A stretch of DNA of 64,000 nt from a virus, in IMG/VR virus record IMGVR_UViG_3300033144_003384, positions 1-64,000 of that record; one strand, 5' to 3'. Within the stretch, counting starts at the first letter, position 1. Each line of letters begins with the position of its first letter. Below, one piece after another: positions 1-64,000 of the stretch. The notes beneath the pieces are model-generated. The model had not been told where the DNA came from, made no database searches, and worked only from the letters and a program-made list of their open reading frames with translations. The translations under genes and the position numbers were made by a program.

Positions 1-1
1 C

Positions 2-571
2 CACGGACAGACGTTGAATGACGGTTGGATTAATGAGAACGATTGCAACTTCTACCAGTTCGACAAGGTTGACGGCTTCCATTGCCACGACCTGAAGGGC
101 CGTTACGGCAACACCGAGGATGTGTTCAGCCATTACATGTCTAAGAATGGTGTCGTGGAGCGCCTGCATTTTGAGGGCGCAGTCTCTACTAGTCAGCCTA
201 CGACTGATGGCCGTCCGTCTACACCGTGGACATCGAATTCCGGTACTGGTATCATTTTGGGTGATGAGGGTGGAGAGAATGTGCGGGTGTCTGATTGTAC
301 GATGGTGAATGCCGGGCAGGTTCTGTTTCAGGGCATGGGCCGGGATCAGGGTTTCGATTCGTGTATCGGGTATGGTGAGGGTGGCACTAGTCAGCCGTGG
401 AACGTCGGTACTTCTACGTGGGGTAGTAATTGTGGCGGCTTGTATGTGACGAACACTCGCATCTGGTATGTGAACAATCATGCCTGGTGGGGTTGTATGG
501 TGCCGGATACTGCTGGCTCTGTGTTTGGTGATTCGTCGCTCGACATTGAGGACTTGAGGGTTGCTTTGTGA
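2..571 (+). CDS. Right-handed beta-helix tail protein, 5' fragment (partial)
   Basis: The frame is open to the left edge, so the true start lies outside the window; the first in-window start would be TTG at 14. The visible part is rich in Asn, Gly, Asp and short beta strands (for example GGLYVTNTRIWYVNN near the end), typical of the right-handed parallel beta-helix of phage tailspikes and depolymerases that bind or cut host surface glycans. The frame stops at 569-571, but the helix pattern carries on one frame away (next entry). A tail role is inferred from fold; no catalytic residues can be assigned. Confidence 0.65.
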   Translation, partial: HGQTLNDGWINENDCNFYQFDKVDGFHCHDLKGRYGNTEDVFSHYMSKNGVVERLHFEGAVSTSQPTTDGRPSTPWTSNSGTGIILGDEGGENVRVSDCTMVNAGQVLFQGMGRDQGFDSCIGYGEGGTSQPWNVGTSTWGSNCGGLYVTNTRIWYVNNHAWWGCMVPDTAGSVFGDSSLDIEDLRVAL

Positions 572-948
572 CGGAGTATGATTATGACCAGATTGCGTGG
601 GGTGCCGGAATCATTATCGCTACTTCACAAGACACAGAGGTTTACGGGAACCTCGTCGAAGACAACTACAACGGTATCACCGTTACGCAACAGGATCGCT
701 ATGAGCCTCCTGGCGGAACATACTTCATGCGGTACGGAGAGTGGCGCGCCTATAACAACGTGATCCACAACAACACGATTATCAACAGTGGCTCTAATGG
801 TGCTGTTGAAGACGATGGTGACGACACGCTTTTCGGCAACAACTCCTGGTATGGCAATACGTATGTTGGTCAAGGCGACTTTGCTTGGAACAACCAATGG
901 GGAGACCTTGCTTACTGGCAGGGATTCCACCCCCTAGATGGTGTATAG
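568..948 (+). CDS. Beta-helix tail protein, 3' fragment after a frame break
   Basis: A 126-residue frame opened by GTG at 568, which overlaps the TGA of the upstream fragment. Its repeats (GAGIIIATSQDTEVYGN, then NNVIHNNTIINSG) are beta-helix rungs continuing the upstream protein. Read upstream from 568, this frame gives EGCFVTEYDYD from 553, which matches the usual rung better than the end of the first frame. One missing base near the GGG at 558-560 would join both halves. It is either a sequencing or assembly indel, a true split, or a coupled pair through the GTGA overlap. No promoter lies between them. Confidence 0.6.
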   Translation: MTEYDYDQIAWGAGIIIATSQDTEVYGNLVEDNYNGITVTQQDRYEPPGGTYFMRYGEWRAYNNVIHNNTIINSGSNGAVEDDGDDTLFGNNSWYGNTYVGQGDFAWNNQWGDLAYWQGFHPLDGV

Positions 949-977
949 CGCTCGCCGAAATCGGTAAAAGTTGTATA

Positions 978-1466
978 TCAGGGCAGCTCCTGGGCCATCG
1001 TTTCGGTCAAAAACGGGTCAATCGTTGACATTTTGACGTCAGAAACGTCACTTACCTCTCTAATTGCCTCTAACTGATCTATTGCCAGAAGCAGCCGCCA
1101 AATATCGGGATGACCGAGCAAGTCCTCATACTCAACCCGATATTGGTTCCTCCGACCAACACGCGTACGCTGCACGATCCCGTGTCTGACGAGCGACGAA
1201 ACGGCACGCTGCACGTTCGACTCAACGGTGCCCAACCGAACGGCAATCTCCCGGATCGTGAGGTCCGGGTTCTCCACGATGACGACCAACGTTCGCCCAG
1301 CTACAGTTAGTAAGGGCAGTATGTCTTTACGCTGATAGGATATGAGCCTCACATCGGACAGAGCCAGCATGACATCGTTGGTTATAGACTCATCCTCTAT
1401 GCCGTGTTCCTTCAGTACGGCCGCAACTGCGTCCGCTACAATATGTGAGCGTTTTCCTTCAGTCAT
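978..1466 (-). CDS. Winged helix-turn-helix transcription regulator
   Basis: A 162-residue protein starting at ATG 1466 behind AAGGA. Residues about 60-120 read as a winged HTH: a helix, LTIREIAVRLGTVESNVQRA as the recognition unit, then a wing (RHGIVQRTRVGRRNQYRV), as in MarR or ArsR-type regulators. It is the only - strand gene in the first 6 kb, so it is a candidate phage repressor or switch protein. The tandem 12-bp repeat just upstream (1499-1522) could be its own operator. No effector-binding domain is recognised. Confidence 0.75.
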   Translation of the reverse strand: MTEGKRSHIVADAVAAVLKEHGIEDESITNDVMLALSDVRLISYQRKDILPLLTVAGRTLVVIVENPDLTIREIAVRLGTVESNVQRAVSSLVRHGIVQRTRVGRRNQYRVEYEDLLGHPDIWRLLLAIDQLEAIREVSDVSDVKMSTIDPFLTETMAQELP

Positions 1467-1498
1467 GTTCGCGAAATCCTTGCTTAGTGGTTTGCATA

Positions 1499-1522
1499 TG
1501 GTTAGCGTTCTGGTTAGCGTTC
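1499..1522. repeat. Tandem 12-bp direct repeat upstream of the HTH regulator
   Basis: TGGTTAGCGTTC occurs twice head to tail at 1499-1510 and 1511-1522, about 35 bp upstream of the HTH start and 50 bp upstream of the + gene at 1571. Its position between divergent genes suggests an operator, but no promoter was recognised here. Confidence 0.6.
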
Positions 1523-1570
1523 AGAGCCTACCGCAAATCGAAGCGGTATCCAAATGAGAGGTAGGGCTTC

Positions 1571-1837
1571 TTGAGTAACGAACTTCAACAGTTACGTGAT
1601 CGACTTGGCGTACTGTCTGGGAATAAAGAAGGTAGGTGTCCGATGGGCAGACTGCTCGACGAACTTGATGAAGAGACACGCGGATTGATACAAGCAGCTT
1701 TGGATAACCAGACAGTTGGCTACACACGCATACAGGCCGAACTTCGGGGTGCAGGAATCCCGATCAGCAAAGACAGCGTGAAGTGGCATCGCATGGGTGT
1801 CTGCTACTGCCCGAACCCTGTGGGGAACGATGCCTGA
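1571..1837 (+). CDS. Small helix-turn-helix DNA-binding protein
   Basis: An 88-residue frame starting at TTG 1571; ATG at 1643 is an alternative start that keeps the whole recognisable part. That part (LDELDEETRGLIQAALDN, then YTRIQAELRGAGIPISKDSV, KWHRMG, CYC) resembles a small HTH family of actinobacteriophages in which an acidic helix is followed by a recognition helix and a CxC tail. The protein probably binds DNA. It ends inside the start of the phosphoesterase gene (ATG 1830), so the two are translationally coupled. Confidence 0.65.
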   Translation: MSNELQQLRDRLGVLSGNKEGRCPMGRLLDELDEETRGLIQAALDNQTVGYTRIQAELRGAGIPISKDSVKWHRMGVCYCPNPVGNDA

Positions 1838-3077
1838 TAAGAACGAAGAACTCAACTCACGCCTGAAGAGACTCAAAGAGGTAACGAGTTACCAGGAAAC
1901 GAAACCGCAAGCCTCTGTCCCTCAGGGGTGGTCACCTGGCGTTGAGTGGAAAGACGGCAAGGGCGTCATCACGTCCAGCACGTTGGACAAACTGCCAGAA
2001 AGCACCAGTGACTGGGAAGAGCTTTTCAAAGAACGCGGACTGAACCTAGACGTCTATGAGGTCGCTAGCGAAACCGTCAAATGGGCGTCCTACGATAGCT
2101 GGAAACGTGACGATCCCGACGAGCCCGCCTATTCAGCACTTGGCTTCACTATCAGGGCAGACATTCGGTTGAAACAACCCTTTGCCGAATCAGCCGACTA
2201 CACCGCCCTATACAAAGAGGCGAAGAAGGCTAAGCCACCGAAACCAGTAGAGGGCGACACCACATTCTTTGTCGGACTGTCAGACTGGCAGATTGGAAAC
2301 AGTGACGGCGGTGGAGTTGAAGCACAGGTGATAGCGCTCGCCAAACTCGCCCCACTACTGAAGCAACGACTTGCCGATTTACGCAAAACTGGTAGGGAAA
2401 TCGACACGATAGCTATTGCTGGTTTGGGTGACCTGTTCGAGAACTGTGAAGGCTTCTACGCCCACCAGCTATTCACTGTCGAGTTGAGCAAAAGAGAACA
2501 GGAAACGATTATCCGGCAAGCCCTGTTCGACCTCATCAAAGAACTCGCCCCACTGGCAGAGAAAGTCATCGTCATGGCTGTCGGAGGAAACCACGGAGAG
2601 AACCGCGGCTCCCGCAACCGATACGTCACCGATAAGGGCGACAATGCTGACGTAGCAGTGTTCGAGCAGGTACGCGACATCTGTGCAGCGAATCCGGAAG
2701 CGTTCGGGCACATCGACTGGCGACTCCCCAAGCATGAGCTTGCCATTTCAGCAGAGCTATCAGGTCAGTACGTTGCGATCACACATGGACACATTGCCAA
2801 CTTCCGCACCACTGCACTAAACACACTGTGGACCTGGTGGGAGAAACAGGCCATGGGTCGCTTTTACCCTGGTGTGGCAGAGTCAGATATTCTCATCGCC
2901 GGACATTTCCATCACTACAACGTGAAGGAGCAGTTGGGAAGGACCGTGTTTATAGCACCGTCACTGACCGATGTGTCCGACTACTTCGGAGATAAGAACG
3001 GCGTCATGACGTCACCGGGAACGTTGACTTTGACGATAGCGAATTCGGGATGGGCTGACGTCCAGATTGTGAGATGA
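1830..3077 (+). CDS. Calcineurin-like metallophosphoesterase
   Basis: A 415-residue protein; ATG 1830 overlaps the previous stop and is preferred to the GTG at 1797. The metal-binding motifs of the family are in order: SDWQIG (Asp152), GLGD (Asp201), GGNHG (Asn254-His255), THGH (His319, His321) and GHFHH (His359, His361). Such proteins bind two metals and cut phosphodiesters; Mre11/SbcD-type nucleases share the fold, and similar proteins occur in actinophage genomes near terminase genes. The first 140 residues are not recognised. The substrate cannot be told from sequence; DNA end-processing is possible. The following WhiB gene starts 6 bp downstream. Confidence 0.85.
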   Translation: MPDKNEELNSRLKRLKEVTSYQETKPQASVPQGWSPGVEWKDGKGVITSSTLDKLPESTSDWEELFKERGLNLDVYEVASETVKWASYDSWKRDDPDEPAYSALGFTIRADIRLKQPFAESADYTALYKEAKKAKPPKPVEGDTTFFVGLSDWQIGNSDGGGVEAQVIALAKLAPLLKQRLADLRKTGREIDTIAIAGLGDLFENCEGFYAHQLFTVELSKREQETIIRQALFDLIKELAPLAEKVIVMAVGGNHGENRGSRNRYVTDKGDNADVAVFEQVRDICAANPEAFGHIDWRLPKHELAISAELSGQYVAITHGHIANFRTTALNTLWTWWEKQAMGRFYPGVAESDILIAGHFHHYNVKEQLGRTVFIAPSLTDVSDYFGDKNGVMTSPGTLTLTIANSGWADVQIVR

Positions 3078-3083
3078 TAACTA

Positions 3084-3548
3084 TTGGCTAAGGGAGTTTC
3101 ACCCAATCCCAACCCCCTAGCCACTATAGTTCAGAATACCAAACAAAAGCAACGCAACAGAACGAACAAACCCGAGCTACATGAATCAAGTCTTCCAAAT
3201 CCGTTACTTCAAACAAACGACTGGCAGGAGTTTGCTAACTGTCGTGGATCGGGCCACCACATGTTCCCGAGAGGGCACAAAGACATCAGCTACATCACGA
3301 AAGCCAGACAGATTTGCAGGGAGTGCGAGGTGCGGGAACCATGTCTCATTGATGCCCTCCAGTGGCCTGCAACAGACATGAACGGCGTATGGGCCGGGTT
3401 CACCCCAAGACAGTTAGCTCAGAAGCAGAAAGAGTTGGGCATCGTCCCGACGCGACCAACGATTGCGCAGATATGGAACGACCTGACAAAGAACAGACCG
3501 GAAGATCAGGGGTCCATTCCGATGCCGCCCCTCGAACCGCTCATTTAG
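3084..3548 (+). CDS. whiB: WhiB-family iron-sulfur regulator
   Basis: 154 residues from TTG 3084. It has the four WhiB cysteines (Cys53, Cys78, Cys81, Cys87; C-x24-C-x2-C-x5-C) that hold a 4Fe-4S cluster, and GVWAG at 101-105 in place of the usual GVWGG turn. A 45-residue basic/Pro-rich N-terminus precedes the domain. WhiB proteins bind region 4 of the primary sigma factor; phage copies (WhiBTM4-like) can block host septation or superinfection. Which of these applies here is not visible. A second WhiB lies at 28774. Confidence 0.9.
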   Translation: MAKGVSPNPNPLATIVQNTKQKQRNRTNKPELHESSLPNPLLQTNDWQEFANCRGSGHHMFPRGHKDISYITKARQICRECEVREPCLIDALQWPATDMNGVWAGFTPRQLAQKQKELGIVPTRPTIAQIWNDLTKNRPEDQGSIPMPPLEPLI

Positions 3549-3556
3549 GCGAGAGC

Positions 3557-3757
3557 GTGTGGGTCATCGGATATCACAACACCATCATCGAGCACGGCTA
3601 CGAAATAGCGGGCATCTTTTCGAATAGATCAATTGCGAAAGTGGCTGGCGATATGGTAAAGGAACACTTCGCAGGTGTTTTCGTTGCTCCCGCCGAGCTG
3701 GACACCTTCATCCCGGCAATAGCCGACGAGTATTGGGGCGGCCTCGAATGGTTATGA
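3557..3757 (+). CDS. Small hypothetical protein
   Basis: 66 residues from GTG 3557 in an 8-bp gap after the WhiB stop, with AGGCGAG upstream. Its TGA overlaps the next ATG (ATGA at 3754-3757). The sequence (VWVIGYHNTIIEHGYEIAGI, then FSNRSIAKVAGDMVKE) looks like a compact alpha/beta protein that resembles no family known to me. Confidence 0.65.
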   Translation: MWVIGYHNTIIEHGYEIAGIFSNRSIAKVAGDMVKEHFAGVFVAPAELDTFIPAIADEYWGGLEWL

Positions 3758-4212
3758 CCTACTACGAGTACCGTGCCAAGAAGCTTGAAGACCCCGAGTT
3801 CGCAAAGGAGTATTGGGCCAACGTCAAACAGTGGGAATACTGCGAAGAGCGGTACAAAACCGACGAGTGTCACCATGCGTATGGGAATCCATCCAAGCCG
3901 TGCAACAGCGAAGCGCATTCCTGGTGCAAACCCGACCATCCTCTCGATTCGTACTGCGCCTACGAAAGATTCCACGGACCATGTTTCTGCGGGTCGTGCT
4001 ACTGGTCTTGTGATCGTTGCGGCGGCACGTTCTACACTGACGGTGGGCTCCGATGGTTCAATGCAGACCAGTTCGTACCGCCGATCATCCCTGCCGAATG
4101 GGACTCTCACTATGTTGGGGACTCCAACGAAATCGGTCCCGATGGTATTTCTCTCTGCCATTGCTGCACCATCACCGCCAAAAAAGAGGAATTGATCAAA
4201 TATGGCCCCTAA
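3754..4212 (+). CDS. Cysteine-rich putative zinc-binding protein
   Basis: 152 residues from ATG 3754 (ATGA overlap with the previous gene). It holds about 17 cysteines, in clusters such as CFCGSCYWSCDRCGG and CHCC, so several zinc sites are likely. An N-terminal helix with YRAKKLEDPEFAKEYWANV precedes them. No known family recognised. It overlaps the start of the terminase-like gene by 11 bp. Confidence 0.7.
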   Translation: MTYYEYRAKKLEDPEFAKEYWANVKQWEYCEERYKTDECHHAYGNPSKPCNSEAHSWCKPDHPLDSYCAYERFHGPCFCGSCYWSCDRCGGTFYTDGGLRWFNADQFVPPIIPAEWDSHYVGDSNEIGPDGISLCHCCTITAKKEELIKYGP

Positions 4213-4903
4213 CAGCCTCTCCCGCGAATTCCTGCACGAGCGAGACACCCGCATCTACCAACTGCGCTCCACGGGAATGACACCCGAACAGATAGCCAAA
4301 CAGTTCGACATCACCCCCAGGACAGTGCACAGCGCCATCCGGCGACGCATCTCCGAAATAGGGAAGTCACAGCTCTCCACATACCCCGAGATTATCCTTA
4401 TGGAACTAGAGCGCTACGACAAACTCCAAGCAGCGATATGGCCATACACCCAGCCGCGACGAGTGACCCTGGATGACGACACGCAGATCACCGTAGACCC
4501 CGATCCCAAGTTCGTGCAACAAGTACTCGTCATCATGAAAGACCGCCAGAAGCTACTCGGATTAGATATTCAGCGTATGGACATCCAGTCGTCCCCAGAC
4601 CCCGCCGATGTGCGGCACGGGCTCCACGGCGACGAGGAAGCATTCACCACGAACTACGAAGACGAATCGAAGCAGATGATTGCCCTAGCAGCGAAAGCAG
4701 GAATCATAGACTCCGATACAGCGAACGCCCTACTCGGCAATCAGGTTACAATTGATGCAGACGTTGTGGAAGCAGAGGTAATTGATGAACCCACACGAAT
4801 ACAAGAAACAGAAGCCAGTGAAGAAGAGGGGCCTGTACAGAAAAGCCCGAAACGACACGGCCTATCCGCAGACATCGAAGATCAAGGGAAAGACGCCTCG
4901 TGA
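4202..4903 (+). CDS. Terminase small subunit-like HTH protein
   Basis: 233 residues from ATG 4202. Residues about 15-50 form an HTH (MTPEQIAKQFDITPRTVHSA). The next segment (LMELERYDKLQAAIWPY, then VLVIMKDRQKLLGLDI) matches the helical pattern of small-terminase-like proteins, where an HTH is followed by a multimerisation helix pair ending in RxxLLGL. The C-terminal 70 residues are acidic and probably disordered. The likely job is recognising the packaging site and recruiting the large terminase, which is not in this window. Confidence 0.65.
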   Translation: MAPNSLSREFLHERDTRIYQLRSTGMTPEQIAKQFDITPRTVHSAIRRRISEIGKSQLSTYPEIILMELERYDKLQAAIWPYTQPRRVTLDDDTQITVDPDPKFVQQVLVIMKDRQKLLGLDIQRMDIQSSPDPADVRHGLHGDEEAFTTNYEDESKQMIALAAKAGIIDSDTANALLGNQVTIDADVVEAEVIDEPTRIQETEASEEEGPVQKSPKRHGLSADIEDQGKDAS

Positions 4904-5127
4904 CATCGAAACCAAATAGCTTCTCCAACGACCGTCTCGACGACCACGAAGACCAGTTGAACGAACTAAGGGAACGGGTGGAAGGGCTCAACCAGATCGT
5001 TGCGGAGCTACATGACACAATGCAGACGGTACGTCATAGGTTGGGACTCATTCGAGAGGAATCCGAACCAGCGACTTGGGGCGGCAACAAGCAGTCAATC
5101 GGATACAACAACAGGATCGGACAATAA
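4900..5127 (+). CDS. Small coiled-coil protein
   Basis: 75 residues from GTG 4900, overlapping the previous stop as GTGA. Residues 10-50 carry a heptad pattern (LDDHEDQLNELRERVEGLNQ and on), so it should form a dimeric or trimeric coiled coil. Function unknown. Confidence 0.7.
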   Translation: MTSKPNSFSNDRLDDHEDQLNELRERVEGLNQIVAELHDTMQTVRHRLGLIREESEPATWGGNKQSIGYNNRIGQ

Positions 5128-5129
5128 CT

Positions 5130-5243
5130 ATGGAAGAATTCAGCATCGCATTAGTGGTGGCTTGCACCGTGTGGGTCGCCACCATCTGGGTAGGGGCCAT
5201 GATCTTCTCAGACCGGGAACTATCCCGATGGGACTACAAGTGA
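5130..5243 (+). CDS. 37-residue membrane peptide
   Basis: ATG 5130 opens a 37-residue frame two bases after the preceding stop. Residues 5-27 (SIALVVACTVWVATIWVGAM) form one membrane segment, followed by a charged tail ending DYK. Its stop overlaps the next GTG (GTGA). A second such peptide follows directly, so they may act as a pair. Confidence 0.55.
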   Translation: MEEFSIALVVACTVWVATIWVGAMIFSDRELSRWDYK

Positions 5244-5332
5244 AACCAGTCAACCAACTTAAAGTCGCGTTACTTGTCTACGCCGCTGCCGGTGCGACAC
5301 TCATCGTCATCATGACACTATGGAGTGTGTAG
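5240..5332 (+). CDS. 30-residue membrane peptide
   Basis: GTG 5240 overlaps the TGA of the previous peptide. Residues 8-28 (KVALLVYAAAGATLIVIMTL) form one membrane segment with a basic N-terminus. No family recognised; the pair could be small holin- or membrane-modulating peptides, but nothing in the sequence proves that. Confidence 0.5.
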   Translation: MKPVNQLKVALLVYAAAGATLIVIMTLWSV

Positions 5333-5405
5333 TGCCGCCGTTAGCACGGCGACAATCAACAAACCAATGATTCCAAGTCCCACGATCCCCCCTACAGACA
5401 GAACC

Positions 5406-5621
5406 ATGAAACCGAACGCCTCAGACCCACAATTCATACCAAACCGACGAGCAGGCAAACCAGACCCCAACTGGCGCATAGGCGGATACTGCCCCAGGGA
5501 AGAATTCGACCCCCTACCACCAGACGACGCCTACAAAGACTGGGACTACATCGGCACCACCAACTACAAAGATCAACTAATTCGCTGGTATGCTAGACCC
5601 AGAACAGAAGAGGAGCAATAG
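5406..5621 (+). CDS. Hypothetical protein
   Basis: 71 residues from ATG 5406; longer starts upstream would add an unlikely Pro/Thr segment. The protein is Pro-, Asp- and Tyr-rich (EEFDPLPPDDAYKDWDYIG). It ends one base before the next ATG. The coding strand here is strongly A/C-rich. Function unknown. Confidence 0.55.
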   Translation: MKPNASDPQFIPNRRAGKPDPNWRIGGYCPREEFDPLPPDDAYKDWDYIGTTNYKDQLIRWYARPRTEEEQ

Positions 5622-5831
5622 ATGCCTTACGGAGACTTCCCCCACCCATCTAACCCCCACTTCGTCTGCAACTGTAAAAGCTGCCAATGGAAAAAAACCA
5701 CAGTTGACCAAATCATTAAACACGCAGCCAAAGCCAAAGCAGCCGACATACACAAAGACCGCAAACAACCACCCCGCCCCAACCCACCCATCCACCCAGG
5801 CCCCCCAACAAACCCAACCCACACAACATGA
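5622..5831 (+). CDS. Small protein with CxCxxC cluster
   Basis: 69 residues from ATG 5622. CNCKSC at about residues 16-21 suggests a metal site; the last 20 residues are Pro/His/Thr-rich. The stop overlaps the next gene (ATGA at 5828). Function unknown. Confidence 0.55.
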   Translation: MPYGDFPHPSNPHFVCNCKSCQWKKTTVDQIIKHAAKAKAADIHKDRKQPPRPNPPIHPGPPTNPTHTT

Positions 5832-6289
5832 ACCCATTCACCCAACCAGCAAACCCACTGATAGCAAAAGGCAAAAACATGACCAAAAAAGGAAAGACCA
5901 CCGAAACACCCGCCGGAGCGCCCGCCAGCAACTCCGCCGAATTGAATGACAAATCGTCACCGTCTGACGAAGGGCTTGTTGACAAGTCTGTTGGGGGCGG
6001 TTCTGAGCTTGATCCTTCGGTGGTTGAGCGTGCGTCTGTGCAGGTGTTGGTGAGGGTGTCTGAGGGGGTTCGTTCTGAGTGGCAGAGGGTTGCTGCGTCT
6101 GTGGGTGAGTCGATGTCTGAGTTTGTTCGTGTGGCTGTTGGTGATCGGGTGCGGGTGTTGACTGAGTGTGAGCATCGTCGGGAGTGGTTGCAGGTGTATC
6201 GTTGGCAGACGACTTGTTTGAGGTGTGGGGTTCGTATTGTGGAGGAGGGGGCTGCTCCGATGTCTTCGACTGGGGATGTGGCCAGGTAG
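5828..6289 (+). CDS. Ribbon-helix-helix protein with zinc ribbon-like tail
   Basis: 153 residues from ATG 5828. After a low-complexity N-terminus, residues 68-108 (VQVLVRVSEGVRSEWQRVAA, then SMSEFVRVAVGDRV) fit the beta-strand plus two helices of an Arc/MobC-type RHH DNA-binding domain. The tail has CEH and CLRCG, a possible zinc site. The first 40 codons use A/C-rich codons like the gene before it, while from about 5945 on they are G/T-rich, as if two DNA segments were joined. It is the last + gene before the - strand block. Confidence 0.7.
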   Translation: MNPFTQPANPLIAKGKNMTKKGKTTETPAGAPASNSAELNDKSSPSDEGLVDKSVGGGSELDPSVVERASVQVLVRVSEGVRSEWQRVAASVGESMSEFVRVAVGDRVRVLTECEHRREWLQVYRWQTTCLRCGVRIVEEGAAPMSSTGDVAR

Positions 6290-6302
6290 CTTTATCGTTT
6301 GT

Positions 6303-6569
6303 TTATTCTGCCTGTGTGATGTTGTCTACCGTGGTGTGAATATTGTCGACCTGGTTTCCAATATCGTTGACCCTTACCCGTAGGGCTTTGACGTCTTCGG
6401 TCAGTTCGTGTCCGGCTTCGCCTAGCGCCGTCACGTTCGTTTTGGTGCTGTTGCGTATATCGTCGATAAGGCGGTTGGTTATGGAGAGGCCGTCTTCGAG
6501 GTTGCGGAGCCTTGCCAGGATATCGTCGATGGTGCCTTGTTTGATTGATCGGTGGATGTCTGTTGCCAT
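6303..6569 (-). CDS. Coiled-coil protein
   Basis: 88 residues from ATG 6569 behind GGAGACAAC. It is helical throughout with heptads (DDILARLRNLEDGLSITNRL) and a second helical part near KALRVRVNDIGNQVDNI. Similar small coiled coils occur in phage membrane or tail-associated proteins. It is the last gene of the - operon that begins at 8102. Confidence 0.65.
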   Translation of the reverse strand: MATDIHRSIKQGTIDDILARLRNLEDGLSITNRLIDDIRNSTKTNVTALGEAGHELTEDVKALRVRVNDIGNQVDNIHTTVDNITQAE

Positions 6570-6588
6570 GTTGTCTCCCTTTATGCGT

Positions 6589-6801
6589 CTATGCGTATAT
6601 TTCGAAGTATGCGGCCACGATTGCTGCAACGGCTACCGTCAACATTATCGCTACGGTAACGCCTATCCAACTCCCACCGTAGGCGAATGCTGCCCAGGTC
6701 GCTGCGACCAATATCGTTATTGACGCTACGGCTGTCATCATGACGATAAAGATGGCTACGACAAGTTTGAAGAAGTTCATGCGGTCTTCCTGGTTGGTCA
6801 T
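6589..6801 (-). CDS. Small membrane protein, two segments
   Basis: 70 residues from ATG 6801, which overlaps the upstream stop (ATGA); ATG 6780 is a second possible start. Two hydrophobic helices are clear: FFKLVVAIFIVMMTAVASIT and VTVAIMLTVAVAAIVAAYF. A holin-like shape, but it sits far from the lysis genes, so membrane modification of the host is as likely. Confidence 0.65.
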   Translation of the reverse strand: MTNQEDRMNFFKLVVAIFIVMMTAVASITILVAATWAAFAYGGSWIGVTVAIMLTVAVAAIVAAYFEIYA

Positions 6802-6992
6802 CGTCGATTCCTTTCGCTAATATCGTTGTCGTAAGGTGTGGGCCCTGGCGGGGCTTCCCTGGTGGCACCGTTTAGTTTGGTGACACTGTTTCGTTTGGTG
6901 GCACTGATCCGCCAGGTGGCACCGTTGAAGGAGGCTCCTGGCAGCCGAGGAGGCCGTTCCCAAATATCGTTGATGATGTTCTTCAGTCCCAT
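6798..6992 (-). CDS. Small protein with hexapeptide repeats
   Basis: 64 residues from ATG 6992, which overlaps the end of the MazF-like gene, and it ends with an ATGA overlap to the next gene, so the frame is fixed from both sides. The middle is built from four degenerate hexads (NGATWR, ISATKR, NSVTKL, NGATRE) encoded by an 18-bp tandem repeat. No family recognised. Confidence 0.55.
   Translation of the reverse strand: MGLKNIINDIWERPPRLPGASFNGATWRISATKRNSVTKLNGATREAPPGPTPYDNDISERNRR
6861..6932. repeat. 18-bp tandem repeat, four copies
   Basis: Units begin at 6861, 6879, 6897 and 6915, each opening with GGTGRCACYG. The unit length equals six codons of the gene at 6798, so copy-number change would keep the frame. 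Confidence 0.8.
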
Positions 6993-7327
6993 TTGATTCT
7001 TTCGTTCGTCACCGCTGTAATATCGCTGCGGTGTACTTCGATGGGGGGCCCGATGTACCGTCGGCTCCTGTTGTAGACAATCTGTTGCTGATGGTTTTGG
7101 GTCGATTTGCTGTATATCGGTTGCACGAGGGCCCGGTTGTGGTCGATCTTCTCGACGAAGACGACAGGTCGCCGCTTCTCACCGTGACCGTTCTCGTCGT
7201 CCCAGGCGACGTTGGCGAACAACACTTGGCCTTCTTCCATCCACTTCAGGGATGGGTTGTTGACGAATTTGCGTGTGACGACTTTGGCTTTGTTGTCGTG
7301 ATGTCGTGGTGCTTGCCGTTTCCCCAT
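6983..7327 (-). CDS. PemK/MazF-like protein
   Basis: 114 residues from ATG 7327 behind AGAAGG. The core (EEGQVLFANVAWDD, then EKRRPVVFVEKI, RALVQPIYSK, and PPIEVHRSDITAV) follows the barrel of the PemK/MazF family, where the RPVV strand and the later serine or threonine strand shape the RNA-cutting site. Family members are endoribonucleases of toxin-antitoxin pairs. No antitoxin-like gene is next to it, and the usual catalytic Thr/Ser is not certain, so it may be an RNA- or DNA-binding relative. Confidence 0.6.
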   Translation of the reverse strand: MGKRQAPRHHDNKAKVVTRKFVNNPSLKWMEEGQVLFANVAWDDENGHGEKRRPVVFVEKIDHNRALVQPIYSKSTQNHQQQIVYNRSRRYIGPPIEVHRSDITAVTNERIKWD

Positions 7328-7333
7328 ACGTTA

Positions 7334-7352
7334 CCTTCTCTTAAAATCGTTT
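7334..7352 (-). repeat. Intergenic element, copy 1
   Basis: On the - strand AAACGATTTTAAGAGAAGG; it carries the stop TAA of the gene at 7341 and the AGAAGG ribosome site of the next gene. It has one mismatch to copies at 7523 and 7801. Confidence 0.75.
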
Positions 7353-7517
7353 GGACTTCTTGCAGTTGGTGCACACCTTGACACGCGGTCGGTCCTTCAC
7401 CTCATAGTGATCGTATAGCCATCCTTCACCGCACGCCGTCTCGTTGTCATATCGACGCACGTCTATGGGAGCCAATTTGTGACCGATTCCTGTCATCTTG
7501 TTGACCAGGTATTGCAT
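7341..7517 (-). CDS. Small protein with C-terminal CxxC
   Basis: 58 residues from ATG 7517 behind AAAAGG; GTG 7523 is less well placed. It ends VCTNCKKSKRF, so a single CxxC pair plus an earlier cysteine. The last codons and the ribosome site of the next gene lie in a 19-bp element repeated three times in this operon. Confidence 0.55.
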   Translation of the reverse strand: MQYLVNKMTGIGHKLAPIDVRRYDNETACGEGWLYDHYEVKDRPRVKVCTNCKKSKRF

Positions 7518-7522
7518 TGTCA

Positions 7523-7541
7523 CCTTTTCTTAAAATCGTTT
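7523..7541 (-). repeat. Intergenic element, copy 2
   Basis: On the - strand AAACGATTTTAAGAAAAGG, identical to the copy at 7801; holds the stop of the gene at 7530 and the ribosome site of the gene at 7341. Confidence 0.75.
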
Positions 7542-7787
7542 CTTCGGGATGCGGAGGAACACGGTGTTGCCTTCTAACCGAACTTCGGCACCGCACGCTA
7601 TCCCCACTTTCCGATATATGCGTCCGTATACGTTGGGACTGGAGCTGGAGTTGTCGGTTTCGATCGACGCCCATTCGCCTCGGTTTTCGATCGCTGCGTC
7701 GACGAGGATATCGTCCTCTACGACCTTGGCTCTATTTCCTTGCTTGGCTAGGGGTCCGGTTCCGATTGTTGCTGTTTTCTTCGTCAT
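7530..7787 (-). CDS. Hypothetical protein
   Basis: 85 residues from ATG 7787 behind AAAGGAGC. Likely small beta-rich fold (VYGRIYRKVGIACGAEVRLE, NTVFLRIPKKRF). Last residues KKRF are encoded in the repeated intergenic element. Not recognised. Confidence 0.6.
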   Translation of the reverse strand: MTKKTATIGTGPLAKQGNRAKVVEDDILVDAAIENRGEWASIETDNSSSSPNVYGRIYRKVGIACGAEVRLEGNTVFLRIPKKRF

Positions 7788-7800
7788 GATAGCTCCTTTG

Positions 7801-7819
7801 CCTTTTCTTAAAATCGTTT
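7801..7819 (-). repeat. Intergenic element, copy 3
   Basis: Identical to copy 2. Here the stop codon of the upstream gene lies just at its edge, so the TAA inside the element is not needed as a stop, which argues for selection on the DNA or RNA itself. Confidence 0.75.
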
Positions 7820-8102
7820 AGGGGACAGGTAGCCCCGTTGGCTCCTCGTCTCCTTGAAGGATCGACGCCTTCAGGAGGTTCCCGATGGGGTAGATGTCTG
7901 CCAGGTATCTTTGAGGCTGTGATCTGCTGACGAGGACGTATCCCGCCGTCAACCATTCCGCCCATTGATCTTGGACATAATCCTTTACCCTACCGTCGGA
8001 TATCCATACACCCTCTCCGAGGGGGATACTGAACTCGATGGTCGCAGTAGAAGATGGGCCCCTTGTGATGGAGCCCTCTAGAAAGTACTTGTGCTTTGGC
8101 AT
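7818..8102 (-). CDS. Hypothetical protein, first gene of the left - operon
   Basis: 94 residues from ATG 8102, only 8 nt after a perfect -10 box (TATACT), so the mRNA is probably leaderless. The protein looks alpha/beta (YFLEGSITRGPSSTATIEFS, then VKDYVQDQWAEWLTAGYVLV). It leads the operon running down to 6303. The palindrome in its promoter suggests repression by the divergent RHH proteins. Function unknown. Confidence 0.65.
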   Translation of the reverse strand: MPKHKYFLEGSITRGPSSTATIEFSIPLGEGVWISDGRVKDYVQDQWAEWLTAGYVLVSRSQPQRYLADIYPIGNLLKASILQGDEEPTGLPVP

Positions 8103-8110
8103 GTCGTATT

Positions 8111-8139
8111 AGTATACTGGAGGACGTCCTCAAAGTCAA
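8111..8139 (-). promoter_or_regulatory. Promoter with palindromic operator for the left - operon
   Basis: On the - strand: TTGACT (8139-8134), 17-bp spacer, TATACT (8116-8111). The spacer holds a perfect 12-bp palindrome GAGGACGTCCTC (8120-8131). The RHH gene at 8152 starts on the other side, which makes it the best candidate for the binding protein. Confidence 0.85.
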
Positions 8140-8151
8140 GGGATTTGTTCC

Positions 8152-8328
8152 ATGGACATGAAACCAAAAGTTGGTCGCCCTCCGAAACGTGCAATCGGAC
8201 CCGACTATACGACATTAACTATTCGCATACCTCCGGAGATCAAAAACCTGATGATTGATCAGGCAGACGCATACGACATGACGATCACGGAGTACCTGAT
8301 CGCTTTGGTAACCAGGGATGCCTCGTAA
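8152..8328 (+). CDS. Ribbon-helix-helix DNA-binding protein
   Basis: 58 residues from ATG 8152 (ATG 8158 possible). A basic arm (KVGRPPKR) precedes an Arc/CopG-type RHH: strand YTTLTIRIPPE, helix IKNLMIDQADAYD, helix ITEYLIALVTRD. Such proteins dimerise and bind palindromes. The palindrome at 8120-8131 in the divergent promoter lies 21 bp upstream, so autoregulation and control of the - operon are likely. Its last 11 bp overlap the next RHH gene. Confidence 0.75.
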   Translation: MDMKPKVGRPPKRAIGPDYTTLTIRIPPEIKNLMIDQADAYDMTITEYLIALVTRDAS

Positions 8329-8668
8329 GCCCCGACGCTATCCGGATGAGCAGGTGACGCATCTTCAGATTCGGATGCCCGGCTGGCTACACAACCAGAT
8401 AGCTGATGAGGCGTCCAGGCGGGGCTTGTCGATGAACAAGTACACAGCTCACGTATTGTTCGCAGCTCTCCTTGAGAAGAAATATCCGGACGCTCCTCCA
8501 GCTGCGGGCCCGAAACCAACTTCAGAAGATGTGGTGAGAGACTACATCATTGGGACTGAAACCCTTGAGCCTTGTGGTCGGGTGGCTCCTTGTGAGAGGG
8601 CAGAAAGCGGGACTTCCCTGGTTGATGGCGGCGAGTGGTGCAACTTTTGTGGGATTCGGGTCGAGTAG
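8318..8668 (+). CDS. Second ribbon-helix-helix protein with Cys-rich tail
   Basis: 116 residues from ATG 8318, inside the end of the first RHH gene. Residues 12-50 (VTHLQIRMPGWLHNQIADEA, then LSMNKYTAHVLFAALLEKK) are an RHH domain. The C-terminus has four cysteines (PCGR, PCERA, WCNFCG) that may bind zinc. The two overlapping genes could form a heteromeric regulator. A hairpin terminator overlaps the end. Confidence 0.7.
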   Translation: MPRKPRRYPDEQVTHLQIRMPGWLHNQIADEASRRGLSMNKYTAHVLFAALLEKKYPDAPPAAGPKPTSEDVVRDYIIGTETLEPCGRVAPCERAESGTSLVDGGEWCNFCGIRVE

Positions 8669-8697
8669 CCCCGTTTGGGTCGTTTTTTGGCGGGGCT
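8667..8697 (+). terminator. Hairpin after the RHH gene pair
   Basis: AGCCCCG (8667-8673) pairs with CGGGGCT (8691-8697) around a 17-nt loop holding TTTTTT. The loop is long for a terminator and no T run follows, so the call is tentative. Confidence 0.4.
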
Positions 8698-9006
8698 CCC
8701 CCAGGGAACGTGCAAGTTGATCGTGGTGTGGAGGGACTCTGACAAGAGTGTGATCTGAAGTAGTTTAAAGATTAGGAAAGAGTTGGTTCAGAACCAAGAA
8801 CTCTAGTTGATTCTGAATTCACTTTGAGCCTTTGGACTTACTCTATAGAGAATGAGTAGTGGACTCTACAGGGCGTAAAGCCCCACAGCTCCGTCGGGTA
8901 TAGCAATGCTTGCCCTTGATGGGGTTGTGAGGCTTGGAAGATGCGCACTTCGTTTGTCCGTTTCGGACTGTAGTACGTGGGTGTTGCTAATGCAAGCAGG
9001 TCGACA
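8698..9006. other. Gene-free region with repeated ACTCT/AGAGT motifs
   Basis: No convincing gene. It is A/T-richer than its surroundings. ACTCT or AGAGT occurs about seven times between 8730 and 8872, including palindromes CTCTATAGAG (8843-8852) and TTGGTTC-A-GAACCAA (8783-8797) set inside outer arms AGAGTT/AACTCT. It may be a replication origin, partition site or multi-operator region; nothing here distinguishes them. Confidence 0.5.
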
Positions 9007-9186
9007 TCATTTGACGTCTGGGTTGCCCATTGCTTGGTTCATCATGGTGTCGAGCCTTTTGAGGAATGCCCGTTCTTCGTCAGTTTTGGATGCGAGCCAT
9101 TCTTCCTTTGTCGGCTCGACTACGATGCGTGTCAGTTTGGTGGTGCCGTCGTCGTATTCGATTTCGATGTAGCGAATCTTGCTCAT
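9007..9186 (-). CDS. Small hypothetical protein
   Basis: 59 residues from ATG 9186, overlapping the previous stop (ATGA). Start YIEIEYDDGTTKLTRIVVE looks like a beta-hairpin, followed by a charged helix. Last gene of the operon starting at 10254. Not recognised. Confidence 0.65.
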   Translation of the reverse strand: MSKIRYIEIEYDDGTTKLTRIVVEPTKEEWLASKTDEERAFLKRLDTMMNQAMGNPDVK

Positions 9187-9461
9187 GTCGTGATCCTGAC
9201 TTCGCCTTCGTGGCTTTGCGAGATGTAGTTGCAATTCAGGCTTGCGTCGGAGATGAACCGGAGCCCGCAACTGGAGTCCCAGCATTCCTTCAGTTCGTTG
9301 ATGGGGAAGAAGTCGTACCCGTAGCCTTCTAATTGGTCGCGGGATTCTTGGTCGGTCACGATGTAGAGCTTGTGGCACCCGTCCCAGGCGAACTCGTCTG
9401 CCCAAATCCTGGTGTCGTTTATCTCTACCGTCTGTCGCTTTTGGTGTTCCCTTACTTTCAT
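9183..9461 (-). CDS. Hypothetical protein
   Basis: 92 residues from ATG 9461, ATGA-coupled to the gene upstream and downstream. Mixed alpha/beta with four cysteines (DGCHKLY, KECWDSSCG, NCNYI). Not recognised. Confidence 0.65.
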   Translation of the reverse strand: MKVREHQKRQTVEINDTRIWADEFAWDGCHKLYIVTDQESRDQLEGYGYDFFPINELKECWDSSCGLRFISDASLNCNYISQSHEGEVRITT

Positions 9462-9916
9462 ATTTGTCCTTCCAGTTCTTTGAGTAGGCGTTCTTGCGCC
9501 CAGGCGTATTGCATGATGGCGTCCACGGAGAAACTCTCCAGGAATGCCTGCTCGTATTCTTCCTCGGTGATGGGGAGAAGAACGGAGATGTGGTTGTCGC
9601 CCAGTTCGCCCTCGGTGACCCACGCTGAGTACCAGTTTGCGAATCGGTAGCCTCGGTCGTAGGACGACTGGTAATGGTTGCGAACATCTTCGAGGTTTAC
9701 GTAGGGGTCGTTGAATTTGGCTTCTGCTGCGACGATCTCGTCGACCGTCATGACTTTGCCGAAAACGAGTAGTCCGCTTGCGGTGTCGAACGACATTGCG
9801 TAGGAGCCGCCGACAACTTTCTTGTTCTCGTCGGTTGCGCGACCGTTTGCAGCTGCTTCTGCTTCACGTAGGTGTGCGTGCATTTCTTCCATTGTGTTGA
9901 ATGCTTGAAATGTCAT
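9458..9916 (-). CDS. Hypothetical protein
   Basis: 152 residues from ATG 9916. Helical N-terminus (MEEMHAHLREAEAAANGRAT), central strands (GGSYAMSFDTASGLLVFGKV) and an acidic C-terminus. The pattern (YRFANWYSAWVTEGELGDNH) resembles small early proteins of actinophages, without known role. Coupled at both ends by ATGA overlaps. Confidence 0.65.
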   Translation of the reverse strand: MTFQAFNTMEEMHAHLREAEAAANGRATDENKKVVGGSYAMSFDTASGLLVFGKVMTVDEIVAAEAKFNDPYVNLEDVRNHYQSSYDRGYRFANWYSAWVTEGELGDNHISVLLPITEEEYEQAFLESFSVDAIMQYAWAQERLLKELEGQI

Positions 9917-10254
9917 GACGTCCTCCGTGACTCTTTCTCCATGATCTTCTTAATGCGTTCGCCTGCGTCGAGCACGGGAAATACCTTGTCCATTACTTCG
10001 GTTGCTGATCGTTCGTAGTTGGAGTTTTCGTCGGCAACAATGCGTGTGCATACGGAGCCGTCATCGACGTATTCGGTTACTTCTCCGGGGTTGCTTTCCA
10101 ATACGTCGATGCGAACCAGTGGTTCATCATCGGGGTTGGTTTCGTCGTATTCGCCTGACCAGCCTTCGCCGATCCACACGAACTCGACACGAACATCCCC
10201 GCCGTTCGTTTTTTCTCTAACGATTTGCGTTAGTACGGTGTCATTGTCCAACAT
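9913..10254 (-). CDS. Hypothetical protein, first gene of operon
   Basis: 113 residues from ATG 10254 behind GGAAGGG. Beta-rich and acidic (VRVEFVWIGEGWSGEYDETN). Promoter at 10278-10306 gives a short leader. Four genes follow one another by ATGA overlaps down to 9007. Function unknown. Confidence 0.65.
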   Translation of the reverse strand: MLDNDTVLTQIVREKTNGGDVRVEFVWIGEGWSGEYDETNPDDEPLVRIDVLESNPGEVTEYVDDGSVCTRIVADENSNYERSATEVMDKVFPVLDAGERIKKIMEKESRRTS

Positions 10255-10277
10255 ATTGTCCCTTCCTTTCTTTATCT

Positions 10278-10306
10278 ATTGTAACACGTAAGAGCCTGAA
10301 AGTCAA
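10278..10306 (-). promoter_or_regulatory. Promoter of the 10254 operon
   Basis: TTGACT (10306-10301), 17-bp spacer, TACAAT (10283-10278) on the - strand. It overlaps the stop codon of the gene at 10303. Confidence 0.85.
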
Positions 10307-10497
10307 GCCCTATTTAGATGGTCTTGGACTGCTTCCAGATATCCCGTTGCCGCTGCGTCTGCGTTGTCCAACACCAAGGTGAGCCCAATTGAGGCCAAGG
10401 CGTCGAGGACGTCGGGGCCACTGATCTGCTCCATCTCCAAAATCTCGAAGTTGAAGTAGCTGGCAAATGCTTCTGCGTATTCCTTTGTCCCTAACAT
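10303..10497 (-). CDS. Small hypothetical protein
   Basis: 64 residues from ATG 10497 behind AAAGGAGAA. Mostly helical (KEYAEAFASYFNFEILEMEQ, then VLDALASIGLTLVLDN). It follows the VWA gene by 43 bp and probably ends the MoxR-VWA operon, so it could be an accessory part of that system. Confidence 0.6.
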   Translation of the reverse strand: MLGTKEYAEAFASYFNFEILEMEQISGPDVLDALASIGLTLVLDNADAAATGYLEAVQDHLNRA

Positions 10498-10540
10498 GTG
10501 TTCTCCTTTCAAGAAAACAAAGTGGGGGGAACCCCGGCTT

Positions 10541-12088
10541 TCACCGGAGTTCCTTTCCCACTCGGTGGCGATAGGCAGTGCGCCACGCTCTCGGGAAATG
10601 CCGCCTATTACGTCGGCCCTTCCCCAAGTCTTTCAAAACCGTTATCGCCTCATCTGCGTTGGATGCCAACAGTACGTTCTCCCGAAGGACCACCTTGATG
10701 CATTCCATCTGCGCCGATTCGTTCACGTAATAGCCACCCTGCTTATCGTGGGTTAGGCCGTCCGTTATCCAAATGACAGGAACCTTGGACGCTTCTTTAA
10801 GGTCGACAGCATATTGGATTGCTAGACGATCGTTGGCATTCGTCATGCCCCTAAACGACGGCAGGTCGGTGACCATGCGGTTGCCCTTGCCAAGGACGAA
10901 CATGTTGTCATCATTGATCTTGTGTCCATTTTCGCCGTGAGCTATCACGGTTGCGCCCGGTGACGCTTCCAAGATTGCCTTGACCTGATCTGCGGTGATG
11001 TGCATGGAACCCGACACGTCGATGAGGACAACGCCACCTGCGTGCTTGATGTTTCGATCAAACACTCGACGGTGCGGGTCGACCAGTAGTCGCTTGATGC
11101 GTCGGGGATTCTTGCCACGGTTCGTTGCTACACGCCTGCGTGCGATCGCACCAGGAACGTGCCTGTTCAGATCGGTGTCTGCGAATCGTAGCTCTTCCCA
11201 TTTGGATGGAGTCTCGTTCGGTCCGTCACCGTAACGTCCTTTGCGACCTTTACTTTCCCGATCCATTTTGATCTTGGCGATCTGTTCGACGTTCATTTTC
11301 GGTGCAGGCTTGTTGTCCTCTGCAACAGTATCGCCATTGCCCACGACAACGTGAACTACGACGACAGGCTCGGGTTCCCATGGCTGATCGGTGTCATCTT
11401 CTGGCGGTGCGGGAGGATTCGCGATACGGTCAAGGAACTCGGCAATATCTTCTGTGTACGTGTACCCAATCGTTCCGATAGGGTTCTTCTTGGGCCACGG
11501 CTTCGTGGACCGGAAGTCGCCGTTGGAGTTCTTGTCCATTTTGGCAACAGACTTTTGGAGCCTCTTTGCCAATGCCCGCAGGGAGTCGGCCCACTCGGGG
11601 TTTATCCTGCGAACACCGACGATGAACTTGTTGAGGCTTCCGGTGTATAGGCAGGCACCTACGTAGTAGACGCATTCTGCCCAATTTTCGGCCGTTGCAA
11701 GCTGTTCACCTACGGAAGTATCGTTTAGGTCAACGACGTTTTTCATGTTGAATCCTGCTTTGGATGCCAAGTAGTTCACTCGGATTTCCTCAGCCGACTG
11801 CATGCCTTCGTCTGTCGCACGTCCACGTAGCACCCATGGCTCGCGGTCTCCCGTCGATACCTTGGCGTGCATCATTTCGTGTGCCCGTATCGCTCGGGAG
11901 GTATCGTCGTCGCCTAATGGCACGTTCATTTCTCGACGGACAATGGCTGTGAACGGGGAACCCCGTTCTGCCGCGCATGCCGTCACGTCCCATTCGCCGT
12001 TTCCTTCACGGTAGAACTCGTGGTCCTTGTGAAGCTCGACGTCGTCTCGCCTGAGTAGTTCGGGTAGCGGTCTCATTTGTGCAACCAT
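10541..12088 (-). CDS. VWA-domain protein with N-terminal HExxH metallopeptidase-like motif
   Basis: 515 residues from ATG 12088, which shares a base with the MoxR stop. Residues 70-74 are HEMMH, a HExxH zinc motif, with Glu100/Glu101 placed as possible third ligand. A Pro/Glu-rich linker (about 225-265) leads to a C-terminal VWA domain with the MIDAS motif DVSGS (Asp357, Ser359, Ser361) and a later TDG (about 440). This order recalls the DUF2201 type, a putative metallopeptidase plus VWA-like domain normally encoded with a MoxR ATPase, and also CobT-like VWA partners. The pair probably remodels or cuts a protein target in an ATP-dependent way. The target is unknown. Confidence 0.8.
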   Translation of the reverse strand: MVAQMRPLPELLRRDDVELHKDHEFYREGNGEWDVTACAAERGSPFTAIVRREMNVPLGDDDTSRAIRAHEMMHAKVSTGDREPWVLRGRATDEGMQSAEEIRVNYLASKAGFNMKNVVDLNDTSVGEQLATAENWAECVYYVGACLYTGSLNKFIVGVRRINPEWADSLRALAKRLQKSVAKMDKNSNGDFRSTKPWPKKNPIGTIGYTYTEDIAEFLDRIANPPAPPEDDTDQPWEPEPVVVVHVVVGNGDTVAEDNKPAPKMNVEQIAKIKMDRESKGRKGRYGDGPNETPSKWEELRFADTDLNRHVPGAIARRRVATNRGKNPRRIKRLLVDPHRRVFDRNIKHAGGVVLIDVSGSMHITADQVKAILEASPGATVIAHGENGHKINDDNMFVLGKGNRMVTDLPSFRGMTNANDRLAIQYAVDLKEASKVPVIWITDGLTHDKQGGYYVNESAQMECIKVVLRENVLLASNADEAITVLKDLGKGRRNRRHFPRAWRTAYRHRVGKELR

Positions 12089-12801
12089 CAGTTGACCTGG
12101 TCGACCGTGATTGCGTCCACGAAACCTTGGGCTTCCTTGCCAAGAAGTAGGCGCGATGCCTCTTCAAGGCCGATCTTGTCCATGAGCTTCGCAATATCGT
12201 AGAACTTGCGCAACGAAATGCGCTTGCTGCCTGCGTCTGCCATTTTGTCTGCGTAGTCACGGAACTCGCGGGGGAGTCGCCGTAGCGCGTCCGGATGTGG
12301 ACGGTCGACGCGAACGGTTGCGGGGAATCGGTCGATCAATGCTTCTGGCAAGTCGGCCGGATTTTCGACGTTTGTTGTCATGATCACGGTGAACCCGTCA
12401 CGTGGACGGTGGATGCGACTTGTCTTGGGGTGCTCCCATTGTGCTGACTCTGCTGAGTCGGTCATGGCTAGAAGTAGCGCAAGTACGTCTCCGGATGCGC
12501 GATCAATTTCGTCAATGACGAGACGTCCGCCTGCTAAGCCGTCGCCTTCCCATGCACGTATTGCTGCACCTTCGTGATATGCCCATTCCGCACCTGCTGG
12601 CATGAAGCCACCGATGATATCGAAGTCGGTCATATCTTCTGTGCAGATGAGGCGATGGGCACCGCGGTTGGTGTCGCCCATGTTGAGACCCGCGTGGGTC
12701 TTTCCTGTTCCTGGGGGGCCGTGTAGGATCATTCGATCAATGCCCGCGTTGAGCATTATGTCGACATCTTTCCAACATTGTGGCGCTGTTTCTGAAAGCA
12801 T
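12088..12801 (-). CDS. MoxR/CobS-like AAA+ ATPase
   Basis: 237 residues from ATG 12801 behind AAAGGA; an upstream GTG-type extension into the promoter is rejected. Walker A GPPGTGKT at 28-35, Walker B LVIDEID with Asp97-Glu98, sensor TTN near 143-144, and arginine finger ALIDRF at 155-159. MoxR ATPases form hexameric rings and work with a VWA-domain partner, as magnesium and cobalt chelatases do; here the partner is the next gene. It is short for the family (usually 300 residues or more) and lacks most of the lid. Confidence 0.88.
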   Translation of the reverse strand: MLSETAPQCWKDVDIMLNAGIDRMILHGPPGTGKTHAGLNMGDTNRGAHRLICTEDMTDFDIIGGFMPAGAEWAYHEGAAIRAWEGDGLAGGRLVIDEIDRASGDVLALLLAMTDSAESAQWEHPKTSRIHRPRDGFTVIMTTNVENPADLPEALIDRFPATVRVDRPHPDALRRLPREFRDYADKMADAGSKRISLRKFYDIAKLMDKIGLEEASRLLLGKEAQGFVDAITVDQVN

Positions 12802-12838
12802 GTTTTTCCTTTCTGCTTCCTCTTTGCCTATCCCTTTA

Positions 12839-12867
12839 ACCTTACCACAGTCAATATCGTATGTCAA
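12839..12867 (-). promoter_or_regulatory. Promoter of the MoxR-VWA operon
   Basis: TTGACA (12867-12862), 17-bp spacer, TAAGGT (12844-12839). The spacer contains TACGATATT, one of the AACGATATT-like motifs of this genome. Confidence 0.8.
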
Positions 12868-12886
12868 GGAATTGTTTCAAAGAGAA

Positions 12887-12908
12887 GGACCCCCCAACCG
12901 GGAGGCCC
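12887..12908 (-). terminator. Hairpin terminator of the 13171 gene
   Basis: On the - strand GGGCCTCCC and GGGGGGTCC pair through two G-T wobbles around GGTT, followed by TTCTCTTT. The wobbles make it stable only in - transcripts. Confidence 0.7.
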
Positions 12909-12931
12909 TTACTCAACTCGCCTTCGTCCTA

Positions 12932-13171
12932 TTATCGTTGGACCACCAAGTCCGACAAACGATCTGCCTTCACCCATCGCTCTCCGTCTCCCTCCATTGG
13001 GGTCACCAATACGTCGAGGTTGCCGTACCTGTTGCGTACGTCATTGCAGAACACCGTCACCGTCAAGCCTTCGATCGGCAAGCTGGCCGTGTGCCCTACG
13101 TAGTCCCTTCTCACGTCGTCGCTTGGGGGCGGCGGTGCGGGGACAAACTTCTCCTTCTCGTTCTCTGGCAT
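12932..13171 (-). CDS. Hypothetical protein
   Basis: 79 residues from ATG 13171 behind AAGGATACAG. A Pro-rich start (KFVPAPPPPSDD) is followed by strands (LPIEGLTVTVFCNDVRNRYG). Single-gene cassette between its own promoter and terminator. Not recognised. Confidence 0.65.
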   Translation of the reverse strand: MPENEKEKFVPAPPPPSDDVRRDYVGHTASLPIEGLTVTVFCNDVRNRYGNLDVLVTPMEGDGERWVKADRLSDLVVQR

Positions 13172-13211
13172 CTGTATCCTTTCTTGTGCTCGGATGCACT
13201 TGACACTATCT

Positions 13212-13240
13212 AAGATAACAGATATCCCTGTCCTTGTCAA
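13212..13240 (-). promoter_or_regulatory. Promoter of the 13171 gene
   Basis: TTGACA (13240-13235), 17-bp spacer, TATCTT (13217-13212). Its -35 bases are also the -35 of the divergent promoter. Confidence 0.82.
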
Positions 13241-13262
13241 GGGTTAAATTGGAGACTATCCT
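13234..13262 (+). promoter_or_regulatory. Promoter of the 13269 gene, sharing its -35 with the - promoter
   Basis: TTGTCA (13234-13239), 17-bp spacer, TATCCT (13257-13262). ATG 13269 is 6 nt downstream, so a leaderless mRNA is expected. The 7-mer TTGTCAA serves both strands, so the two promoters should exclude each other. Confidence 0.7.
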
Positions 13263-13268
13263 GTGAAG

Positions 13269-13565
13269 ATGCTTCAGCTCATCAAAGACGCAACCTTCTG
13301 CCCAGCCTGCGGCGCAATAGCCCCGGTTCTGAGGAAGACACGCATTCCGATCCAGACTGCCAGGTGGGTGTGTGGGTCCCGCTGCTACTCGACCAAGTTT
13401 TTCGATCCGGGGCTCAACGAGGAGTTGGATGTCGAAGAGGTGTTGGATGTTGAGGCTCTGGAACAATCCGCCGGGGCTCTCCCGCCCGAACTCCGAAACC
13501 AACTGGACGCAAAGAAAGAGGGCTCCTCGGGGGAACCCTCTCTCGATCTCGATTCGTTGTTGTAG
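13269..13565 (+). CDS. Zinc-ribbon protein
   Basis: 98 residues from ATG 13269, chosen over GTG 13263 because the predicted RNA starts at about this base. CPAC (about residues 11-14) and CGSRC (about 35-39) form a likely zinc ribbon; the C-terminal half is acidic and repetitive (NEELDVEEVLDVEALEQ). A hairpin with arms GAGGG/CCCTC lies inside the last codons. Unknown role, perhaps in transcription or protein contact. Confidence 0.65.
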   Translation: MLQLIKDATFCPACGAIAPVLRKTRIPIQTARWVCGSRCYSTKFFDPGLNEELDVEEVLDVEALEQSAGALPPELRNQLDAKKEGSSGEPSLDLDSLL

Positions 13566-13566
13566 G

Positions 13567-13980
13567 TCAGGCAGCCTTTGCTTCCGTTCGGGCCAAAGCC
13601 TCCTTCAGCGCTTGTAGCTGGACGTCGAACGCCGTTCCCTCGGTGATCAGATTCTCCAATGTCATCACGGAGATGTTGGTGTACTCGTCGCCCTCGAATA
13701 GGTCGCCCCAGATGTTCGATGCGTCCACAGTCTCCATGTCGCCTGCTTCTGCGTAGTCGCCAACGATCACAACCCGATCGCCGTGCCAGCGTCCGGCAAC
13801 GTCGTTCTGTGCGAAGTCGCCACCGCCTCTCGGCTCCGGGCAGACCATCAGCATGAACATTCCCGCTGGCGTGGTGTACGAGTTTGCGGCCTGTTCCCAA
13901 GCCTTCGCACCCGAACCCATGTCCCACGGGGAAATGAACTCCTTCTTGTCTAAATTGACCACTGCGTGGTATTGTCCCAT
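13567..13980 (-). CDS. Conserved MGQY-type hypothetical protein
   Basis: 137 residues from ATG 13980 behind AAAGGAGG. The start MGQYHAVVNLDKKEFISPWD and the later GDRVVIVGDYAEAG recall a family found in actinobacteria, plasmids and phages with no assigned function. Single-gene cassette with its own promoter; it converges on the zinc-ribbon gene with one base between them. Confidence 0.75.
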   Translation of the reverse strand: MGQYHAVVNLDKKEFISPWDMGSGAKAWEQAANSYTTPAGMFMLMVCPEPRGGGDFAQNDVAGRWHGDRVVIVGDYAEAGDMETVDASNIWGDLFEGDEYTNISVMTLENLITEGTAFDVQLQALKEALARTEAKAA

Positions 13981-14001
13981 TTGTGGCCTCCTTTCTCTTA
14001 C

Positions 14002-14030
14002 AGTATACAGTATCGCCTAGCGTTTGTCAA
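14002..14030 (-). promoter_or_regulatory. Promoter of the 13980 gene
   Basis: TTGACA (14030-14025), 17-bp spacer, TATACT (14007-14002). Confidence 0.88.
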
Positions 14031-14045
14031 GCGATAAAAGAGGAA

Positions 14046-14066
14046 AGCCCCCGAAGGGGGATAGCT
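14046..14066 (-). terminator. Hairpin terminator of the 14757 gene
   Basis: On the - strand AGC-TAT-CCCCC, loop TTC, GGGGG-CT, then TTCCTCTTTT. Confidence 0.7.
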
Positions 14067-14160
14067 TCGTAGGCGTACTGGGAGCATGACGGTCGAAACC
14101 GACAGTGGCTCCCGATACGGGGGGAGACGATCTTTTGATACTTGCGGATCGACCAGAGCA

Positions 14161-14757
14161 TCAGTGAACCCTGAAGCCGCCACGCTCGGTAGCAAGAATC
14201 AGCCACTTGATCCACTGACGCCAATGGTCGTTCCAACCATCGGCGTTCTCTTTGTCCATCGGCTCAGGCTTGTAGCCGTATTCCGAACCCACCTTGAACG
14301 GCAACTTGCCTTCGAAGGCGTCGTAGGCGTCCAAAGCAACGTTTATCTCTTCCGGCGTCACCAACCACCCGCTGTTATCACACAGCTTGTAAAGCTGGAT
14401 ACCGCCACCCTCGTAGCTCGCTAACGCCCTCTCTTGCGCTCTGCGGTACTCGGGCTGGTAGTCCTTGTCCTCGTGGTAGCGGTCGAAGTCCATGCTCTCT
14501 GGAGCCTCCGGGAATGCGGAATGGTCGGCCTCGGTGTTCACCATGCCGAACTCGTCCATAACCTCACGGACGATAGCCATACCCCAAATGTTCAATCTGA
14601 AGTACGTGTTGGCTTCCTCTTGCTTGGTGTTGAAGTCCTCCCACAATGCGTGGATTTCCTCCCTGGAAAGCTCTCCGGCCTGTTCCGCCGTCCACCAGAC
14701 GTCCGACGCCTTCTCAGTATCGGGGTCTCCTATTTCGTGGTTCATGTCGTAACCCAT
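14161..14757 (-). CDS. Conserved MGYDM-type hypothetical protein
   Basis: 198 residues from ATG 14757 behind AAAGGAGG. Acidic and helical, with [20 protein letters not shown] and [18 protein letters not shown]. Proteins opening with MGYDM and of this type occur in actinophages with no known role. A cassette of its own, between promoter 14780-14808 and a terminator. Confidence 0.7.
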
Positions 14758-14779
14758 TTACGACCTCCTTTCATGATTG

Positions 14780-14808
14780 ATCTTATCACATATCTCTAAA
14801 CTTGTCAA
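14780..14808 (-). promoter_or_regulatory. Promoter of the 14757 gene
   Basis: TTGACA (14808-14803), 17-bp spacer, TAAGAT (14785-14780). Confidence 0.85.
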
Positions 14809-14822
14809 GGGTAAAAGGGACA

Positions 14823-14842
14823 GGGCCCCCCGAAGGGGGCCC
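14823..14842 (-). terminator. Strong terminator of the 15441 operon
   Basis: On the - strand GGGCCCCC-TTCG-GGGGGCCC, an 8-bp stem with a UUCG tetraloop, then TGTCCCTTTT. Confidence 0.85.
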
Positions 14843-14863
14843 ATTTATCGGACTGATATAGGA

Positions 14864-15286
14864 TCAGCCAAACTTCACTGTGCCTTCCTGGTTGGCAACC
14901 CTCTCGCCGCCCAGAACCCACCGCCACTGCTCCCCCTCTTCGCCCAACATTTGGACGTAGCCTTGCATGTACGGTGATAGGGCATTCCAAAACTGGTCGT
15001 CGTCGCCAAACTTCTCGCCATTGAAGCAGACTACAGAGTAGCCGCCCCGATCGTTACGTTCAAGCTCATATCGCCAAGCCTCAAACAGTTCCTCGATATC
15101 GTCGGTGTCTACCCAGTTCTCGGCCACCCATGCGAACCAATGCCGCTGTGGCTGATCTTCGCCGTAGTACCCGCCGCCAGATTTGTTCCCGGTCTTGTCA
15201 AGGAGTTTCAGGGCAGCGACAGCGCCCGGAATGTTCTCATCGGCTATGAAAGCCGTGGCCTCCACCATGCTCATGCAATAACCCAT
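14864..15286 (-). CDS. Hypothetical protein
   Basis: 140 residues from ATG 15286, which shares a base with the TGA of the upstream membrane peptide. Trp- and Gly-rich, mostly helical (FIADENIPGAVAALKLLDK, then WFAWVAENWVDTDDIEELFE). Not recognised. Confidence 0.65.
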   Translation of the reverse strand: MGYCMSMVEATAFIADENIPGAVAALKLLDKTGNKSGGGYYGEDQPQRHWFAWVAENWVDTDDIEELFEAWRYELERNDRGGYSVVCFNGEKFGDDDQFWNALSPYMQGYVQMLGEEGEQWRWVLGGERVANQEGTVKFG

Positions 15287-15441
15287 CAGAATACCAATGA
15301 GCTGACGAACACCGTCAGGGCAGCCACTACGCCCACTATGGGGAGTAGGCAGCCCGGTATGCCGCAGCCAACGAATGGCTCGATGCAGCCGCCGTTCTCT
15401 TCTAGCAGTAGTTGTTCTCTGATTCTCTGCTCTCTGTCCAT
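15286..15441 (-). CDS. Small membrane protein
   Basis: 51 residues from ATG 15441 behind AAGGAAGAC. A charged helix (REQRIREQLLLEEN) and three cysteines precede a C-terminal membrane segment (PIVGVVAALTVFVSSLVF). Its stop overlaps the start of the next gene, so the two products are probably made together. Confidence 0.6.
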   Translation of the reverse strand: MDREQRIREQLLLEENGGCIEPFVGCGIPGCLLPIVGVVAALTVFVSSLVF

Positions 15442-15462
15442 GTCTTCCTTTCTGTCCATTAC

Positions 15463-15491
15463 ATCTTATCATGTGTAGGAGCGGGTGTCAA
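15463..15491 (-). promoter_or_regulatory. Promoter of the 15441 operon
   Basis: TTGACA (15491-15486), 17-bp spacer, TAAGAT (15468-15463). It overlaps the stop of the gene at 15488. Confidence 0.85.
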
Positions 15492-15754
15492 GCCTTCTCT
15501 GGATAATTGTTCATGCGCTCGGTAATCATCGTGTCGATGATCTCCCAGCCTCGCTCGGTGAGAATGTCTTGGACGCCTTTGTTCCAGTACCATGAATCGA
15601 GGATGTGTGTCTTGATTTCTTCAGACCATTCCGGCCAGCCCTCGTCTTCTTGGTACTGCTCGTAGAGGGATTCCACATCCCCCGGCGAGAAGACCGTGCC
15701 AGCCCCGTCGATTGCACGGATGATCGTATGGAGTTGGTCGTTCAGTGTGTTCAT
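15488..15754 (-). CDS. Hypothetical protein
   Basis: 88 residues from ATG 15754 (ATGA overlap). Acidic, Trp-rich and helical (VESLYEQYQEDEGWPEWSEE). Last gene of a seven-gene operon starting at 17112. Not recognised. Confidence 0.65.
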   Translation of the reverse strand: MNTLNDQLHTIIRAIDGAGTVFSPGDVESLYEQYQEDEGWPEWSEEIKTHILDSWYWNKGVQDILTERGWEIIDTMITERMNNYPEKA

Positions 15755-15870
15755 TTCGTTTTCACCTTTCCTTGGGCGATTGCCCGTCTAAGTTGGGGGC
15801 ACCTTCCGACGTGCTGTCCTAGTTGCGCTCCCCTGATTCGTTGCCCGCAGTAGCACTGGAACTCAGCCAT
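15751..15870 (-). CDS. 39-residue zinc-finger peptide
   Basis: From ATG 15870; overlaps both neighbours. CYCGQ, then HVGRC give a C-x-C...H-x3-C pattern that could hold one zinc, with a basic tail (GKVKTK). Possibly a nucleic-acid-binding peptide. Confidence 0.6.
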   Translation of the reverse strand: MAEFQCYCGQRIRGAQLGQHVGRCPQLRRAIAQGKVKTK

Positions 15871-16126
15871 CGTATCCGTCCTCCGCTTTGACCTCTTCAC
15901 GCTCGGTGACCATGATGGCCATTGCGTCCTCTGCGTTGATGACCCTGATGGGTTGGCGTGGGTAGTTGTGCCAGTCGGCATCGTTGTCCCAGACCTCCTG
16001 TGTCTCGGCTTCGTAGATGTCACGGAAGTCTTTGCCTTCGTTCTCGGTTGGGAACACGACCACCAGCGGTGCGTCCCCGCTTTGCTCGATGACCACGGCG
16101 TATTTGATGATGGGGATGTATGCCAT
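15863..16126 (-). CDS. Hypothetical protein
   Basis: 87 residues from ATG 16126, which shares a base with the stop of the upstream gene. Beta strands first (IPIIKYAVVIEQ, PLVVVFPTENEG), then an acidic region. Not recognised. Confidence 0.65.
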   Translation of the reverse strand: MAYIPIIKYAVVIEQSGDAPLVVVFPTENEGKDFRDIYEAETQEVWDNDADWHNYPRQPIRVINAEDAMAIMVTEREEVKAEDGYDG

Positions 16127-16395
16127 CAGAATGATCCTTCCGCAATAGCGTTCCTCTTGTCTTTGAGCATTTCCACGAAGTCGTCCCATTCCCAGCCGAT
16201 GCTTTCCATGTGCATATCGTGACCATCGTGGTCAACGAGGTACAGGTCGATGATGACGCCTTCGCCGGTCACGGACATCGTGACGGACTCACCGCTCTCG
16301 ACGTTGTCGTACACATAGGAGATATCGCCGTCGTGATTGACCTCAAGCACCCGTTGCTCTAGGTTCTCTTCTGGTGTCAGTAGCGTTTGCTTCAT
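16126..16395 (-). CDS. Hypothetical protein
   Basis: 89 residues from ATG 16395 (ATGA overlap with the gene upstream). Acidic, beta-rich (GESVTMSVTGEGVIIDLYLV), ending in a short helix. Not recognised. Confidence 0.65.
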   Translation of the reverse strand: MKQTLLTPEENLEQRVLEVNHDGDISYVYDNVESGESVTMSVTGEGVIIDLYLVDHDGHDMHMESIGWEWDDFVEMLKDKRNAIAEGSF

Positions 16396-16565
16396 GGTGT
16401 CCAGTCTCCTGACTTTGCTGCGTCAATCGTGACAATGACATCCTGAGCCTTGCGACGCTCATCGGCGCGGCTCCAATGTGTCTGGGTGTCCACGATCCAT
16501 TGCATCGCTGTCTCGATTGTCTCTAGGTCGTCGGAGTCAAGCCCAACGAATAGGATGTCGCTCAT
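16392..16565 (-). CDS. Small hypothetical protein
   Basis: 57 residues from ATG 16565, overlapping both neighbours by 4 bp. A predicted helix-rich acidic protein (DDLETIETAMQWIVDTQTHW). Not recognised. Confidence 0.6.
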   Translation of the reverse strand: MSDILFVGLDSDDLETIETAMQWIVDTQTHWSRADERRKAQDVIVTIDAAKSGDWTP

Positions 16566-16879
16566 GGTGTCTCCAATACGATTCGGTCGGGGAGGATTAC
16601 TCGCGTGATGATGTTGACGTAGTGCCAACCTAGAAGGACGTCGCCGCCTTCGCCGTTGACGTACTCGCACGTTTCCTCGTCGTGCTGTCCATCGGTGTAC
16701 TCGGGGTCGTCCTCGTCCATGATGCATTCGCAATATCCTTCGTCCATGACGGACACTAGGCGATTGTTCTTACACAGGTCGTTGACTCTTGGGTCGTTGT
16801 GGAAGATTTCGTCGGCGTCGTACGGGTTGAATCCGTGCGTGTCGATAAATGCGTCCACCGTGAGAATATCGTAGGTCAT
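16562..16879 (-). CDS. Cysteine-containing hypothetical protein
   Basis: 105 residues from ATG 16879. Very acidic, with CECIMDEDD, EETCEY and LCKNN as cysteine positions. ATGA overlaps on both sides. Not recognised. Confidence 0.65.
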   Translation of the reverse strand: MTYDILTVDAFIDTHGFNPYDADEIFHNDPRVNDLCKNNRLVSVMDEGYCECIMDEDDPEYTDGQHDEETCEYVNGEGGDVLLGWHYVNIITRVILPDRIVLETP

Positions 16880-17112
16880 TCTTCCACCCTTATGATTTGC
16901 GTGTCGTATCCCCAATGCTTGTCGCCAATGAAGATGGGGGCGTTGTTCTTGAAGTCGATTTCGGTGACGACCTCTGTTACGATCTGGCCACCGAATAGCG
17001 ACCATGTCACCGTGTCCCCAATTTCGTAGGGGCGTTGCGGTGCGGTGTAGTCGTATTCCCAAGTCGTTTCGTTGAGGGTGTGTCGTTCTGGTGCGTATGG
17101 GTCTTCTGCCAT
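16876..17112 (-). CDS. Hypothetical protein, first gene of a seven-gene operon
   Basis: 78 residues from ATG 17112 behind AAGGAGGCC. Beta-rich with an SH3-like look (YEIGDTVTWSLFGGQIVTEV, VTEIDFKNNAPIFIGDKHW). Not recognised with certainty. Confidence 0.65.
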   Translation of the reverse strand: MAEDPYAPERHTLNETTWEYDYTAPQRPYEIGDTVTWSLFGGQIVTEVVTEIDFKNNAPIFIGDKHWGYDTQIIRVEE

Positions 17113-17133
17113 TTCGGCCTCCTTATGCTTATC

Positions 17134-17162
17134 AGTATATAGGATGGGGGAGGGTATGTCAA
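17134..17162 (-). promoter_or_regulatory. Promoter of the 17112 operon
   Basis: TTGACA (17162-17157), 17-bp spacer, TATACT (17139-17134). The -10 and leader share an 18-bp block (17119-17136) with the promoter at 19817. Confidence 0.88.
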
Positions 17163-17171
17163 GGATTATCT

Positions 17172-17444
17172 TTACTGTTTGTGGCCGCTGACGAATATCG
17201 TAGGTATCGCACGGGACACGGGGTCAACGATCACCACAAGCCTCGTATCTTGACCGTGGTACTTCCATTGATGCGGATGCAGCTTGCTGGCGTAGGTCAT
17301 CGAGGGGTTCCGAAGAGCGTCCCTGATTATCCTTACCGCCTCATCGACGGTCTTAGCAAACCCGCGCTCGGGGTTAAGGGCAGCGTTCAAAGCGTGCCTC
17401 GTAATCCGATAGTTCTCGGGATGCCGAGGGGGGAGGTTGTTCAT
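17172..17444 (-). CDS. Hypothetical protein
   Basis: 90 residues from ATG 17444. The pattern YRITRHALNAALNPERGFAK, then VRIIRDALRNPS, then DTRLVVIVDPVSRAIPTIFV resembles small RelE/BrnT-like or DUF4258-type toxin folds, but the match is weak. Ends the operon from 17948. Confidence 0.55.
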   Translation of the reverse strand: MNNLPPRHPENYRITRHALNAALNPERGFAKTVDEAVRIIRDALRNPSMTYASKLHPHQWKYHGQDTRLVVIVDPVSRAIPTIFVSGHKQ

Positions 17445-17448
17445 CCAA

Positions 17449-17592
17449 TTATCCTTTCAGGTATGAAACGATGCGGATAACCACATATGCGATTCCGCAC
17501 CATAGGCCGAGGCCGACAATCACCTGACCGATTAGGTGGTGCCGCGGGATGCCGAGGTGTGATCGTTGTCGGTACTCGTGGCGTCCCGCCAT
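17449..17592 (-). CDS. Small membrane protein
   Basis: 47 residues from ATG 17592, sharing a base with the upstream TGA. A basic N-terminus (GRHEYRQRSHLGIPRHH) precedes one membrane helix (VIVGLGLWCGIAYVVIRIVS). Confidence 0.6.
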   Translation of the reverse strand: MAGRHEYRQRSHLGIPRHHLIGQVIVGLGLWCGIAYVVIRIVSYLKG

Positions 17593-17948
17593 CAGTATCC
17601 GATCCTTTCTCCGAGGTCGAAAACACGTTGCATTAACGCACCCCAACCGCAGTAGTAGTGGGCGGCGGTGAACCGCTTGGTTTTGGGGTAGTAGGTGATG
17701 GTGGCGTACGCTTCGTCGGTACGCATATCGCCCTCACCAGGATTCAGCTCATAGGGCTGGTCGAGGTTGATCCCGCACGAACCGCACGGAATATCGCCCG
17801 CCACGCTCAATGGCATGTGAATCATCAGGGACTTGCGGAACCGCTTGGTTCCCTCCCTGATGGCGTCGAAGCTGTCAGCCTCGTGGTATGCCTTGGCTCC
17901 ATGTTCCCATGGTCGCCGGAAGGCTGGTTTGGAAGTGGTAGTAGTCAC
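17592..17948 (-). CDS. Hypothetical protein with CGSCG
   Basis: 118 residues from ATG 17948 behind GAAAGGAGC. PCGSCG near residue 55 and a later Cys suggest a metal or redox site; the rest is mixed (AYATITYYPKTKRFTAAHYY). Not recognised. Confidence 0.65.
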   Translation of the reverse strand: MTTTTSKPAFRRPWEHGAKAYHEADSFDAIREGTKRFRKSLMIHMPLSVAGDIPCGSCGINLDQPYELNPGEGDMRTDEAYATITYYPKTKRFTAAHYYCGWGALMQRVFDLGERIGY

Positions 17949-17983
17949 TTTGCTCCTTTCAGGCTTGTTGACTTACTCCTTAT

Positions 17984-18012
17984 AGTATGCCATACCCCCG
18001 ACAGCTTGTCAA
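17984..18012 (-). promoter_or_regulatory. Promoter of the 17948 operon
   Basis: TTGACA (18012-18007), 17-bp spacer, CATACT (17989-17984). Confidence 0.85.
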
Positions 18013-18036
18013 GAGATATTTCGGATTGTTTTGTTC

Positions 18037-18065
18037 CGAACATACGTTCGACGAACACCCGTTCG
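18037..18065 (+). promoter_or_regulatory. Two tandem LexA (SOS) boxes
   Basis: CGAACATACGTTCG (18037-18050) fits the Gram-positive/actinobacterial SOS consensus CGAAC-RNRY-GTTCG perfectly; CGAACACCCGTTCG (18052-18065) differs at one inner base. They lie 33 bp upstream of the zinc-ribbon gene, so that gene should be induced by DNA damage through host LexA. Confidence 0.8.
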
Positions 18066-18097
18066 ATTACCGTCAGCCAATCACCCGAGGAGAGAAC

Positions 18098-18247
18098 ATG
18101 GCCTGCACTTACTGCGGCACAGACTTCGAAGAAGCGGGACTGGAGGAGTGTCCCAACTGCGATCCGCCGGAGGAAGCTCTTCCCCTCGTTGAGCCCCGAA
18201 TTTCTTCAGATTTGGCGGGGCTTGCCAGGTGGACTCGTGGTTGTTGA
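18098..18247 (+). CDS. Zinc-ribbon peptide under SOS control
   Basis: 49 residues from ATG 18098 behind GAGGAGAG; longer starts would run through the LexA boxes. CTYCG and CPNC make a rubredoxin-type zinc knuckle, and the C-terminus is unremarkable. With two LexA boxes upstream, a role in sensing or exploiting host DNA damage is plausible. No clear -10/-35 pair was found. Confidence 0.65.
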   Translation: MACTYCGTDFEEAGLEECPNCDPPEEALPLVEPRISSDLAGLARWTRGC

Positions 18248-18313
18248 GCTGGGAACATGGCTCTTCCTCGGGTGGGTGTTTTATAGGGTCAGTAAGTCCC
18301 GGCAGTACAGGTA

Positions 18314-18342
18314 AACCCCCGCATCACTCGGATACGGGGGTT
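18314..18342. terminator. Bidirectional hairpin terminator
   Basis: AACCCCCG (18314-18321) pairs with CGGGGGTT (18335-18342). It separates the convergent genes ending at 18247 and 18354. Confidence 0.75.
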
Positions 18343-18353
18343 GCTCCTTCGGC

Positions 18354-18557
18354 TCACTTGATAACGGTGAATCCGTCGATTCCAACCAACATGATGAGGT
18401 TCGATCCGTCATCCCACTTGACTCCCACTTGCTGCGGGTCGCCATATCGGGATTCGGCTCCGACGTAGTTGACTACGCCTTCATCGCCGGATTTCAGGTG
18501 GGTGTAGGCATCGTCCGTGTAGTCCAGACGAACCCTTTGCTCTTTCCTGTAGGTCAT
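18354..18557 (-). CDS. DUF4314-like small protein
   Basis: 67 residues from ATG 18557 behind AAGGAG. VRLDYTDDAYTHLKSGDEGV, then GVKWDDGSNLIMLVGIDGF match the DUF4314 pattern, a short SH3-like barrel found in phages and mobile elements. Function unknown. Last gene of the operon from 19781. Confidence 0.8.
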   Translation of the reverse strand: MTYRKEQRVRLDYTDDAYTHLKSGDEGVVNYVGAESRYGDPQQVGVKWDDGSNLIMLVGIDGFTVIK

Positions 18558-18739
18558 TTATTCTCTCCTTCGCAATAGACGTATGCCCAATTGAAGTCGT
18601 AAAGCTCGTCAATGTCCTGCTGGTCAAGGAGGTCCGACATGGCTTCCTCAACCACGACTGCTGCCTTGTCCGCCCCTTCGTCGCATTCCATAACGACAGT
18701 TACCTTCACCGTCTTCATTTCGCTCTTTGTGGTCCTCAT
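18554..18739 (-). CDS. Small hypothetical protein
   Basis: 61 residues from ATG 18739; ATG 18718 is an alternative. One strand (MKTVKVTVVMECDEG) then helices. Coupled to DUF4314 gene by ATGA. Not recognised. Confidence 0.6.
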   Translation of the reverse strand: MRTTKSEMKTVKVTVVMECDEGADKAAVVVEEAMSDLLDQQDIDELYDFNWAYVYCEGENK

Positions 18740-18740
18740 T

Positions 18741-19100
18741 TCACTCCTTGTAGTTGTCGTCGTCGGTGACACCGGAAGCTCCTATGAGGTTCAGGCTGTC
18801 GTATGCGTCGCTCGGGTCGTCGCCCCAAGTCATGCCGCCGGTCAGATAGTACCATCTGCCGTCGAAACGCATCTGCACAACGTCACGCCGATCGCCGGAA
18901 ACGATGTCCCAAGCTTCGACCAAGTATGCCCGTATCTCCGCAATGGCTCCTATGTCCGTGTCTTTGTCCTCCATCACCCACGGTGCGTAATCGTCCACTA
19001 GGTCCAAAAGCTTGTCTGAATCCAACGTGTCGATCCTGTCCGGTACCGTGGATGGGTCTTGGGGGACCGCTGCGGCAACGAGGATTAGGTCAGCGCCCAT
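18741..19100 (-). CDS. MGADL-type hypothetical protein
   Basis: 119 residues from ATG 19100. MGADLILVAAAVPQ opening and GGMTWGDDPSDAYDSLNLIG near the end recall small proteins of actinophages and host genomes of unknown role. It overlaps the upstream gene by 11 bp. Confidence 0.7.
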   Translation of the reverse strand: MGADLILVAAAVPQDPSTVPDRIDTLDSDKLLDLVDDYAPWVMEDKDTDIGAIAEIRAYLVEAWDIVSGDRRDVVQMRFDGRWYYLTGGMTWGDDPSDAYDSLNLIGASGVTDDDNYKE

Positions 19101-19395
19101 ACTGAATCTCCGCAATGATGTCGCCGTACAGTCGGTTGCTGTCGGCCCACGCCATTTCACCCTTGAAGGTCTTGGCGCGCCGGTATGACTGTCCGGTTGG
19201 GTTGTCGGTGGCGGTGACCTTGTAGGCACCGTTCGTCCATGCCCACGGCTTTCCGTCAGCATCGTTTAGTCCTATCTCTACTAGGTCGGCAACCTGCTCG
19301 GTGATTGTTACGTCACGTTGATCGGCTGCCCACCTATCAGAAACAACGCGCTGCTGTCGTGCAACGCGCCATTCCTGGATTTCGTATTTCGGCAT
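19090..19395 (-). CDS. Hypothetical protein
   Basis: 101 residues from ATG 19395, sharing a base with the upstream stop. Beta-rich (YEIQEWRVARQQRVVSD, KVTATDNPTGQSYRRAKTF). Not recognised. Confidence 0.65.
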   Translation of the reverse strand: MPKYEIQEWRVARQQRVVSDRWAADQRDVTITEQVADLVEIGLNDADGKPWAWTNGAYKVTATDNPTGQSYRRAKTFKGEMAWADSNRLYGDIIAEIQYGR

Positions 19396-19781
19396 CACTC
19401 TCCTTTGGTAATCCGTATCGCCGTGTATGGCGTGCGGGTGATCGCGGCTTCGACTTCGACTGCATCCTCGTGGATGAGTCCAACCTCTACGGCTGCGTCG
19501 AATGCTTTGTGGTTGACGGCGACCTTTGTCACTCTGTCAAAAACGTCTGCGGTGAGGAACACTCGTAGCCTGTCGGCGTTGATTGTCCGTCGGTCTGCGT
19601 CGATCCTTGTCACCAAGGTTCCGTCGGGAAGCTCTACGGATACGTCTAGCGCCTTGAAGGCGTCCTCGGCGTCCTTGAGCATTTCCTTGACGTTGGCCAA
19701 GGCGGTGCGTGCATCTAGTACACGCTGGGCAGCGACCAAGCCCTCTTGGGCTTCTCGGTCGATGTTTAGGGGTAGTGCCAT
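19395..19781 (-). CDS. Hypothetical helical protein, first gene of operon
   Basis: 128 residues from ATG 19781 behind AAAAGGAGAA. A long helix (AQRVLDARTALANVKEMLKD) is followed by alpha/beta sequence (VSVELPDGTLVTRIDADRR). Similar helix-plus-domain proteins occur in phages near recombination genes. Not assigned. Confidence 0.65.
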   Translation of the reverse strand: MALPLNIDREAQEGLVAAQRVLDARTALANVKEMLKDAEDAFKALDVSVELPDGTLVTRIDADRRTINADRLRVFLTADVFDRVTKVAVNHKAFDAAVEVGLIHEDAVEVEAAITRTPYTAIRITKGE

Positions 19782-19816
19782 TGGGTTCTCCTTTTGTTGC
19801 ACTCCTTATGCTTATC

Positions 19817-19845
19817 AGTGTATAAGGTCGGCGCTCTCTTGTCAA
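19817..19845 (-). promoter_or_regulatory. Promoter of the 19781 operon
   Basis: TTGACA (19845-19840), 17-bp spacer, TACACT (19822-19817). The adjoining leader repeats 18 bp of the 17134 promoter. Confidence 0.85.
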
Positions 19846-19868
19846 GTCATTTATCTGAAAAGAATCAC

Positions 19869-19897
19869 TTGACATACTGTCCCCAATAGTGTATAAT
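19869..19897 (+). promoter_or_regulatory. Promoter of the 19904 gene
   Basis: TTGACA (19869-19874), 17-bp spacer, TATAAT (19892-19897), a full consensus. ATG 19904 is 6 nt downstream, so the mRNA should be leaderless. Confidence 0.92.
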
Positions 19898-19903
19898 AGA
19901 GGT

Positions 19904-20254
19904 ATGAGAACAAGAACAGAAACGCCCCAAATTGGAGCGACCATCAAAGACAAACGGTGGCACTTCATCCCCGAAGGTAAGTGGCTCTGGTCTTACTGCG
20001 GCCTGCGCCTAACCGACGAACCGCACCTAAACAAGCTACTCGACCACCTAGCCCCAAGCTGGGACACCACGATGAACGCTTGTGATGAGTGCCTTCAGGC
20101 TCACAAAGACTGGCTGGAAAGCCCGACCGAATACGAACAAGAGAGAAAGTGGGCGAACAACCATATGGCATCCATCATGGGAACCCCAGCGCCAAGCTTC
20201 GATGACTTCGGGGATTGGCTTCAGTACGACGACGAGGACGAGGAAGCTGCGTGA
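19904..20254 (+). CDS. Hypothetical protein, leaderless
   Basis: 116 residues from ATG 19904. Two cysteines (SYCGL, NACDECLQAHKDW) and a very acidic C-terminus (YDDEDEEAA). KRWHFIPEGKWLWSYCGLRL suggests a small beta domain. Single gene between consensus promoter and terminator. Not recognised. Confidence 0.65.
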   Translation: MRTRTETPQIGATIKDKRWHFIPEGKWLWSYCGLRLTDEPHLNKLLDHLAPSWDTTMNACDECLQAHKDWLESPTEYEQERKWANNHMASIMGTPAPSFDDFGDWLQYDDEDEEAA

Positions 20255-20267
20255 CAAAAGGAGATTT

Positions 20268-20295
20268 GGCCCCCTGCTCCGGCGGGGGGCTTTTC
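20268..20295 (+). terminator. Terminator of the 19904 gene
   Basis: GGCCCCC and GGGGGGC pair around TGCTCCGGC, then TTTTCC. Confidence 0.75.
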
Positions 20296-20330
20296 CTGTG
20301 CCGCCGGGACTGTTGGAGTACACTGAAGGC

Positions 20331-20555
20331 ATGAAGTACAAGAAGTGCGACGACTGCACGAGATATGTCCCCGCCTCCCAGGTAGCCCCGATCGGGGCAC
20401 TCCTTCGGTGCGATGAATGCACTGATTTCGAGACGATGACAAGGCTTCTCCCCCGCCAACCGGAGGAAACGTGGGTCGAGATGTGGGACCACGAAAACCC
20501 TTTCAGCCCATACGATGATGGCCGTGGGTATTACGCTCCAGTATATGTGGCGTAG
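20331..20555 (+). CDS. Zinc-ribbon protein, probably leaderless
   Basis: 74 residues from ATG 20331, 6 nt after TACACT (20319-20324); the -35 is poor. CDDC (about 7-10) and CDEC (about 27-30) form a zinc ribbon; the second half is acidic and aromatic. Resembles other small CxxC proteins of this window. Confidence 0.65.
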   Translation: MKYKKCDDCTRYVPASQVAPIGALLRCDECTDFETMTRLLPRQPEETWVEMWDHENPFSPYDDGRGYYAPVYVA

Positions 20556-20578
20556 CCGGGGCTAATTGGGCACAAAAG

Positions 20579-20604
20579 AAAGGCCGCCCGCTAAGGCGAC
20601 CCTT
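20579..20604 (-). terminator. Terminator of the RNA operon
   Basis: On the - strand AAGGGTCGCC and GGGCGGCCTT pair around TTAGC, followed by TCTTTTGT. It lies 48 bp past the tmRNA-like 3' end. Confidence 0.65.
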
Positions 20605-20651
20605 CTCGTTTTGCTCTGACCCGTTTTGCTCCAGTTGGAGTGGGTACTGGC

Positions 20652-20731
20652 TGGTGGAGCTGGCGGGAATCGAACCCGCTTCCAGACATTTGCACTTCGG
20701 CATTTCAGTCTGTCGAAACCATTACAGCCCC
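20652..20731 (-). ncRNA. tmRNA-like RNA lacking the mRNA-like domain
   Basis: Read on the - strand, the 5' end GGGGCTG pairs with CAGCTCC before an encoded ACCA; the third pair is G-U, the alanine identity element shared by tRNA-Ala and tmRNA. TGGTTTCGACAG follows the acceptor strand exactly as in tmRNA, in place of a D-arm. CAGAC and GTCTG form the helix-2 equivalent, and GCGGG-TTCGATT-CCCGC is a perfect T-arm. In tmRNA about 270 nt with the tag frame and pseudoknots sit between the two helix-2 strands; here only 20 nt do (about 20681-20711). The RNA could be aminoacylated but cannot encode a tag. Confidence 0.75.
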
Positions 20732-20732
20732 T

Positions 20733-20812
20733 TGGTGCCAACCTGCGGAATTGAACCGCAGCCCCTTTCCCGATATCACTCGGGGGTTACCTTGGGTGTT
20801 TATCCCGTTGGC
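20733..20812 (-). tRNA. tRNA-like element, anticodon unclear
   Basis: GCCAAC (5') pairs with GTTGGC (3'), followed by encoded ACCA; TGCGG-TTCAATT-CCGCA is a perfect T-arm. The D-arm cannot be drawn, position 8 is G, and the anticodon-like arm CCCGA/TCGGG has a 6-nt loop GTGATA. It is therefore a degenerate tRNA or a tRNA-like structure. It lies just upstream of the tmRNA-like RNA in the same transcript. Confidence 0.5.
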
Positions 20813-21016
20813 ATGGTAGTTGCTCGATCCCCCTCCGGAGAGTGGGGGCAGTAGGGAGGCTATCCGCGTCTTACCTTTTCAGCAGGGCTCGTATTAGGTT
20901 TCCCCGCGCAGTCCCCGTTGGGGGCGATGCGGGTTTCGCTGCCGGAGGTTCACTCCCGTCCCCACACTCAGGGTGGGGATCGAACTGTCACTATTCAGTT
21001 GTCAAGGTGCTTTACT
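20813..21016 (-). ncRNA. Structured non-coding leader of the RNA operon
   Basis: No gene fits here. The transcript can form CCCCAC/GTGGGG (near 20962-20985), a nested helix CCCGC...GCGGG enclosing GCCCCC/GGGGAC (20899-20930), and CCCCC/GGGGG (20829-20848). Identity unknown; it could be a further RNA product or processing signals. Confidence 0.45.
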
Positions 21017-21022
21017 ACCTAT

Positions 21023-21051
21023 AGTGTCTCACATAACCACCCTCTTGTCAA
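21023..21051 (-). promoter_or_regulatory. Promoter of the RNA operon
   Basis: TTGACA (21051-21046), 17-bp spacer, GACACT (21028-21023). Confidence 0.75.
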
Positions 21052-21084
21052 GGGTTATCTCGGATTGTTTTATCTAATAAGCAC

Positions 21085-21113
21085 TTGACACACTATGCTC
21101 AGTAGTATACAAT
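21085..21113 (+). promoter_or_regulatory. Promoter of the 21120 gene
   Basis: TTGACA (21085-21090), 17-bp spacer, TACAAT (21108-21113). ATG 21120 is 6 nt away. Confidence 0.88.
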
Positions 21114-21119
21114 GGATGT

Positions 21120-21347
21120 ATGCTACTAACTACTATGACACTCCGAGAGACATACGCCGCGCTCCCGTCTGCACAGACGGAACGGGTAACACGCTTCTGG
21201 TTCAAGTCGCCGTGCTACTTCGTAAGAGCAATCGACGTCGCCATTCACATCACGCTACCAGAGTTGATCGACGGCTTCATGCCGATATCGGCTGCGTGGC
21301 TCCGAAAGGAATCGCCACGCTGGGGTCGAAGCTGGAGAAGTTGGTGA
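21120..21347 (+). CDS. Hypothetical protein, paralogue of the 30328 gene
   Basis: 75 residues from ATG 21120, leaderless. It aligns over its whole length with the 75-residue protein at 30101-30328: shared core SPCYFVRAIDVAIHITLPEL versus SPCRFVRSIDIAVHIALPEL, and nearly identical ends (SPRWGRSWRSW / SPRWGRSWRNW). The Trp/Arg-rich tail may bind nucleic acid or membrane. No known family recognised. Confidence 0.7.
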   Translation: MLLTTMTLRETYAALPSAQTERVTRFWFKSPCYFVRAIDVAIHITLPELIDGFMPISAAWLRKESPRWGRSWRSW

Positions 21348-21362
21348 AAGTACCCAAAGTCG

Positions 21363-21386
21363 AGGGCCCCTCCGGGGGCCCTTTTC
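21363..21386 (+). terminator. Terminator of the 21120 gene
   Basis: GGGCCCC-TCC-GGGGGCCC then TTTTCTC. Confidence 0.8.
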
Positions 21387-21471
21387 TCGTGGCCCGGTAA
21401 GCCCCGGCTTCGCCTCATCTTGGCGTGCAAGGGAGGTGCGATCCAGGTGATCCGGCGGGGCTCGACGAGGA

Positions 21472-21491
21472 GGGGAGGGCCATCCCTCCCC
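21472..21491 (-). terminator. Terminator of the 21705 gene
   Basis: GGGGAGGG and CCCTCCCC form a perfect 8-bp stem around four bases; on the - strand TCCTCG follows. Confidence 0.6.
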
Positions 21492-21504
21492 AGCCACTCG
21501 TTCT

Positions 21505-21705
21505 TCAGCTCCTCGCCAGCTCCCGCATGAAGTTGGCATACTGGTTGAGATAACGGTCGATCTCGGGGTTGCCCCCGACAAAGATGACCCTTTCCTCGGT
21601 GCCTTTCGAGTCCTGACCGCACGGGCAGTCATCCATCGCTGGCGGGCGATATGACGGTTGCTCCTGCCCGCAGGTAACGCAGAAGTCCTTTGTGATAGTG
21701 CTCAT
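21505..21705 (-). CDS. Zinc-ribbon protein
   Basis: 66 residues from ATG 21705 behind GGAAGGGT. CVTCG (about 9-13) and CPCG (about 27-30) make a zinc ribbon; a helix follows (EIDRYLNQYANFMRELARS). A TATGAT box is present 33 bp upstream but without a good -35. Confidence 0.65.
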   Translation of the reverse strand: MSTITKDFCVTCGQEQPSYRPPAMDDCPCGQDSKGTEERVIFVGGNPEIDRYLNQYANFMRELARS

Positions 21706-21867
21706 ACCCTTCCTTTCCTATTCGGGCTTACTCCCCCATCATATCAGGGGGGTGCGACAGCTTCTCATCCTGAGCGCCTACTTCACGTTTCAAACAATTC
21801 GATATTGCCCCTAGTAATTGTCACACCCCCGTGATACACTAGTACTAACAAGAGCAAAGGAGGCAAA

Positions 21868-22092
21868 ATGATCAACATGTATCACGACCCAGAGGTACCG
21901 GCAGGGTATCAAGATGCGGACCTCGAAATGAGGGACTTGCGGGAAGCCGCAAACGAATCGTACGAACAAGCATTCAGGGGACGGTGCATTGACTGTCACG
22001 GCAGGGGCGGATATCAGGATTACAACAATCACGGTAGCCGCAGAAGCTACCAAATCTGTTCGACCTGCGGTGGTGCTGGCGAACTGTTCTGA
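21868..22092 (+). CDS. DnaJ-type zinc-finger protein
   Basis: 74 residues from ATG 21868 behind AAAGGAGG. CIDCHGRG (about 40-47) and CSTCGGAG (about 64-71) are CxxCxGxG motifs like those of the DnaJ cysteine-rich domain, two instead of four, so one zinc. A helix of 35 residues comes first. It could bind unfolded protein or nucleic acid. Weak promoter signals (TTGTCA near 21817, TACACT at 21835). Confidence 0.7.
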   Translation: MINMYHDPEVPAGYQDADLEMRDLREAANESYEQAFRGRCIDCHGRGGYQDYNNHGSRRSYQICSTCGGAGELF

Positions 22093-22107
22093 TCCACCAA
22101 ACTCGAA

Positions 22108-22130
22108 GCCCCCGCTCCGGCGGGGGTTTT
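22108..22130 (+). terminator. Terminator of the 21868 gene
   Basis: CCCCCGC-TCCG-GCGGGGG then TTTTC. Confidence 0.88.
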
Positions 22131-22302
22131 CTTGTGGGCCCAGCACGCCCCGCCGATCCGCAGTTCGTCGAACGACACGAAGGTAATAGACATGGTTGTT
22201 TGAGTATGCTTACCTGGCGAAGGCGGGGCTCGCCCGGTGCAAAGGAGCCGAGTGCCCAGTTCGGATCGTTTTACCCGGTAAGCCCCGTTGACGCAAAGAA
22301 AA
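22131..22302. other. Non-coding stretch between convergent cassettes
   Basis: No supported gene. It holds GGCGGGGCTC (near 22220) and CCCGGTAAGCCCCG (near 22272), short blocks that recur at several other cassette borders. Confidence 0.4.
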
Positions 22303-22320
22303 AGCCCCCCGACGGGGGCT
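22303..22320 (-). terminator. Terminator of the 22989 operon
   Basis: On the - strand AGCCCCC-GTCG-GGGGGCT then TTTTCTTTG. Confidence 0.88.
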
Positions 22321-22337
22321 CCTCCTTGTTCTTCAGC

Positions 22338-22529
22338 TCAGTTTGTTGTGTCGTAGTCCTTCTTGTCGAGTATTGCGTCGCAACTGATGCACTCGATCTC
22401 AAGCACTATCCGGTCAAGCGGCACAGCGTTTGCCTCGTCCATGTCGAGCCGTCCGTCCTTCGTGCTTGCTGGGACGTTATTCACATCCTCCACGAGAACG
22501 TAGACAAACTCGTGCTTGCATTCGCTCAT
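22338..22529 (-). CDS. Small Cys-containing protein
   Basis: 63 residues from ATG 22529. CKHEFVYV at the start and CISC near the end give C-x-H...CxxC, a likely zinc site. ATGA overlap with the gene upstream. Not recognised. Confidence 0.65.
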   Translation of the reverse strand: MSECKHEFVYVLVEDVNNVPASTKDGRLDMDEANAVPLDRIVLEIECISCDAILDKKDYDTTN

Positions 22530-22771
22530 GCTGCTACTTTCTGGCCGAGTACCAATCCGAGTACGACTGCGTCTAGGTAGTCGATGAAGTCTTGATATGT
22601 TCTCCGCCTGTCTCCGAACTTCGACGTTGATACACCTCCGTGGTCGGAGCCTTCCTCCAACCGCCAACCTCCGTAGGTGGAGTTGTAGTCGATGGTGAGT
22701 TCGAGTCCTGTCATGTTGGCGATGTTGCCAACCTTCAGGTTGATCGTCTCACGCTTGGCTTGCTTGCTCAT
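22526..22771 (-). CDS. Hypothetical protein
   Basis: 81 residues from ATG 22771 (ATGA overlap). Beta strands (INLKVGNIANMTGLELTIDY) then a helix (YQDFIDYLDAVVLGLVLG). Not recognised. Confidence 0.65.
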   Translation of the reverse strand: MSKQAKRETINLKVGNIANMTGLELTIDYNSTYGGWRLEEGSDHGGVSTSKFGDRRRTYQDFIDYLDAVVLGLVLGQKVAA

Positions 22772-22989
22772 ATGCCTCTCCTGTCCATGCCACCAAGCTT
22801 TGGCTCGGTTGGCTTTCCTTGCAGGTGGCGGAGTGCCGTGAAGGTGTCCACGACGAACATGCAGTCTCGGGCAGCGTTAGCGTCGCCCTCTTCCTCGAAC
22901 ATGATGGCCATAGCCCGGAAACGCTCGATGCGTTCCAGCGATGGTGTGCGCTTCTCTATGAAGCGTCCGATCTGGTCGTGGTTTGTCAT
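22768..22989 (-). CDS. Hypothetical helical protein, first gene of operon
   Basis: 73 residues from ATG 22989 behind AAAGGAGAC. All-helical (LERIERFRAMAIMFEEEGDA, CMFVVDTFTALRHLQGK). Not recognised. Confidence 0.65.
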   Translation of the reverse strand: MTNHDQIGRFIEKRTPSLERIERFRAMAIMFEEEGDANAARDCMFVVDTFTALRHLQGKPTEPKLGGMDRRGI

Positions 22990-23012
22990 GTTGTCTCCTT
23001 TCCTTTGTTCTA

Positions 23013-23041
23013 AGTATACCAGTATTCAGGTTGGATGTCAA
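23013..23041 (-). promoter_or_regulatory. Promoter of the 22989 operon
   Basis: TTGACA (23041-23036), 17-bp spacer, TATACT (23018-23013). Confidence 0.9.
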
Positions 23042-23059
23042 GTGAATAAACAAAAGGAC

Positions 23060-23088
23060 TTGACAAAAGGGGTCCAATGCTGTATACT
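23060..23088 (+). promoter_or_regulatory. Promoter of the 23112 gene
   Basis: TTGACA (23060-23065), 17-bp spacer, TATACT (23083-23088); -35 box 18 bp from that of the divergent promoter. Confidence 0.9.
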
Positions 23089-23111
23089 GTAAGTAGGAAG
23101 GAGGCCACACT

Positions 23112-23345
23112 ATGACAAAGTTTGACACACCGCTAGCAGAAAAGCTGTACGGAGAGATGCCAGACGACGAAAGCGGGTCCGTACAGGAACTCGGCTGGTA
23201 CGGACGCTACGACAGCGAGCTGGTCATCCTCAACGAAGACTCCGATGGGTTCGTCAACACATTCGAAGCAATCGACAAGGCAGACCTCGACCGATTCTGG
23301 AGCCTAGTAACCAAGGAATACGAGCTGTACTACAGCATCTCCTGA
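23112..23345 (+). CDS. Hypothetical acidic protein
   Basis: 77 residues from ATG 23112 behind GGAAGGAGG. Acidic with one beta segment (GWYGRYDSELVILNEDSDG) and a C-terminal helix. Single-gene cassette. Not recognised. Confidence 0.65.
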   Translation: MTKFDTPLAEKLYGEMPDDESGSVQELGWYGRYDSELVILNEDSDGFVNTFEAIDKADLDRFWSLVTKEYELYYSIS

Positions 23346-23365
23346 CCATCAACCAAAAGGAGGAG

Positions 23366-23388
23366 CCTCCCTCACGGGAGGCTTTCCT
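23366..23388 (+). terminator. Terminator of the 23112 gene
   Basis: GCCTCCC-TCAC-GGGAGGC then TTTCCTT. Confidence 0.82.
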
Positions 23389-23414
23389 TGTGTCCTCGGC
23401 AAGTCCCGCCCAGG

Positions 23415-23633
23415 TCAGAACAAGGGCTTCTCGGACCAGGCCACTTCGCCACGCTTCTTCGTGATGTCGATGCAGTTCCCGTGCGCCCACCCGGTTGGAC
23501 TCGAAGCCAAAGTGATCGAGTTTCCCCCGCCCTGCCTCCGGTTCTGCACCCACCCGACAACACGACGATAGTTCCCATTCGCCTTCGTGTCCACAGGCTC
23601 CTTACAGAACTCGCAATTGATGTTCGGTGTCAT
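23415..23633 (-). CDS. Zinc-binding protein
   Basis: 72 residues from ATG 23633, 6 nt after a -10 box. CEFC (about 7-10) with a later HGNC suggests one zinc site; it contains a Gly/Asn linker (NRRQGGGNSI). The pattern is like small HNH-less zinc proteins; not assigned. Confidence 0.65.
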   Translation of the reverse strand: MTPNINCEFCKEPVDTKANGNYRRVVGWVQNRRQGGGNSITLASSPTGWAHGNCIDITKKRGEVAWSEKPLF

Positions 23634-23639
23634 GTCGGT

Positions 23640-23668
23640 ACCTTACTCTCATCAGATTTGTCCTACAA
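23640..23668 (-). promoter_or_regulatory. Promoter of the 23633 gene
   Basis: TTGTAG (23668-23663), 17-bp spacer, TAAGGT (23645-23640); leaderless start expected. Confidence 0.6.
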
Positions 23669-23729
23669 CAACGACGCGGTTGCGCCATCGTTCTTGCAGA
23701 ATCCGATATCGCCGGGGCTCCAAGAGGAG

Positions 23730-23749
23730 GGGGCCCTTTCGGACCCCCA
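23730..23749 (-). terminator. Terminator of the DUF932 gene
   Basis: On the - strand GGGGGTCC-GAAA-GGGCCCCC with one G-U pair, then TCCTCTT. Confidence 0.75.
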
Positions 23750-23756
23750 GCTCTCA

Positions 23757-24758
23757 TCAGACCAGATTCAGAATCGCCTGCTCGGCGACCATCTTCTTCT
23801 GCGACACCAGTGACGTTGAGTCCATGGATGCCATTGCACGGGCGATGCCCGAACCGCTGCGTCCGTGGTCTAGATACTCGGTGACAGCGTTGTACAGCCC
23901 CCATCCGTTGAACCCGACCAGACCAGCGTTGCGGTTGTTGTTGAAACGTACCCTGACGTCCGTCAAGATTTCGTCACGGTTTCGCTCTTTGCGATCCGTG
24001 TCGGCATCTGCGGCTGGCCATAAGGCGTTCAACACGACATCCACATTCTGCGATGCCTGCGGCACCGGGATGCGTAACAGCTCTTCGGCACGAGCCTTGA
24101 AGGCTTCCGCCCACTCGGTCGATATCTGCAACACCGCCTGTGCCTCTTGCAACGTGTCTTCGTAGTTCGGCGTGTGCCTTGCCTTGAAGGTCGATCGGGC
24201 CATCTGGTGGCCAAACCTGCACGTGTTGGCGCATACTGGGCGTATGTCCGTGTTTGAGTAAACGATCGGCATGGTTCCGTCGTGTGACGTTTGTACCAGC
24301 AAGAATCGGTCGATCTTGTCGTTGACACCGACGGGGTCGATGATCAGCGAGCCAAGGTCGATGGATGCGAAAAACTGGCGTCCGTCTTTCAGGACACCTA
24401 ACGTTTCGATCACAGCATCTCCGTTGGACGCGCCAACGACCGCTAGCGCCTTTTCAAGCACCACGGCGTTCTGTACTACCCGATAGCGCTTCTTCATAAC
24501 CTCGAAAGGCACCAGCGTTCCATCATGGTTGACCCGTGTCGTTGCGAAACGATCCGTGATCTCGATGAACTCACCAGCGTCATTCTGAACGAAGACAGGA
24601 CGTAGGTCGACGTGATAGTTGGCGTGTGCGATCTCAAGCATTTGCTCGGCTGATTGCAACCCAACGACTGGCGTCCCTAGTCCGTGCCATGGTGTACCAG
24701 ACTCGATGTTGTAGGCGAAGTTTGCCTTACCGTTTACGATCTCTAGTTCGTGTGACAT
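23757..24758 (-). CDS. DUF932 (phage/plasmid-like TIGR03299) protein
   Basis: 333 residues from ATG 24758 behind GGAGGGGAG. The opening with FAYNIESGTPWHGLGTPV, then FATTRVNHDGTLVPFEVMKK, YRVVQNAVVLE, and the core ILLVQTSHDGTM-like segment with CANTC match the DUF932 family, widespread in phages and plasmids, close to DNA replication or recombination genes, of unknown activity. Length is normal for the family. It is divergent from the SNF2 gene, with promoters back to back. Confidence 0.88.
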   Translation of the reverse strand: MSHELEIVNGKANFAYNIESGTPWHGLGTPVVGLQSAEQMLEIAHANYHVDLRPVFVQNDAGEFIEITDRFATTRVNHDGTLVPFEVMKKRYRVVQNAVVLEKALAVVGASNGDAVIETLGVLKDGRQFFASIDLGSLIIDPVGVNDKIDRFLLVQTSHDGTMPIVYSNTDIRPVCANTCRFGHQMARSTFKARHTPNYEDTLQEAQAVLQISTEWAEAFKARAEELLRIPVPQASQNVDVVLNALWPAADADTDRKERNRDEILTDVRVRFNNNRNAGLVGFNGWGLYNAVTEYLDHGRSGSGIARAMASMDSTSLVSQKKMVAEQAILNLV

Positions 24759-24796
24759 GTGGTTTCTCCCCTCCTTTCCTTTTGTGTCTTGTTTAG

Positions 24797-24825
24797 ATAA
24801 TATCACATTGAACAAACGATGTCAA
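24797..24825 (-). promoter_or_regulatory. Promoter of the DUF932 gene
   Basis: TTGACA (24825-24820), 17-bp spacer, TATTAT (24802-24797). Confidence 0.88.
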
Positions 24826-24832
24826 GTACTTG

Positions 24833-24861
24833 TTGCACTCGAACACCTGTTCGGTTAGAGT
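24833..24861 (+). promoter_or_regulatory. SNF2 promoter with embedded LexA box
   Basis: TTGCAC (24833-24838), 17-bp spacer, TAGAGT (24856-24861). The spacer contains CGAACACCTGTTCG (24840-24853), an SOS-type GAAC-N4-GTTC site, placed to block polymerase. ATG follows 6 nt after the -10. Confidence 0.75.
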
Positions 24862-24867
24862 TTCAGT

Positions 24868-26925
24868 ATGAAACCAGCCCAAGAGTCACAGGTTCTCCTC
24901 GCCCAAGACCACCTTGCACTCCTCTTCCCATATGTACCTGACCAGATCAAAGAACTGAAGGAGATACCCGGAGCCAAGTGGGACAAGCTCTCCCGAACTT
25001 GGCGAGTCCCGCTACGCCAGCTCGCTGATGTCAAGCGATTCGCCGAAAAACATGAGTTTTGGGTTGACCCAGATGTCCTTGCCATCCGAATGCCCGAAGA
25101 ACCCTTCGGCACAGCTCAGTTCTACCACGAGAACACCTCCTTCTACGTCGAGTTCTCCTATGACCCGGTCATGGTCCAGTCCATCAAAGAGATCACCGGA
25201 GTGAAATGGAACGGAAAAGAGATGCGCTGGTCCGCCCCCGCCTCGGCCCTCATCGAAGTCGTCAGTTGGGCCGATCGTTTCAAAGTTCCAGTCCCAGAAG
25301 ACATCCGACAACTCATCGAAGGAGAAGCCGGACTTCGAGAACAGCTCGTCGACCTGTCCCGATCAACGGGACTCGACGCCCCCATCGAGATCGCCGGGCT
25401 CGAAGGAGAGCTGATGGGGTTCCAACATGTCGGAGTGAAGTATGCCCTCGAAACCAAGAGATGCTTCATTGCGGACGAAATGGGCCTCGGAAAGACGCTG
25501 CAAGCCATCGCTGCCCTCCAAGTCGGCAAAGCGTGGCCTGCTGTCGTCGTTTGCCCACCCACACTGACCCTGAACTGGGTGTACGAGATACGAAAGTGGC
25601 TACCCGAACTCACCATCAGCCACATCCAAGGCATGGCGAAGGCTGCATACTGCTCCAGTGTCCTGGATGCCTGGGACAGTCCCGTGTCTCCGCCAGGTAA
25701 AGAAGGCTGGTTCGAGGTGTCGTCGAAGAAAGACGCCAAGGAAACTGCGGGGCTCCTCTCCTCCTCGGATGTCGTCGTCCTCGGATACTCAACCCTCGGA
25801 AGCTGGCTGCCCGTTCTCGCCCGATTCGCTACGTCAGTTGTGTTCGACGAGTCGCAATACATCAAAACGCCCACCGCCAAGCGCACCAAAGCCTCCATCA
25901 AGCTCGCCAAGGGGTGCCAGAGCGATTCTTCGATGGTGTTGTGCCTCACAGGTACCCCAATCACCAATCGGCCCGCTGAGTACGTCCCACAGCTTCAAGC
26001 CCTCGGACGCATAGACGACTTCGGTGGCGCATGGCCGTTCTACAAGAAGTTCTGCAACGCCTTCAAGGACAGGTGGGGGCAGTGGCATCTCGAAGGAGCG
26101 AACAACCTCGAAGAACTCAACTACCGCCTCCGGGCCACATGCTATGTGCGTAGGAAGAAGAACGAAGTCCTCAACGACCTCGACGAGATCAGGTACTCCG
26201 TCATTCACGTCGAAGGAGACCCGGCGGTCATGTCGGAGTACCACAAAGCGGAGCGGGACATAGCGACCTTCATGGCGAACCGGGCGGCGGAGATTGCGAG
26301 GGAACTCGGAACGAACCCTCGGTCTGCGGCTGTCCGTGCGAGAATTCGGGCGGAGTCTGCCGAACATCTCGTAAGGATTGCTGCCCTCCGTCGGCTAGCG
26401 GCAAAGGCGAAGATGAAGCCCATCATGGAGCTGGTCGATTCCCACATTGAGGACGGATCGAAGGTTGTGTTGGCAGCTCACCATCGTGATGTCGTGGATG
26501 AGTTGGCCAACAAGTACGGCGGGTACAAGATTCAGGGCGGGCAAGCCCCGGAGGAGGTTGAGCTGTTTAAGGATCGGTTCCAGAAGATGCCCGTGGATGA
26601 GGTTCCCGTGATGGTTCTTTCGATTCAGGCTGCTAAAGCGGGCCATACTTTGACGGCTGCCCAAGACATCGTGTTGGTCGAACTGCCTTGGACACCTGCG
26701 GACGTTGACCAAGTGATCGCTCGGCTTCACCGCATTGGACAGGAGGGGTCGGTGATGGCGACGTTCATGTTGACTGAAGGGACGATTGACGAGAAGCTGT
26801 ATGCCCTGTTGCGTGAGAAACGCCGCATCGTGGATGCTGCCACGGAGGGTGGCGAGCTTGTCACGGGCGACGTCCTCGGTGATTTGGTTATGTCGTTTGC
26901 TGAGATGGGCCTAGCTGATCTGTAG
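24868..26925 (+). CDS. SNF2-family (SMARCAL1-like) helicase
   Basis: 685 residues from ATG 24868, leaderless. Walker A DEMGLGKT near 203-210, motif II DESQ near 327, motif III LTGTP near 365, and a C-terminal RecA lobe with QVIARLHRIGQ near 615-625. The N-terminal 150 residues (two similar blocks around VKWNGKEMRWSAP and AKWDKLSRTWRVP) resemble HARP-type domains of annealing helicases that rewind or remodel forks. An SOS box in its promoter fits a repair or recombination role. Codon use changes from C-ending to G/T-ending near 26440, within the second lobe, as if the gene were a fusion of two DNA sources. Confidence 0.92.
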   Translation: MKPAQESQVLLAQDHLALLFPYVPDQIKELKEIPGAKWDKLSRTWRVPLRQLADVKRFAEKHEFWVDPDVLAIRMPEEPFGTAQFYHENTSFYVEFSYDPVMVQSIKEITGVKWNGKEMRWSAPASALIEVVSWADRFKVPVPEDIRQLIEGEAGLREQLVDLSRSTGLDAPIEIAGLEGELMGFQHVGVKYALETKRCFIADEMGLGKTLQAIAALQVGKAWPAVVVCPPTLTLNWVYEIRKWLPELTISHIQGMAKAAYCSSVLDAWDSPVSPPGKEGWFEVSSKKDAKETAGLLSSSDVVVLGYSTLGSWLPVLARFATSVVFDESQYIKTPTAKRTKASIKLAKGCQSDSSMVLCLTGTPITNRPAEYVPQLQALGRIDDFGGAWPFYKKFCNAFKDRWGQWHLEGANNLEELNYRLRATCYVRRKKNEVLNDLDEIRYSVIHVEGDPAVMSEYHKAERDIATFMANRAAEIARELGTNPRSAAVRARIRAESAEHLVRIAALRRLAAKAKMKPIMELVDSHIEDGSKVVLAAHHRDVVDELANKYGGYKIQGGQAPEEVELFKDRFQKMPVDEVPVMVLSIQAAKAGHTLTAAQDIVLVELPWTPADVDQVIARLHRIGQEGSVMATFMLTEGTIDEKLYALLREKRRIVDAATEGGELVTGDVLGDLVMSFAEMGLADL

Positions 26926-27183
26926 CTCCTTGGCGTCTAGCCCGTCACCGCAGATGAGGCAGTACACCGCTTGGTCGATGCCTCCCTCTACGAACGTGCC
27001 TTTGTCCCAGTCCACGGTCACGGAGCTTCCGTACCTCTGGGCGTTGTATGCCATGCGCTCGGACTGCAAGACCTCCACGTACTTGTGCGGGCAGTCGGGG
27101 TCAACGGTAGGTGCGTCCTTGAACTGGTCTTCCCCGTAGTTGCCTGTGATGTACCTGTCCAGTGCGGGTCCGTCGATGGTCAT
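26911..27183 (-). CDS. Small Cys/His-containing protein
   Basis: 90 residues from ATG 27183. CPHKY (about 31) and CLICGDG (about 75) form C-x-H...CxxC, a probable zinc site. It converges on the SNF2 gene, overlapping its last 15 bp. Last gene of the operon from 27847. Confidence 0.65.
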   Translation of the reverse strand: MTIDGPALDRYITGNYGEDQFKDAPTVDPDCPHKYVEVLQSERMAYNAQRYGSSVTVDWDKGTFVEGGIDQAVYCLICGDGLDAKELQIS

Positions 27184-27347
27184 GTTCGTGTCCTTGGGTT
27201 GACCATTGGGATCGGCGGGTCGATCTGTTCGTGGTCCATGATTTCGATGGCGTAACCCCCGTGCAAGTCCCGTTGGAATTGCTCGATGGCTTCGTCGATG
27301 TCGTCTGCTTCGATTGTGATTTCGACGACTAGTGCGTATGTTGCCAT
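27180..27347 (-). CDS. 55-residue hypothetical protein
   Basis: From ATG 27347; stop overlaps the next ATG (ATGA). The strand-helix pattern (MATYALVVEITIEADDIDEA, IEQFQRDL) resembles small ferredoxin-like halves. Not recognised. Confidence 0.6.
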   Translation of the reverse strand: MATYALVVEITIEADDIDEAIEQFQRDLHGGYAIEIMDHEQIDPPIPMVNPRTRT

Positions 27348-27348
27348 T

Positions 27349-27471
27349 TCAGCCCCTTATTTCCATCGTTCGATTGTCGGTGAAGTTGTCGAAGGCTCGG
27401 AACCCGCAGGGTTCGTATCCTCCCGACCATACGACTAGGTGTATCTGGTGGTGTTTCGGGTTGTATGTCAT
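27349..27471 (-). CDS. 40-residue hypothetical protein
   Basis: From ATG 27471, overlapping the upstream stop by ATGA. Begins MTYNPKHHQIHLVVWSGGYE. Too short to assign; coding supported by coupling on both sides. Confidence 0.55.
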   Translation of the reverse strand: MTYNPKHHQIHLVVWSGGYEPCGFRAFDNFTDNRTMEIRG

Positions 27472-27656
27472 CCTGCGTCCTTTCCGCAGATGAGGTTGCC
27501 CATGGTTTCGCAGTTCCACCGCGGGTCGTCCTCTTGGATCGTTTGGCAGTTTGTTTCTTCGTAGCCCGTGATGCAGTTGTCTCCTTGCTCTGAGACGAGC
27601 CACAGTGCGGCCAGAAAGACCACAATAGCTAGTGCGGTTAGTGCCTTTGCCTTCAC
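27468..27656 (-). CDS. Small exported or membrane-anchored protein
   Basis: 62 residues from GTG 27656 behind AAGGAG; a longer start is possible. KAKALTALAIVVFLAALWLV is an N-terminal membrane segment or signal, followed by an outside part with five cysteines (NCITGYEETNCQ, NCETMGNLICG) that could form disulphides. It may act at the cell surface. Confidence 0.65.
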   Translation of the reverse strand: MKAKALTALAIVVFLAALWLVSEQGDNCITGYEETNCQTIQEDDPRWNCETMGNLICGKDAG

Positions 27657-27847
27657 GACTTGCTCCTTGCGTCCATAGCGGCTAGGCAGAACCCTGCTAC
27701 TAGCTTGTCCCACTCATCAGCTATGTGGTTGGTGAATAGGAATTCGTTTGGCCCTTGTGTCTTTGCTGCTTCTCGGAGCCAGTCGCTTACTGTGTCTACT
27801 GGTACGGCTAGGTCGCCGTTGCGGTTGAAGTAGGGTGCTTGTGCCAT
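27653..27847 (-). CDS. Hypothetical protein, first gene of operon
   Basis: 64 residues from ATG 27847 behind AAAGGA. DTVSDWLREAAKTQG and DEWDKLVAGFCLAAMD are helical. Not recognised. Confidence 0.65.
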   Translation of the reverse strand: MAQAPYFNRNGDLAVPVDTVSDWLREAAKTQGPNEFLFTNHIADEWDKLVAGFCLAAMDARSKS

Positions 27848-27870
27848 GTGTCCTTTCCTTTACTCTCTAT

Positions 27871-27899
27871 AGGATATCAGGTTTCGCCCCTTTTGTCAA
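27871..27899 (-). promoter_or_regulatory. Promoter of the 27847 operon
   Basis: TTGACA (27899-27894), 17-bp spacer, TATCCT (27876-27871). Confidence 0.85.
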
Positions 27900-27922
27900 G
27901 GATTATTGGTTAGAACAATCAC

Positions 27923-27951
27923 TTGACATCCCTCTCGCCATACTGTATACT
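27923..27951 (+). promoter_or_regulatory. Promoter of the 27979 gene
   Basis: TTGACA (27923-27928), 17-bp spacer, TATACT (27946-27951). Confidence 0.9.
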
Positions 27952-27978
27952 ATGAAGTACAGAAAGAAGGGAGACAGA

Positions 27979-28077
27979 ATGACCTACAAGATCGCAAGCA
28001 TCCTCATCATCGGAATGCGAATCGCATCCGTCACCGCACTCACGGTCGGCATGTACTTCGCAGGACAGGCAGGCTGA
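27979..28077 (+). CDS. 32-residue membrane peptide
   Basis: From ATG 27979 behind GAAGGGAG. Nearly all hydrophobic (ASILIIGMRIASVTALTVGM), one membrane helix. A consensus promoter and a strong terminator serve this one peptide, so it is probably made in quantity. Role unknown. Confidence 0.65.
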   Translation: MTYKIASILIIGMRIASVTALTVGMYFAGQAG

Positions 28078-28124
28078 AACGAAGACTTCTCGTACAAGAG
28101 ATGGGTTGAACAAACAAAGCTGAA

Positions 28125-28150
28125 GGGGCCTTCGGGCCCCTCTTCTTTTT
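28125..28150 (+). terminator. Terminator of the 27979 gene
   Basis: GGGGCC-TTCG-GGCCCC then TCTTCTTTTT. Confidence 0.9.
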
Positions 28151-28170
28151 GGCCGCCGGGGCTCCAGGGG

Positions 28171-28199
28171 TTGACAACCAGCTTGTCCAGTGATATGTT
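28171..28199 (+). promoter_or_regulatory. Promoter of the 28206 gene
   Basis: TTGACA (28171-28176), 17-bp spacer, TATGTT (28194-28199); ATG 6 nt downstream. Confidence 0.85.
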
Positions 28200-28205
28200 G
28201 ACGAC

Positions 28206-28490
28206 ATGGAGAACAAACTCGAACGCACCCCCGACGGGTACTTCCTCATCTGGGACGGAAGAAAAGACGGCCACGATCGGGCCAACCAAAACGCTGCCCT
28301 CGTCCTCAACTGCAATCGGGACAACGGAGTCATCCCCTCGGACTACGAACTCCGCCAATATGACTCTCGCCTCGAAATCCGCACCCAATCTGAAGCCACA
28401 ATGGCCGCCATCATCCGGCTACTACTCAAGAAGCCCCGTGATCGGGGTGTTGCGTCAGCCACTGGCCAAGAACCGCAGCAGACCGCATGA
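28206..28490 (+). CDS. Hypothetical protein, leaderless
   Basis: 94 residues from ATG 28206. Alpha/beta (GYFLIWDGRKDGHDRANQNA, SEATMAAIIRLLLKKP). Its last 65 bp overlap the end of the - gene at 28426, so the two mRNAs are antisense there. Not recognised. Confidence 0.65.
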   Translation: MENKLERTPDGYFLIWDGRKDGHDRANQNAALVLNCNRDNGVIPSDYELRQYDSRLEIRTQSEATMAAIIRLLLKKPRDRGVASATGQEPQQTA

Positions 28491-28743
28491 ACACTTCCTC
28501 CACCGCAGCAGCCCACGCTGCACGCACTGGCCGATTCATCTCAATGCTCGGCATCTCTGCGTAAGGGATCGCCACGATGACACGGCTTGGGTCTGCGGTC
28601 GTGATGATCTCGAACTCGGCTATGCCCGGAGAGGGAACAAGTATCCCGTAAACGTCGATTTGGTTTGCGAGTCCGGCGGGAGCTTGCACTACTCCGAGCA
28701 CATCTTCCCCGTCAATGTGTTCCATTGGTTCTACCATCGGCAT
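28426..28743 (-). CDS. Hypothetical protein
   Basis: 105 residues from ATG 28743; later ATGs at 28725 or so are possible. Mostly strands (VYGILVPSPGIAEFEIITTA), then a long C-terminal helix (VRAAWAAAVEEVFMRSAAVL). It follows the WhiB gene and probably shares its transcript. Confidence 0.6.
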   Translation of the reverse strand: MPMVEPMEHIDGEDVLGVVQAPAGLANQIDVYGILVPSPGIAEFEIITTADPSRVIVAIPYAEMPSIEMNRPVRAAWAAAVEEVFMRSAAVLGQWLTQHPDHGAS

Positions 28744-28773
28744 GATCTTAGTACCGGGGCTCCTGGGGGCGGA

Positions 28774-29043
28774 TCACTCCTCGGCAGCTCGGCGTTCCCG
28801 TCGGAGCCGATCCGCTACTACACGCCGATATTTCCTGCGAGGGTCCGGCAACATCCCGCCCCACACACCTGCTTCTTGGTTGGTGTGCACCGCATACTCC
28901 AAGCATTCGTGCCGCACGCTGCACTCGGCGCAGTGCGCCATCAGCCGCTCCTGTCGTGCGGGTGAGCCAAGGTCGAAGAAGTCCAGTCCTGACTCGGCGC
29001 ATTCGCCTAAGTCTCTCCACGTGATATCGAGTTGGATAGCCAT
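28774..29043 (-). CDS. whiB: WhiB-family iron-sulfur regulator, second copy
   Basis: 89 residues from ATG 29043, leaderless. Cysteines 15, 38, 41 and 47 (C-x22-C-x2-C-x5-C) and the canonical GVWGG at 59-63 are all present; a basic C-terminal helix (RRKYRRVVADRLRRERR) follows as in DNA-contacting WhiBs. It is shorter and more typical than the copy at 3084, and lies in the early accessory region, so the two probably act at different times. Confidence 0.93.
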   Translation of the reverse strand: MAIQLDITWRDLGECAESGLDFFDLGSPARQERLMAHCAECSVRHECLEYAVHTNQEAGVWGGMLPDPRRKYRRVVADRLRRERRAAEE

Positions 29044-29050
29044 GTCAAGC

Positions 29051-29079
29051 ATTGTCGCAGCTCAACGAGGGGTTGTCAA
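29051..29079 (-). promoter_or_regulatory. Promoter of the second whiB
   Basis: TTGACA (29079-29074), 17-bp spacer, GACAAT (29056-29051); ATG 7 nt downstream. Confidence 0.82.
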
Positions 29080-29095
29080 GTCCCGTCGGCAAAGA

Positions 29096-29119
29096 GAAAG
29101 CCCCCGCCGGAGCGGGGGC
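29096..29119 (-). terminator. Terminator of the 29446 operon
   Basis: On the - strand GCCCCCGC-TCCG-GCGGGGGC then TTTCTC. Confidence 0.88.
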
Positions 29120-29125
29120 CGTTGC

Positions 29126-29197
29126 TTACTTTCGGGGCCACTTTCTGCACTCGGTTGTCGGGTGCGGCTTCCCATTAGCGGGAACGTGGATTCCCAT
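29126..29197 (-). CDS. 23-residue peptide
   Basis: ATG 29197 behind AAAGGAATGA opens a frame ending TTECRKWPRK. It fills the gap between the gene at 29201 and the terminator. Coding is uncertain at this length. Confidence 0.4.
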   Translation of the reverse strand: MGIHVPANGKPHPTTECRKWPRK

Positions 29198-29200
29198 TGA

Positions 29201-29446
29201 TCATTCCTTTCTCTTGGCCAATCCTGCTTCGCAGTGCCTTCCCTGTCCTGTCTCTAGGCAAGTCCACTCGGCCTGCCTGTCGTCATTGCACCACCACGAC
29301 ACTGTTTCGTGTGTCTGGTTGCTTTCGTGTGATGTGACGGTGAACCTGCGTTCGGAGAGGCGGTTGGGGTTCGCGTGCTCAAGCTCGACGCCTTCGCCAC
29401 GGTGTCCGCATCCGCATCCCATGAAGTTTTTGGGTGGTGCGCCCAT
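29201..29446 (-). CDS. Cys/His-rich protein
   Basis: 81 residues from ATG 29446 behind AAAGGAGG. CGCGH (about 11-15), WWC, WTC and HC give at least two possible zinc sites. Not recognised. Confidence 0.65.
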   Translation of the reverse strand: MGAPPKNFMGCGCGHRGEGVELEHANPNRLSERRFTVTSHESNQTHETVSWWCNDDRQAEWTCLETGQGRHCEAGLAKRKE

Positions 29447-29472
29447 TGCGCCTCCTTTCTTTGTATGTTCTC

Positions 29473-29501
29473 ATTGTACACTACGCCCTGTAGTGTGTCA
29501 A
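29473..29501 (-). promoter_or_regulatory. Promoter of the 29446 gene, palindromic spacer
   Basis: TTGACA (29501-29496), 17-bp spacer, TACAAT (29478-29473). The spacer is an inverted repeat CACTAC-AGGGC-GTAGTG, a likely operator. Confidence 0.88.
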
Positions 29502-29505
29502 GCTT

Positions 29506-29697
29506 TTATTCTGAAAACCCGCCAGCGTTGTGCTCGTCGCAGCCTTCGCCATCGAAGCAGCGCTCTCCGCAATACTCGCACGGTGCCCTGTCGCACTTGG
29601 CGCATATCTCGCCGAACCTGTAGCCCAGTGTCTTGGGCAGCATCGGGAACTCGGTGCGTGTCGTCGCTCCGCATTCTTTGCATAGCGGTCCGCTCAT
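29506..29697 (-). CDS. Multi-zinc small protein
   Basis: 63 residues from ATG 29697. CKEC, CAKC, CEYC and C-x5-C-x2-H are four cysteine pairs, so two zinc sites (treble-clef or B-box-like). Could bind nucleic acid. Overlaps the upstream gene by one base. Confidence 0.7.
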   Translation of the reverse strand: MSGPLCKECGATTRTEFPMLPKTLGYRFGEICAKCDRAPCEYCGERCFDGEGCDEHNAGGFSE

Positions 29698-29876
29698 CAG
29701 AAGTCCGCCCGATGTACCACTGGCACGCCATCGACCTCTGCCAGCATGACATGCACTAGATGACGCTTGGCCTTACTCGGCCTGAAGTGCTCCATAGCCT
29801 TCAGATGTGCGTGATAGGATGTGTCGCTCCATATCTCGACTTGCTTGCCGTCAAACATTGCGATATAGCCGTTCAT
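29697..29876 (-). CDS. Small hypothetical protein
   Basis: 59 residues from ATG 29876. Beta strands (YIAMFDGKQVEIWSDTSYHA), a basic helix, and a last strand (HLVHVMLAEVDGVPVVHRAD). ATGA overlap with the gene upstream. Not recognised. Confidence 0.65.
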   Translation of the reverse strand: MNGYIAMFDGKQVEIWSDTSYHAHLKAMEHFRPSKAKRHLVHVMLAEVDGVPVVHRADF

Positions 29877-30082
29877 ACGTTGGCTCTTCCGAAGTCCCAC
29901 GTTCCGGCCTCGATCAGCTTGTCGCACACGCCGTCAAGCCTGCCGACGAAACGGCGCAGTAGCTCGGTGTGTCCGTTGTGCTTCTCAATGGAAGCGATGA
30001 GCTTGCGCGTGCGCTGTTGGTCGCTTGTGATGGCCTGTAGCACGGTCTGTGCCTCGGCGTCTGTCAGTGTTACTCGTACCAT
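29873..30082 (-). CDS. Helical hypothetical protein
   Basis: 69 residues from ATG 30082 behind AAGGAGAC. VTLTDAEAQTVLQAITSDQQ and following helices look like a small four-helix or dimeric protein. Not recognised. Confidence 0.65.
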   Translation of the reverse strand: MVRVTLTDAEAQTVLQAITSDQQRTRKLIASIEKHNGHTELLRRFVGRLDGVCDKLIEAGTWDFGRANV

Positions 30083-30100
30083 GTGTCTCCTTGTGTCTCC

Positions 30101-30328
30101 TTACCAGTTTCTCCAGCTTCGGCCCCATCGTGGTGATGTTGACCGTAGGTAGCGTGTGAGCTTCGGTGCTAGTGCCTCTGTTAGTTCGGGCAGTGCGATG
30201 TGTACTGCGATGTCGATTGACCTTACGAAGCGGCACGGTGAGCCGAATGCGAATCGGCTCTTGGGTGCTTGCTCAAAGTAGGGCAGTAGCTCAAGTGTTT
30301 CGGTGAGTGTGAATGTGCTTGTAAGCAT
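30101..30328 (-). CDS. Hypothetical protein, paralogue of the 21120 gene
   Basis: 75 residues from ATG 30328, leaderless. Same length, core (SPCRFVRSIDIAVHIALPEL) and Trp/Arg-rich end (SPRWGRSWRNW) as the + gene at 21120. It heads an operon of four genes. Two copies on opposite strands, each leaderless, suggest duplication together with the promoter. Confidence 0.72.
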   Translation of the reverse strand: MLTSTFTLTETLELLPYFEQAPKSRFAFGSPCRFVRSIDIAVHIALPELTEALAPKLTRYLRSTSPRWGRSWRNW

Positions 30329-30334
30329 GAGTAC

Positions 30335-30364
30335 ATTATAACCTGTAAAGGCTAGGGTTGTCAA
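30335..30364 (-). promoter_or_regulatory. Promoter of the 30328 operon
   Basis: TTGACA (30364-30359), 18-bp spacer, TATAAT (30340-30335); ATG 6 nt away. Confidence 0.85.
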
Positions 30365-30398
30365 GCGATTGTTTGGAATAAATAATCTGAGAAAACAC

Positions 30399-30427
30399 TT
30401 GACAAACGCTCCCCCATAGTGCATACT
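30399..30427 (+). promoter_or_regulatory. Promoter of the 30460 gene
   Basis: TTGACA (30399-30404), 17-bp spacer, CATACT (30422-30427). Confidence 0.85.
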
Positions 30428-30459
30428 GTCACTATAAGGCATAAGGGAAAGGAACCCAA

Positions 30460-30675
30460 ATGACCACCACCCTCAACGCAATGACCACCACCGAAAACAT
30501 CAACGGTGTCGAAGTCAACATCGAAGGTGAATACGGATACGGATACGTCGTAACACTCTACAAGAACAACGGCGAACACCCCAACGGCCCATACTTCGAA
30601 GAAAAGGAATACGAAGTCGGAACCTTCTCCACAATCGACGAAGCCCGTGACGAAGCCCGAATGACAATCGGCTGA
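30460..30675 (+). CDS. Hypothetical protein
   Basis: 71 residues from ATG 30460 behind GGGAAAGGAAC. Beta-rich (GVEVNIEGEYGYGYVVTLYK) then a helix (TIDEARDEARMTIG). Single-gene cassette with promoter and terminator. Not recognised. Confidence 0.65.
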   Translation: MTTTLNAMTTTENINGVEVNIEGEYGYGYVVTLYKNNGEHPNGPYFEEKEYEVGTFSTIDEARDEARMTIG

Positions 30676-30691
30676 AACACTCAAGCGAAAG

Positions 30692-30718
30692 CCCCCCGTG
30701 AAAGCGGGGGGTTTCTTC
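30692..30718 (+). terminator. Terminator of the 30460 gene
   Basis: CCCCCC-GTGAAAGC-GGGGGG then TTTCTTC. Confidence 0.85.
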
Positions 30719-30903
30719 GTGCGTCAGCTCACTCCAACAACCAGATGGCGGGACTTATCAGGGAACAGTCGCCCGGCGGAGTCGAACAGCTCGAACACTC
30801 GGTTACCCCCCTGGAAGAGCCCGGAGAGCCCCGACGAAGCGCAAAAAGTCTCGATCGTGCGCGCGCGGGGGCCCGTTTAGAAAAAATGGGATTCTCAGTT
30901 TTG
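30719..30903. other. Non-coding stretch
   Basis: No supported gene. It holds a GAGCCCCGAC block like other cassette borders and GTGCGCGCGCGGGGGCCCG near 30860. A TTGACA (30907-30902, - strand) has no gene after it. Confidence 0.4.
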
Positions 30904-31131
30904 TCAAGTGTTATTTGGCCAGGTGTAGTTGATTGGGGGTGTGGCGTCTGGGTTGAGTTGTAGGATTGTGTTTCGTGGGATGTGGGGGTTGAGTTCGGTT
31001 TCTATGCCCATGATTACGTCTAGGGGTGATGTTCGTGAGGGGTGGCTTGCGGCTTTGAGGTCTTCCCATGTTTGTGGGTGCATGTGTAGTGGTAGTGGTT
31101 TGTTGTTGTGGTCGCGGAGTAGGTTATTCAT
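30904..31131 (-). CDS. Hypothetical protein
   Basis: 75 residues from ATG 31131. Pro/His/Asn-rich (NKPLPLHMHPQTWEDLKAAS, NPHIPRNTILQLNPD). Last gene of the long - operon that starts at 33662. The coding strand of this operon is strongly A/C-rich. Not recognised. Confidence 0.65.
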   Translation of the reverse strand: MNNLLRDHNNKPLPLHMHPQTWEDLKAASHPSRTSPLDVIMGIETELNPHIPRNTILQLNPDATPPINYTWPNNT

Positions 31132-31411
31132 TGTCGTTTGTTGTGTCGTTTGATATGTAGGACAGGATTTCGTCGTAGATTAGGCTTTCGATTCTGTAGG
31201 TTGTTTCTGATGTCAGGTCGTTTGATGTGATGATCATTAGTGTGCCGTCGAAGTTGTTTTGCCACTCAGCCTCGGTCTTTAATCGTTCGCTTCCGTATTC
31301 ATGGGTGATGTGCTGAACAATTCTCCAATTTTCCAAAGACAGGATAAATCTATCGTTCTCAAATAGGGCATGAACATTCAGTGCATCTTTTCTTGTCGGT
31401 AGGTCACTCAT
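31124..31411 (-). CDS. Hypothetical protein
   Basis: 95 residues from ATG 31411. Alpha/beta (DRFILSLENWRIVQHITHEY, TLMIITSNDLTSETTYRIES). Overlaps both neighbours by 8 bp. Not recognised. Confidence 0.65.
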   Translation of the reverse strand: MSDLPTRKDALNVHALFENDRFILSLENWRIVQHITHEYGSERLKTEAEWQNNFDGTLMIITSNDLTSETTYRIESLIYDEILSYISNDTTNDNE

Positions 31412-31754
31412 CGTTGTTGTCCTCGGTGAGAGCATCCGGCGGTCTGAACGGCTTGTCGGCATCCATAACCCACGACGGCTCACGTTCCTCCTCGGTGATG
31501 AAGTCGTGCAGACGGTCCAACGCTGCAGTCCCTTCCACAAACTCACGATGCTCTTTCATGGACATCGGCGTGATCTCCAACCCTTCTGTCCACACAATCC
31601 ATTTCTCGTCACCTAATTGTCCGAAGCAAAACACACAAATGTCTGAGTTGCGCCACGTATGCCCCGCAACAGCATCGAAGATATGGTCTGGCGACCAGAA
31701 CCCCCAACCACGGCGATTACAGCGGGCGCATACTTGTCGCGTAGGATCAGTCAT
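31404..31754 (-). CDS. Zinc-binding hypothetical protein
   Basis: 116 residues from ATG 31754. CARCNRRGW (about 9-17) with CVFC (about 40-43) and an intervening His fit an HNH-like or treble-clef zinc knuckle, but the H-N-H catalytic order is not complete. The C-terminus is acidic. Confidence 0.65.
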   Translation of the reverse strand: MTDPTRQVCARCNRRGWGFWSPDHIFDAVAGHTWRNSDICVFCFGQLGDEKWIVWTEGLEITPMSMKEHREFVEGTAALDRLHDFITEEEREPSWVMDADKPFRPPDALTEDNNDE

Positions 31755-32112
31755 CGTCTGTCCCCTCCAACCATGCGCTCACTGCCTTGTCCAAGGCTGT
31801 TCTTGTCCAAGGCTGTGTTTCTTGTGTGATGCGGACCAGCTCAGCGTTGGCGGTGTAACGTCGTTCGTTCTCGTAGATGTCTCCACCAGCGAGACGGTCG
31901 AGAACCGATTTGAATCTGTTATTCATTCGTCTGTCCTGGTTGTCTCCCCATCGTTCTGTTGCTCCGCAGATTTTGCATTCGAATATGGTGGCGATGACTT
32001 CGTTGTTGTCGTTTTTTTCGAACCAGACGTCGTGTTTGGTGCTTGGGCAGTTTTTGCGTGGGCATTCGGTGGTGCCGTTGATGTTTGTGTATCGGATGAT
32101 TGGGTGGCTCAT
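31747..32112 (-). CDS. Zinc-ribbon hypothetical protein
   Basis: 121 residues from ATG 32112, ATGA-coupled to the peptide upstream. CPRKNC (about 17-22) and CKIC (about 46-49) form a zinc ribbon like transcription-factor ribbons; the rest is helical. Not assigned. Confidence 0.65.
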   Translation of the reverse strand: MSHPIIRYTNINGTTECPRKNCPSTKHDVWFEKNDNNEVIATIFECKICGATERWGDNQDRRMNNRFKSVLDRLAGGDIYENERRYTANAELVRITQETQPWTRTALDKAVSAWLEGTDDD

Positions 32113-32225
32113 GGTTGGTATGTGATGATGTGGCAGGGTTGTTTGATCCAGTTGTTGCCGTTGCACATGATGGTGCCTTGTGCTTGTTGGTGGTGGGTGT
32201 GGCACCAGGATATTGTAGGAGGCAT
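32109..32225 (-). CDS. 38-residue Cys/His peptide
   Basis: From ATG 32225; the TGA overlaps the next ATG. WCHTHHQQ, MCNGN and PCHII give C-x-H...C...C-x-H. Coupling and cysteine pattern support it as a real gene. Confidence 0.55.
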   Translation of the reverse strand: MPPTISWCHTHHQQAQGTIMCNGNNWIKQPCHIITYQP

Positions 32226-32241
32226 ATGGGGTTCCGTTTGT

Positions 32242-32772
32242 TTAATCGCTAGTTGTTGATGGGCTTACAGGGTATGTCGCCACATCTGCTGCCAAAAGCT
32301 CATAATTGTCGTCGGCATCCTCCAGGTCACAGTCCCCACGATGACGATGATCGCCACAGAACGCACGCACAGGGATGCCATAGTCGCGCACCATTTTGTG
32401 GCCCCGCTCGGAATGGGTTGTCCACTCCTGCTTGATGCGGTAAAGGACGGTGGGTTCGTTCATGCATCGCGGCTGAAAGCACAGGGTGATATCTCCAAAC
32501 TTTTCAACTAAACCGAAATATGGGCGATGGTTCTCAGCAATGAATTTGCCCAAAATCGAGACAATGTCGAGGTCACGGTATTCTCTGACTGTTCGGTTGT
32601 TGGTGTTGTGGTTCAGAAATGTCTTGTTTGGGTTTCTTCGCACAACGGTGAGGATACGTGTGTATCGCCATTCGTCGCCAGATAGCTCCGATTCTTTCCA
32701 ACGTGGAAGCATTTCGTATTCCATGGATAGGATGCCGTCGTCTTCAGGTAGCGGCTTCAGGTAGTAGTTCAT
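32242..32772 (-). CDS. Hypothetical protein
   Basis: 176 residues from ATG 32772. Alpha/beta with CFQPRC and FCGDHRHRGDC near the end; VREYRDLDIVSILGKFIAEN is a helical centre. Coupled to the gene upstream by ATGA. Not recognised. Confidence 0.65.
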   Translation of the reverse strand: MNYYLKPLPEDDGILSMEYEMLPRWKESELSGDEWRYTRILTVVRRNPNKTFLNHNTNNRTVREYRDLDIVSILGKFIAENHRPYFGLVEKFGDITLCFQPRCMNEPTVLYRIKQEWTTHSERGHKMVRDYGIPVRAFCGDHRHRGDCDLEDADDNYELLAADVATYPVSPSTTSD

Positions 32773-32966
32773 GTGGTTTCCTCCCAATCTACAGTTCCTG
32801 GTGCAGACGTGATGGTGGCTATGTAGTGTGTTGAGCAGAAATGTCCTTTGGGGTCTTTTATGGGTGTGAATGCTCCTTCTTGGTCGCATTTGTCGCATTT
32901 GGGGGTTGGTGTTGCGTTGCTGGTGCCTGTTATGCGTTGGTAGGGGAAGGGTATTATGTCTGGCAT
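32769..32966 (-). CDS. Small zinc-ribbon protein
   Basis: 65 residues from ATG 32966. CDKCDQ (about 24-29) and FCSTHY (about 43-48) are typical of C2CH-type small phage zinc proteins. Not assigned. Confidence 0.65.
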   Translation of the reverse strand: MPDIIPFPYQRITGTSNATPTPKCDKCDQEGAFTPIKDPKGHFCSTHYIATITSAPGTVDWEETT

Positions 32967-32971
32967 TGGCG

Positions 32972-33292
32972 TTATTGGCTTCGGGCCTCTTGCGCATCCT
33001 CTACGATGTGGTGATAGGCACCGTATTCGTAACCGAAGCAGTGGTTACAGAAATGAAACCAGGAGTAGTCGTCTTTCTTCTCTTCGGGGGCGTCGTTGAT
33101 TGTGTCTAGCCATTCTTGGGCGTTTCGTGCGTCGTGGACGCTTTGCCATTCCGGGGACGTTCCGTTGCATCGTGTCTTGTATCCGTCTTCTGTTGGCTTA
33201 ATGCGGTGCAGCGTTTGTAAGCCCAGGAAATATCCGTGATAGGTCATGCCCCATATGGGGGTTTCTGTGCCGTGAATGGTTAGTTCCATCAT
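32972..33292 (-). CDS. Hypothetical protein
   Basis: 106 residues from ATG 33292 (ATG 33289 also possible). WFHFCNHCFGYEYGAYHH near the end is a likely metal site; before it are strands (ELTIHGTETPIWGMTYHGYF). Start overlaps the upstream stop. Confidence 0.65.
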   Translation of the reverse strand: MMELTIHGTETPIWGMTYHGYFLGLQTLHRIKPTEDGYKTRCNGTSPEWQSVHDARNAQEWLDTINDAPEEKKDDYSWFHFCNHCFGYEYGAYHHIVEDAQEARSQ

Positions 33293-33468
33293 GGGTCAAT
33301 TTTCCATTCTCTGTCAGGGAGGATCATTCCTGTCTGTCGATACATCTGGAGGTCCATTCGTTGGATTGTGTTCCAGGGTGAAGTGGTGGAATACCATGTG
33401 GCTTGGACAGTAGCGGTTGAGCCCCGCCATGTTTGAGTGAGCGTTATTCGGGAAGGGTGACTCGGCAC
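33289..33468 (-). CDS. 59-residue hypothetical protein
   Basis: Best start GTG 33468, inside the end of the upstream gene; ATG 33354 would leave 21 residues. The frame (RITLTQTWRGSTATVQATWY, MILPDREWKIDP) looks like a beta-rich protein, and its stop overlaps the next start. Start is uncertain. Confidence 0.5.
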   Translation of the reverse strand: MPSHPSRITLTQTWRGSTATVQATWYSTTSPWNTIQRMDLQMYRQTGMILPDREWKIDP

Positions 33469-33662
33469 GTGACGGCGTTCCCTTTGATTGTCGTGATTTC
33501 GAAACTGAGTCCTTCGAGAATGATGTCAGTCACGTTCGCTAACCCTTCGCGGTCGTCCTCATAATCCGGGCTTTCTTTATCAATTTCTGCAAGGTCGACA
33601 AGGACGTCGGTGATGTAGTCGTGGATTCGGAGACGGATAATGTCATTTGATACTGTTGCCAT
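33444..33662 (-). CDS. Hypothetical protein, first gene of a ten-gene operon
   Basis: 72 residues from ATG 33662 (ATG 33674 is just after the -10 box and less likely). Helices first (IIRLRIHDYITDVLVDLAEI), then beta (LSFEITTIKGNAVTCRVTLP). Not recognised. Confidence 0.6.
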   Translation of the reverse strand: MATVSNDIIRLRIHDYITDVLVDLAEIDKESPDYEDDREGLANVTDIILEGLSFEITTIKGNAVTCRVTLPE

Positions 33663-33667
33663 AATGC

Positions 33668-33701
33668 TTGACATTGTAGCAGAAGTCGGGTACGGTGTCT
33701 A
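33668..33701. promoter_or_regulatory. Interlocked divergent promoters
   Basis: + strand: TTGACA (33668-33673), 17 bp, TACGGT (33691-33696), leaderless to ATG 33705. - strand: TAGACA (33701-33696), 17 bp, TACAAT (33678-33673) for the operon at 33662. They share the same 34 bp, so only one can fire at a time. Confidence 0.75.
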
Positions 33702-33704
33702 CAT

Positions 33705-34226
33705 ATGGATTACGTACAGATAACCGGATGGCAAAACGAAGTTACCGGCAAAATTCACGGAACCAAAGGTCCCCCCCATTCTACAATGGGATTATGCGGC
33801 AACGGCGGGTGGCTACTCGACGGTTTACGCAACAAAGACGTCGGGGACTTCTACGACACACCCCAGACGCAACGGTGCGAAAAGTGCAACGAAGCAGCAA
33901 AGAAACTCAACCCGTTCAGGATTACCAGGAAATTGGTCGAAGCGTTCAAAGAAGATGTCGCAAAGGAAGGGGCCACGGTGAGGGTGAATGTCGCCTTCAG
34001 GGACGTAAAGAATCTCCAAAAGTTTTACAGGACAGAGAAGTCGGTTGTGGTGTATAGAAAGCTGCCCGACAATCAGACAATGTCGTCCGACCATGGGCAC
34101 AGCTATCCGGCGACCATCTATCAGTGGGTGAGGGAAGACTGGAAAGGGAAGGTCAACACCTTGCATTCGTGGTCTGGGAGTCCCGAGAATGTGTGGGTTG
34201 ATCGTCGTGGGGATATTGATGATTGA
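33705..34226 (+). CDS. Hypothetical protein
   Basis: 173 residues from ATG 33705, leaderless. GLCGNGGWLLDGL, CEKC (about 58-61) and a helix-strand C-terminus ending SWSGSPENVWVDRRGDIDD. The start of the + run of coupled small genes to 35365. Not recognised. Confidence 0.65.
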   Translation: MDYVQITGWQNEVTGKIHGTKGPPHSTMGLCGNGGWLLDGLRNKDVGDFYDTPQTQRCEKCNEAAKKLNPFRITRKLVEAFKEDVAKEGATVRVNVAFRDVKNLQKFYRTEKSVVVYRKLPDNQTMSSDHGHSYPATIYQWVREDWKGKVNTLHSWSGSPENVWVDRRGDIDD

Positions 34227-34431
34227 CTACGAAGCCATGAAAGAAGTGCTTGCCATTCCTGATGAATCTGGAGCATTCTTCAAGTGGCACAGTACCGAAC
34301 AACTAGAAGATGCGCTGTATGTTGGGCTGCCCGACGGGCCGTTGTACCGACGCAAGTGTGGGTTCGGACATGACGAGGATTGTCACCCGTTCTATGTGCA
34401 GGTGTGGCCGGAGGTAGGCAACGATGATTGA
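34219..34431 (+). CDS. Hypothetical protein, tandem copy A
   Basis: 70 residues from ATG 34219, overlapping the previous stop. Begins MIDYEAMKEVLAIPD and ends in FYVQVWPEVG. The next gene has the same opening and the same YVQVWPE near its end: a tandem duplicate that diverged in the middle. CGFGHDEDCH is a possible metal site. Confidence 0.65.
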   Translation: MIDYEAMKEVLAIPDESGAFFKWHSTEQLEDALYVGLPDGPLYRRKCGFGHDEDCHPFYVQVWPEVGNDD

Positions 34432-34696
34432 CTACGAAGCGGCGGCACTGATGATACATCAGCTTCGCAATTTGGGATCACCACCGAAGCGACTACCGGA
34501 CATTGATGCAGCGAAGCGCATAGTAGGTGCTGCGTTGGGTGACACCGTGCTGTACTGCTTAGAACAACACAAGACATATTGTGACGATTACGAGGGGGCA
34601 ACCGAGTTTGGTTGTCGCGGGGGTCATGTTGAGCGCCGTTACGTTCAGGTGTGGCCGGAAGGGGATGGCGAATGGGTGAACCAAAAGTATGGGTAG
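34424..34696 (+). CDS. Hypothetical protein, tandem copy B
   Basis: 90 residues from ATG 34424. Opening MIDYEAAALMIHQLR and later RYVQVWPEGDG match copy A. GATGATTGACTACGAAGC is identical at both starts (34217 and 34422). Function unknown. Confidence 0.65.
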   Translation: MIDYEAAALMIHQLRNLGSPPKRLPDIDAAKRIVGAALGDTVLYCLEQHKTYCDDYEGATEFGCRGGHVERRYVQVWPEGDGEWVNQKYG

Positions 34697-34709
34697 GGGG
34701 CGCAGTTTG

Positions 34710-34907
34710 ATGAAAACGGAGTACCGCCTTTGTGTCACCAGGGGAACTAGCAAGCGTCCAATGCGCTACGGGAAACGCGACAGGAACCACGCTGAAACCG
34801 ATGCAGCGAAATACGCTACACCTTTGGAGCGTGGGCTAGCGGAGCGGGTTTGGATCGAATCGAGGCAGGTAAGTGAATGGAAAGAAGGGAACAACGATGA
34901 CGGTTGA
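34710..34907 (+). CDS. Small basic protein
   Basis: 65 residues from ATG 34710; ATG 34689 overlaps the previous stop and is possible too. TEYRLCVTRGTSKRPMRYGK is basic, perhaps nucleic-acid-binding; PLERGLAERVWIESRQVSEW is helical. Confidence 0.6.
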   Translation: MKTEYRLCVTRGTSKRPMRYGKRDRNHAETDAAKYATPLERGLAERVWIESRQVSEWKEGNNDDG

Positions 34908-35106
34908 AGAACCGTGGGAGTGTGCTTGCGGAGAGACAGACATCACGAAGCACGATCTTGGCATGGTGATTTCACACACGTTCGACATGTCGATGCAGGA
35001 AGGTCGGGATATGCTGGTTCGTATTCGTAATCGTGCTGGTGTCGAAACTGCCGATGAGGACAGGATATTTCCGGATGCTCTCACGAAGGAGAACACAGAT
35101 GGGTGA
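34897..35106 (+). CDS. Hypothetical protein
   Basis: 69 residues from ATG 34897. ECACGETD (about 8-15) then an acidic helix (FDMSMQEGRDMLVRIRNRAG). Overlaps both neighbours. Not recognised. Confidence 0.65.
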   Translation: MTVEEPWECACGETDITKHDLGMVISHTFDMSMQEGRDMLVRIRNRAGVETADEDRIFPDALTKENTDG

Positions 35107-35365
35107 CCTGTATGAATTGCGATGGCATGACGGTCTCCTGCCTCGTCCCATTCAGCAGCAAATTGATGACGGCATTTGGGTACTTGTTGAGCTATGTGAA
35201 CACGATCGGTCGAAAGGCCATTGGGTTACAATGATATGTCGTTGTAGTAATTGGCTCGGTAAAGCGTTTGGGCGGTGGGTTGATTCTGGGGAAGAATATG
35301 TGCCTGGCGAATGGGTGGAGTGTGATCATGTTTGGTGTGAGGGTGCAGAGTTGAGGAACGGGTAG
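35099..35365 (+). CDS. Hypothetical protein
   Basis: 88 residues from ATG 35099. CEHDRSKGHWVTMICRC and CDHVWCEG provide C-x-H and C-x-C sites; GEEYVPGEWVECDHVWCEG looks like a small beta-zinc fold. End of the coupled run. Confidence 0.65.
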   Translation: MGDLYELRWHDGLLPRPIQQQIDDGIWVLVELCEHDRSKGHWVTMICRCSNWLGKAFGRWVDSGEEYVPGEWVECDHVWCEGAELRNG

Positions 35366-35382
35366 ACCCCATAGAATAATGC

Positions 35383-35410
35383 TTGACATTCGGTAGGTTT
35401 CCTGTACGAT
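35383..35410 (+). promoter_or_regulatory. Promoter of the 35417 operon
   Basis: TTGACA (35383-35388), 16-bp spacer, TACGAT (35405-35410); ATG 6 nt downstream. Confidence 0.8.
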
Positions 35411-35416
35411 GTCAAT

Positions 35417-35911
35417 ATGACGTTAGATACTAAAATCATCATCTCCGGAGTAGACCTCGACCCCGAGTCTGTGTTCCTATACGCGGCAAGCCTTCTTGGG
35501 GCAGACGACAACTACCAATACGATATTGACCCCGAAACGTGGATGACGAGTGGCTACTACGCGTCCGTCATCTCCGCAAAGCCAGGACAGGGACTCCCCG
35601 CATGGCTCATCGTATCCGTCGAACCTGCCGGACTCATCCGAATCTCATACGACACCGCATACGGTTACAAGATGGACAACGGGGCTGGGTGTGGCGACTT
35701 GCACGCATGGCTCATCGCCCAACTCGCCCTGAAATACGCACCCAATGCCACCATGCTGTGGCAAAACGAATTCAACGGCAACTGGCAAGAAATCATTTAC
35801 GACTATTTACAAAACGAACAAGACTGGGAATGGTTCCTCGACAGTTTTGAAGGCTTCGGCAATCCTCGCAAAGGGGCCCTGGAATTTGGGAAACGACTGG
35901 AAGTAGCATGA
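35417..35911 (+). CDS. Hypothetical protein, leaderless
   Basis: 164 residues from ATG 35417. Alpha/beta with LPAWLIVSVEPAGLIRISYD and DWEWFLDSFEGFGN near the end. ATGA overlap with the next gene. Not recognised. Confidence 0.65.
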   Translation: MTLDTKIIISGVDLDPESVFLYAASLLGADDNYQYDIDPETWMTSGYYASVISAKPGQGLPAWLIVSVEPAGLIRISYDTAYGYKMDNGAGCGDLHAWLIAQLALKYAPNATMLWQNEFNGNWQEIIYDYLQNEQDWEWFLDSFEGFGNPRKGALEFGKRLEVA

Positions 35912-36501
35912 CTTTTTACGAACTATGCAGAAACGCAACAGACCTAGACCTGGAACTGATCAAACAAGTCTGTTCAACTGGCGGACTAACCCCAATTACC
36001 TTGGAAGATATTGTTCTTGGCCCAATAGCAGGTTTGGTTGGTAGCGGGCTAACCGCCGACGACCTCGAAATAACCTACGACGAAGGGTACGACGCCGGAA
36101 TTCTTGATGCCGCCTACGTAGGAAATGACATAGAAGTCGCCCTAGCTCCTTTGTTTAAACGGGTAAAGGACGGAAACTACATAGGGATAGGGACCGGACC
36201 CGGCTGGTGGCCACTGCTACTCAAGCTCGACTCGCGCCTAGCCATTACAGACCCCGACTACACCATCGGGCAAGTCAAAGAGAAGTTCGGCACCCTACGG
36301 TTTTACACCGGGCCACTGACCGAAGCAGGTCGGGCCCTAGTTCAGGCAGCCGAAGCCGCAACAGCGACCACCTGTGAAGAATGCGGCAAACCAGGCACGC
36401 TAGACGCTAGCGATTACTGGATGAAAACGCTGTGCGAAGCACATCAGCAATTGCGGGCGGAGAAGCGGAATGCGCAGCGGGCGGAAGAAGCTAATGACTG
36501 A
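35908..36501 (+). CDS. Conserved phage protein with VKEKFGTLRFY motif
   Basis: 197 residues from ATG 35908. The C-terminal 110 residues (GPGWWPLLLKLDSRLA, IGQVKEKFGTLRFYTG, CEECGKPG, TLCEAH) match a conserved domain common in phage and prophage genomes, with a zinc knuckle at the end. No activity is known. The N-terminal 80 residues are unique. Confidence 0.75.
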   Translation: MTFYELCRNATDLDLELIKQVCSTGGLTPITLEDIVLGPIAGLVGSGLTADDLEITYDEGYDAGILDAAYVGNDIEVALAPLFKRVKDGNYIGIGTGPGWWPLLLKLDSRLAITDPDYTIGQVKEKFGTLRFYTGPLTEAGRALVQAAEAATATTCEECGKPGTLDASDYWMKTLCEAHQQLRAEKRNAQRAEEAND

Positions 36502-36712
36502 CAGGCTCACAAAAAGGCAAGCACAAATCGTTGGTGCCTTCACCGGAATTGTTGCCGGTCCCTTCCCGGAACTCCACGAATACATTCAAGAGATTCTGGG
36601 TCGACCAGTATTTACAATTGAGCTAGGAAACGAAGAGATGGCAGACAGAATCAGTGCCGCAGCGAAGGAAGATTTCCTCAATCTCGTAAGAACCGTAGAC
36701 GACGATGGGTAG
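36494..36712 (+). CDS. Conserved phage protein, DUF7736-like
   Basis: 72 residues from ATG 36494. LTKRQAQIVGAFTGIVAGPF, then LHEYIQEILGRPVFTIEL match a short phage family (DUF7736-like) of unknown role. Overlaps both neighbours by 8 bp. Confidence 0.75.
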   Translation: MTDRLTKRQAQIVGAFTGIVAGPFPELHEYIQEILGRPVFTIELGNEEMADRISAAAKEDFLNLVRTVDDDG

Positions 36713-37277
36713 GGAAATCAGGCGAGTGCCGATCGGGTGGGAACACCCCAAAGAGAACAATTACAACCCGTACACCGACACCGTCACGTCTGATTACGTC
36801 GCCCTGTACGACGGGTCATTCGAGGCCGAAGCTCAAGAATGGCTTGACGGGTGTGTTGAGTGGGTGGCCGGGAAGCACAAAGATTTCGCTGAAGATTCTT
36901 GGGCTCGCGGATATCATGCGAAGAAGTTCGAAGAGACGGGCGACGAATATCATCTGCCGGAGAATTTTCTTGCCAAAACATACGTACGGTTTTGTGAGTT
37001 TCGTGGCAATTTCCCCAATCCCGACGATTACCGACCGGACTGGCCCGAAAGGGACATGGTGGCATACCAAATTTACGAGACGGTGTCTGAGGGGACTCCA
37101 GTGTCTCCCGTATTCCTAACGCACGCCGAAATGAAACGGTGGCTGTTCAGTCAGGGGCATTCGGAAGTTGCTGTATCGAAATTCATCGAATATGGGTCAG
37201 CGCCGTCGATGATCATGTTCGGCGGCCCAGGTGGCGTATCGTTGAAGTCAAACATCGACGCATTGGAAGACTTGTGA
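36705..37277 (+). CDS. Conserved phage protein
   Basis: 190 residues from ATG 36705. MGREIRRVPIGWEHPKENN opening and the later YRPDWPERDMVAYQIYETVS and FLTHAEMKRWLFSQGHSEVA belong to a family common in tailed phages of many hosts, of unknown function. TGA overlaps the next GTG. Confidence 0.8.
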   Translation: MGREIRRVPIGWEHPKENNYNPYTDTVTSDYVALYDGSFEAEAQEWLDGCVEWVAGKHKDFAEDSWARGYHAKKFEETGDEYHLPENFLAKTYVRFCEFRGNFPNPDDYRPDWPERDMVAYQIYETVSEGTPVSPVFLTHAEMKRWLFSQGHSEVAVSKFIEYGSAPSMIMFGGPGGVSLKSNIDALEDL

Positions 37278-37498
37278 CGAAGAGATGTCATGTCAAGATT
37301 CCTGACGGCGGGCGTGGTAGATACAAGACGTTCATAGGTAAGTCGTGTCGGAACAGGGCGTGGCGTAACGGTTATTGCAAAACTTGTTACGAACATCACG
37401 TATCTCAAGTGCTTGCTGACTATGAAGAGATGTATGACGCATTTAAATATGCTTTGGAGAACGATATTGAGCCATTTAAATTGAAGTGGGAAACATGA
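37274..37498 (+). CDS. Basic Cys-containing protein
   Basis: 74 residues from GTG 37274 (GTGA overlap). CRNRAWRNGYCKTCYEHH (about 26-43) is a likely zinc site with basic residues, as in small recombination or HNH-like proteins. Not assigned. Confidence 0.65.
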   Translation: MTKRCHVKIPDGGRGRYKTFIGKSCRNRAWRNGYCKTCYEHHVSQVLADYEEMYDAFKYALENDIEPFKLKWET

Positions 37499-37635
37499 AG
37501 AAGCCGAAACCAGAGCACACGATCCAGCACACCATCACCACGCCAAGGGGCGAGTTCAACATTCCGTTGGAGTTTCAGCTTTGGAAGGACGGCACGGTGA
37601 CCTGGAAACGCAAGCCGGTCAAATTGACTAGCTGA
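37495..37635 (+). CDS. 46-residue basic peptide
   Basis: ATG 37495 overlaps the previous TGA. Basic with two strands (HTIQHTITTPRGEFNIPLEF, GTVTWKRKPVKL). Last gene of the operon from 35417. Confidence 0.6.
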   Translation: MKKPKPEHTIQHTITTPRGEFNIPLEFQLWKDGTVTWKRKPVKLTS

Positions 37636-37655
37636 CGTTTCTGTATTCCTAACAC

Positions 37656-37684
37656 TTGACAAACCTATGTGAATATGGAATACT
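37656..37684 (+). promoter_or_regulatory. Promoter of the 37691 operon
   Basis: TTGACA (37656-37661), 17-bp spacer, AATACT (37679-37684); ATG 6 nt downstream. Confidence 0.82.
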
Positions 37685-37690
37685 GAAACC

Positions 37691-38095
37691 ATGCCCGTGA
37701 ACCGATACAAGAAACTCCAAGTCGTCGTGAGCGCCATCGAATGGCTAGGCGACGATAAAGTCAACCACGAAGAGACCATGAAGTTTTGTGAAGGCAACGC
37801 ACGCCTCAAGGGAGACTTCCTCATCATCGACACACTGGAAGGCGGAATGCAAGCCTCCTGGGGCGACTTTATCGTCAAAGGAATTGAGGGAGAGTTCTAT
37901 CCCGTCAAGCCGAGCATCTTCTGGAAAACATACCGAGAGCTTGGCGATGCCTGCGAAGAGGGCGTCGTCTATCTCGACGCAGAATCCTATGACGCCCTAA
38001 TGGCTGACCTTGATGTGCCACCCCAAGAGTTACCCGGACTCAAAAGACTGTTCGAAGCCGACGTGTTCTCGGACGAAACAACACAGGGAAGCTAA
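37691..38095 (+). CDS. PGDYG-like phage protein
   Basis: 134 residues from ATG 37691, leaderless. GDFLIIDTLEGGMQASWGDF, IVKGIEGEFYPVKPSIFWKT match the PGDYG-type phage domain; a helical tail (YDALMADLDVPPQELPGLKR) is fused to it. Function unknown. First of ten coupled genes to 39917. Confidence 0.72.
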   Translation: MPVNRYKKLQVVVSAIEWLGDDKVNHEETMKFCEGNARLKGDFLIIDTLEGGMQASWGDFIVKGIEGEFYPVKPSIFWKTYRELGDACEEGVVYLDAESYDALMADLDVPPQELPGLKRLFEADVFSDETTQGS

Positions 38096-38409
38096 TGGGA
38101 CATGATAGGCCATCTAAGCGGTACAACTATCAAGGCACATTCATCACTGGCGGAACACGGCGTTACAACTATGTGTGCTTCGACTGTCGCTACACGTCAC
38201 GGGAAGGATCAAATTGCCCAACTTGCGGCAACAGACTTTGGTTTGCCAGAGACAGATGGCGAGTACCGCCCAAAAAGGACAATAAGGCTTGGACCGAATA
38301 CAAAAGACAAACCATCGCCATCAGAGACAACTGGAACGATAGGTACACACCGGAGGGGCACGCCCTGTGGCGAGGCCGTCGACTATTAGCGAAATGGAAA
38401 CGGAAATGA
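38095..38409 (+). CDS. Zinc-ribbon protein
   Basis: 104 residues from ATG 38095. CFDC (about 28-31) and CPTC (about 41-44) form a zinc ribbon; the remainder is basic (RDRWRVPPKKDNKAW). Probably nucleic-acid-binding. Confidence 0.65.
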   Translation: MGHDRPSKRYNYQGTFITGGTRRYNYVCFDCRYTSREGSNCPTCGNRLWFARDRWRVPPKKDNKAWTEYKRQTIAIRDNWNDRYTPEGHALWRGRRLLAKWKRK

Positions 38410-38573
38410 CTATTACGGAAGCACCAGTTACATGGAAAGAACTTGCTGCACTCGGAGGCGACTTCACCCAATTCGTCCAGTGGATAGTTCAAACCCACGG
38501 GCCGCTCCCTGACGGCAACATCCAGCAAGCCGACTACGAACGATACAAACAACTCTACGAGGCAAAAACATGA
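38406..38573 (+). CDS. 55-residue hypothetical protein
   Basis: From ATG 38406, ATGA at both ends. Helical (VTWKELAALGGDFTQFVQWI, ADYERYKQLYEAK). Not recognised. Confidence 0.6.
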   Translation: MTITEAPVTWKELAALGGDFTQFVQWIVQTHGPLPDGNIQQADYERYKQLYEAKT

Positions 38574-38839
38574 CTTGGCCATCAGAAAAATTTGTTGCCA
38601 ACTTCGAAATTGGCGACCACGTTGGAGACCTTCCCACCATGAGAGCTGTCGTTGCCGCAATGGAATCTGCCGAAACTATGCAGAAAAACATGATGGAAGC
38701 TGCCGGAGACACTCACGCCGAAAATCTGTGGCTGGGAGCAATCCCCATCCTTTACGACGTAGAGGTTATGGGGTACATTGTGTTTGAGGACTTCGGGTCC
38801 ACGTATTATAAGGCCAAAGAGAAGGAGGGAAAATCGTGA
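38570..38839 (+). CDS. Hypothetical protein
   Basis: 89 residues from ATG 38570. Helix (MRAVVAAMESAETMQKNMME) then strands (ILYDVEVMGYIVFEDFGSTY). Coupled on both sides. Not recognised. Confidence 0.65.
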   Translation: MTWPSEKFVANFEIGDHVGDLPTMRAVVAAMESAETMQKNMMEAAGDTHAENLWLGAIPILYDVEVMGYIVFEDFGSTYYKAKEKEGKS

Positions 38840-39258
38840 ACATAAAGGACACGACATGGGGTGGCAACATCATTCAAGACAACTGGATACAAGGAGACCA
38901 AGTGGGACTTAACAACCTGTCATTTGCCGTAGGGACGGTCAAAAGGGTCGTCGTAGAGAACAAAGAGAAACACGCCGCCGAATTCCATGCCGCGTATGTG
39001 GGTTGGGTAGAGACGTGTAGACAATCAGCCACGACCATGATGGAACGTTTCGATGCTAGTGCTGAACCAGACGAGATGTTCCGTTTCCCTACCGCACCCG
39101 TTTCCCATGAAGACGACTACAGCCGCGTAGTCGACATGCTCGAATACACGACGGACAGCACCGTAGCGTTGACAGAGTCCGAGTTCGAACAATACATGCG
39201 CGACCAATGGTCGTGGTCCGCAGGACATCAGGCTTCGTTCATGGCTTACACGCAGTAA
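38836..39258 (+). CDS. Hypothetical protein
   Basis: 140 residues from GTG 38836 behind AGGAGGG. Mostly helical after residue 40 (HAAEFHAAYVGWVETCRQSA, SEFEQYMRDQWSWSAGHQAS). Stop overlaps the next ATG. Not recognised. Confidence 0.65.
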   Translation: MNIKDTTWGGNIIQDNWIQGDQVGLNNLSFAVGTVKRVVVENKEKHAAEFHAAYVGWVETCRQSATTMMERFDASAEPDEMFRFPTAPVSHEDDYSRVVDMLEYTTDSTVALTESEFEQYMRDQWSWSAGHQASFMAYTQ

Positions 39259-39347
39259 TGAAAGAGTTCAACTGGGTAGCAGCTTGCGGGTTTGCTTTCT
39301 GGACATTGCTGGTGTTTCTCCTGGGCTACATGGTTGGCATGTCGTGA
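39258..39347 (+). CDS. 29-residue membrane peptide
   Basis: ATG 39258 overlaps the previous TAA (TAATG). VAACGFAFWTLLVFLLGYMV is a membrane helix. GTGA overlap with the next gene supports translation. Confidence 0.55.
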   Translation: MKEFNWVAACGFAFWTLLVFLLGYMVGMS

Positions 39348-39496
39348 GCCACAAGCACCACTTCAAGTGGAGTGTTAATCTGGACGGCTGGCTTTGTCTG
39401 TGCGGCAGTTTGTATCAGCGGAGCGAGCGGTTCAGTGGCGTGTGGATCGAGACGATGCAGTTCGACGAGAACTTTGTTGGGTCAGACGATGAGTAG
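39344..39496 (+). CDS. 50-residue hypothetical protein
   Basis: GTG 39344 overlaps the previous TGA. HKHHFKWSVNLDGWLCLCGS suggests a C-x-C/His metal site. Not recognised. Confidence 0.55.
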   Translation: MSHKHHFKWSVNLDGWLCLCGSLYQRSERFSGVWIETMQFDENFVGSDDE

Positions 39497-39653
39497 GACT
39501 CGACGCAGGAAAATGTGGTACAAGGGGCCGGGCTTTGAGTTTTGGTCCAGGCGTCCGTACTTCGGGGAAGGCAAAGAGGGGAAGCGGGGGACTCATCGTC
39601 AGGAGCGTCACGTTGAGGCAAAGAAGGAAATTAAGGATCAATTGAATGAGTGA
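39489..39653 (+). CDS. 54-residue basic protein
   Basis: From ATG 39489, overlapping the previous gene. Strongly basic (SRTRRRKMW, GKEGKRGTHRQERHVEAKKE). Could bind nucleic acid. Not recognised. Confidence 0.55.
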   Translation: MSRTRRRKMWYKGPGFEFWSRRPYFGEGKEGKRGTHRQERHVEAKKEIKDQLNE

Positions 39654-39831
39654 CTGCAACATGTTTCCGATACCGCCGCCGCCAACAGATTCGGGGAAAT
39701 TCTGGTTGGTGATTGGGGTGTCTGTTACGTTGTTCATCATAAGCATATACGCCATTATCTCATATTTCGGTGGCTCTACTTCGGTAGTCCTTGACTGCGT
39801 CATCGTTGATAGCATCCAATATTGCCGATGA
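39646..39831 (+). CDS. Small membrane protein
   Basis: 61 residues from ATG 39646. One membrane helix (FWLVIGVSVTLFIISIYAII) after a Pro-rich N-terminus; the outer part has two cysteines. ATGA overlap with the next gene. Confidence 0.6.
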   Translation: MSDCNMFPIPPPPTDSGKFWLVIGVSVTLFIISIYAIISYFGGSTSVVLDCVIVDSIQYCR

Positions 39832-39917
39832 ACAACCGAGTATTCTGGCTCATCTGCTTCGCCGTTGTCTTGGGCCTTGTCCTTCTCTACTTCGTGCAAG
39901 TCTTATCACCCTACTGA
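39828..39917 (+). CDS. 29-residue membrane peptide
   Basis: ATG 39828 overlaps the previous TGA. RVFWLICFAVVLGLVLLYFV is a membrane helix. Third such tiny membrane peptide in this operon. Confidence 0.55.
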   Translation: MNNRVFWLICFAVVLGLVLLYFVQVLSPY

Positions 39918-39918
39918 T

Positions 39919-39947
39919 TTGACACCGCCATCTTCTTGGCGTACACT
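39919..39947 (+). promoter_or_regulatory. Promoter of the replication operon
   Basis: TTGACA (39919-39924), 17-bp spacer, TACACT (39942-39947). Confidence 0.88.
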
Positions 39948-39981
39948 CCCTACGTCGGCTAGCGCCACGAAAGGAGCGCCC

Positions 39982-40311
39982 ATGCCAGATGTCTTACATC
40001 TCTTCCCCGTCCCCGAAGAAGAAGCCTCCCCGGTGGACACCATCTTCGACCATTGGGTTGAAATCACGTGGCCCAAACGTGGCCCGCGTCCCCGCCTCAC
40101 CGACCAACGCCGTCGCGCCATCAAGCGTGCCTTGAAGGACTACAAGCCTCAAGACTGTCTCGACGCAATCGACGGCATCATGCTGTCCGACTTCCACACG
40201 GGCCACAACAGCAGCGGAAAGAGGTACCTTGACATCGGGCTGATTTTGAGAGACGCAGAACACATCGAACGATTTGCCATGATGAAACACGAAGAAGGGG
40301 ACCTTTGGTGA
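39982..40311 (+). CDS. Phage replication initiator-like protein
   Basis: 109 residues from ATG 39982 behind AAAGGAGC. IFDHWVEITWPKRGPRPRLT, RRRAIKRALKDYKPQDCLDA, IDGIMLSDFHTGHN, YLDIGLILRDAEHIERF follow the N-terminal module of phage replication proteins, where it precedes a helicase-loading part; here that part is the next gene. GTGA overlap with the loader supports joint function. Confidence 0.75.
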   Translation: MPDVLHLFPVPEEEASPVDTIFDHWVEITWPKRGPRPRLTDQRRRAIKRALKDYKPQDCLDAIDGIMLSDFHTGHNSSGKRYLDIGLILRDAEHIERFAMMKHEEGDLW

Positions 40312-40736
40312 CGAAGGAAGAGCTACAAGCGATCGTCGACCGCGTATCAATCAACTGGAATGTCTACGAGATGCCAACACGACGCAAAGGTGCTTACAAG
40401 GTTTGGTGGCATTTTCTTAGCGACCTCGACTTTGACCTTGTGTCAAAGTATGTTGACGAACGCGCCCTGGCGGGCGACTACCCACCACGACCCGGAGACG
40501 TACGCGGCGAATTGATTTATCGCAAGACAGGTATCGCGCCGCCAACGAAACAAGCGTGGGTTGAGTTTCAAAAAGCTCGCAGCGACCTTGAGTCCGGGGT
40601 TGATCCCGGCAACCTCGACCCTATCGTAGCCAAAACGATGAAGGAGATGGGGCGGAACAATCAGAGGGACGTGTTTTTTCGCCTGTACGACGACAACCGC
40701 GGGGAATATTTTGCCAATGAATTGGACAGCCGATGA
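40308..40736 (+). CDS. Helicase loader, G39P-like
   Basis: 142 residues from GTG 40308. WNVYEMPTRRKGAYKVWWHF, LSDLDFDLVSKYVDERALAG, DYPPRPGDVRGEL fit the PF11417-type G39P N-terminus, which loads the replicative helicase. The C-terminal half is predicted disordered then helical. It lies between initiator-like and primase-helicase genes. Confidence 0.7.
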   Translation: MTKEELQAIVDRVSINWNVYEMPTRRKGAYKVWWHFLSDLDFDLVSKYVDERALAGDYPPRPGDVRGELIYRKTGIAPPTKQAWVEFQKARSDLESGVDPGNLDPIVAKTMKEMGRNNQRDVFFRLYDDNRGEYFANELDSR

Positions 40737-42415
40737 AAGGCATTCCTCCGTGGGCTGACGGAGTTTTCGATCGCTTCAAGGGTGTTAAGACTTCCGGCAA
40801 CGGCTGGTCGGTCATATGTCCTGCTCACCCAGATTCACACCCGTCTATGTCGATCTCTATTGGTACCGATGGTGACAAGCTGATTTTCAATTGTCATCGT
40901 GGCTGCGCTGTTGACGATATTGTGAAGTCTGCCGGACTTGAAATGAAGGACTTGTGGAAGCCGGGCTCGTCTCGCGACCGGAAGAAAAAAGAGTGGATAG
41001 CCAATTACGACTATACCGACGCTGAGGGCAATTTGATCTTTCAGGTAACCCGCTGGATCGAGGGCGACGGTCGTAAAACGTTCACGCAACGCAAGCCGAC
41101 GAAGGCTGGTGGCTGGGAATATTCGACTACGGGTTTGAAGAAGCCGATTTACAGGTATCCGCAGATCAAGTCCGCTATTGAGCAAGGTCTCCCGATCTAT
41201 GTTGCCGAGGGTGAGAAGGACGTTGCAACGTTGGTGACTGCTGGGGTACAGGCAACTTGCAACCCAGGCGGTGCCGGGTCGTGGCAAGCAAATCACACGA
41301 AAGCTTTAGCTAAGGCGTCTCAGGTGTTTATTGTGCCTGACCGTGATGCTGTAGGCATGTCTCACGCAGCTCACATCAAGGGCGAATTAGAAGACCTAGA
41401 TGTTGAGGTTCACGTTGTTGGTCCCCCTGAGGGTAACAAGGATGTGACGTGGTTCTTTGAGAACGCTGGCGGTTCGCTGGCTGGTCTTGTGAGCATTGAG
41501 CTGTCGGCAGAGAATCAGGACCCGTTTGTTGACATCTTGACAGAGCTTCGCAGCTTGTCTAAACAGAACATGGCGTTTGAGAAGAAGCTGCACCGTGCCC
41601 GCTCAATGCTTGATATTGCAGAGTTCGACCCTACGGATTATGGGCGGCTGGTGAAGTGGGAAGATTTCCTAAAAGAGGGAGTCGATGATTACGATTGGGT
41701 AATTCCGGGGTTGTTGGAACGGCAGGAACGCGTTATTGTGGTTGCTGCGGAGGGTGTCGGCAAGACGATGCTTGCGCGGCAAGTTGCACTAATGTCGTCT
41801 GCTGGCATTTCCCCGTTTCGTAAGGATTCGATGCCGAAGGTTGCGACGCTGTTTGTTGATTTGGAAAACCCTGAGCGGATCATTAAGCGTACGTCTGCGA
41901 AGATTTTGGAGCGCATTCGTTGGGTCAAGCCTGACGTTGGTCCGCTGGATGCTCACCTTCTGGTGAAGCCAGATGGCTTGGATTTGCTAAAGTCTGAGGA
42001 TCGTGTCCTGTTGGAGCGCATTGTTGCCCAAACTGAGCCCGACATTATCTTCCTCGGTCCGCTGTATAAGGCAATGGTTGATCCGGGTGGCCGTACTGCT
42101 GAGGCTGTGACGACTGAGGTTGCAAAGTTCTTCGACTATATCAGGGATCAGTACAACTGTGCTTGGTGGTTAGAGCATCACGCTCCTTTGGGTTCGTCGG
42201 ATTCTGGTCGTCCGCTTCGTCCGTTTGGTTCGTCGGTGTGGTCTCGTTGGTCGGAGTTTGGTATCGCGCTGGCTCCCGATCCGATGATTCACCATAGGTT
42301 TGAAGTGAAGCACTATCGTGGCCAACGTGATGAGCGAGAGTGGCCTGCTGCGTTGGTGCGTGGCGATATTTGGCCGTTTGAGGCTGAATGGGTTGACAGT
42401 CACGGCACGATTTAG
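40733..42415 (+). CDS. Primase-helicase: CHC2 zinc finger, TOPRIM and RecA/RepA-like ATPase
   Basis: 560 residues from ATG 40733 (ATGA overlap). Zinc module CPAH...CHRGC near residues 29-58; TOPRIM with EGEKD near 158-162 and DRD near 203; after a linker, a RecA-type ATPase with Walker A AAEGVGKT near 336-343 and Walker B LFVDLE near 372. Such fusions prime and unwind DNA at the phage fork, like T7 gp4, but the ATPase half is of the RepA/AAA_25 type, which is not a hexameric DnaB fold. Together with initiator, loader and SSB it makes the replication module. Confidence 0.9.
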   Translation: MKGIPPWADGVFDRFKGVKTSGNGWSVICPAHPDSHPSMSISIGTDGDKLIFNCHRGCAVDDIVKSAGLEMKDLWKPGSSRDRKKKEWIANYDYTDAEGNLIFQVTRWIEGDGRKTFTQRKPTKAGGWEYSTTGLKKPIYRYPQIKSAIEQGLPIYVAEGEKDVATLVTAGVQATCNPGGAGSWQANHTKALAKASQVFIVPDRDAVGMSHAAHIKGELEDLDVEVHVVGPPEGNKDVTWFFENAGGSLAGLVSIELSAENQDPFVDILTELRSLSKQNMAFEKKLHRARSMLDIAEFDPTDYGRLVKWEDFLKEGVDDYDWVIPGLLERQERVIVVAAEGVGKTMLARQVALMSSAGISPFRKDSMPKVATLFVDLENPERIIKRTSAKILERIRWVKPDVGPLDAHLLVKPDGLDLLKSEDRVLLERIVAQTEPDIIFLGPLYKAMVDPGGRTAEAVTTEVAKFFDYIRDQYNCAWWLEHHAPLGSSDSGRPLRPFGSSVWSRWSEFGIALAPDPMIHHRFEVKHYRGQRDEREWPAALVRGDIWPFEAEWVDSHGTI

Positions 42416-42426
42416 TATCCTTGCAG

Positions 42427-42490
42427 CAGGAGAGGCTCCTGACAAAGCCCAAGGCCCCGGATGCGTGTCCCCCCCGCAGGCATTCTGCGG
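42427..42490 (+). terminator. Hairpins after the primase gene
   Basis: CAGGAG-AGG-CTCCTG (42427-42441) and CCGCAG-GCATT-CTGCGG (about 42474-42490, then CCGCCCCTTCT). One or both may end the replication transcript; neither has a T run. Confidence 0.45.
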
Positions 42491-42528
42491 CCGCCCCTTC
42501 TATCCTGTCAGGGGTCTCTTCTTCTGTC

Positions 42529-42556
42529 TTGACTTGTCTTGCCGAGTTGCTATAAT
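42529..42556 (+). promoter_or_regulatory. Promoter of ssb
   Basis: TTGACT (42529-42534), 16-bp spacer, TATAAT (42551-42556). Confidence 0.85.
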
Positions 42557-42594
42557 GAACTCCTGTAAGGCTCTAGACGATTAGGAGTTAGCCG

Positions 42595-43005
42595 ATGAAT
42601 TTGAGCCCAATTACGCTCGTAGGTAATGCAACTGCCGACCCCGAGGTCACTACGACCCCAGCCGGACACAAGAAGGTCACCTTCTCCGTCGCTGTTGAGC
42701 ACCGTTACAAGCAAGGGGAAGAGTGGGTATCGAAGCCTTCCTTCTTCAATGTTGTGACGTGGCGTCAGACTGCCGACCGTGTCGAAATGCTGCTTGAGAA
42801 AGGTATGGGCGTCATCGTGACGGGCCGCCTTGATCAAAGATCGTGGGAGAATGACGAGGGCCAGAAGAGGTCATTCGTTGAGGTTGTTGCAGACAACGTT
42901 GCGATCAACGTGTGGACGGTTGATTCCGTTACGCGTCGTCAGCGTCAGTCTGCTCCTGCTGGTGCTTCCGCTCCCAGTGGTGCGCCCGCGGATTCGCCCT
43001 GGTAA
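42595..43005 (+). CDS. ssb: Single-stranded DNA-binding protein
   Basis: 136 residues from ATG 42595 behind TTAGGAG. OB-fold motifs: LVGNATADPEVTTTPAGHKK, VTFSVAVEH, FFNVVTWRQTADRV, KGMGVIVTGRLDQRSW. The linker is Ala/Ser/Gly-rich. The tip is ADSPW instead of the acidic DDxPF that recruits partners in bacterial SSB, so contacts may differ. It has its own promoter and terminator, allowing high output. Confidence 0.93.
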   Translation: MNLSPITLVGNATADPEVTTTPAGHKKVTFSVAVEHRYKQGEEWVSKPSFFNVVTWRQTADRVEMLLEKGMGVIVTGRLDQRSWENDEGQKRSFVEVVADNVAINVWTVDSVTRRQRQSAPAGASAPSGAPADSPW

Positions 43006-43029
43006 CGAGTCAGCTCGAATAGGGAATAA

Positions 43030-43055
43030 GGGGCCCCGTGAGGGCCCCTTCTCTT
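43030..43055 (+). terminator. Terminator of ssb
   Basis: GGGGCCC-CGTGA-GGGCCCC then TTCTCTTT. Confidence 0.88.
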
Positions 43056-43071
43056 TGCCCTCAGGGCACAC

Positions 43072-43100
43072 TTGACTTTTCTGTAAATTTGGGCTACAAT
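43072..43100 (+). promoter_or_regulatory. Promoter of the LPxTG-like gene
   Basis: TTGACT (43072-43077), 17-bp spacer, TACAAT (43095-43100). Confidence 0.85.
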
Positions 43101-43137
43101 ACGTAGCAAGGACGCCACAGAAAGTAGGGAGAGACAC

Positions 43138-43857
43138 ATGAGAAGGTATTTGCTATTAGGGGCAGCGATCTTGGCGATAGTCGTATCGACTTTGCCCGTG
43201 TTGGCTGCGACCACGGAAGAATGCCGGGGATACAGCAACCACAGTGGGGAAATTCCCGGTCGTTATGACGTTGCTTACTTCTTTGAAAATGGTCACAACA
43301 ACAATGAGTGGATCGGCCCTATCGTCGTTCCGGATGGTGGGCTGAGCTATCCGCCACCTACCGGACGTAGGTCGTGGGACACAGTCAAAAAGTGCTACGT
43401 CACGGTGACAACCACGACCACCACCGAACCGCCAACTACGACGACGACGGTGTCGGACACGACCACCACCGAACCGCCAACCACTACGACGACAGAACCA
43501 CCGACAACCACAACAACAGTGCCGAACACAACAACTACAACGGTGCCGGACACAACAACAACAACAACAACAGTGCCGAACACAACTACGACGACGGAAT
43601 CGCCAACGACCACAACAGTTCCCGATACGACCACAACGACAGACCCGCCAGCGACTACCACAACGATTCTTCCCGAGAAATGTGATGACGGTCTTGTTGT
43701 GAACGCCAACGGGGAGTGCGAACTCCCGGCAACAGGTTCGCCAGACATGAGCCTTTGGGCAGGGGTCGGCATGGTTGCCCTTTTGGTTGGAATATTGCTT
43801 CTAGCCTTGGGACGCAACAGGAGACTCAGCGAACAAGAACGGGTTGACATTACGTAA
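43138..43857 (+). CDS. Secreted Thr-rich protein with LPATG sorting signal
   Basis: 239 residues from ATG 43138 behind GGGAGAG. A signal peptide (about 1-24, basic MRRY then hydrophobic), a 60-residue domain with two cysteines, a Thr/Pro stalk (about 89-176) of TTTT units broken by EPP, VPN or VPD, then LPATG at 196-200, a membrane helix (206-224) and RNRR. This is a full sortase A-type signal. Host sortase would link it to peptidoglycan, so the phage would decorate the host surface, perhaps to block other phages or change adhesion. Alternatively it is a virion protein that keeps a host-derived anchor. TTTT-rich stalks like this occur in Acidimicrobiia surface proteins. Confidence 0.85.
   Translation: MRRYLLLGAAILAIVVSTLPVLAATTEECRGYSNHSGEIPGRYDVAYFFENGHNNNEWIGPIVVPDGGLSYPPPTGRRSWDTVKKCYVTVTTTTTTEPPTTTTTVSDTTTTEPPTTTTTEPPTTTTTVPNTTTTTVPDTTTTTTTVPNTTTTTESPTTTTVPDTTTTTDPPATTTTILPEKCDDGLVVNANGECELPATGSPDMSLWAGVGMVALLVGILLLALGRNRRLSEQERVDIT
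43417..43666 (+). repeat. Low-complexity Thr-codon repeat
   Basis: ACN-rich DNA coding the Thr/Pro stalk of the LPxTG protein; units of about 15-30 bp such as CCGAACACAACAAC recur with changes. Prone to slippage in frame. Confidence 0.75.
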
Positions 43858-43872
43858 CTTGCTTGCTATGCT
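43844..43872 (+). promoter_or_regulatory. Promoter inside the end of the LPxTG-like gene
   Basis: TTGACA (43844-43849), 17-bp spacer, TATGCT (43867-43872), the -35 lying in the last codons of that gene. Confidence 0.75.
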
Positions 43873-43878
43873 AGAGAC

Positions 43879-43958
43879 AAGCACCTAACGGTGTGGGTGA
43901 GTCCCAGTGACTGATCCTCCTTTCTCGGAAGCGGAGGGGCCTTAGCGGGCCCCTTCTT
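43879..43958 (+). ncRNA. Candidate small structured RNA
   Basis: The promoter at 43844 and a terminator (GGGGCC-TTAGCG-GGCCCC at 43936-43953, then TTCTTCC) enclose about 80 nt with no gene. It can form CACC-TAA-CGGTG (near 43882), TGGG-TGAGT-CCCA and TCCTCC-N12-GGAGG. Likely a free-standing sRNA, or a leader riboswitch for the gene at 43994 if read-through occurs. Confidence 0.55.
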
Positions 43959-43993
43959 CCGTTCCGGGGTATTTACGGCTAGACTGCACGATT

Positions 43994-44953
43994 ATGCAAT
44001 CCTGGCTAACACACGCAGAATCATGGCCTGCCGTAAACGCTCGCGGCGGTGCTATCAATGGAACTCCATTTCAAGAAGGCCCTACTCGCGTTGCCGTAGA
44101 CACTTCGAACGCCGTCTCCGTACGGATAGCCGCACTGTCTTATGGCGAGAGCGGACGAGTACCGCACTTCACACTTGACGCAACCACGGAAACCGTGGCA
44201 CAACATCTCGACATTCAGCTTGCTCCCGTGAGTGTTACTGATTTTCCGGTTGAGCCCCACAGGTTCGGTCACAACATTTGGGTTACTGTCCTTACTCCCG
44301 CAGGGGAAACGCCTACAGCGAAAGAGTCAATGTGGCTGGGTGGCGAAGTCGCGAAAATCGCAGCCGCCGCAGGCTCGCTCACCGAGCTGTATAGTGGCGA
44401 TCCGATGGGTGTCGGCGAATGGTTGCGATTCGAAGGAGTTGCGTTTACTTCCGAAGTTCCACTCACGCATGCAAGCGATACGCGTGTCGACAAGGACATG
44501 TTCCTCCTCGGTCTTTATGGCAGTCCCGTTGCCTCGGGATTTGAGATTTCAGACGAAGACATTTCGCCTACTGTCGCCCAAACTTTGGAAGAAATCGAAA
44601 ACGGTGACGTTACTACTGTTACGTCGATCGAAGAGTTCAGGGCTGCGCTCGATGATGTTGATACGATCGAGACGGAGACGATCATGGTCACCCCGGTAGT
44701 CAACGAACCAACTGCTGTTGCGACAAACGAAGAGACTGTTCTCGGCAAATTCCCTGGTCGCAAAGTCCAAGTTGGGTCCGGCGGCAAAGCGGTTGCCACC
44801 ATGAAAGAAGCATTCGGCTTAGGCAAAGGCAAGTTCGATGAAGAGCTTGAAGATCACGTAAAGATGATTCAGGAACTGGCTGATCTTCACGTGGACGGCG
44901 TGGTAGATTCTGACACCTGGGCAGCAATTGACACACACCTCCTGGAGGAGTAA
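43994..44953 (+). CDS. Protein with C-terminal peptidoglycan-binding domain
   Basis: 319 residues from ATG 43994. The last 65 residues (GRKVQVGSGGKAVATMKEAF, then ELADLHVDGVVDSDTWAAI) match the PG_binding_1 helix bundle. The first 180 residues (including TLDATTETVAQHLDIQLAPV, VTVLTPAGETPTAKESMWLG) are not recognised and lack a signal peptide. Position just before the amidase suggests a virion-associated or second lytic protein. A TAGACT box lies 8 nt upstream of the start, without a clear -35. Confidence 0.7.
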   Translation: MQSWLTHAESWPAVNARGGAINGTPFQEGPTRVAVDTSNAVSVRIAALSYGESGRVPHFTLDATTETVAQHLDIQLAPVSVTDFPVEPHRFGHNIWVTVLTPAGETPTAKESMWLGGEVAKIAAAAGSLTELYSGDPMGVGEWLRFEGVAFTSEVPLTHASDTRVDKDMFLLGLYGSPVASGFEISDEDISPTVAQTLEEIENGDVTTVTSIEEFRAALDDVDTIETETIMVTPVVNEPTAVATNEETVLGKFPGRKVQVGSGGKAVATMKEAFGLGKGKFDEELEDHVKMIQELADLHVDGVVDSDTWAAIDTHLLEE

Positions 44954-44955
44954 TC

Positions 44956-45108
44956 GTGGAAAAGGAATACGACTATTTGAACCCTCCCCCCGAGGGCATT
45001 CCTGCTGATCCTCTGCCTGCCTGGAAGCAGGAGGGAGAAGCAGATGACACGGAGAAATGGGACTGGTCGGACACGCCGCCTAACCCAACAGAAGGGAGGG
45101 CCGAGTAA
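44956..45108 (+). CDS. 50-residue acidic Pro-rich protein
   Basis: From GTG 44956, 2 bp after the previous gene; stop shares a base with the amidase ATG. Pro/Glu/Trp-rich (NPPPEGIPADPLPAWKQEG), probably unstructured. Role unknown. Confidence 0.55.
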   Translation: MEKEYDYLNPPPEGIPADPLPAWKQEGEADDTEKWDWSDTPPNPTEGRAE

Positions 45109-46112
45109 TGGGTTACGAACACTCTTCACTTCTTTGGCTTCCCGACGCAATGCGTGCCGAGGGTCTGAACGTAATTGAACTCGATGGCTGGAAAGAGAAC
45201 GAGCAGGGCTACTACTGGTCACGCCTTCGCGAGAGTGACGGCAGGCAGGTTCACGACGGCTACATCGGCGATCCTCGTGGCTGGGTTTGGCACCACACGG
45301 CCACAAACGGATACACCCCATTTGTGAAAAACGGCCTGGGCCAGACGAAGGCAAATATTTTCATGGGCATGTGGCAGGGTGGATCGAACTACAGGCTGTA
45401 CAACAGTGATGCCGGGCAGCCGACCGCTGTCATTGTCTCGGCTGGCCCCTCTGATTACAGCAACGGATCGGGATATAAGCCAGTGCTTATAGATCACGTT
45501 GAAGCCGACATAAGGTTCTACGGTCCCCAGAAGAATTCAGACTCGTATCCGAAGTTCTACGGAAACCGCTTTATGGGTGGCACCGAAATCGTTCACCCCG
45601 GTAACGGAAGTCCCGTAAACCAAGGCGTGTTCCGTATGGCCTACATTACGGCGTCGCTTCTTTCAGAACATTACGAGTGGTCGATTTATCGAAACATCGG
45701 CCACCTGGACTGGAGTCGCAGAAAAATTGATCCAAGATTTGAACAGGGTTCGCCCTACACGATGGGCCTATTCCAAGACGCGGCAGAAGGCTTCACAGCC
45801 GGAACAGTTACACCGCCACCAACAGAACCAATTCCACCCCCGACAGGAGACTACGAGATGCATACAGTCGTGAGAGGCGACGGGTACAACAGCAAGGGCA
45901 CGGCAGAGAAGCGCCCTACGGTGAAGGCAGCACAGCTGATGCTTGCCCACTGGGGCTTCGCTGACAAGAGGTCCGAAGACGGTACTTGCGCAGCAGATGG
46001 CATTTTCGGTTCTGGTACGGAGTCCGCAGCCAAGAACTTCCAGGTCGCCAAGGGCCTCGTTGTTGACGGCAAGGTCGGTCCGGTTACCTGGGCACAACTA
46101 GAAAGCTGGTAA
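45108..46112 (+). CDS. Endolysin: N-acetylmuramoyl-L-alanine amidase with PG-binding domain
   Basis: 334 residues from ATG 45108 behind GGAGGG. WVWHHTATN (about 59-67) holds the first zinc histidine of the Amidase_2 fold and GHLDWSRRKIDP (about 216-227) the second with the catalytic region. A Pro/Thr linker (about 245-260) joins a PG_binding_1 domain (AAQLMLAHWGF to VDGKVGPVTWAQLESW). It cuts the amide between MurNAc and the stem peptide. No signal peptide, so the nearby holin is needed for release. Confidence 0.92.
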   Translation: MGYEHSSLLWLPDAMRAEGLNVIELDGWKENEQGYYWSRLRESDGRQVHDGYIGDPRGWVWHHTATNGYTPFVKNGLGQTKANIFMGMWQGGSNYRLYNSDAGQPTAVIVSAGPSDYSNGSGYKPVLIDHVEADIRFYGPQKNSDSYPKFYGNRFMGGTEIVHPGNGSPVNQGVFRMAYITASLLSEHYEWSIYRNIGHLDWSRRKIDPRFEQGSPYTMGLFQDAAEGFTAGTVTPPPTEPIPPPTGDYEMHTVVRGDGYNSKGTAEKRPTVKAAQLMLAHWGFADKRSEDGTCAADGIFGSGTESAAKNFQVAKGLVVDGKVGPVTWAQLESW

Positions 46113-46119
46113 TCCCGAC

Positions 46120-46452
46120 ATGTGGGGAACTGGGCTCAGGCTGGTAGTTGCCTTTGCGTGGCTGACGGCTGGCTTTGTTTATTGGCGCGCCTATCGGTTC
46201 GAAACCACCACGGTATTCCGTCCCATGCGAATATATGCAGTTGGGGTGTCCTTTGCGTGGGGAATCTGGGAAGGGTACATCGGGATATATGGCGGGCTCT
46301 TGGGGCACGACCTTCCCGAAGCGGTGAAAAATGGGTCGATTACTCTCGGCTTACTGGTCTCTACGGTGGCATACTTCTTGTTGGCTGGGTACATTACCCA
46401 CAGGGTCGTACAGGCTTACTTCCCTCCCGACATGGAGGACGATGATAGCTAG
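46120..46452 (+). CDS. Membrane protein, possible lysis accessory
   Basis: 110 residues from ATG 46120. Three hydrophobic segments (LVVAFAWLTAGFVYWRAY, AVGVSFAWGIWEGYIGIYG, ITLGLLVSTVAYFLLAGYI) and an acidic tail. It follows the amidase by 7 bp. It may be a second holin or a tail-chaperone-like membrane protein. Confidence 0.7.
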   Translation: MWGTGLRLVVAFAWLTAGFVYWRAYRFETTTVFRPMRIYAVGVSFAWGIWEGYIGIYGGLLGHDLPEAVKNGSITLGLLVSTVAYFLLAGYITHRVVQAYFPPDMEDDDS

Positions 46453-46892
46453 TGTTGGAACAATTTGGCGATCAGCTAATAGCCGTAGTTGTCGCACTCG
46501 TCGGTCTTGGCGGTGCGGCTTTTGTCGGACGTTCTACCAATCGCAAACTCGATCGTGAGGGTGCCGACGCAATCTCGCGTGCCGCGGTGCAGCTTGTCGA
46601 TCCACTAGAGCAACGCCTCGACAGGTCGGACAGCGAGAACGAGGGGCTTCGCATGAGGATTACCGCCCTTGAGGCAGAGGCCAGAGACCTCGAAACATTC
46701 CGATTTGAGAATCAGCACTTGCGTGAACGCGTGAAGTATTTGGAGATGCAAGTTGATCTCTTGAGGGAGCGCGCCGACTATCGTGAGGAGTTGGAAAGGG
46801 CAATGGCTTCCGCCAAGGAAGAGATTGTTCTGCTCAGGGATCAGATTAGGTCTTTGGGCCATGACCCGGTAACCGAACAAGGGACTGATTGA
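46452..46892 (+). CDS. Membrane-anchored coiled-coil protein, spanin-like in shape
   Basis: 146 residues from GTG 46452. One N-terminal membrane helix (LIAVVVALVGLGGAAFVG), then about 110 residues of heptad-rich helix (ENEGLRMRITALEAEARDLE and on). Actinobacterial hosts with an outer mycolate or S-layer sometimes need such proteins in lysis; the fit to spanins is by shape only. Confidence 0.65.
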   Translation: MLEQFGDQLIAVVVALVGLGGAAFVGRSTNRKLDREGADAISRAAVQLVDPLEQRLDRSDSENEGLRMRITALEAEARDLETFRFENQHLRERVKYLEMQVDLLRERADYREELERAMASAKEEIVLLRDQIRSLGHDPVTEQGTD

Positions 46893-47143
46893 TGTCAGAC
46901 TTCGTAATTGCTCAGATTCGGACATATGTTCCGATGGGCGTTGGGATGCTTTTGTCTTGGTTGGTCGCCCAAGGAATGCTCGATGAGGCAACTTCTATGG
47001 AAGCTGTCGCAGCGATTTCCGCTGGCTTGACTGCCGTTCTCGGTGGTCTCTACTACTTTGTTGTCAGGATGGCAGCGAAGAGGTGGCCAGGCGTGGGTGT
47101 CCTTCTTGGATATAACAAAGCTCCTGCATACACAGAAGAGTAA
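46892..47143 (+). CDS. Holin-like protein
   Basis: 83 residues from ATG 46892. Two membrane helices (VPMGVGMLLSWLVAQGML, AISAGLTAVLGGLYYFVVR) separated by a short loop and a charged C-terminus: the usual plan of small actinophage holins. It closes the lysis cassette, which begins with the amidase, and precedes a terminator. Confidence 0.78.
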   Translation: MSDFVIAQIRTYVPMGVGMLLSWLVAQGMLDEATSMEAVAAISAGLTAVLGGLYYFVVRMAAKRWPGVGVLLGYNKAPAYTEE

Positions 47144-47166
47144 CGCTAGGAGGTGGCGGATTTGTT

Positions 47167-47188
47167 GGGGCTTCGGCCTCAGCTTTTC
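47167..47188 (+). terminator. Terminator of the lysis operon
   Basis: GGGGC-TTCG-GCCTC with one G-U pair, then AGCTTTTCC. Confidence 0.7.
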
Positions 47189-47376
47189 CGTCTCCTTTTC
47201 CGTTTCGGGATAGCTGGCTTGAGGTCTTCGTGACGGTAGAACCTGCTGCGTCCGTCGTTGTCTAGTAATTGGTATCCAGTTAGCGCACCGTCTTTTTCGA
47301 TGAAGCGCATGATGGTCATGATGCGATTGCTTCCGTCTTTTGCTTTGACCTTGTCCCCCGGTACGAACGTGTTCAT
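47179..47376 (-). CDS. Small KOW/DUF2158-like protein
   Basis: 65 residues from ATG 47376, leaderless. FVPGDKVKAKDGSNRIMTIM, YQLLDNDGRSRFYRHEDLKP resemble DUF2158 or KOW-type small barrels; the tail is very basic (KRKRRRKS). The start codon lies in a palindrome. Confidence 0.7.
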   Translation of the reverse strand: MNTFVPGDKVKAKDGSNRIMTIMRFIEKDGALTGYQLLDNDGRSRFYRHEDLKPAIPKRKRRRKS

Positions 47377-47382
47377 GAACAC
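47369..47382. promoter_or_regulatory. Palindrome over a leaderless start codon
   Basis: GTGTTCATGAACAC is a perfect 14-bp palindrome covering ATG 47376. A dimeric repressor could bind here and stop initiation. Confidence 0.5.
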
Positions 47383-47383
47383 C

Positions 47384-47412
47384 ACCCTACCATAGTGTCA
47401 AGGAATTGTCAA
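47384..47412 (-). promoter_or_regulatory. Promoter of the 47376 gene
   Basis: TTGACA (47412-47407), 17-bp spacer, TAGGGT (47389-47384). Confidence 0.75.
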
Positions 47413-47727
47413 GCCGTTCGGTTCTTCGGGAACATCAGCGGGTTCGTAATTGAGGACGAATCCGGCACGCTCCATCGTCTCCATAGCTTCGGCCAGTTCT
47501 TCCTCTGTTGGGGGGCTCCCGAGTTCCAGAAGCTCGTCCATGGTTTTCAGTACGTCATCGACCTTGTCGCTGACTTCTTCAAGTAAGCCTTTCACATCTG
47601 CTGGCGTTGTGGTGATCCTCAGCCAGTTCAAGATTGGGCTCCTTGCGAACTTCAGGATTATGGCGAGGGCAGCAAGCAGGGCGGCTACGGTGACGAGCCC
47701 GCTTGATAGCGAGTTTAGGAGTTCCAT
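47398..47727 (-). CDS. Membrane protein with acidic helical tail
   Basis: 109 residues from ATG 47727. An N-terminal membrane helix (LVTVAALLAALAIILKFARS) then amphipathic helices (DVKGLLEEVSDKVDDVLKTM). Single membrane protein beside the lysis genes but on the opposite strand. Not assigned. Confidence 0.65.
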   Translation of the reverse strand: MELLNSLSSGLVTVAALLAALAIILKFARSPILNWLRITTTPADVKGLLEEVSDKVDDVLKTMDELLELGSPPTEEELAEAMETMERAGFVLNYEPADVPEEPNGLTIP

Positions 47728-47752
47728 TTGCGCAAGCCTTTCCAGTGGGTTA

Positions 47753-48058
47753 TCAAGCTTCTTGGCCGAATTCGGTGAGGGCTCCGCCGAGCCCATGGGC
47801 TGAATCAAGGTGCAGGATGTACAGGTCTGCGACAATCTCCCACATAGCCGCTACGTCTTCCCTGACTTCGTGTTTCGATACGATTTCTCCGCATCCGATG
47901 TATTCCTCGATGGAGCCGTTTGTTCTTTCGATTGCTATGCGTTCGCCTGCTTCGCATCGCAAGGTAACCGTGCTGCCTGCCGTGACCGGAAAGGAACTTT
48001 CGTACTCCTTGGCCATTGTGTCGCGGATGTAATTGATCTCTTCTCTGGTCAAACTCAT
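47753..48058 (-). CDS. Hypothetical protein
   Basis: 101 residues from ATG 48058. Helix first (LTREEINYIRDTMAKEYESS), strands, then a helix (VREDVAAMWEIVADLYILHL). Not recognised. Confidence 0.65.
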   Translation of the reverse strand: MSLTREEINYIRDTMAKEYESSFPVTAGSTVTLRCEAGERIAIERTNGSIEEYIGCGEIVSKHEVREDVAAMWEIVADLYILHLDSAHGLGGALTEFGQEA

Positions 48059-48096
48059 CGTATTAACAGGCTAGCCGCAGGGATTGCAACCGAGGC

Positions 48097-48459
48097 TTAC
48101 TTGCCTGCGAGTTTCCTAACTTGAGTTCCGCCAAGCACAACCATCGCTGATTGAACTTTCGGTCGCCCCCCAACCATGCGCGCTTCGATGGTTACACTTT
48201 CTTGAGTAATCTCAAGGGCGGATGCGAGACGAGCCCTTACATCGGACGTATAGGACATGAGAGTAGCCTCTTCGTTGATTTCCACGGTGTTGTCCCTGTC
48301 ATAGGAACATAGGCCACAGCCAATCTTCTTGCCTGGAGCTTTTCTCTTACGCAATTCCAGATGACCGCACTCCATCCAGTGCTCCCACCAGACATCGGGA
48401 TAGCCGCCAGTTCTGACGATATCGACGACTCTACGCTTTGGCGCGTGTCTTCGTGTCAA
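48097..48459 (-). CDS. Zinc-binding hypothetical protein
   Basis: 120 residues from ATG 48459. MECGHLE and CGLCSYDR (about 30-53) form a zinc knuckle; the C-terminal 60 residues are alpha/beta (VRARLASALEITQESVTIEA, VQSAMVVLGGTQV). It overlaps the upstream gene by 29 bp. Not assigned. Confidence 0.65.
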   Translation of the reverse strand: MTRRHAPKRRVVDIVRTGGYPDVWWEHWMECGHLELRKRKAPGKKIGCGLCSYDRDNTVEINEEATLMSYTSDVRARLASALEITQESVTIEARMVGGRPKVQSAMVVLGGTQVRKLAGK

Positions 48460-48811
48460 GATATTCCTCCGCGCTTTCGATGGCGTCGTAGAGGTTTTGT
48501 GACCATGGCGACATCAAGGTTTCCGACCAAGGCGTTCCGATCCAATCCGGGTATTCGACCGGGTTGCCAGAAAGGATTTGCTTTGTCGTAGGGGGAGGCG
48601 CTGCGACAACCATCTCTTGGTAGAGGGCGAGAGCTTTTTTCTGAAGTTCGTGCTGTTCGTCGACCCATTCGAAATCTCGGTCATGCGGTTCGCCTTCGAC
48701 CTTCAACATGGCACGCAACCCTGGCGAACCTTGTGGGGGAAGCCAACTTGGGTCGTCTTGATATGCCAGGAGAGCAATCATTAGTTCATCTGGCAGATGT
48801 CGGTCGGTCAT
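48431..48811 (-). CDS. Hypothetical protein
   Basis: 126 residues from ATG 48811. LPDELMIALLAYQDDPSWLP, then a helix (DEQHELQKKALALYQEMVVA). Not recognised. Confidence 0.65.
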   Translation of the reverse strand: MTDRHLPDELMIALLAYQDDPSWLPPQGSPGLRAMLKVEGEPHDRDFEWVDEQHELQKKALALYQEMVVAAPPPTTKQILSGNPVEYPDWIGTPWSETLMSPWSQNLYDAIESAEEYLDTKTRAKA

Positions 48812-48961
48812 AGTTTCTTTCCGGCTGAGTTCATGCTATTACCATAGCTCGGGTGAGGCCGCTTCGGAAGGGTTTCCCTTCCTCTTCCCTGTCCAGCCGG
48901 GGTGGCCAGAGCGAAGGGTCTGGGGTGTAGCGTTTCCTCCTTTCCGCTGCATCCCAGGCTC
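48812..48961. other. Non-coding stretch with hairpins
   Basis: No supported gene. GGAAGGG-TTT-CCCTTCC (near 48866-48883) and CCAGA...TCTGG (near 48912-48930) can fold. It separates two parts of the - strand block and may hold a terminator for the 49824 genes. Confidence 0.45.
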
Positions 48962-49483
48962 TTACTTATCGGGAGTCTTGGGGCGCTCAATCTGGATGCG
49001 CTCAACCTCCCCCTTCGTTTCCACAGGAACCCATGCTTGACTATATTTGTGTTCTTTCATCTTTTTGCGCTTCAGCAAGTCGCCTTCAGCTAGCACCTGG
49101 AATTCGTCCACAGTCATATTGAGGATCATGCGCAGTTCGTCTGTGCTGTACTTTTTGCTGCGCACTACACGCTTGATGAGTCGGGATAGGTCTTTCGCCA
49201 CTATCTGTCCTCGTCCGCGGTTGAGCTGTACGTGCTTCAACATGGCATTGATCTCTGGGCCACACAGCCACACAACAGGTATAGGAAGGATCGACGGTTC
49301 GTCTTGCGCTATAAGCCACCGCGCATATCCGTCAATGATGTAGCCGTCCTCATGGGCCACGATTGGCGCAAGCCATCCGGCTTTTAGCGAGGCCGTCAAT
49401 ACCTTCAAGTCTGGTCGAAGAATATGGGTAGTTCTCCAGGGGGCTGGTTTTAGGTTCTCTGGCTGCACATATTCAATGTTCAT
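48962..49483 (-). CDS. ParB/Srx-like N-terminal domain protein
   Basis: 173 residues from ATG 49483, overlapping the upstream TGA. LKVLTASLKAGWLAPIVAHE, IIDGYARWLIAQDE, and KHVQLNRGRGQIVAKDLSRL match the ParB-like (sulfiredoxin-fold) domain, which binds nucleotides such as CTP in chromosome ParB. No HTH DNA-binding part is evident. With the second ParB-like gene at 51928 it flanks a PAPS-reductase-like gene. Confidence 0.8.
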   Translation of the reverse strand: MNIEYVQPENLKPAPWRTTHILRPDLKVLTASLKAGWLAPIVAHEDGYIIDGYARWLIAQDEPSILPIPVVWLCGPEINAMLKHVQLNRGRGQIVAKDLSRLIKRVVRSKKYSTDELRMILNMTVDEFQVLAEGDLLKRKKMKEHKYSQAWVPVETKGEVERIQIERPKTPDK

Positions 49484-49824
49484 TCCGATTCCTTCAACCA
49501 TCCGCAGTTCTTGCAATACTCGCCACCTGAGACGAGTTCGTTCGACATGTCAATCCATTCGTGTTCTGAGCAATCATCGAGGACGAGGTGACGTTTAGTG
49601 GAGTCGATTGCTGCCCACAGTTCGTATGACTTTTTGCACACAAGGTGAGTACACAGCTCATACACGTCACAGACCATTCCAACGGAATACTGGCCTAGCT
49701 CGATCACGTTCAGTAAGGCTGTGATGGACTCGTTATTGGGGTCGATTCCTTCTTTGTCCCATAGCGGATCGTCGTAGGTTGCCGAAAAGCGAACGGGTTT
49801 CTTTTTACTTCTCTTGAAGCCCAT
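49480..49824 (-). CDS. Zinc-containing hypothetical protein
   Basis: 114 residues from ATG 49824 behind AAGGAAC. EHEWIDM and YCKNCGWLKE near the end and CTHLVC in the middle suggest metal binding; LLNVIELGQYSVGMVCDVYE is helical. Overlaps the SLOG gene by 20 bp. Confidence 0.65.
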   Translation of the reverse strand: MGFKRSKKKPVRFSATYDDPLWDKEGIDPNNESITALLNVIELGQYSVGMVCDVYELCTHLVCKKSYELWAAIDSTKRHLVLDDCSEHEWIDMSNELVSGGEYCKNCGWLKESE

Positions 49825-50200
49825 AGGTTCCTTCATAATCTACATAAACGAGATGCGGGATGCGTTTCGTTGCGAGCAGCTTGATCATGCCTTTTGTGCC
49901 GTGGCTTTCTCCGTCCCACAGGACGAACGCGAAGTCGGGCGGGACGTTCACCATTTCGTTGTTGCGAATATGTCCTGCCTTTTTGCCGTACTTATTCCAG
50001 TCGGCTGGCATGTACAAAATCTCATGCTTGTGGGAAAGGGCCCAGTGCTCGCCCGAAGTGTCTACGCCCCCGGCTGTGCCGGAGATGATTACGTGTTGCG
50101 TGTAGAGACGCTGTTCGGAGTCTAACGACCCGAGGGCGTGGTCGATTAGGCGCACTGGTGCGTATCGGTTTCGGCTGCCTGCGATAAGGAATCTTGCCAT
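49805..50200 (-). CDS. SLOG-family protein (DUF2493/YspA-like)
   Basis: 131 residues from ATG 50200, leaderless. FLIAGSRN, SGTAGGVDTSGEHWALSH, YMPADWNKYGKKAGHIRNNE, FVLWDGESHGTKGMI give the Rossmann-like nucleotide-binding pattern of SLOG/DprA relatives, which bind nucleotide or NAD-derived ligands and sometimes sense signals in defence systems. Length fits a stand-alone domain. Confidence 0.82.
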   Translation of the reverse strand: MARFLIAGSRNRYAPVRLIDHALGSLDSEQRLYTQHVIISGTAGGVDTSGEHWALSHKHEILYMPADWNKYGKKAGHIRNNEMVNVPPDFAFVLWDGESHGTKGMIKLLATKRIPHLVYVDYEGTYGLQEK

Positions 50201-50206
50201 AGCCAA

Positions 50207-50235
50207 ACCCTACCCGATCGTCAAGGAAATGTCAA
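50207..50235 (-). promoter_or_regulatory. Promoter of the SLOG gene
   Basis: TTGACA (50235-50230), 17-bp spacer, TAGGGT (50212-50207); ATG 6 nt downstream. Confidence 0.78.
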
Positions 50236-50251
50236 CACGTACGGTAGTGTT

Positions 50252-51415
50252 CTATACGGTATCGTCGAGGAGGTCCATGTTGTTGGCATCCATGACCTCC
50301 TGGTGAGCGACACGCATTGTGTTCGCCCTTGTCTTGGGGCCGACCGGGGTAGGGGATGACACGAAAAACTCATTCAGCAACAGTGTTCGAATCAAATGAT
50401 CCAGTGGGTACGAATACGGGTCTGTGACGTGTTTCTTGCGGTACTTCGACACGAATACCTTCGCCCCTTTCTGTAGGCCAGGGGTCAACATATTCTCTTC
50501 AATGCACATCTTCACGCCATCCCATCCGAATGATCCGTACGTTTCGATGAGGGCCTGGACGTCAAACTCCCCCCACAGTCTGCGCTGTGCGTCGATCTGG
50601 GGGAACGCCGTAACGAGCCTGTCGTAGAACTCCGGTTCCGTAACAACAACGTCGTTGAGCCTGCGCGCAGCGATTGAGTGCAACGGAATTCCGACCCTTG
50701 GATTTGCTGTCGTCATATCGGCGTAGTCGTAGAAGGCACAGTAGTCGGCACCGTGTTCGTCAATGATGAATTTCATGACGTCATCCGACGTCCAGTCGTA
50801 GATGATTTTGGCAAACCTGAGCGGTACGGCTTTCGACATCCGATATGGGCGATTGATGTAGTTCTCGTGGAGCTTCTGTGTCACGGACCTGTATCGGATC
50901 ATCGACTCGTTGGCGCGTACCCCCGTGATGAAGGCGGTCATGCCCTCTTTGCCCTGCATCGTGTAGTAGTCCACGGATTTCGGAACAGGCTTGTTGCGAT
51001 CAAGCCCAAAGTCGGATGCCATGATGGCCCCCTCTGGGATTGGCCGGACAAGGCGGCCTTCGGCTTCTCTCTGCGCTGACCACAGCAGAACGTACTCTCG
51101 CCTGCCAAGCACCCAAACTTCTTGCCCCATTGGGAGGCAATACCATTCGAGGTCGATCCAGCTATAATCACGTACACGTTCAATGAAGTCGATTACGGAA
51201 GGCGAAACCATTTCTTCGTCTCGGAAGATGACCTTGACTGGCCCCAGCCCGCGTTCTTCGTGTATCTCTTTGGCAAGATAGATAACAGCAGTGGAGTCTT
51301 TGCCGCCAGAGAATTGGACAGCAACGGTGTCGAATGTGTCGTAGACGTGCCGGATGCGTTCCCGAGCAGCCTTTAGGACGTTTGTGTGGTCCAGGAATAG
51401 CCGTTTCCGAGCCAT
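50252..51415 (-). CDS. PAPS reductase-like PP-loop protein (IbrA/DndC-like)
   Basis: 387 residues from ATG 51415. SGGKDST at 36-42 is the PP-loop of the ATP pyrophosphatase family. The layout (VKVIFRDEEMVSPSVIDFIE, YDWTSDDVMKFIIDEHGADY, C-terminal DUF3440-like part) resembles phosphoadenosine-phosphosulfate reductase relatives such as phage and prophage IbrA and the DndC of DNA phosphorothioation. No CxxC iron-sulfur pair of classic reductases is evident. IbrA is normally paired with a ParB-like IbrB; two ParB-like proteins lie in this operon. Nucleic-acid sulfur chemistry or another adenylation is possible. Confidence 0.8.
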   Translation of the reverse strand: MARKRLFLDHTNVLKAARERIRHVYDTFDTVAVQFSGGKDSTAVIYLAKEIHEERGLGPVKVIFRDEEMVSPSVIDFIERVRDYSWIDLEWYCLPMGQEVWVLGRREYVLLWSAQREAEGRLVRPIPEGAIMASDFGLDRNKPVPKSVDYYTMQGKEGMTAFITGVRANESMIRYRSVTQKLHENYINRPYRMSKAVPLRFAKIIYDWTSDDVMKFIIDEHGADYCAFYDYADMTTANPRVGIPLHSIAARRLNDVVVTEPEFYDRLVTAFPQIDAQRRLWGEFDVQALIETYGSFGWDGVKMCIEENMLTPGLQKGAKVFVSKYRKKHVTDPYSYPLDHLIRTLLLNEFFVSSPTPVGPKTRANTMRVAHQEVMDANNMDLLDDTV

Positions 51416-51681
51416 TCTTTACCGTCCTTGACATATACCACGGGTTGTTCGTGGTCCTTTAGGTCTATGGCAATATCCCTCAAGATGGTTTCCCAGAACT
51501 TTTCGTGATCCCCAAAGTCGGGGTCGTCGGGGATATAACTGATCCCGATGCTGCACGGTTCTTTAGTCCAACCCAAAATCTTATCATCGTCGTCGACGTA
51601 GATTTCGTGAAGGTTGTCGTCGTGCCAGGTGCTGCTTTCGGTTTCCGTGATGTTGCGAACGATTCCGTAACGCCAACGCAT
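51373..51681 (-). CDS. Hypothetical protein
   Basis: 102 residues from ATG 51681, overlapping the PP-loop gene by 43 bp in another frame. Beta-rich and acidic (IYVDDDDKILGWTKEPCSIG, LKDHEQPVVYVKDGKEWLG). Tight overlap suggests a linked role. Not recognised. Confidence 0.6.
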   Translation of the reverse strand: MRWRYGIVRNITETESSTWHDDNLHEIYVDDDDKILGWTKEPCSIGISYIPDDPDFGDHEKFWETILRDIAIDLKDHEQPVVYVKDGKEWLGNGYSWTTQTS

Positions 51682-51950
51682 CAGAGTCCTTCCGGTACGT
51701 GCATGATGGACGGGGTGCCCTCTCCTGCCCATAAGCATTCGATGTTATGTCCGTAATAGTCCAAGGCTTCCTCGTAGGACTGGCCTTCGTTGATCAAGAT
51801 AGTAATGATCTTCTCGTAAGAGTATACCACACGAGTTGGCTGCGTATGGGTGTGCGCAATTCCAAGAATAGCGTCGTCGAGCCCGTCGAAAACGATTAGC
51901 TCTTCTTCGGATATGTTTGCGTATTCGTCAATCTGTTCGCGAATTCCCAC
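51681..51950 (-). CDS. Hypothetical protein
   Basis: 89 residues from GTG 51950 behind GGAGAT. Helical with one strand pair (ELIVFDGLDDAILGIAHTHT, THTQPTRVVYSYEKIITILI); THTHTQ is unusual. Overlaps the ParB-like gene by 23 bp. Not recognised. Confidence 0.6.
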   Translation of the reverse strand: MGIREQIDEYANISEEELIVFDGLDDAILGIAHTHTQPTRVVYSYEKIITILINEGQSYEEALDYYGHNIECLWAGEGTPSIMHVPEGL

Positions 51951-52680
51951 CGAATATCTCCTTTTCCAGATACGCAACAAGTTGCGCTCCTGTTGTGTTG
52001 CCCGGATAGTCGTCGCTTCTTGCCTTTAGCCACCGAATAAAGTCGTACCAGCGTGCCTGGTGGTTTTGGGATTCAAAGACGAGCGTGTATTGTACGAGGT
52101 GTCTCTTCGATCCGGACAGTCCAGCGGCAGTAGAGCCAGACGTGACTAGGTCTTTCTCCATGTCTTTGTCTCCGGTAAAGTGGAGCTGTTCGTCATCTTC
52201 GCTGATGAGTTCGGGCGGTTGCCATCCGACGTTCGCTGGCGAAGGCTCCGGGTTGAGGACTGGCTCCATGGCCGCCATCTCATATTCGTCCCAAGCTAAT
52301 GCCTCGAATACGTCTCCGTATTCTTCAAAATGCTGTTCTAGCATCTCGTACACAATGTTGGTGTCGATGGTTCCGAGTTCTGATGTACGGTTGTCGGCTA
52401 AGGCATATGCGGCGGCTTTGCTGTCGTCGAAAGGAACCCTGGTGGCTGCTATGTGCGTCCAGCCTAGTTTGATTGCACCCTTCAAAGAGGTATTTCCGGC
52501 AATGACGGTGAGGCCCCCGTCGGTGTCCTCGACCACCACGACGGGTTTGGTCTGTCCGAATCTGTCATAGGATGCGGCAACCGCGTCAACGTCACCATGC
52601 CTGGGGTTGATCGGCAACAGCTTGATTGTGTTGATTGGCGTGATTAGCGATAGCAGGTCTTCGTGGATTTTGTGCTTCAT
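51928..52680 (-). CDS. ParB-like nuclease/partition-domain protein (IbrB-like)
   Basis: 250 residues from ATG 52680, chosen because it overlaps the upstream stop (ATGA). LPINPRHGDVDAVAASYDRF, KPVVVVEDTDGGLTVIAGNT, LGWTHIAATRVPFDDSKAAA, YALADNRTSELGTID match the ParB-like domain common in phages; the last 100 residues contain IRWLKARSDDYPGNTTGAQL, which resembles a small C-terminal domain of phage ParB-like proteins. It is IbrB-like next to an IbrA-like protein. Confidence 0.82.
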   Translation of the reverse strand: MKHKIHEDLLSLITPINTIKLLPINPRHGDVDAVAASYDRFGQTKPVVVVEDTDGGLTVIAGNTSLKGAIKLGWTHIAATRVPFDDSKAAAYALADNRTSELGTIDTNIVYEMLEQHFEEYGDVFEALAWDEYEMAAMEPVLNPEPSPANVGWQPPELISEDDEQLHFTGDKDMEKDLVTSGSTAAGLSGSKRHLVQYTLVFESQNHQARWYDFIRWLKARSDDYPGNTTGAQLVAYLEKEIFGGNSRTD

Positions 52681-52805
52681 AGCTTTTTCGTTATGCATGT
52701 GCAGCAGCGCCATTCGATAAGCTTTCTACCCGCTGGAGCGTAGTCAAAGACAACTTCAACCCATTCGCCACAGCTAAAGCACTGAAACTCGCCGTTCTCG
52801 TTCAT
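52677..52805 (-). CDS. 42-residue zinc-ribbon peptide
   Basis: From ATG 52805. CFSC (about 9-12) and CCTC (about 34-37) make a compact zinc ribbon. ATGA overlap on both sides. Confidence 0.65.
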   Translation of the reverse strand: MNENGEFQCFSCGEWVEVVFDYAPAGRKLIEWRCCTCITKKL

Positions 52806-53047
52806 ACTGTGCTCGACCAGCCTTCGTCTTCGATGAGGCCCGGACACCAACTACCAACATAGTCTTCCTGAAAGTGGCCCAAAGCTTCTGTGTCAGAATG
52901 TTCGCAAAGCCAGTACATTTTCTCTGGTTCGCCGAGTGCTATGAGGACAGCTTCTTTGAAGTCTTCGCCAGCAATTGTCTCACCGTTTTTCCACCGTTCG
53001 AAGTCTTTTCCAAACAGATGCCTAGCACCTCTGTTGTAATTGATCAC
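52802..53047 (-). CDS. Hypothetical protein
   Basis: 81 residues from ATG 53047. LFGKDFERWKNGETIAGEDF and MYWLCEHSDTEALGHFQED; helical. ATGA-coupled to its neighbours. Not recognised. Confidence 0.65.
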   Translation of the reverse strand: MINYNRGARHLFGKDFERWKNGETIAGEDFKEAVLIALGEPEKMYWLCEHSDTEALGHFQEDYVGSWCPGLIEDEGWSSTV

Positions 53048-53388
53048 GTTTGTGCCCTTACGTTTGCCGAAAGCGTCCGGAGGGCATCAATGGAAGTCCG
53101 GAGACCGTGCATCTTTTCGCGCTTTGCTCGCATAAGAGCATCGGCGACCTTCATGTCAAACATCTCGTCGGCGTTCTCATAATCGGCCCACGCCTCTTTC
53201 TCCTTGACTGACCCTTCCTTCTTTGCCAAAAACGTCATGGCCCACTGTTTCTTGAAGCGTGCCTGTTTCTTTGCTTCATCTTCTGCCGCAATAGCAAAGT
53301 CGTCGGTTTCTTGTTCAAGTAAGGCTACGAGCCTTACAAGTTCTTCTTCGATCTCAATTTGGCTAATCGGCCTATGGTTGGTCGTCAT
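53044..53388 (-). CDS. Coiled-coil protein in the recombination operon
   Basis: 114 residues from ATG 53388, overlapping the RuvC end by 17 bp. Helical throughout (EELVRLVALLEQETDDFAIA, ALRTLSANVRAQ at the end). Proteins of this type sit beside phage recombinases and may assist them. Confidence 0.65.
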   Translation of the reverse strand: MTTNHRPISQIEIEEELVRLVALLEQETDDFAIAAEDEAKKQARFKKQWAMTFLAKKEGSVKEKEAWADYENADEMFDMKVADALMRAKREKMHGLRTSIDALRTLSANVRAQT

Positions 53389-53923
53389 CTTGTCCAGTAT
53401 TGTCGATTTCGATGCCCCAGTCAACTGCCTCCAACGCAGAGAGGTTCACTTTCGGCCACGTTCTGTCTGATTGCCCATATGCAACCATTCCCATTTCTTG
53501 CAAAATCCATGCGTCACACTGATCGTCGGCACCCTTGCCGCTGAACGTCATGCCCGTACGTGCAGAGATGGCAGACACAACTTCGGACTTGTTGGCATTG
53601 CCCTTTCCGGTTGCGAATTTGGCGCGGTTCGTTGGCGGCACGATAATAACTTGCCAATCGTTTTCGTACCAAGACAACTTCATCACCCCGCCAAGTTCTC
53701 CGATGGAATGTGCTTGGCTGTGCCTGGCTGCGAAAGAATATCCCTCGACAACGATGACGGGGTTTTCATATCTTGCGATAAAGTCGTTCACCTCGCGTCG
53801 GATAGCGAATAGGCGGACAGCACCTTTCTGCTTGGGTTGTATGACTTCGAGCTTTCCGTCAGGTAACGCAAGGCCCGTAGAGGTAAGGGATAGGTCTACC
53901 CCGATGATTGTTGGGGGGGTCAT
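53372..53923 (-). CDS. RuvC-like Holliday-junction resolvase
   Basis: 183 residues from ATG 53923. Catalytic acids in order: Asp10 (GVDLSLTSTG), Glu60 (VVEGYSF), Asp134 and Asp137 (ADDQCDAW). The middle KGNANKSEVVSAI matches the basic region of phage RuvC relatives. It would cut junctions during recombination and packaging. Confidence 0.9.
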   Translation of the reverse strand: MTPPTIIGVDLSLTSTGLALPDGKLEVIQPKQKGAVRLFAIRREVNDFIARYENPVIVVEGYSFAARHSQAHSIGELGGVMKLSWYENDWQVIIVPPTNRAKFATGKGNANKSEVVSAISARTGMTFSGKGADDQCDAWILQEMGMVAYGQSDRTWPKVNLSALEAVDWGIEIDNTGQDDDQP

Positions 53924-54309
53924 GTTTCGCCTTTCAGCCACTCGGGAGTAGCTGGCTCGCCGCTTGTCCATGACAGACGAACGTGGTATGCCTCATCATA
54001 CATCCAGTCGTGTGCCCAACCGGGGAGGGCGAGCCCGAGGGATTCCGATAGTGCCGGGTTGTTGCCGATGTTCGTATGGCACTGTCGGCAGATTGACAAA
54101 AGGTTGCGCTCTTCGAGAATGGAGCCACCTTGCGACCGTCGCTTTAGTTCGTGGATATCGGATGATGGCCGCCGGTTGTACACCACGGCACCATCGTAGG
54201 CGGCAAACACGGGGCAGGCTTCACATGCCGGTCGCTCTCGTAGGAGTCGCTCAACGAGGGGTCGCCTTTGCCTGTAGATGGTTTCCTGCTTTTTGGATCG
54301 GTACCTCAT
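53920..54309 (-). CDS. HNH endonuclease
   Basis: 129 residues from ATG 54309 (ATGA overlap). CEAC, then DIHELKRRSQGGSILEERNL, LLSICRQCHTNI form the HNH motif with two CxxC pairs. Small phage HNH proteins often assist terminase or junction processing; here the neighbours are RuvC and a glycosyltransferase. Confidence 0.88.
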   Translation of the reverse strand: MRYRSKKQETIYRQRRPLVERLLRERPACEACPVFAAYDGAVVYNRRPSSDIHELKRRSQGGSILEERNLLSICRQCHTNIGNNPALSESLGLALPGWAHDWMYDEAYHVRLSWTSGEPATPEWLKGET

Positions 54310-55385
54310 GCGAGCGAAGCTATCAGTCCGTCCCATTTCGCTGCGCCCCATTTGGCGTCGAGCGGCTCTAGGGCGACACGTTGGCGGTCTGCCTCTTCTT
54401 GTCTGACTGCTGGATCACGAAGTTCTTTGAAGTGCTTAACCCACTGGGCGTTGTTTTTGGCTGTGCGGCCAATCTTGTATTCTTTCTTCAGTCGCTTGTA
54501 TTCGCCAGAGTCGGAGGCTACGAACGGGATTCCTGCAGCTGCGTACTCGATACCTTTGATCCAGCTTTTCGATTCATTGAATGGTGATTTGCGAATCGGG
54601 ACGACCCCGATGTCGAACCGCATGAGGTCGTCGAGTCGTTCGGGTGGTACGGGGAGGAGGATGGTGACGTCGTCTTTCCCGAGCCCGACGACGTCGTAAA
54701 AGTGTGGGTGATATCCGACGTGGCCTGAATGGTGGTATCTCCACCCTTCGGTGCCGATCGTTCGGTATAGGCTTTTCAATATGTCGAGGTCTCCGGATGT
54801 GCGGTGTGCTGTTGATCCGATCCATCCGACAGTTGGCCGGTCTTCTTCTTCGTGTACATGTGGCGTGAATTTGTCGAGTTCTACATGGTTCTCCATGATG
54901 TGAATTTTGTCGGATGCAACGAATTGACTTAGTCTTTTCGCTAAGTAGGGGGTGGATGTGATGACGGCGTCCGACACGGCGAGCGTCTTGCGATAGTGGT
55001 CGGTGTTTTCGTTTGGGTGGGCTCTTGGGTGTGAGGCGTAGTAGGCGAGATTGCCCGGTCCGAGGCCCCAATACCAGTCGTCGATGTCGTTAACGATTAC
55101 GACACCTTTCTTCCTAACTGTTTTGATCTGTTCGGGAATCGAGGCATGCATCCATCGCTGCATTACGATCATGTCAAGCCCGTAAGTGAGGTCTTCCGAA
55201 TCGAATTTACGGATGGCGAATTCTTGAACAGCCGGGTCCCAGGCGAGTTCGCCGAGCACGTAGTTGTGGTTCGTGTATCGGAGGTACTGACCGAGACGGA
55301 TATGTCCGGCTCCGCCAAGGATTTGCGATCCGTCTAGGCGAACTGCTTCTGTTACGAAGTCGCCGGTCGCAATCCCGACTTTCAT
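54306..55385 (-). CDS. Glycosyltransferase, GT4-like
   Basis: 359 residues from ATG 55385. VVIVNDIDDWYWGLGPGNLA, SDAVITSTPYLAKRLSQF, TVGWIGSTAHRTSGDLDIL, VVPIRKSPFNESKSWIKGIE, YAAAGIPFVASDS give a GT-B fold with a C-terminal nucleotide-sugar site (E-x7-E-like). Coupled by ATGA at both ends inside the recombination operon, which is odd. It may glycosylate DNA, phage protein or cell wall. Confidence 0.82.
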   Translation of the reverse strand: MKVGIATGDFVTEAVRLDGSQILGGAGHIRLGQYLRYTNHNYVLGELAWDPAVQEFAIRKFDSEDLTYGLDMIVMQRWMHASIPEQIKTVRKKGVVIVNDIDDWYWGLGPGNLAYYASHPRAHPNENTDHYRKTLAVSDAVITSTPYLAKRLSQFVASDKIHIMENHVELDKFTPHVHEEEDRPTVGWIGSTAHRTSGDLDILKSLYRTIGTEGWRYHHSGHVGYHPHFYDVVGLGKDDVTILLPVPPERLDDLMRFDIGVVPIRKSPFNESKSWIKGIEYAAAGIPFVASDSGEYKRLKKEYKIGRTAKNNAQWVKHFKELRDPAVRQEEADRQRVALEPLDAKWGAAKWDGLIASLA

Positions 55386-55885
55386 TCCAAGTCGGCTTCT
55401 GTGATTTCGTCGAACACCCACGTACCACCAAGTGATGCCCATAGCGCTTCATCTATGACGTTGTAGTCAACGTCGTATTGCTCAATGAGTGCCTTGTGCT
55501 TTTCGATGGACTTTTGAAGGAACGCAGTCATGGACATGTCCTGTTCGGATGTTTCTCCGAGGGCAATGAGGCGGTCTGCTTCGGTGAGGCGTTGCTCTAC
55601 GTAAAAGCGAAACCGTTCAATTTTCTTCTTGCGTTCACTGAAGTTGTGACGCGCTTCGAAGAGAAGAGTTTTCCCGGCTTCGCCCATAGCGTTGTATCGC
55701 TCTCCGGCGACTTTCTCTTCCTTCTCGATTTCATACACTTGCGAGTCGAGGCTGTTGAGAAGCCGCTTGGCTTCTTTCCTCCAGCGTCCTCGCACGTCGG
55801 GAGAACGGAGGTAATCTTTCTGTTCGTCAGTAGCTCTGTTCTTTACGTCTTCAGCTACGAGACGAGCAAATGCGTCGTCGTTTAG
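55382..55885 (-). CDS. Helical protein of the recombination operon
   Basis: 167 residues from GTG 55885 behind AAGGAAC; GTG 55945 would overlap the nuclease gene. Long charged helices (RWRKEAKRLLNSLDSQVYEI, NFSERKKKIERFRFYVEQRL) resemble a coiled-coil partner found next to phage Cas4-like nucleases. Not assigned. Confidence 0.68.
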   Translation of the reverse strand, partial: LNDDAFARLVAEDVKNRATDEQKDYLRSPDVRGRWRKEAKRLLNSLDSQVYEIEKEEKVAGERYNAMGEAGKTLLFEARHNFSERKKKIERFRFYVEQRLTEADRLIALGETSEQDMSMTAFLQKSIEKHKALIEQYDVDYNVIDEALWASLGGTWVFDEITEADLE

Positions 55886-55901
55886 CACTGTTAGTTCCTT
55901 G

Positions 55902-56681
55902 TTAGTTCCAAGCTGGGCAACGGCTCTTGTAGGCGCACCAGTCACATAGCTTTGATGTTATTGCTGGGAAGTCGCCAGTCTGGCATGACTCCGTCAGATT
56001 TGCTTGCGTGTCCCGCACGAGTCCGTACATGTATTCGCGCGCATCCTTGGTCGGTTCATATGTGACGATTTTCTCACCCGAAATGTACCACAGTTCCATC
56101 CGGTCCACTTCTTGTCCGGTGTCGGTTTCGGTGAGGTCGGCGTACACCATCAGCGGGAATTCTTTGTCCCGATCCCATGGTGACCCTCGGTCGTACGCCT
56201 TGCCAGTCTTGTAGTCCTGGATGACAAGCTTGCCGTCCTCTTCAACGATACGGTCGATGATGCCACGGACTCGGATGCCGGAGATGACCGTTCCGTCTAC
56301 CCACGTTTCCAGGGCAACTGGTTCGGTCTCGTTCGGGTCTTCCATTTTGAGGTAACTCTCTATGAGCCACCATGCTTGCCATCGGAAGTCTCGCTGAGCG
56401 TTTTCTCCCTGTACGATGCCGGTGAGTCTGCCCTTCCATTTCTTTTCCCACAAGTCGCGTGAGATAGTTTTTAGGACGTCTTCGTTCCGGTCGCCTTTAT
56501 CTATTGTCTTGAACAGAACTTCCAGGATTTCGTGGACGAAGGAGCCTTTCAGGGATTCCTGCGTTCCGGGGTCTTTGATCTTGTCGATTTTTGCAAATTT
56601 CACTTTCAGCGGGCATTGGTTGTAGGACAAGATCGTGGATGGGGAAAGGATGGGTGTTGGTACGGGGGTCCAGTCAGTCAT
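55902..56681 (-). CDS. Cas4/RecB-like exonuclease with iron-sulfur cluster
   Basis: 259 residues from ATG 56681. PD-(D/E)XK core: His50, Asp143, Asp156 and Lys158 in VIQDYKTGK. Cys23 (SYNQCPLK) with Cys246, Cys249 and Cys255 complete the four-cysteine cluster of Cas4 and AddB nucleases. It would resect DNA ends to feed the annealing protein at 57340. Confidence 0.92.
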   Translation of the reverse strand: MTDWTPVPTPILSPSTILSYNQCPLKVKFAKIDKIKDPGTQESLKGSFVHEILEVLFKTIDKGDRNEDVLKTISRDLWEKKWKGRLTGIVQGENAQRDFRWQAWWLIESYLKMEDPNETEPVALETWVDGTVISGIRVRGIIDRIVEEDGKLVIQDYKTGKAYDRGSPWDRDKEFPLMVYADLTETDTGQEVDRMELWYISGEKIVTYEPTKDAREYMYGLVRDTQANLTESCQTGDFPAITSKLCDWCAYKSRCPAWN

Positions 56682-56814
56682 CTGTTTCTCTTCTCGGTGC
56701 CGTAAACGCATCTACTTTGCCAGCAGCTTTCTTGCGATGCTCTTCGTTGTCGCAGTAGTAGCTGTATGTCGTCTTGTTTGTGGTCCGGTTGAACGGACAT
56801 GTGCATTTAGGCAA
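56674..56814 (-). CDS. 46-residue zinc peptide
   Basis: From TTG 56814, overlapping the previous stop. CTCPFNRTTNKTTYSYYC then a basic helix (EEHRKKAAGKVDAF). The frame is closed by its overlap with the next start. Start uncertain. Confidence 0.5.
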   Translation of the reverse strand: MPKCTCPFNRTTNKTTYSYYCDNEEHRKKAAGKVDAFTAPRRETDD

Positions 56815-57340
56815 GGTGGTCAATTGGGCAATCCCCTCCGTTGTAGCAAACGTGCCTGATCTTGTTTCCGTACCCGTCGCCCTCCGTCCATTCCACCGCT
56901 GCGCCCGGCTTGTGTTCGCGTGAGGTTCCGCACGACCCTGTATCTGTGGCGCACCACGTGTTTCCGAGGTCCGGCATCGGGTCGCCCGTGTTGGGTTGCG
57001 CGTATGGCGTATATGGTGGTTGTGGAACTGACGGATAAGGATGAGGAGTCCACGGATATGGATTCGGGTCAATAGGTGCGGGCGTGTACGGTGGCGTGTA
57101 TGGACGCGGGAATGGGCCCGTCGCTTCCTCGACCTCAGCCTCATCTTCGTCACGGCCTACGGTTCGATTGTGGCCGACCTTGATGTCGAATATCCCCGAC
57201 ATGGTCAGTTCTGACCACGTATTGAAATCAACAGTAGCGAGGTGGTAGTAGACGCCGCACTCGTCATTCCAGTAGTCGATGTGGTATTCGTCCAGCTCTT
57301 CCCCGTTGTGGTCTTGCCTGGCAATTAGAATAGTCGGCAC
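56807..57340 (-). CDS. Pro/Tyr-rich hypothetical protein
   Basis: 177 residues from GTG 57340, sharing a base with the upstream stop. A folded start (LIARQDHNGEELDEYHIDYW) precedes a Pro/Tyr stretch (about 80-120, PYTPPYTPAPIDPNPY) and a Cys-containing C-terminus with WCATDTGSCG and VCYNGGDC. Not recognised. Confidence 0.6.
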   Translation of the reverse strand: MPTILIARQDHNGEELDEYHIDYWNDECGVYYHLATVDFNTWSELTMSGIFDIKVGHNRTVGRDEDEAEVEEATGPFPRPYTPPYTPAPIDPNPYPWTPHPYPSVPQPPYTPYAQPNTGDPMPDLGNTWCATDTGSCGTSREHKPGAAVEWTEGDGYGNKIRHVCYNGGDCPIDHLA

Positions 57341-58014
57341 TAGAACGGCTCCCCGTTGACAACCTCTGCCCCGAGAGCGGTGGCTACAGTCTCGGCGCTC
57401 GTGTCGAGTTTGGTTTGGTCACCGTTCTCCGTTAGCGACTTCACGTAAGTTCCGAACGCTTTGAACAAATCCAACGTCATGGATGCGTACTCCGGCTTCG
57501 GGGCATTCCCGTTCTCAGCCCACCAATCCTGCGCAACCTGAACCTTCTCCGGAGGAAGTCCCTTCAACACGTCAAGCATCTTCTGCCAGCTATCCCCACC
57601 AATGGCCGGGTTCGGATCGACAGGCTCAACCTCTTCGTGAATAGCGAGATGAAGGCCGACACCAAGACGCTGACACGCTTTCTTCAACGCATCCGAATAG
57701 GCGGATTTGTAGTCCTTCCCCAAGTCAAGAATCTCGTTGGAATCTCTGCGAGTCGTGATTTGCGACCCGCCGACAGCTTCGGCAATGCACACATTTCCAT
57801 CAATGTTTGCTGTGATCGAAATGTGGGCGACAACGTAACCATTCGATTCGAACACGTTCGAGATGCGTGACGACCAGTTCCCCGTGCCGAGCACAGAATT
57901 CATACGGTTCACGACCTCGCCGACAGGCACATAGTCCATGCCCTGAATTTGTCTGATCAGGTCATCCGTATATGCCTCTTCAAGTTGCTGTTGTTGTTTT
58001 CTCTCGTCAGTCAT
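57340..58014 (-). CDS. Rad52-like single-strand annealing protein
   Basis: 224 residues from ATG 58014 behind AAAGGGGACCC. YTDDLIRQIQGMDYVPVGEV, VNRMNSVLGTGNWSSRIS, VAHISITANIDG, GKDYKSAYSDALKKACQRLG, VGLHLAIHEE match the Rad52 (Rad52/22) annealing core of phages. The last 90 residues are a linker and helix. It pairs with the Cas4-like nuclease. Confidence 0.92.
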   Translation of the reverse strand: MTDERKQQQQLEEAYTDDLIRQIQGMDYVPVGEVVNRMNSVLGTGNWSSRISNVFESNGYVVAHISITANIDGNVCIAEAVGGSQITTRRDSNEILDLGKDYKSAYSDALKKACQRLGVGLHLAIHEEVEPVDPNPAIGGDSWQKMLDVLKGLPPEKVQVAQDWWAENGNAPKPEYASMTLDLFKAFGTYVKSLTENGDQTKLDTSAETVATALGAEVVNGEPF

Positions 58015-58024
58015 GGGTCCCCTT

Positions 58025-58543
58025 TCAGACCTTGGGTTTCCTGATTGAAACCGATACGGTGCCTTCACCTAATTCGCAGTAGTTGTTTGCATCAACCCCA
58101 AGCTTTTTCAACTGTGTCACACGCCAATAAGACGGTGCAGCGTACTGAAGCATCGAAGTCATCATTTCCTCGGCAGACATCAAAATCTCGCCAGTGTCCA
58201 TGTCTATGGACCTGTCGTGGATTCTGTGCGCCACCTCTCTACCCAATTTCTTGTGGTTCCACTTTTTCCTCGGCCTGCCCTCTTTGCGTTCCACGATGAA
58301 GCCGCCAGGCATCTCGACGAACGGTTTGCGTTCCATGTCGTGAGCGACCACTGTCTCGTACTGTTTGTAGGCGGTGGTGAAGGTTGCCTTTGCAAGATTG
58401 AGGTCGATTAGGCGATTGATAGATCGTTCCGGATCGGATTCGTCTTCGGCAGAAAGCAACGTCAGTCGCTCTAGGTGGTTGACTAGCCGACCTATTTCGG
58501 AAACGGTTTCGTCAAGAGTTAGGTTTAGTGGATCAGTAGGCAT
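58025..58543 (-). CDS. Conserved protein of phage recombination operons
   Basis: 172 residues from ATG 58543, 7 nt after the -10 box so probably leaderless. Helical start (VSEIGRLVNHLERLTLLSAE), then KRKEGRPRKKWNHKKLGREV-like basic region and MLQYAAPSYWRVTQLKKLGV, NNYCELGEG. Similar proteins precede Rad52-like genes in actinophages; role unknown. Confidence 0.72.
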   Translation of the reverse strand: MPTDPLNLTLDETVSEIGRLVNHLERLTLLSAEDESDPERSINRLIDLNLAKATFTTAYKQYETVVAHDMERKPFVEMPGGFIVERKEGRPRKKWNHKKLGREVAHRIHDRSIDMDTGEILMSAEEMMTSMLQYAAPSYWRVTQLKKLGVDANNYCELGEGTVSVSIRKPKV

Positions 58544-58550
58544 AGCCTAC

Positions 58551-58579
58551 ATGATAGTCGAACCCTGTGACAGAATCAA
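58551..58579 (-). promoter_or_regulatory. Promoter of the recombination operon
   Basis: TTGATT (58579-58574), 17-bp spacer, TATCAT (58556-58551). Confidence 0.78.
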
Positions 58580-58646
58580 GGGTTGTATCTCTTTCATCGA
58601 GTTGCCCGCTTCGTACATCTTGTCGACCATCTGAACTTCTTGCGTT

Positions 58647-59711
58647 CTATCCGTCCAGCCATTCTAAGTTGTTCATCGTCCACTCGACTATTTGTTTCAA
58701 AGATTCGTGGATGTCCATAGGCGGAGCCCAGCCTGCGTTCCTCAAACGAGAACCATCGAGGCTATATCGAAGGTCATGTCCAGGACGCGACGAGTGGAAG
58801 TCAACCATCTCATACTTGAGAGGCTTCCCAATGTAGCCAGCGATTTCCTGAGCGATTTCAAGATTGCTCAGCTCCTCGTCACCAGCGATGTTCCACCAGT
58901 TGGGATGGTCGGAGTAGTCGCCGTCCATATACATGGAAGGCTCATCGTTTTGGAGAATCCACATCAGAGCATCAGCGTGATTCCGAGCATGTAGCCAAAC
59001 CCGAGAGCCAATCTCCCAATGCGTGATGTCTGTGTACCCCTCATCTTCCAGGCTCTTCATCTCTGCTGGATGGGGCTTACCGTGAACCTCAACCGTTTCT
59101 CCGTTGAGGACCTTCTTCATGACCATGGGCACATATTTCTCCGTGTCCTGCCTCTCGCCCACGTTATTCATCGTCCGTGTCAAAATCACGGGAACATCGT
59201 AGGTTCTCCAGTATGCGAAGGCAATTTGTTCTTGCGCTGCCTTCGATGCGGAGTATGGGTTAGAAGGACGAAGGGGGTCGTCTTCTTTGTGCGACACTCC
59301 GGCTGGTGCTGGTCCAAATATCTCATCGGTCCCGATCTGAATGAACTTTTCGGGTTCGGCGAACCTTGCGTAATCGAGCATGGTCGTCGCCAAGTTGACG
59401 TTGTTGCGGATGAATGGCCCAGGGTTCACGATTGACCTATCGACGTGAGAGTCTGCGGCCATGTTCACGATGTAGTCAAAGTCGCCCATGCGGCTTAAGG
59501 TCAGGGGAGTGAATTGCACGTTCAGGTCGTGCCAATGAACAGTCACCCTATCGGGGTCGTATTCTTCGATGTCTGTGAGGCGTTCGATTCTTCCGGCGTG
59601 CCGCAAGGAATCTATTACCACGATTTCCCAGTCAGTGTTTTTGAGCCAATGCTCAACCGCGTGACTCGCTATGAACCCGAGCCCGCCCGTAAGCAGTACG
59701 CGTGTACTCAA
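58647..59711 (-). CDS. rmlB: dTDP-glucose 4,6-dehydratase
   Basis: 354 residues from TTG 59711, overlapping the upstream TGA (TTGA). NAD motif GGLGFIASH at 9-17, catalytic TDE at 128-130 and YSASK at 153-157 are all present. It makes dTDP-4-keto-6-deoxyglucose, the entry to dTDP-rhamnose and other deoxysugars. No rmlA, rmlC or rmlD follow, so the product may feed the glycosyltransferases here or be finished by host enzymes. The HWEIGSRVWLHARNHADALM part fits the sugar-binding side. Confidence 0.92.
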   Translation of the reverse strand: MSTRVLLTGGLGFIASHAVEHWLKNTDWEIVVIDSLRHAGRIERLTDIEEYDPDRVTVHWHDLNVQFTPLTLSRMGDFDYIVNMAADSHVDRSIVNPGPFIRNNVNLATTMLDYARFAEPEKFIQIGTDEIFGPAPAGVSHKEDDPLRPSNPYSASKAAQEQIAFAYWRTYDVPVILTRTMNNVGERQDTEKYVPMVMKKVLNGETVEVHGKPHPAEMKSLEDEGYTDITHWEIGSRVWLHARNHADALMWILQNDEPSMYMDGDYSDHPNWWNIAGDEELSNLEIAQEIAGYIGKPLKYEMVDFHSSRPGHDLRYSLDGSRLRNAGWAPPMDIHESLKQIVEWTMNNLEWLDG

Positions 59712-60040
59712 TCTGTAATCCTCTCAACGGTTGTTCCCTCAGGTGCATTGATAGCCAACATCGTGGAGTAGTCCTTGGAGTAGTGCGGGCGTTTAATTCT
59801 AATGTCCCACTCAGGGATAGGGAACCCGTCCTCCAGTGGCTCAACTCTTACTCCCCACAGGCCATCCTTGCTGTACGCGACCTCGACACGCAAACCATCA
59901 ACCGCCCCAGCAGGGTCTTGGTACTTGACGTCGAACAGTTCCGGCTCGTCGTAGTTGGTGTTGATCTCGTCCAAGTTGTCGACGCCACCGACTTCAACGA
60001 GGTCGTCACTGGTTCCATAGAATGTTATTTCAGTAGTCAT
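59708..60040 (-). CDS. Hypothetical protein, leaderless
   Basis: 110 residues from ATG 60040. Beta-rich (ITFYGTSDDLVEVGGVDNLD, GLRVEVAYSKDGLWGVRVEP). It heads the transcript of the dehydratase. Not recognised. Confidence 0.65.
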   Translation of the reverse strand: MTTEITFYGTSDDLVEVGGVDNLDEINTNYDEPELFDVKYQDPAGAVDGLRVEVAYSKDGLWGVRVEPLEDGFPIPEWDIRIKRPHYSKDYSTMLAINAPEGTTVERITD

Positions 60041-60046
60041 GGCCAC

Positions 60047-60075
60047 ATTCTATGTGATTTGCATTGTCTCGTCAA
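60047..60075 (-). promoter_or_regulatory. Promoter of the 60040-dehydratase operon
   Basis: TTGACG (60075-60070), 17-bp spacer, TAGAAT (60052-60047); ATG 6 nt downstream. Confidence 0.8.
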
Positions 60076-60422
60076 GTCGTGTATGGTCGCGCGATGTTTG
60101 CAAAGATTTCATAACGCTGACGAGCTTCAGTTAGATGTTGCGGCGGTGGGTTCACTCGCTAAATCTGGCAGTAGAAGAAGCTCCGGTACGGCTAGAAGGC
60201 AGTCTTAATGACCGACCTCCCGAGACCACATGGAGCGCCAGCGCAGTTCCCAGCGATATGGGGGAGAGTGACAGGACCGAACTCATACAGTCCTGTTGGG
60301 CCAAGATACATTTAACATCCGGATCAACCACATAGCTACCGGAAGCATTTTACCCCATTGCCAGCAAATGGGTGGGTAGTGTATGGCTTACGCTACGAAG
60401 TGGAAGGTTCCTTGGAGTAGGT
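60076..60422. other. Gene-poor intergenic region
   Basis: No convincing gene. ACAGGAC and GTCCTGT (60271-60296) form a 7-bp hairpin, and ACCCCATT/AATGGGT (60351-60375) another. A 20-residue frame from ATG 60383 overlaps the next start and could be a leader peptide, not supported otherwise. Confidence 0.4.
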
Positions 60423-60716
60423 ATGGCGACAGAAGAAATCCTTGAAGAAGTTCCCTGCGACGAGTGCGGCAAGAGCCTCCGCATCATGTTCGCTGGAAAT
60501 GGGCTCGGCCCGCCAGATACGGCCTACAAGCAAGTCGACGGCGGCCTGTGCCTTAACATGGTCGGGCATTACGGCGGCTACACAGACGCACGGTTTTATG
60601 TAGACGATCCGTGGATGGTTCTATGTGACGACTGCTGTGACTGTCTGGTTGAGATGTTCCCGAAGGCGATGGGGCCGTTTGTGTGTTTCACCCGGTTCGG
60701 TGTTGACATCGTTTGA
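60423..60716 (+). CDS. Cysteine-rich protein
   Basis: 97 residues from ATG 60423. CDEC (about 10-13) and CDDCCDC (about 68-74) suggest one or two zinc sites; the middle is Gly-rich. Tail-to-tail with the next gene. Not recognised. Confidence 0.65.
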   Translation: MATEEILEEVPCDECGKSLRIMFAGNGLGPPDTAYKQVDGGLCLNMVGHYGGYTDARFYVDDPWMVLCDDCCDCLVEMFPKAMGPFVCFTRFGVDIV

Positions 60717-60728
60717 CTTTTGGGGTAC

Positions 60729-61442
60729 CTACTCCGTAAGCCGCCGATCGTAGAGAGCCCGTTCTTCCCACAGGATGAGCGGACGGCCAAAATCGGACTT
60801 GGAATGAACCGCCTGCCCCCGGCGGTTCTTCCATTTGGTGGCATAAGGCTCAGGCCATTCGGCATAGTAGTCGCAAGTCTTCTCCCACTCTTCAACAGAG
60901 ATCGCCTTGCCGTAGTGCTTCACATATCCGTCACGCAAGACGTTCTGGCTGCCGCGCACCGTCATCTCTCGTTGGTCGTAGTGCTGATACCGCATCTGCG
61001 GTTGTAGACGGTACATCATTAGGATTTCCCGATACTCCGGCCCTATCCACTTGCGCTCATGCCACGGCTTGTCGACGTCCTCTTCCGTGATGTAGAAATC
61101 GAAGAACCTCATCTTGACGCCGTCGTATTTCCACCAGTTGTCCGGTAGTCCGTCGATGCGTTCATCGGCATCGAAGCAGATCACCCAAGTGGGGTTGTCA
61201 ACACGGGCAGCAGTCAGGGCGACCTGCCTGTTGCGTGCCTCCGCACGTGGACGGTTCGGGTCTAGGTTTGTGCCACGAATAACCGTCTTCACGGCAGGAT
61301 GTGCTTCACAGATATCTGGCGTGTCGTCTGTTGAGAAATCGTCGTACACGTAGATGCCGTCACACCACTGTGCATAATGGTTCAGTGTGTCTTTGATAAT
61401 GTGCGATTCGTTCCGGACTTTGGTGATGCCTGCAACAAACAT
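60729..61442 (-). CDS. Glycosyltransferase, GT2-like
   Basis: 237 residues from ATG 61442. VAGITKVRNESHIIKDTLNH, WCDGIYVYDDFSTDDTPDIC and CFDADERID contain the metal-binding DxD-type acid pair of GT-A enzymes (family 2). A soluble protein; it could add a sugar to DNA, tail protein or wall polymer. Divergent from the methyltransferase gene, starts 15 bp apart. Confidence 0.85.
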   Translation of the reverse strand: MFVAGITKVRNESHIIKDTLNHYAQWCDGIYVYDDFSTDDTPDICEAHPAVKTVIRGTNLDPNRPRAEARNRQVALTAARVDNPTWVICFDADERIDGLPDNWWKYDGVKMRFFDFYITEEDVDKPWHERKWIGPEYREILMMYRLQPQMRYQHYDQREMTVRGSQNVLRDGYVKHYGKAISVEEWEKTCDYYAEWPEPYATKWKNRRGQAVHSKSDFGRPLILWEERALYDRRLTE

Positions 61443-61457
61443 ATGTATGCTTTCGTG

Positions 61458-62150
61458 ATGGCCTATTCGAACAAAGATTATCAGTCAGATTTATCCAACC
61501 CGGACATGTTACACCTCAAAACCAGAAAGAGATTTCAGGCATTCTACGATCAATGTGCCTTAGGGTTAGCGAAGCACATTAAGTATGAGGCTGAACGCAT
61601 GAACTGGATATCGTTTCGGCCCAATTCTAGGCTCATCGAGCTGGGGTGCTGCTCTGGTCAAAATGTCGTTGAATGGTTATCCCGTTACCCGACGCTGAGA
61701 TACACGGCAGTTGACGTTTCTCAAGGTTTTGTTGACGAAACGAAACGCAGAGTTGAAGAGGCGGGTTTCGGAGATCGGGTCGTATATCACGTGGGTTTCA
61801 TAGAAGACCTTCCTGGCGGTAACGTTTCTGGGACCTATACGGATGTTGTTCTTACGGAAACACTTGAACACGTTCAAAACCCACTGCCTGTTCTAAAGGT
61901 AGCTTGGTCTCTCGTATCGGATGGTGGAAATCTTTGGATTACGGTGCCGTCACGCAGGGTTGGGACTTATTCTCATGTGCGCGGAATAGCCCCTAAGGAG
62001 CTAAGGGTGCTGTTAACGAAGGCAGGTATAGGTGAAGTTCTATTGTTGGATAAAGTTTCCGACAGAAGCACCGGATTGGCAACCAGGTGTCACGTCACAA
62101 AGACAGGCACTGCCCTACGCCCTTCCCAACGAGTCAGGTCTTCGGGGTAG
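61458..62150 (+). CDS. SAM-dependent methyltransferase, copy A
   Basis: 230 residues from ATG 61458; ATG 61443 is possible but 61458 aligns with copy B. LIELGCCSGQNVVEWL is the SAM-binding motif I; AVDVSQGFVDETKRR and VVLTETLEHVQNPLPVL follow. The N-terminal 60 residues align with the gene at 63623. Likely acts on a small molecule or sugar. Its end overlaps the nucleotidyltransferase gene by 61 bp (antisense). Confidence 0.85.
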   Translation: MAYSNKDYQSDLSNPDMLHLKTRKRFQAFYDQCALGLAKHIKYEAERMNWISFRPNSRLIELGCCSGQNVVEWLSRYPTLRYTAVDVSQGFVDETKRRVEEAGFGDRVVYHVGFIEDLPGGNVSGTYTDVVLTETLEHVQNPLPVLKVAWSLVSDGGNLWITVPSRRVGTYSHVRGIAPKELRVLLTKAGIGEVLLLDKVSDRSTGLATRCHVTKTGTALRPSQRVRSSG

Positions 62151-62806
62151 TCGAAGTCGTCCGTCCAGTCATCTATGTTGACAAACCTGCGAACCTCATC
62201 GAAGCATTCGAGCGTGTGGGGTTCCTTTGGCTCACCGTGGTTTACGCATTCCCCGAGGGCGTGTTGTTTGAGGGGGATACCGTTCATCTGCCGGTAGTGT
62301 TCCCATCCGCCGCAGCGCGACAGCTTCTTTTCGCTGCGGTACTTTGCTATTTGGAGCAGAGCGGTTAGGTGTTCTTGGATGTGTTCAGACCAGAAAGATT
62401 GGGCGAAACATTCGCTGCCGCCGCCCGTGACTGCTGAGAGGCCGAATCTGGCGAACAACACCCAGTCTTTCGATTCGTAGTTGGCGATAGTGTTGATGGC
62501 GTCGTCGGAGAACCACACGTCTCCGTAGGCCACGACGGTTCTGCCATCTCGGCTCCAAAGAGTTTGTGTGTCTAGAAACTTAGAGGCTTCCCTCCATGCC
62601 GAATTTCGCCGTGGGCGAAGGAATCGAGCGCCGTCGACTTTGTATCGTTCGTCGTGTCCAGCAACGATGACCTCGCCGTGTTTGAGGAATTGTCGGACGG
62701 TACGGTCAAGGAGTCGTTCGCCTTCTACTTCGACTAGGTGCTTGGGGGTGTTTCGGAAGTTTTCCCAGCGGGTGCCACCCCCAGCGGCGATGATAATTGT
62801 TCTCAT
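62090..62806 (-). CDS. Nucleotidyltransferase-like protein
   Basis: 238 residues from ATG 62806. IIIAAGGGTRW, PKHLVEVEGERLLDRTV and VVAYGDVWFSDDAI match the N-terminal signature of sugar-1-phosphate nucleotidyltransferases and MobA-like enzymes. It probably makes a nucleotide-sugar for the neighbouring transferases. TGA/ATG overlap with the upstream glycosyltransferase. Confidence 0.82.
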   Translation of the reverse strand: MRTIIIAAGGGTRWENFRNTPKHLVEVEGERLLDRTVRQFLKHGEVIVAGHDERYKVDGARFLRPRRNSAWREASKFLDTQTLWSRDGRTVVAYGDVWFSDDAINTIANYESKDWVLFARFGLSAVTGGGSECFAQSFWSEHIQEHLTALLQIAKYRSEKKLSRCGGWEHYRQMNGIPLKQHALGECVNHGEPKEPHTLECFDEVRRFVNIDDWTDDFDYPEDLTRWEGRRAVPVFVT

Positions 62807-63612
62807 AGTGCGAGGTACCTTTGGGCGACGTCAACGACGTTGTTGTTCTCAATAATGTACTCACGAAGCTTCGGACCCAGTGTTGGATCGTACTCCATGA
62901 TCGCCCGTTGCAAATCTTGCTCACTCCAGTTAAGGCCATATCGCCGACCGGAGCAGTTGTTCTTTCGAAACTCCAACATTGACTCCGGTGTAATGATTCC
63001 GTCTGCCCCGTTGTAATCCATTACGATAACGTTTCGCTCCATCGACATGGCCTCATAGCATCCACGCCCCAACGAAATCACGTGACTAGCTCCGTCCAGC
63101 TCTTGAATCAAATGAGGTTGTGAGGTTTGTGAGGCACCGCCGTAGCGTTGATAAGGAAGTTTCAGTCCCTTGATAGCGCGGGCGATTCTGTGCGTTACCC
63201 TTGGCGGATTGTTTGAGAGAACCAACACCTTGGCGGGAGCTGTGGGTATGGGTCGGGTTCTAACGAACAGATTTGTGTCAATTGGGTTTCGTATCACAAC
63301 AGACCCATAACCCTTCGCTGCGAGACTTGCCTGCACTTCTTCAGAAACAGACACGTAAACGATTCCGTGAGACGTGCAGATAAGCCGACCTATGTTTGCC
63401 TTACGAAATTTGATGAGGTTCACTGCGTGATTAATGATTCCAAGGTCGTAGTGCTCTCCGTCATAGTGCGGCATTTCGGGCCACACCTTATTTGGTTTGA
63501 TCGAAAAGACGTGGACTTCATGAGTTTTCGACAGCTCATCAAACATTGTTTTCGTCCAAGTTTCTGATCCGCCCAACCTTTCGAGCGCAATATTTGCTAG
63601 TAGGATTCGCAC
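62803..63612 (-). CDS. Glycosyltransferase, GT4-like
   Basis: Start at GTG 63612 is preferred: ATG 63624 would overlap the + start of the next gene. About 269 residues. RILLANIALERLGGSETWTK is the N-terminal GT-B opening, RLICTSHGIVYVSVSEEVQA, NPIDTNLFV and KVLVLSNNPPRV fill the two lobes; LGRGCYEAMSMERNVIVMDY (near the end) is the sugar-nucleotide site. Similar to glycan-chain enzymes of bacteria. Coupled to the nucleotidyltransferase by ATGA. Confidence 0.82.
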   Translation of the reverse strand: MRILLANIALERLGGSETWTKTMFDELSKTHEVHVFSIKPNKVWPEMPHYDGEHYDLGIINHAVNLIKFRKANIGRLICTSHGIVYVSVSEEVQASLAAKGYGSVVIRNPIDTNLFVRTRPIPTAPAKVLVLSNNPPRVTHRIARAIKGLKLPYQRYGGASQTSQPHLIQELDGASHVISLGRGCYEAMSMERNVIVMDYNGADGIITPESMLEFRKNNCSGRRYGLNWSEQDLQRAIMEYDPTLGPKLREYIIENNNVVDVAQRYLAL

Positions 63613-63622
63613 AGGCACCACC

Positions 63623-64000
63623 ATGAGCTACGTTTACACAGATGAAGAATACCAGAACGATCTTCAAAATCCAGAAATGCCACACCTGGATAGCGCCGAT
63701 CGGTTCAAAGCGTTCTACGAGAAGTTAGCCGAAGGCTCGGCGAAAGACATCCAATATCCGGCAAGTCGCATGAATTGGGTCAAGATCGAACCGGAAGCTT
63801 CCATCATCGAACTCGGATGTCAGTCCGGCTATAACGTCGTTCGCTGGCTACAACAACATCCTTCTTGCACAGTTGTGGCAGTTGACGTATCGGGCAGAAT
63901 GTTGACGAACACGATGGCGCGAGTTAAGGCTGAACTACCGAGCTACATACAAGACAACGTGTCCTACGTTGAGTCGTTTATCGAAGAACTGCCGAAACTT
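63623..64000 (+). CDS. SAM-dependent methyltransferase, copy B (partial)
   Basis: Open from ATG 63623 to the window edge, 126 codons. It aligns with copy A from the first residues: EEYQNDLQNPEMPHLDSADR, RMNWVKIEPEASIIELGCQS, GYNVVRWLQQHPSC. The SAM-binding ELGC motif is present. The rest lies outside the window. Confidence 0.8.
   Translation, partial: MSYVYTDEEYQNDLQNPEMPHLDSADRFKAFYEKLAEGSAKDIQYPASRMNWVKIEPEASIIELGCQSGYNVVRWLQQHPSCTVVAVDVSGRMLTNTMARVKAELPSYIQDNVSYVESFIEELPKL

What the first reader, a model, noticed from the sequence alone, without database searches (positions are those of the whole stretch)
20652..20731. A tmRNA stripped to its tRNA-like domain
The - strand RNA has both tmRNA ends: 5' GGGGCTG followed by TGGTTTCGACAG, 3' GTCTGGA, a T-arm and CAGCTCCACCA, with a G-U third pair. 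In normal tmRNA some 270 nt with the tag frame and pseudoknots sit between the helix-2 strands; here 20 nt do. It should charge with alanine (inferred) but cannot rescue ribosomes by tagging. It could occupy AlaRS, SmpB or EF-Tu, block host trans-translation, or be a peptide-transfer element of its own. Full-length tmRNAs are known in some phages; I know of no such minimal form.
Basis: partly seen in the sequence, partly recalled or inferred. Interest (0 to 1): 0.85.

Follow-up and report, generated by a model that had tools for sequence, protein, structure and literature searches.

The report
Phage tRNA-like-domain-only tmRNA
A bacterial virus carries an 80-letter RNA that keeps only the tRNA-shaped part of the cell's ribosome-rescue RNA (tmRNA) and lacks its message; one such RNA was already known from a mycobacterial virus, and I found the same design in dozens of unrelated viruses, which points to a common but overlooked way for viruses to interfere with or short-cut ribosome rescue.

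Summary
It has a 7-bp acceptor with G3·U70, A73-CCA, TTCGAC, a short helix 2, 20 nt in its loop, and a canonical T-arm. There is no tag frame. The record (83.8 kb) is a tailed phage with 14 tRNAs, no second tmRNA, no SmpB and no tyrosine integrase.

That is wrong: mycobacteriophage DS6A has one (Mao 2009, cited in PMC4131195 and PMC11915505), and a similar TLD-only RNA inhibits tmRNA in E. coli. Jakobid mitochondria and some plastids have CDS-less tmRNAs too.

What is new is breadth. Pattern scans plus a structural filter gave 80 distinct such RNAs (75 of 65-94 nt), 56 clusters at 80% identity, nearly all in viral contigs. G3·U70 and A73 are invariant (71/71 where not imposed by the search). 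Helix 2 covaries strongly. Four Streptomyces phage isolates (LuckySocke, GiJojo, pSt2308, BRock) carry intact, unannotated copies inside tRNA arrays.

Most likely it is an alanine-charged SmpB-binding decoy that damps host trans-translation; tagless rescue is the main rival.

The parts
20652..20731 (-). TLD-only tmRNA, 80 nt
   Evidence: RF00023 71.9 bits, end-to-end model match
20725..20731 (-). acceptor stem 5' strand GGGGCTG (G3 = 20729)
   Evidence: sequence; cmscan alignment
20712..20717 (-). TTCGAC, conserved tmRNA D-loop motif (SmpB side, from knowledge of tmRNA)
   Evidence: sequence; cmscan alignment
20708..20712 (-). helix 2, 5' strand CAGAC
   Evidence: fold; covariation across 80 relatives
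20688..20707 (-). 20-nt loop that replaces the mRNA-like domain; contains small hairpin TGC-CGAAGT-GCA (20691-20702)
   Evidence: fold; comparable hairpins in many relatives by eye
20683..20687 (-). helix 2, 3' strand GTCTG
   Evidence: fold; covariation
20663..20679 (-). T-arm GCGGG-TTCGATT-CCCGC
   Evidence: cmscan alignment
20652..20662 (-). acceptor 3' strand CAGCTCC (U70 = 20658), A73 (20655) and encoded CCA
   Evidence: sequence; G3-U70 and A73 invariant in 80/80 relatives
20733..20813 (-). second tRNA-like element with CCA, 1 nt upstream of the TLD; canonical T-arm and acceptor but non-standard D and anticodon arms
   Evidence: fold z -2.8, 0/200 shuffles; no ARAGORN or Rfam tRNA hit. 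Not shown to belong to the same system
20574..20601 (-). possible intrinsic terminator, hairpin GGTCGCC/GGCGGCC then TTTCTTTT
   Evidence: read by eye; not listed by the terminator scan

Best explanation
It is a phage-encoded tmRNA consisting only of the tRNA-like domain. It is processed like a tRNA, charged with alanine by host AlaRS through G3-U70, and bound by host SmpB and EF-Tu. It then competes with host tmRNA for SmpB and for stalled ribosomes, so that tagging and disposal of phage products and mRNAs by trans-translation is damped during infection. Shown here: the structure, the alanine identity elements and their strict conservation, the absence of a message, of SmpB and of a second tmRNA in the phage, and the recurrence in many unrelated phages. 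Inferred: transcription, charging, SmpB binding and the direction of the effect. The inhibition rests on published work with a similar molecule, known to me only through later citations.
For: RF00023 end-to-end match at 71.9 bits. 80 distinct relatives, 56 clusters at 80% identity: G1-C72, G2-C71, G3-U70 and A73 in all; in the scans that did not impose these bases, 71/71. Helix 2, which was neither searched nor filtered for, pairs in 86-99% of sequences at the first five variable positions against 42-49% when 3' strands are shuffled, each with five or more pair types. Of the 75 forms of at most 94 nt, 12 contain any GCN...stop in the loop. One such RNA per record in nearly all of 49 other viral records, no full-length RF00023 match, no SmpB. 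The four cellular genomes with a TLD-only copy all also have a normal tmRNA of 130-170 bits. Syntenic copies lie between tRNA-Val(tac) and tRNA-Ser(gct) in Streptomyces phages. A similar TLD-only molecule strongly inhibits tmRNA in E. coli (Mao 2009, quoted in PMC4131195, and PMC11915505).
Against: [quoted passage not shown] a pure SmpB sponge would not need G3-U70, yet it is invariant here. No expression data. The window phage has no close relative in the collections, so conservation of this very gene cannot be tested; its distant relatives GMA6 and Cantare lack it. BRock has TTTTGAC in place of TTCGAC and Alone3's copy looks decayed, so the RNA is dispensable in some lineages.
Confidence: 0.55

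Rival explanations
1. Tagless rescue: the charged TLD with SmpB enters ribosomes stalled at mRNA ends, accepts the nascent chain by peptidyl transfer and frees the ribosome without a tag, so the phage keeps ribosomes cycling and its truncated products are not marked for proteolysis.
For: Strict conservation of the alanine identity G3-U70 and A73 implies a charged molecule, which a sponge would not need. CDS-less tmRNAs persist in mitochondria together with SmpB and are thought to help with incomplete mRNAs (PMC11915505). Copies sit inside tRNA arrays of tRNA-rich phages that build up translation capacity.
Against: No resume codon or stop codon to recruit release factors; how the peptidyl-TLD would be released is unknown. 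A similar molecule inhibits tmRNA in E. coli. No RF-1-domain release factor in any of the 50 TLD records.
Confidence: 0.27
2. Spare or decaying tmRNA: remnant of a full-length phage or host tmRNA left by deletion, without function.
For: Full-length and permuted tmRNAs occur in other phages; Alone3's copy and the second copy in G031 look damaged.
Against: Compensatory changes in helix 2 and the invariant G3-U70 and A73 over 56 clusters, and two tidy size classes including a 65-68 nt form closed by tetraloops, need selection. Only 5 forms of 102-126 nt were found against 75 of 65-94 nt.
Confidence: 0.06
3. Attachment-site relic: the phage integrates into host ssrA and carries the 3' end of tmRNA as attP.
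For: ssrA is a known integration site for genomic islands (PMC11915505).
Against: The copy includes the 5' half of the TLD, not only the 3' end. No tyrosine integrase in G000 and in 44 of 50 records. Acceptor and T-stem sequences vary widely among relatives.
Confidence: 0.03
4. Competitor of tRNA-Ala for AlaRS or EF-Tu generally, unrelated to SmpB or ribosome rescue.
For: Alanine identity is the most conserved feature.
Against: A plain tRNA-Ala would do this; the tmRNA-specific TTCGAC and helix 2 would be unnecessary. TTCGAC was part of my search pattern, so its conservation is not independent evidence.
Confidence: 0.07

Closest known systems
TLD-only tmRNA of mycobacteriophage DS6A (Mao 2009; PMC4131195; PMC11915505)
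   Different: Different phage; sequence not compared here because the DS6A record was not found under the two accession numbers I tried
CDS-less mitochondrial tmRNA (jakobids and others, RF02544) and about 65-nt Mallomonadaceae plastid tmRNA (PMC11915505)
   Same: TLD without the mRNA-like region
   Different: Organellar; the mitochondrial gene is usually permuted; the window RNA is one-piece and viral
Standard one-piece tmRNA (RF00023), including full-length phage tmRNAs of mycobacteriophages
   Same: Acceptor with G3-U70, TTCGAC, helix 2, T-arm, CCA
   Different: The mRNA-like domain with tag frame and pseudoknots is absent; 20 nt in its place
Permuted two-piece tmRNA (RF04321, RF01849, RF01850), also in phages
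   Same: TLD with a short link near helix 2 in the gene
   Different: Permuted genes do have a coding piece and lack the 5' acceptor strand upstream of TTCGAC; the window RNA has that strand in place

Membership tests
tmRNA (RF00023) | Rfam covariance model match above the gathering score | tested here: met
   71.9 bits against 47
tmRNA (RF00023) | tRNA-like domain with G3-U70, TTCGAC, T-arm and CCA | tested here: met
tmRNA (RF00023) | mRNA-like domain with tag reading frame and pseudoknots | tested here: not met
   20-nt loop; no tag-like frame in the 80 nt
tmRNA (RF00023) | partner SmpB | tested here: not met
   No SmpB in the phage record; would have to use host SmpB, binding not testable here
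TLD-only (CDS-less) phage tmRNA, DS6A kind | phage gene of little more than the TLD | tested here: met
   80 nt in an 83.8-kb tailed phage
TLD-only (CDS-less) phage tmRNA, DS6A kind | sequence homology with the DS6A RNA | not tested
   DS6A record not found under the accession numbers tried
TLD-only (CDS-less) phage tmRNA, DS6A kind | inhibits trans-translation | not testable with these tools
   needs experiment
tRNA (RF00005) | tRNA model match and anticodon arm | tested here: not met
   no ARAGORN gene in the window; the clan is won by tmRNA
permuted tmRNA (RF04321) | model match above the gathering score | tested here: not met
   21.6 bits over an unrelated span

The most novel reading that the evidence does not exclude
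TLD-only tmRNAs are a large, selected class of viral RNAs, in two architectures (65-68 nt with a tetraloop-closed helix 2, and about 77-85 nt with an added hairpin), spread across unrelated phages. They are used charged, as a one-amino-acid tagless ribosome-rescue device rather than as a mere inhibitor.
Probability: 0.25. Interest if true: 0.82.

Novelty: new member of a known kind. Interest (0 to 1): 0.57.

Why it matters
Only one phage TLD-only tmRNA (DS6A) is named in the papers I could read, and current tools largely miss the form. Finding 80 distinct sequences with invariant alanine identity shows that phages repeatedly keep a message-free tmRNA. It makes a concrete question testable: do phages block, or short-cut, the ribosome-rescue pathway that bacteria depend on? 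Streptomyces phages grown on laboratory hosts already carry it, unannotated. The natural variants also form a ready-made set for finding the smallest RNA that SmpB and AlaRS accept.

Tried and rejected
BLAST of the TLD against phage isolates first gave full-length or permuted tmRNAs (Rb1, X1, PaMx31, CcrPW, SirSheldon, Tunturi_4), which are a different thing. An exact pattern for the upstream tRNA-like element found nothing in IMG/VR. Phages related by helicase and the terminase relatives GMA6 and Cantare lack the RNA. RF-1-domain partner gene: none in 50 records. SmpB partner gene: none. Of 22 pattern hits in genome contigs, 4 passed as TLD-only; several of the rest look like permuted tmRNAs and the others did not pass the filter. 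DS6A could not be fetched under the accession numbers tried. A first search pattern was malformed. ARAGORN's 'tmRNA' with a tag at L023 shares only the 3' end with the TLD and looks like a mis-call.

Full report
What is there. On the minus strand at 20731-20652 lies an 80-nt RNA gene with every part of a tmRNA tRNA-like domain and nothing else. Infernal matches RF00023 from its first to its last position at 71.9 bits (gathering 47; E 4.9e-27 on 6 kb, 5.3e-26 on the window), with the model's middle, about 310 positions, cut to 18 nt. It is the only Rfam match above threshold in the window. ARAGORN does not see it. Acceptor GGGGCTG/CAGCTCC contains G3·U70, the alanine identity pair (established knowledge), followed by A73 and an encoded CCA. 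TTCGAC is present, helix 2 is CAGAC/GTCTG with 20 nt in its loop, and the T-arm is canonical. No frame resembles a tag.

The carrier. The window is part of an 83,756-base IMG/VR virus record. Large terminase, portal and major head proteins make it a tailed phage. The part outside the window holds 14 tRNA genes. The terminase is nearest to Gordonia phage GMA6 at 37% and Brevibacterium phage Cantare, and the helicase to Arthrobacter phages at 32%, so an actinobacterial host is likely (inference). The record has no second tmRNA, no SmpB, no tyrosine integrase and no RF-1-domain protein.

Relatives. I scanned IMG/VR for TTCGAC followed, after a short gap, by GGA and a T-arm start, and kept hits with a 7-bp acceptor and 5-bp T-stem. 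This gave 71 distinct sequences; with scans for longer loops and for cellular genomes the total is 80 in 56 clusters at 80% identity. The same filter on 3.24 Mb of held loci gives 115 hits in real DNA and none in reversed or shuffled DNA. Lengths fall in two groups, 65-72 and 76-94 nt, with only five of 102-126 nt in a scan for longer loops.

Selection. The pattern and filter fix TTCGAC, GGA, and pairing of the acceptor and T-stem, so these are not independent evidence. Three things are. First, G1-C72, G2-C71, G3·U70 and A73 are invariant: 71/71 in scans that did not specify them, while acceptor positions 4-7 vary freely. Second, helix 2, which was neither searched nor filtered, is paired in 99, 95, 95, 90 and 86% of sequences at its first five variable positions against 42-49% in shuffles, with five or more pair types at each. 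Third, in the short class helix 2 is often closed by GCAA, GCGA or TTCG-type tetraloops. Only about half encode CCA (40/80), which host CCA-adding enzyme could supply (inference).

Where they sit. Several are tightly packed in tRNA arrays: after tRNA-Trp, -Met and -Asp in L050, inside a 21-tRNA array in L029, and 4 nt from a tRNA-His in L089. Many others have no tRNA nearby. Streptomyces phages LuckySocke, GiJojo, pSt2308 and BRock carry it between tRNA-Val(tac) and tRNA-Ser(gct), scored by RF00023 at 57-64 bits and not annotated; in GiJojo a hypothetical ORF lies over it. Alone3's copy is decayed. Metagenome contig L176 has the same neighbours. In GTDB species genomes only four passed (a Cellulosimicrobium strain and MAGs of Mycobacterium, Victivallaceae and Bacillota), and each of these genomes also has a full-length tmRNA, consistent with prophage or phage contigs but not proven.

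Mechanism. A TLD-only RNA cannot template a tag. Charged by AlaRS and bound by SmpB and EF-Tu it should still compete with host tmRNA. The literature says a similar molecule, chargeable or not, strongly inhibits tmRNA, perhaps by titrating SmpB (PMC4131195; PMC11915505, both citing Mao 2009, which I could not read). That makes a decoy the most likely role (0.55). The strict alanine identity shows that charging matters in nature, which a mere sponge would not need; this keeps tagless rescue, in which the TLD takes the nascent chain without adding a tag, as a serious rival (0.27). Mitochondrial CDS-less tmRNAs are thought to act in some such way (PMC11915505).

Known or new. The kind is known: DS6A. 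The breadth, the invariance of G3·U70, the two architectures and the Streptomyces isolates are not in the papers I could read; subscription literature and preprints were not searchable, so a prior survey may exist.

Limits. No expression data; no close relative of the window phage; DS6A not compared by sequence; phage taxonomy of the metagenomic contigs not determined.

Noticed in passing
window:20733-20813 (-): 81-nt tRNA-like cloverleaf with CCA, one base upstream of the TLD; acceptor and T-arm canonical, D and anticodon arms not (6-nt loop). Fold z -2.8; not called by ARAGORN or Rfam; no exact T-arm/acceptor match in IMG/VR.
   Followed up: partly
window:20814-20990 (-): GC-rich region that folds into a large structure with a long-range stem CGATCCCC/GGGGATCG; with the tRNA-like element z -3.0. 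No Rfam family. Possibly a further non-coding RNA of the same transcript.
   Followed up: partly
L223:16637-19605 (G000 80.6-83.6 kb): 14 tRNA genes at the end of the record.
   Followed up: no
L354:4001-4081 (Streptomyces phage GiJojo): TLD-only tmRNA annotated over by hypothetical protein gp44.
   Followed up: partly
L224 (G031), 1395-1471 (-) and 4941-5016 (-): Two TLD-only copies 3.5 kb apart in one contig; the second has an extra base in its T-stem.
   Followed up: partly
L219:1618-1965 and 1970-2379 (Tunturiibacter phage Tunturi_4): An RF-1-domain release-factor gene lies directly upstream of a permuted tmRNA: a possible phage ribosome-rescue cassette.
   Followed up: no
L222:2801-3214 (Mycobacterium phage SirSheldon): GOLLD RNA at 216 bits near the phage's full-length tmRNA and tRNAs, not in the record's annotation table.
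   Followed up: no
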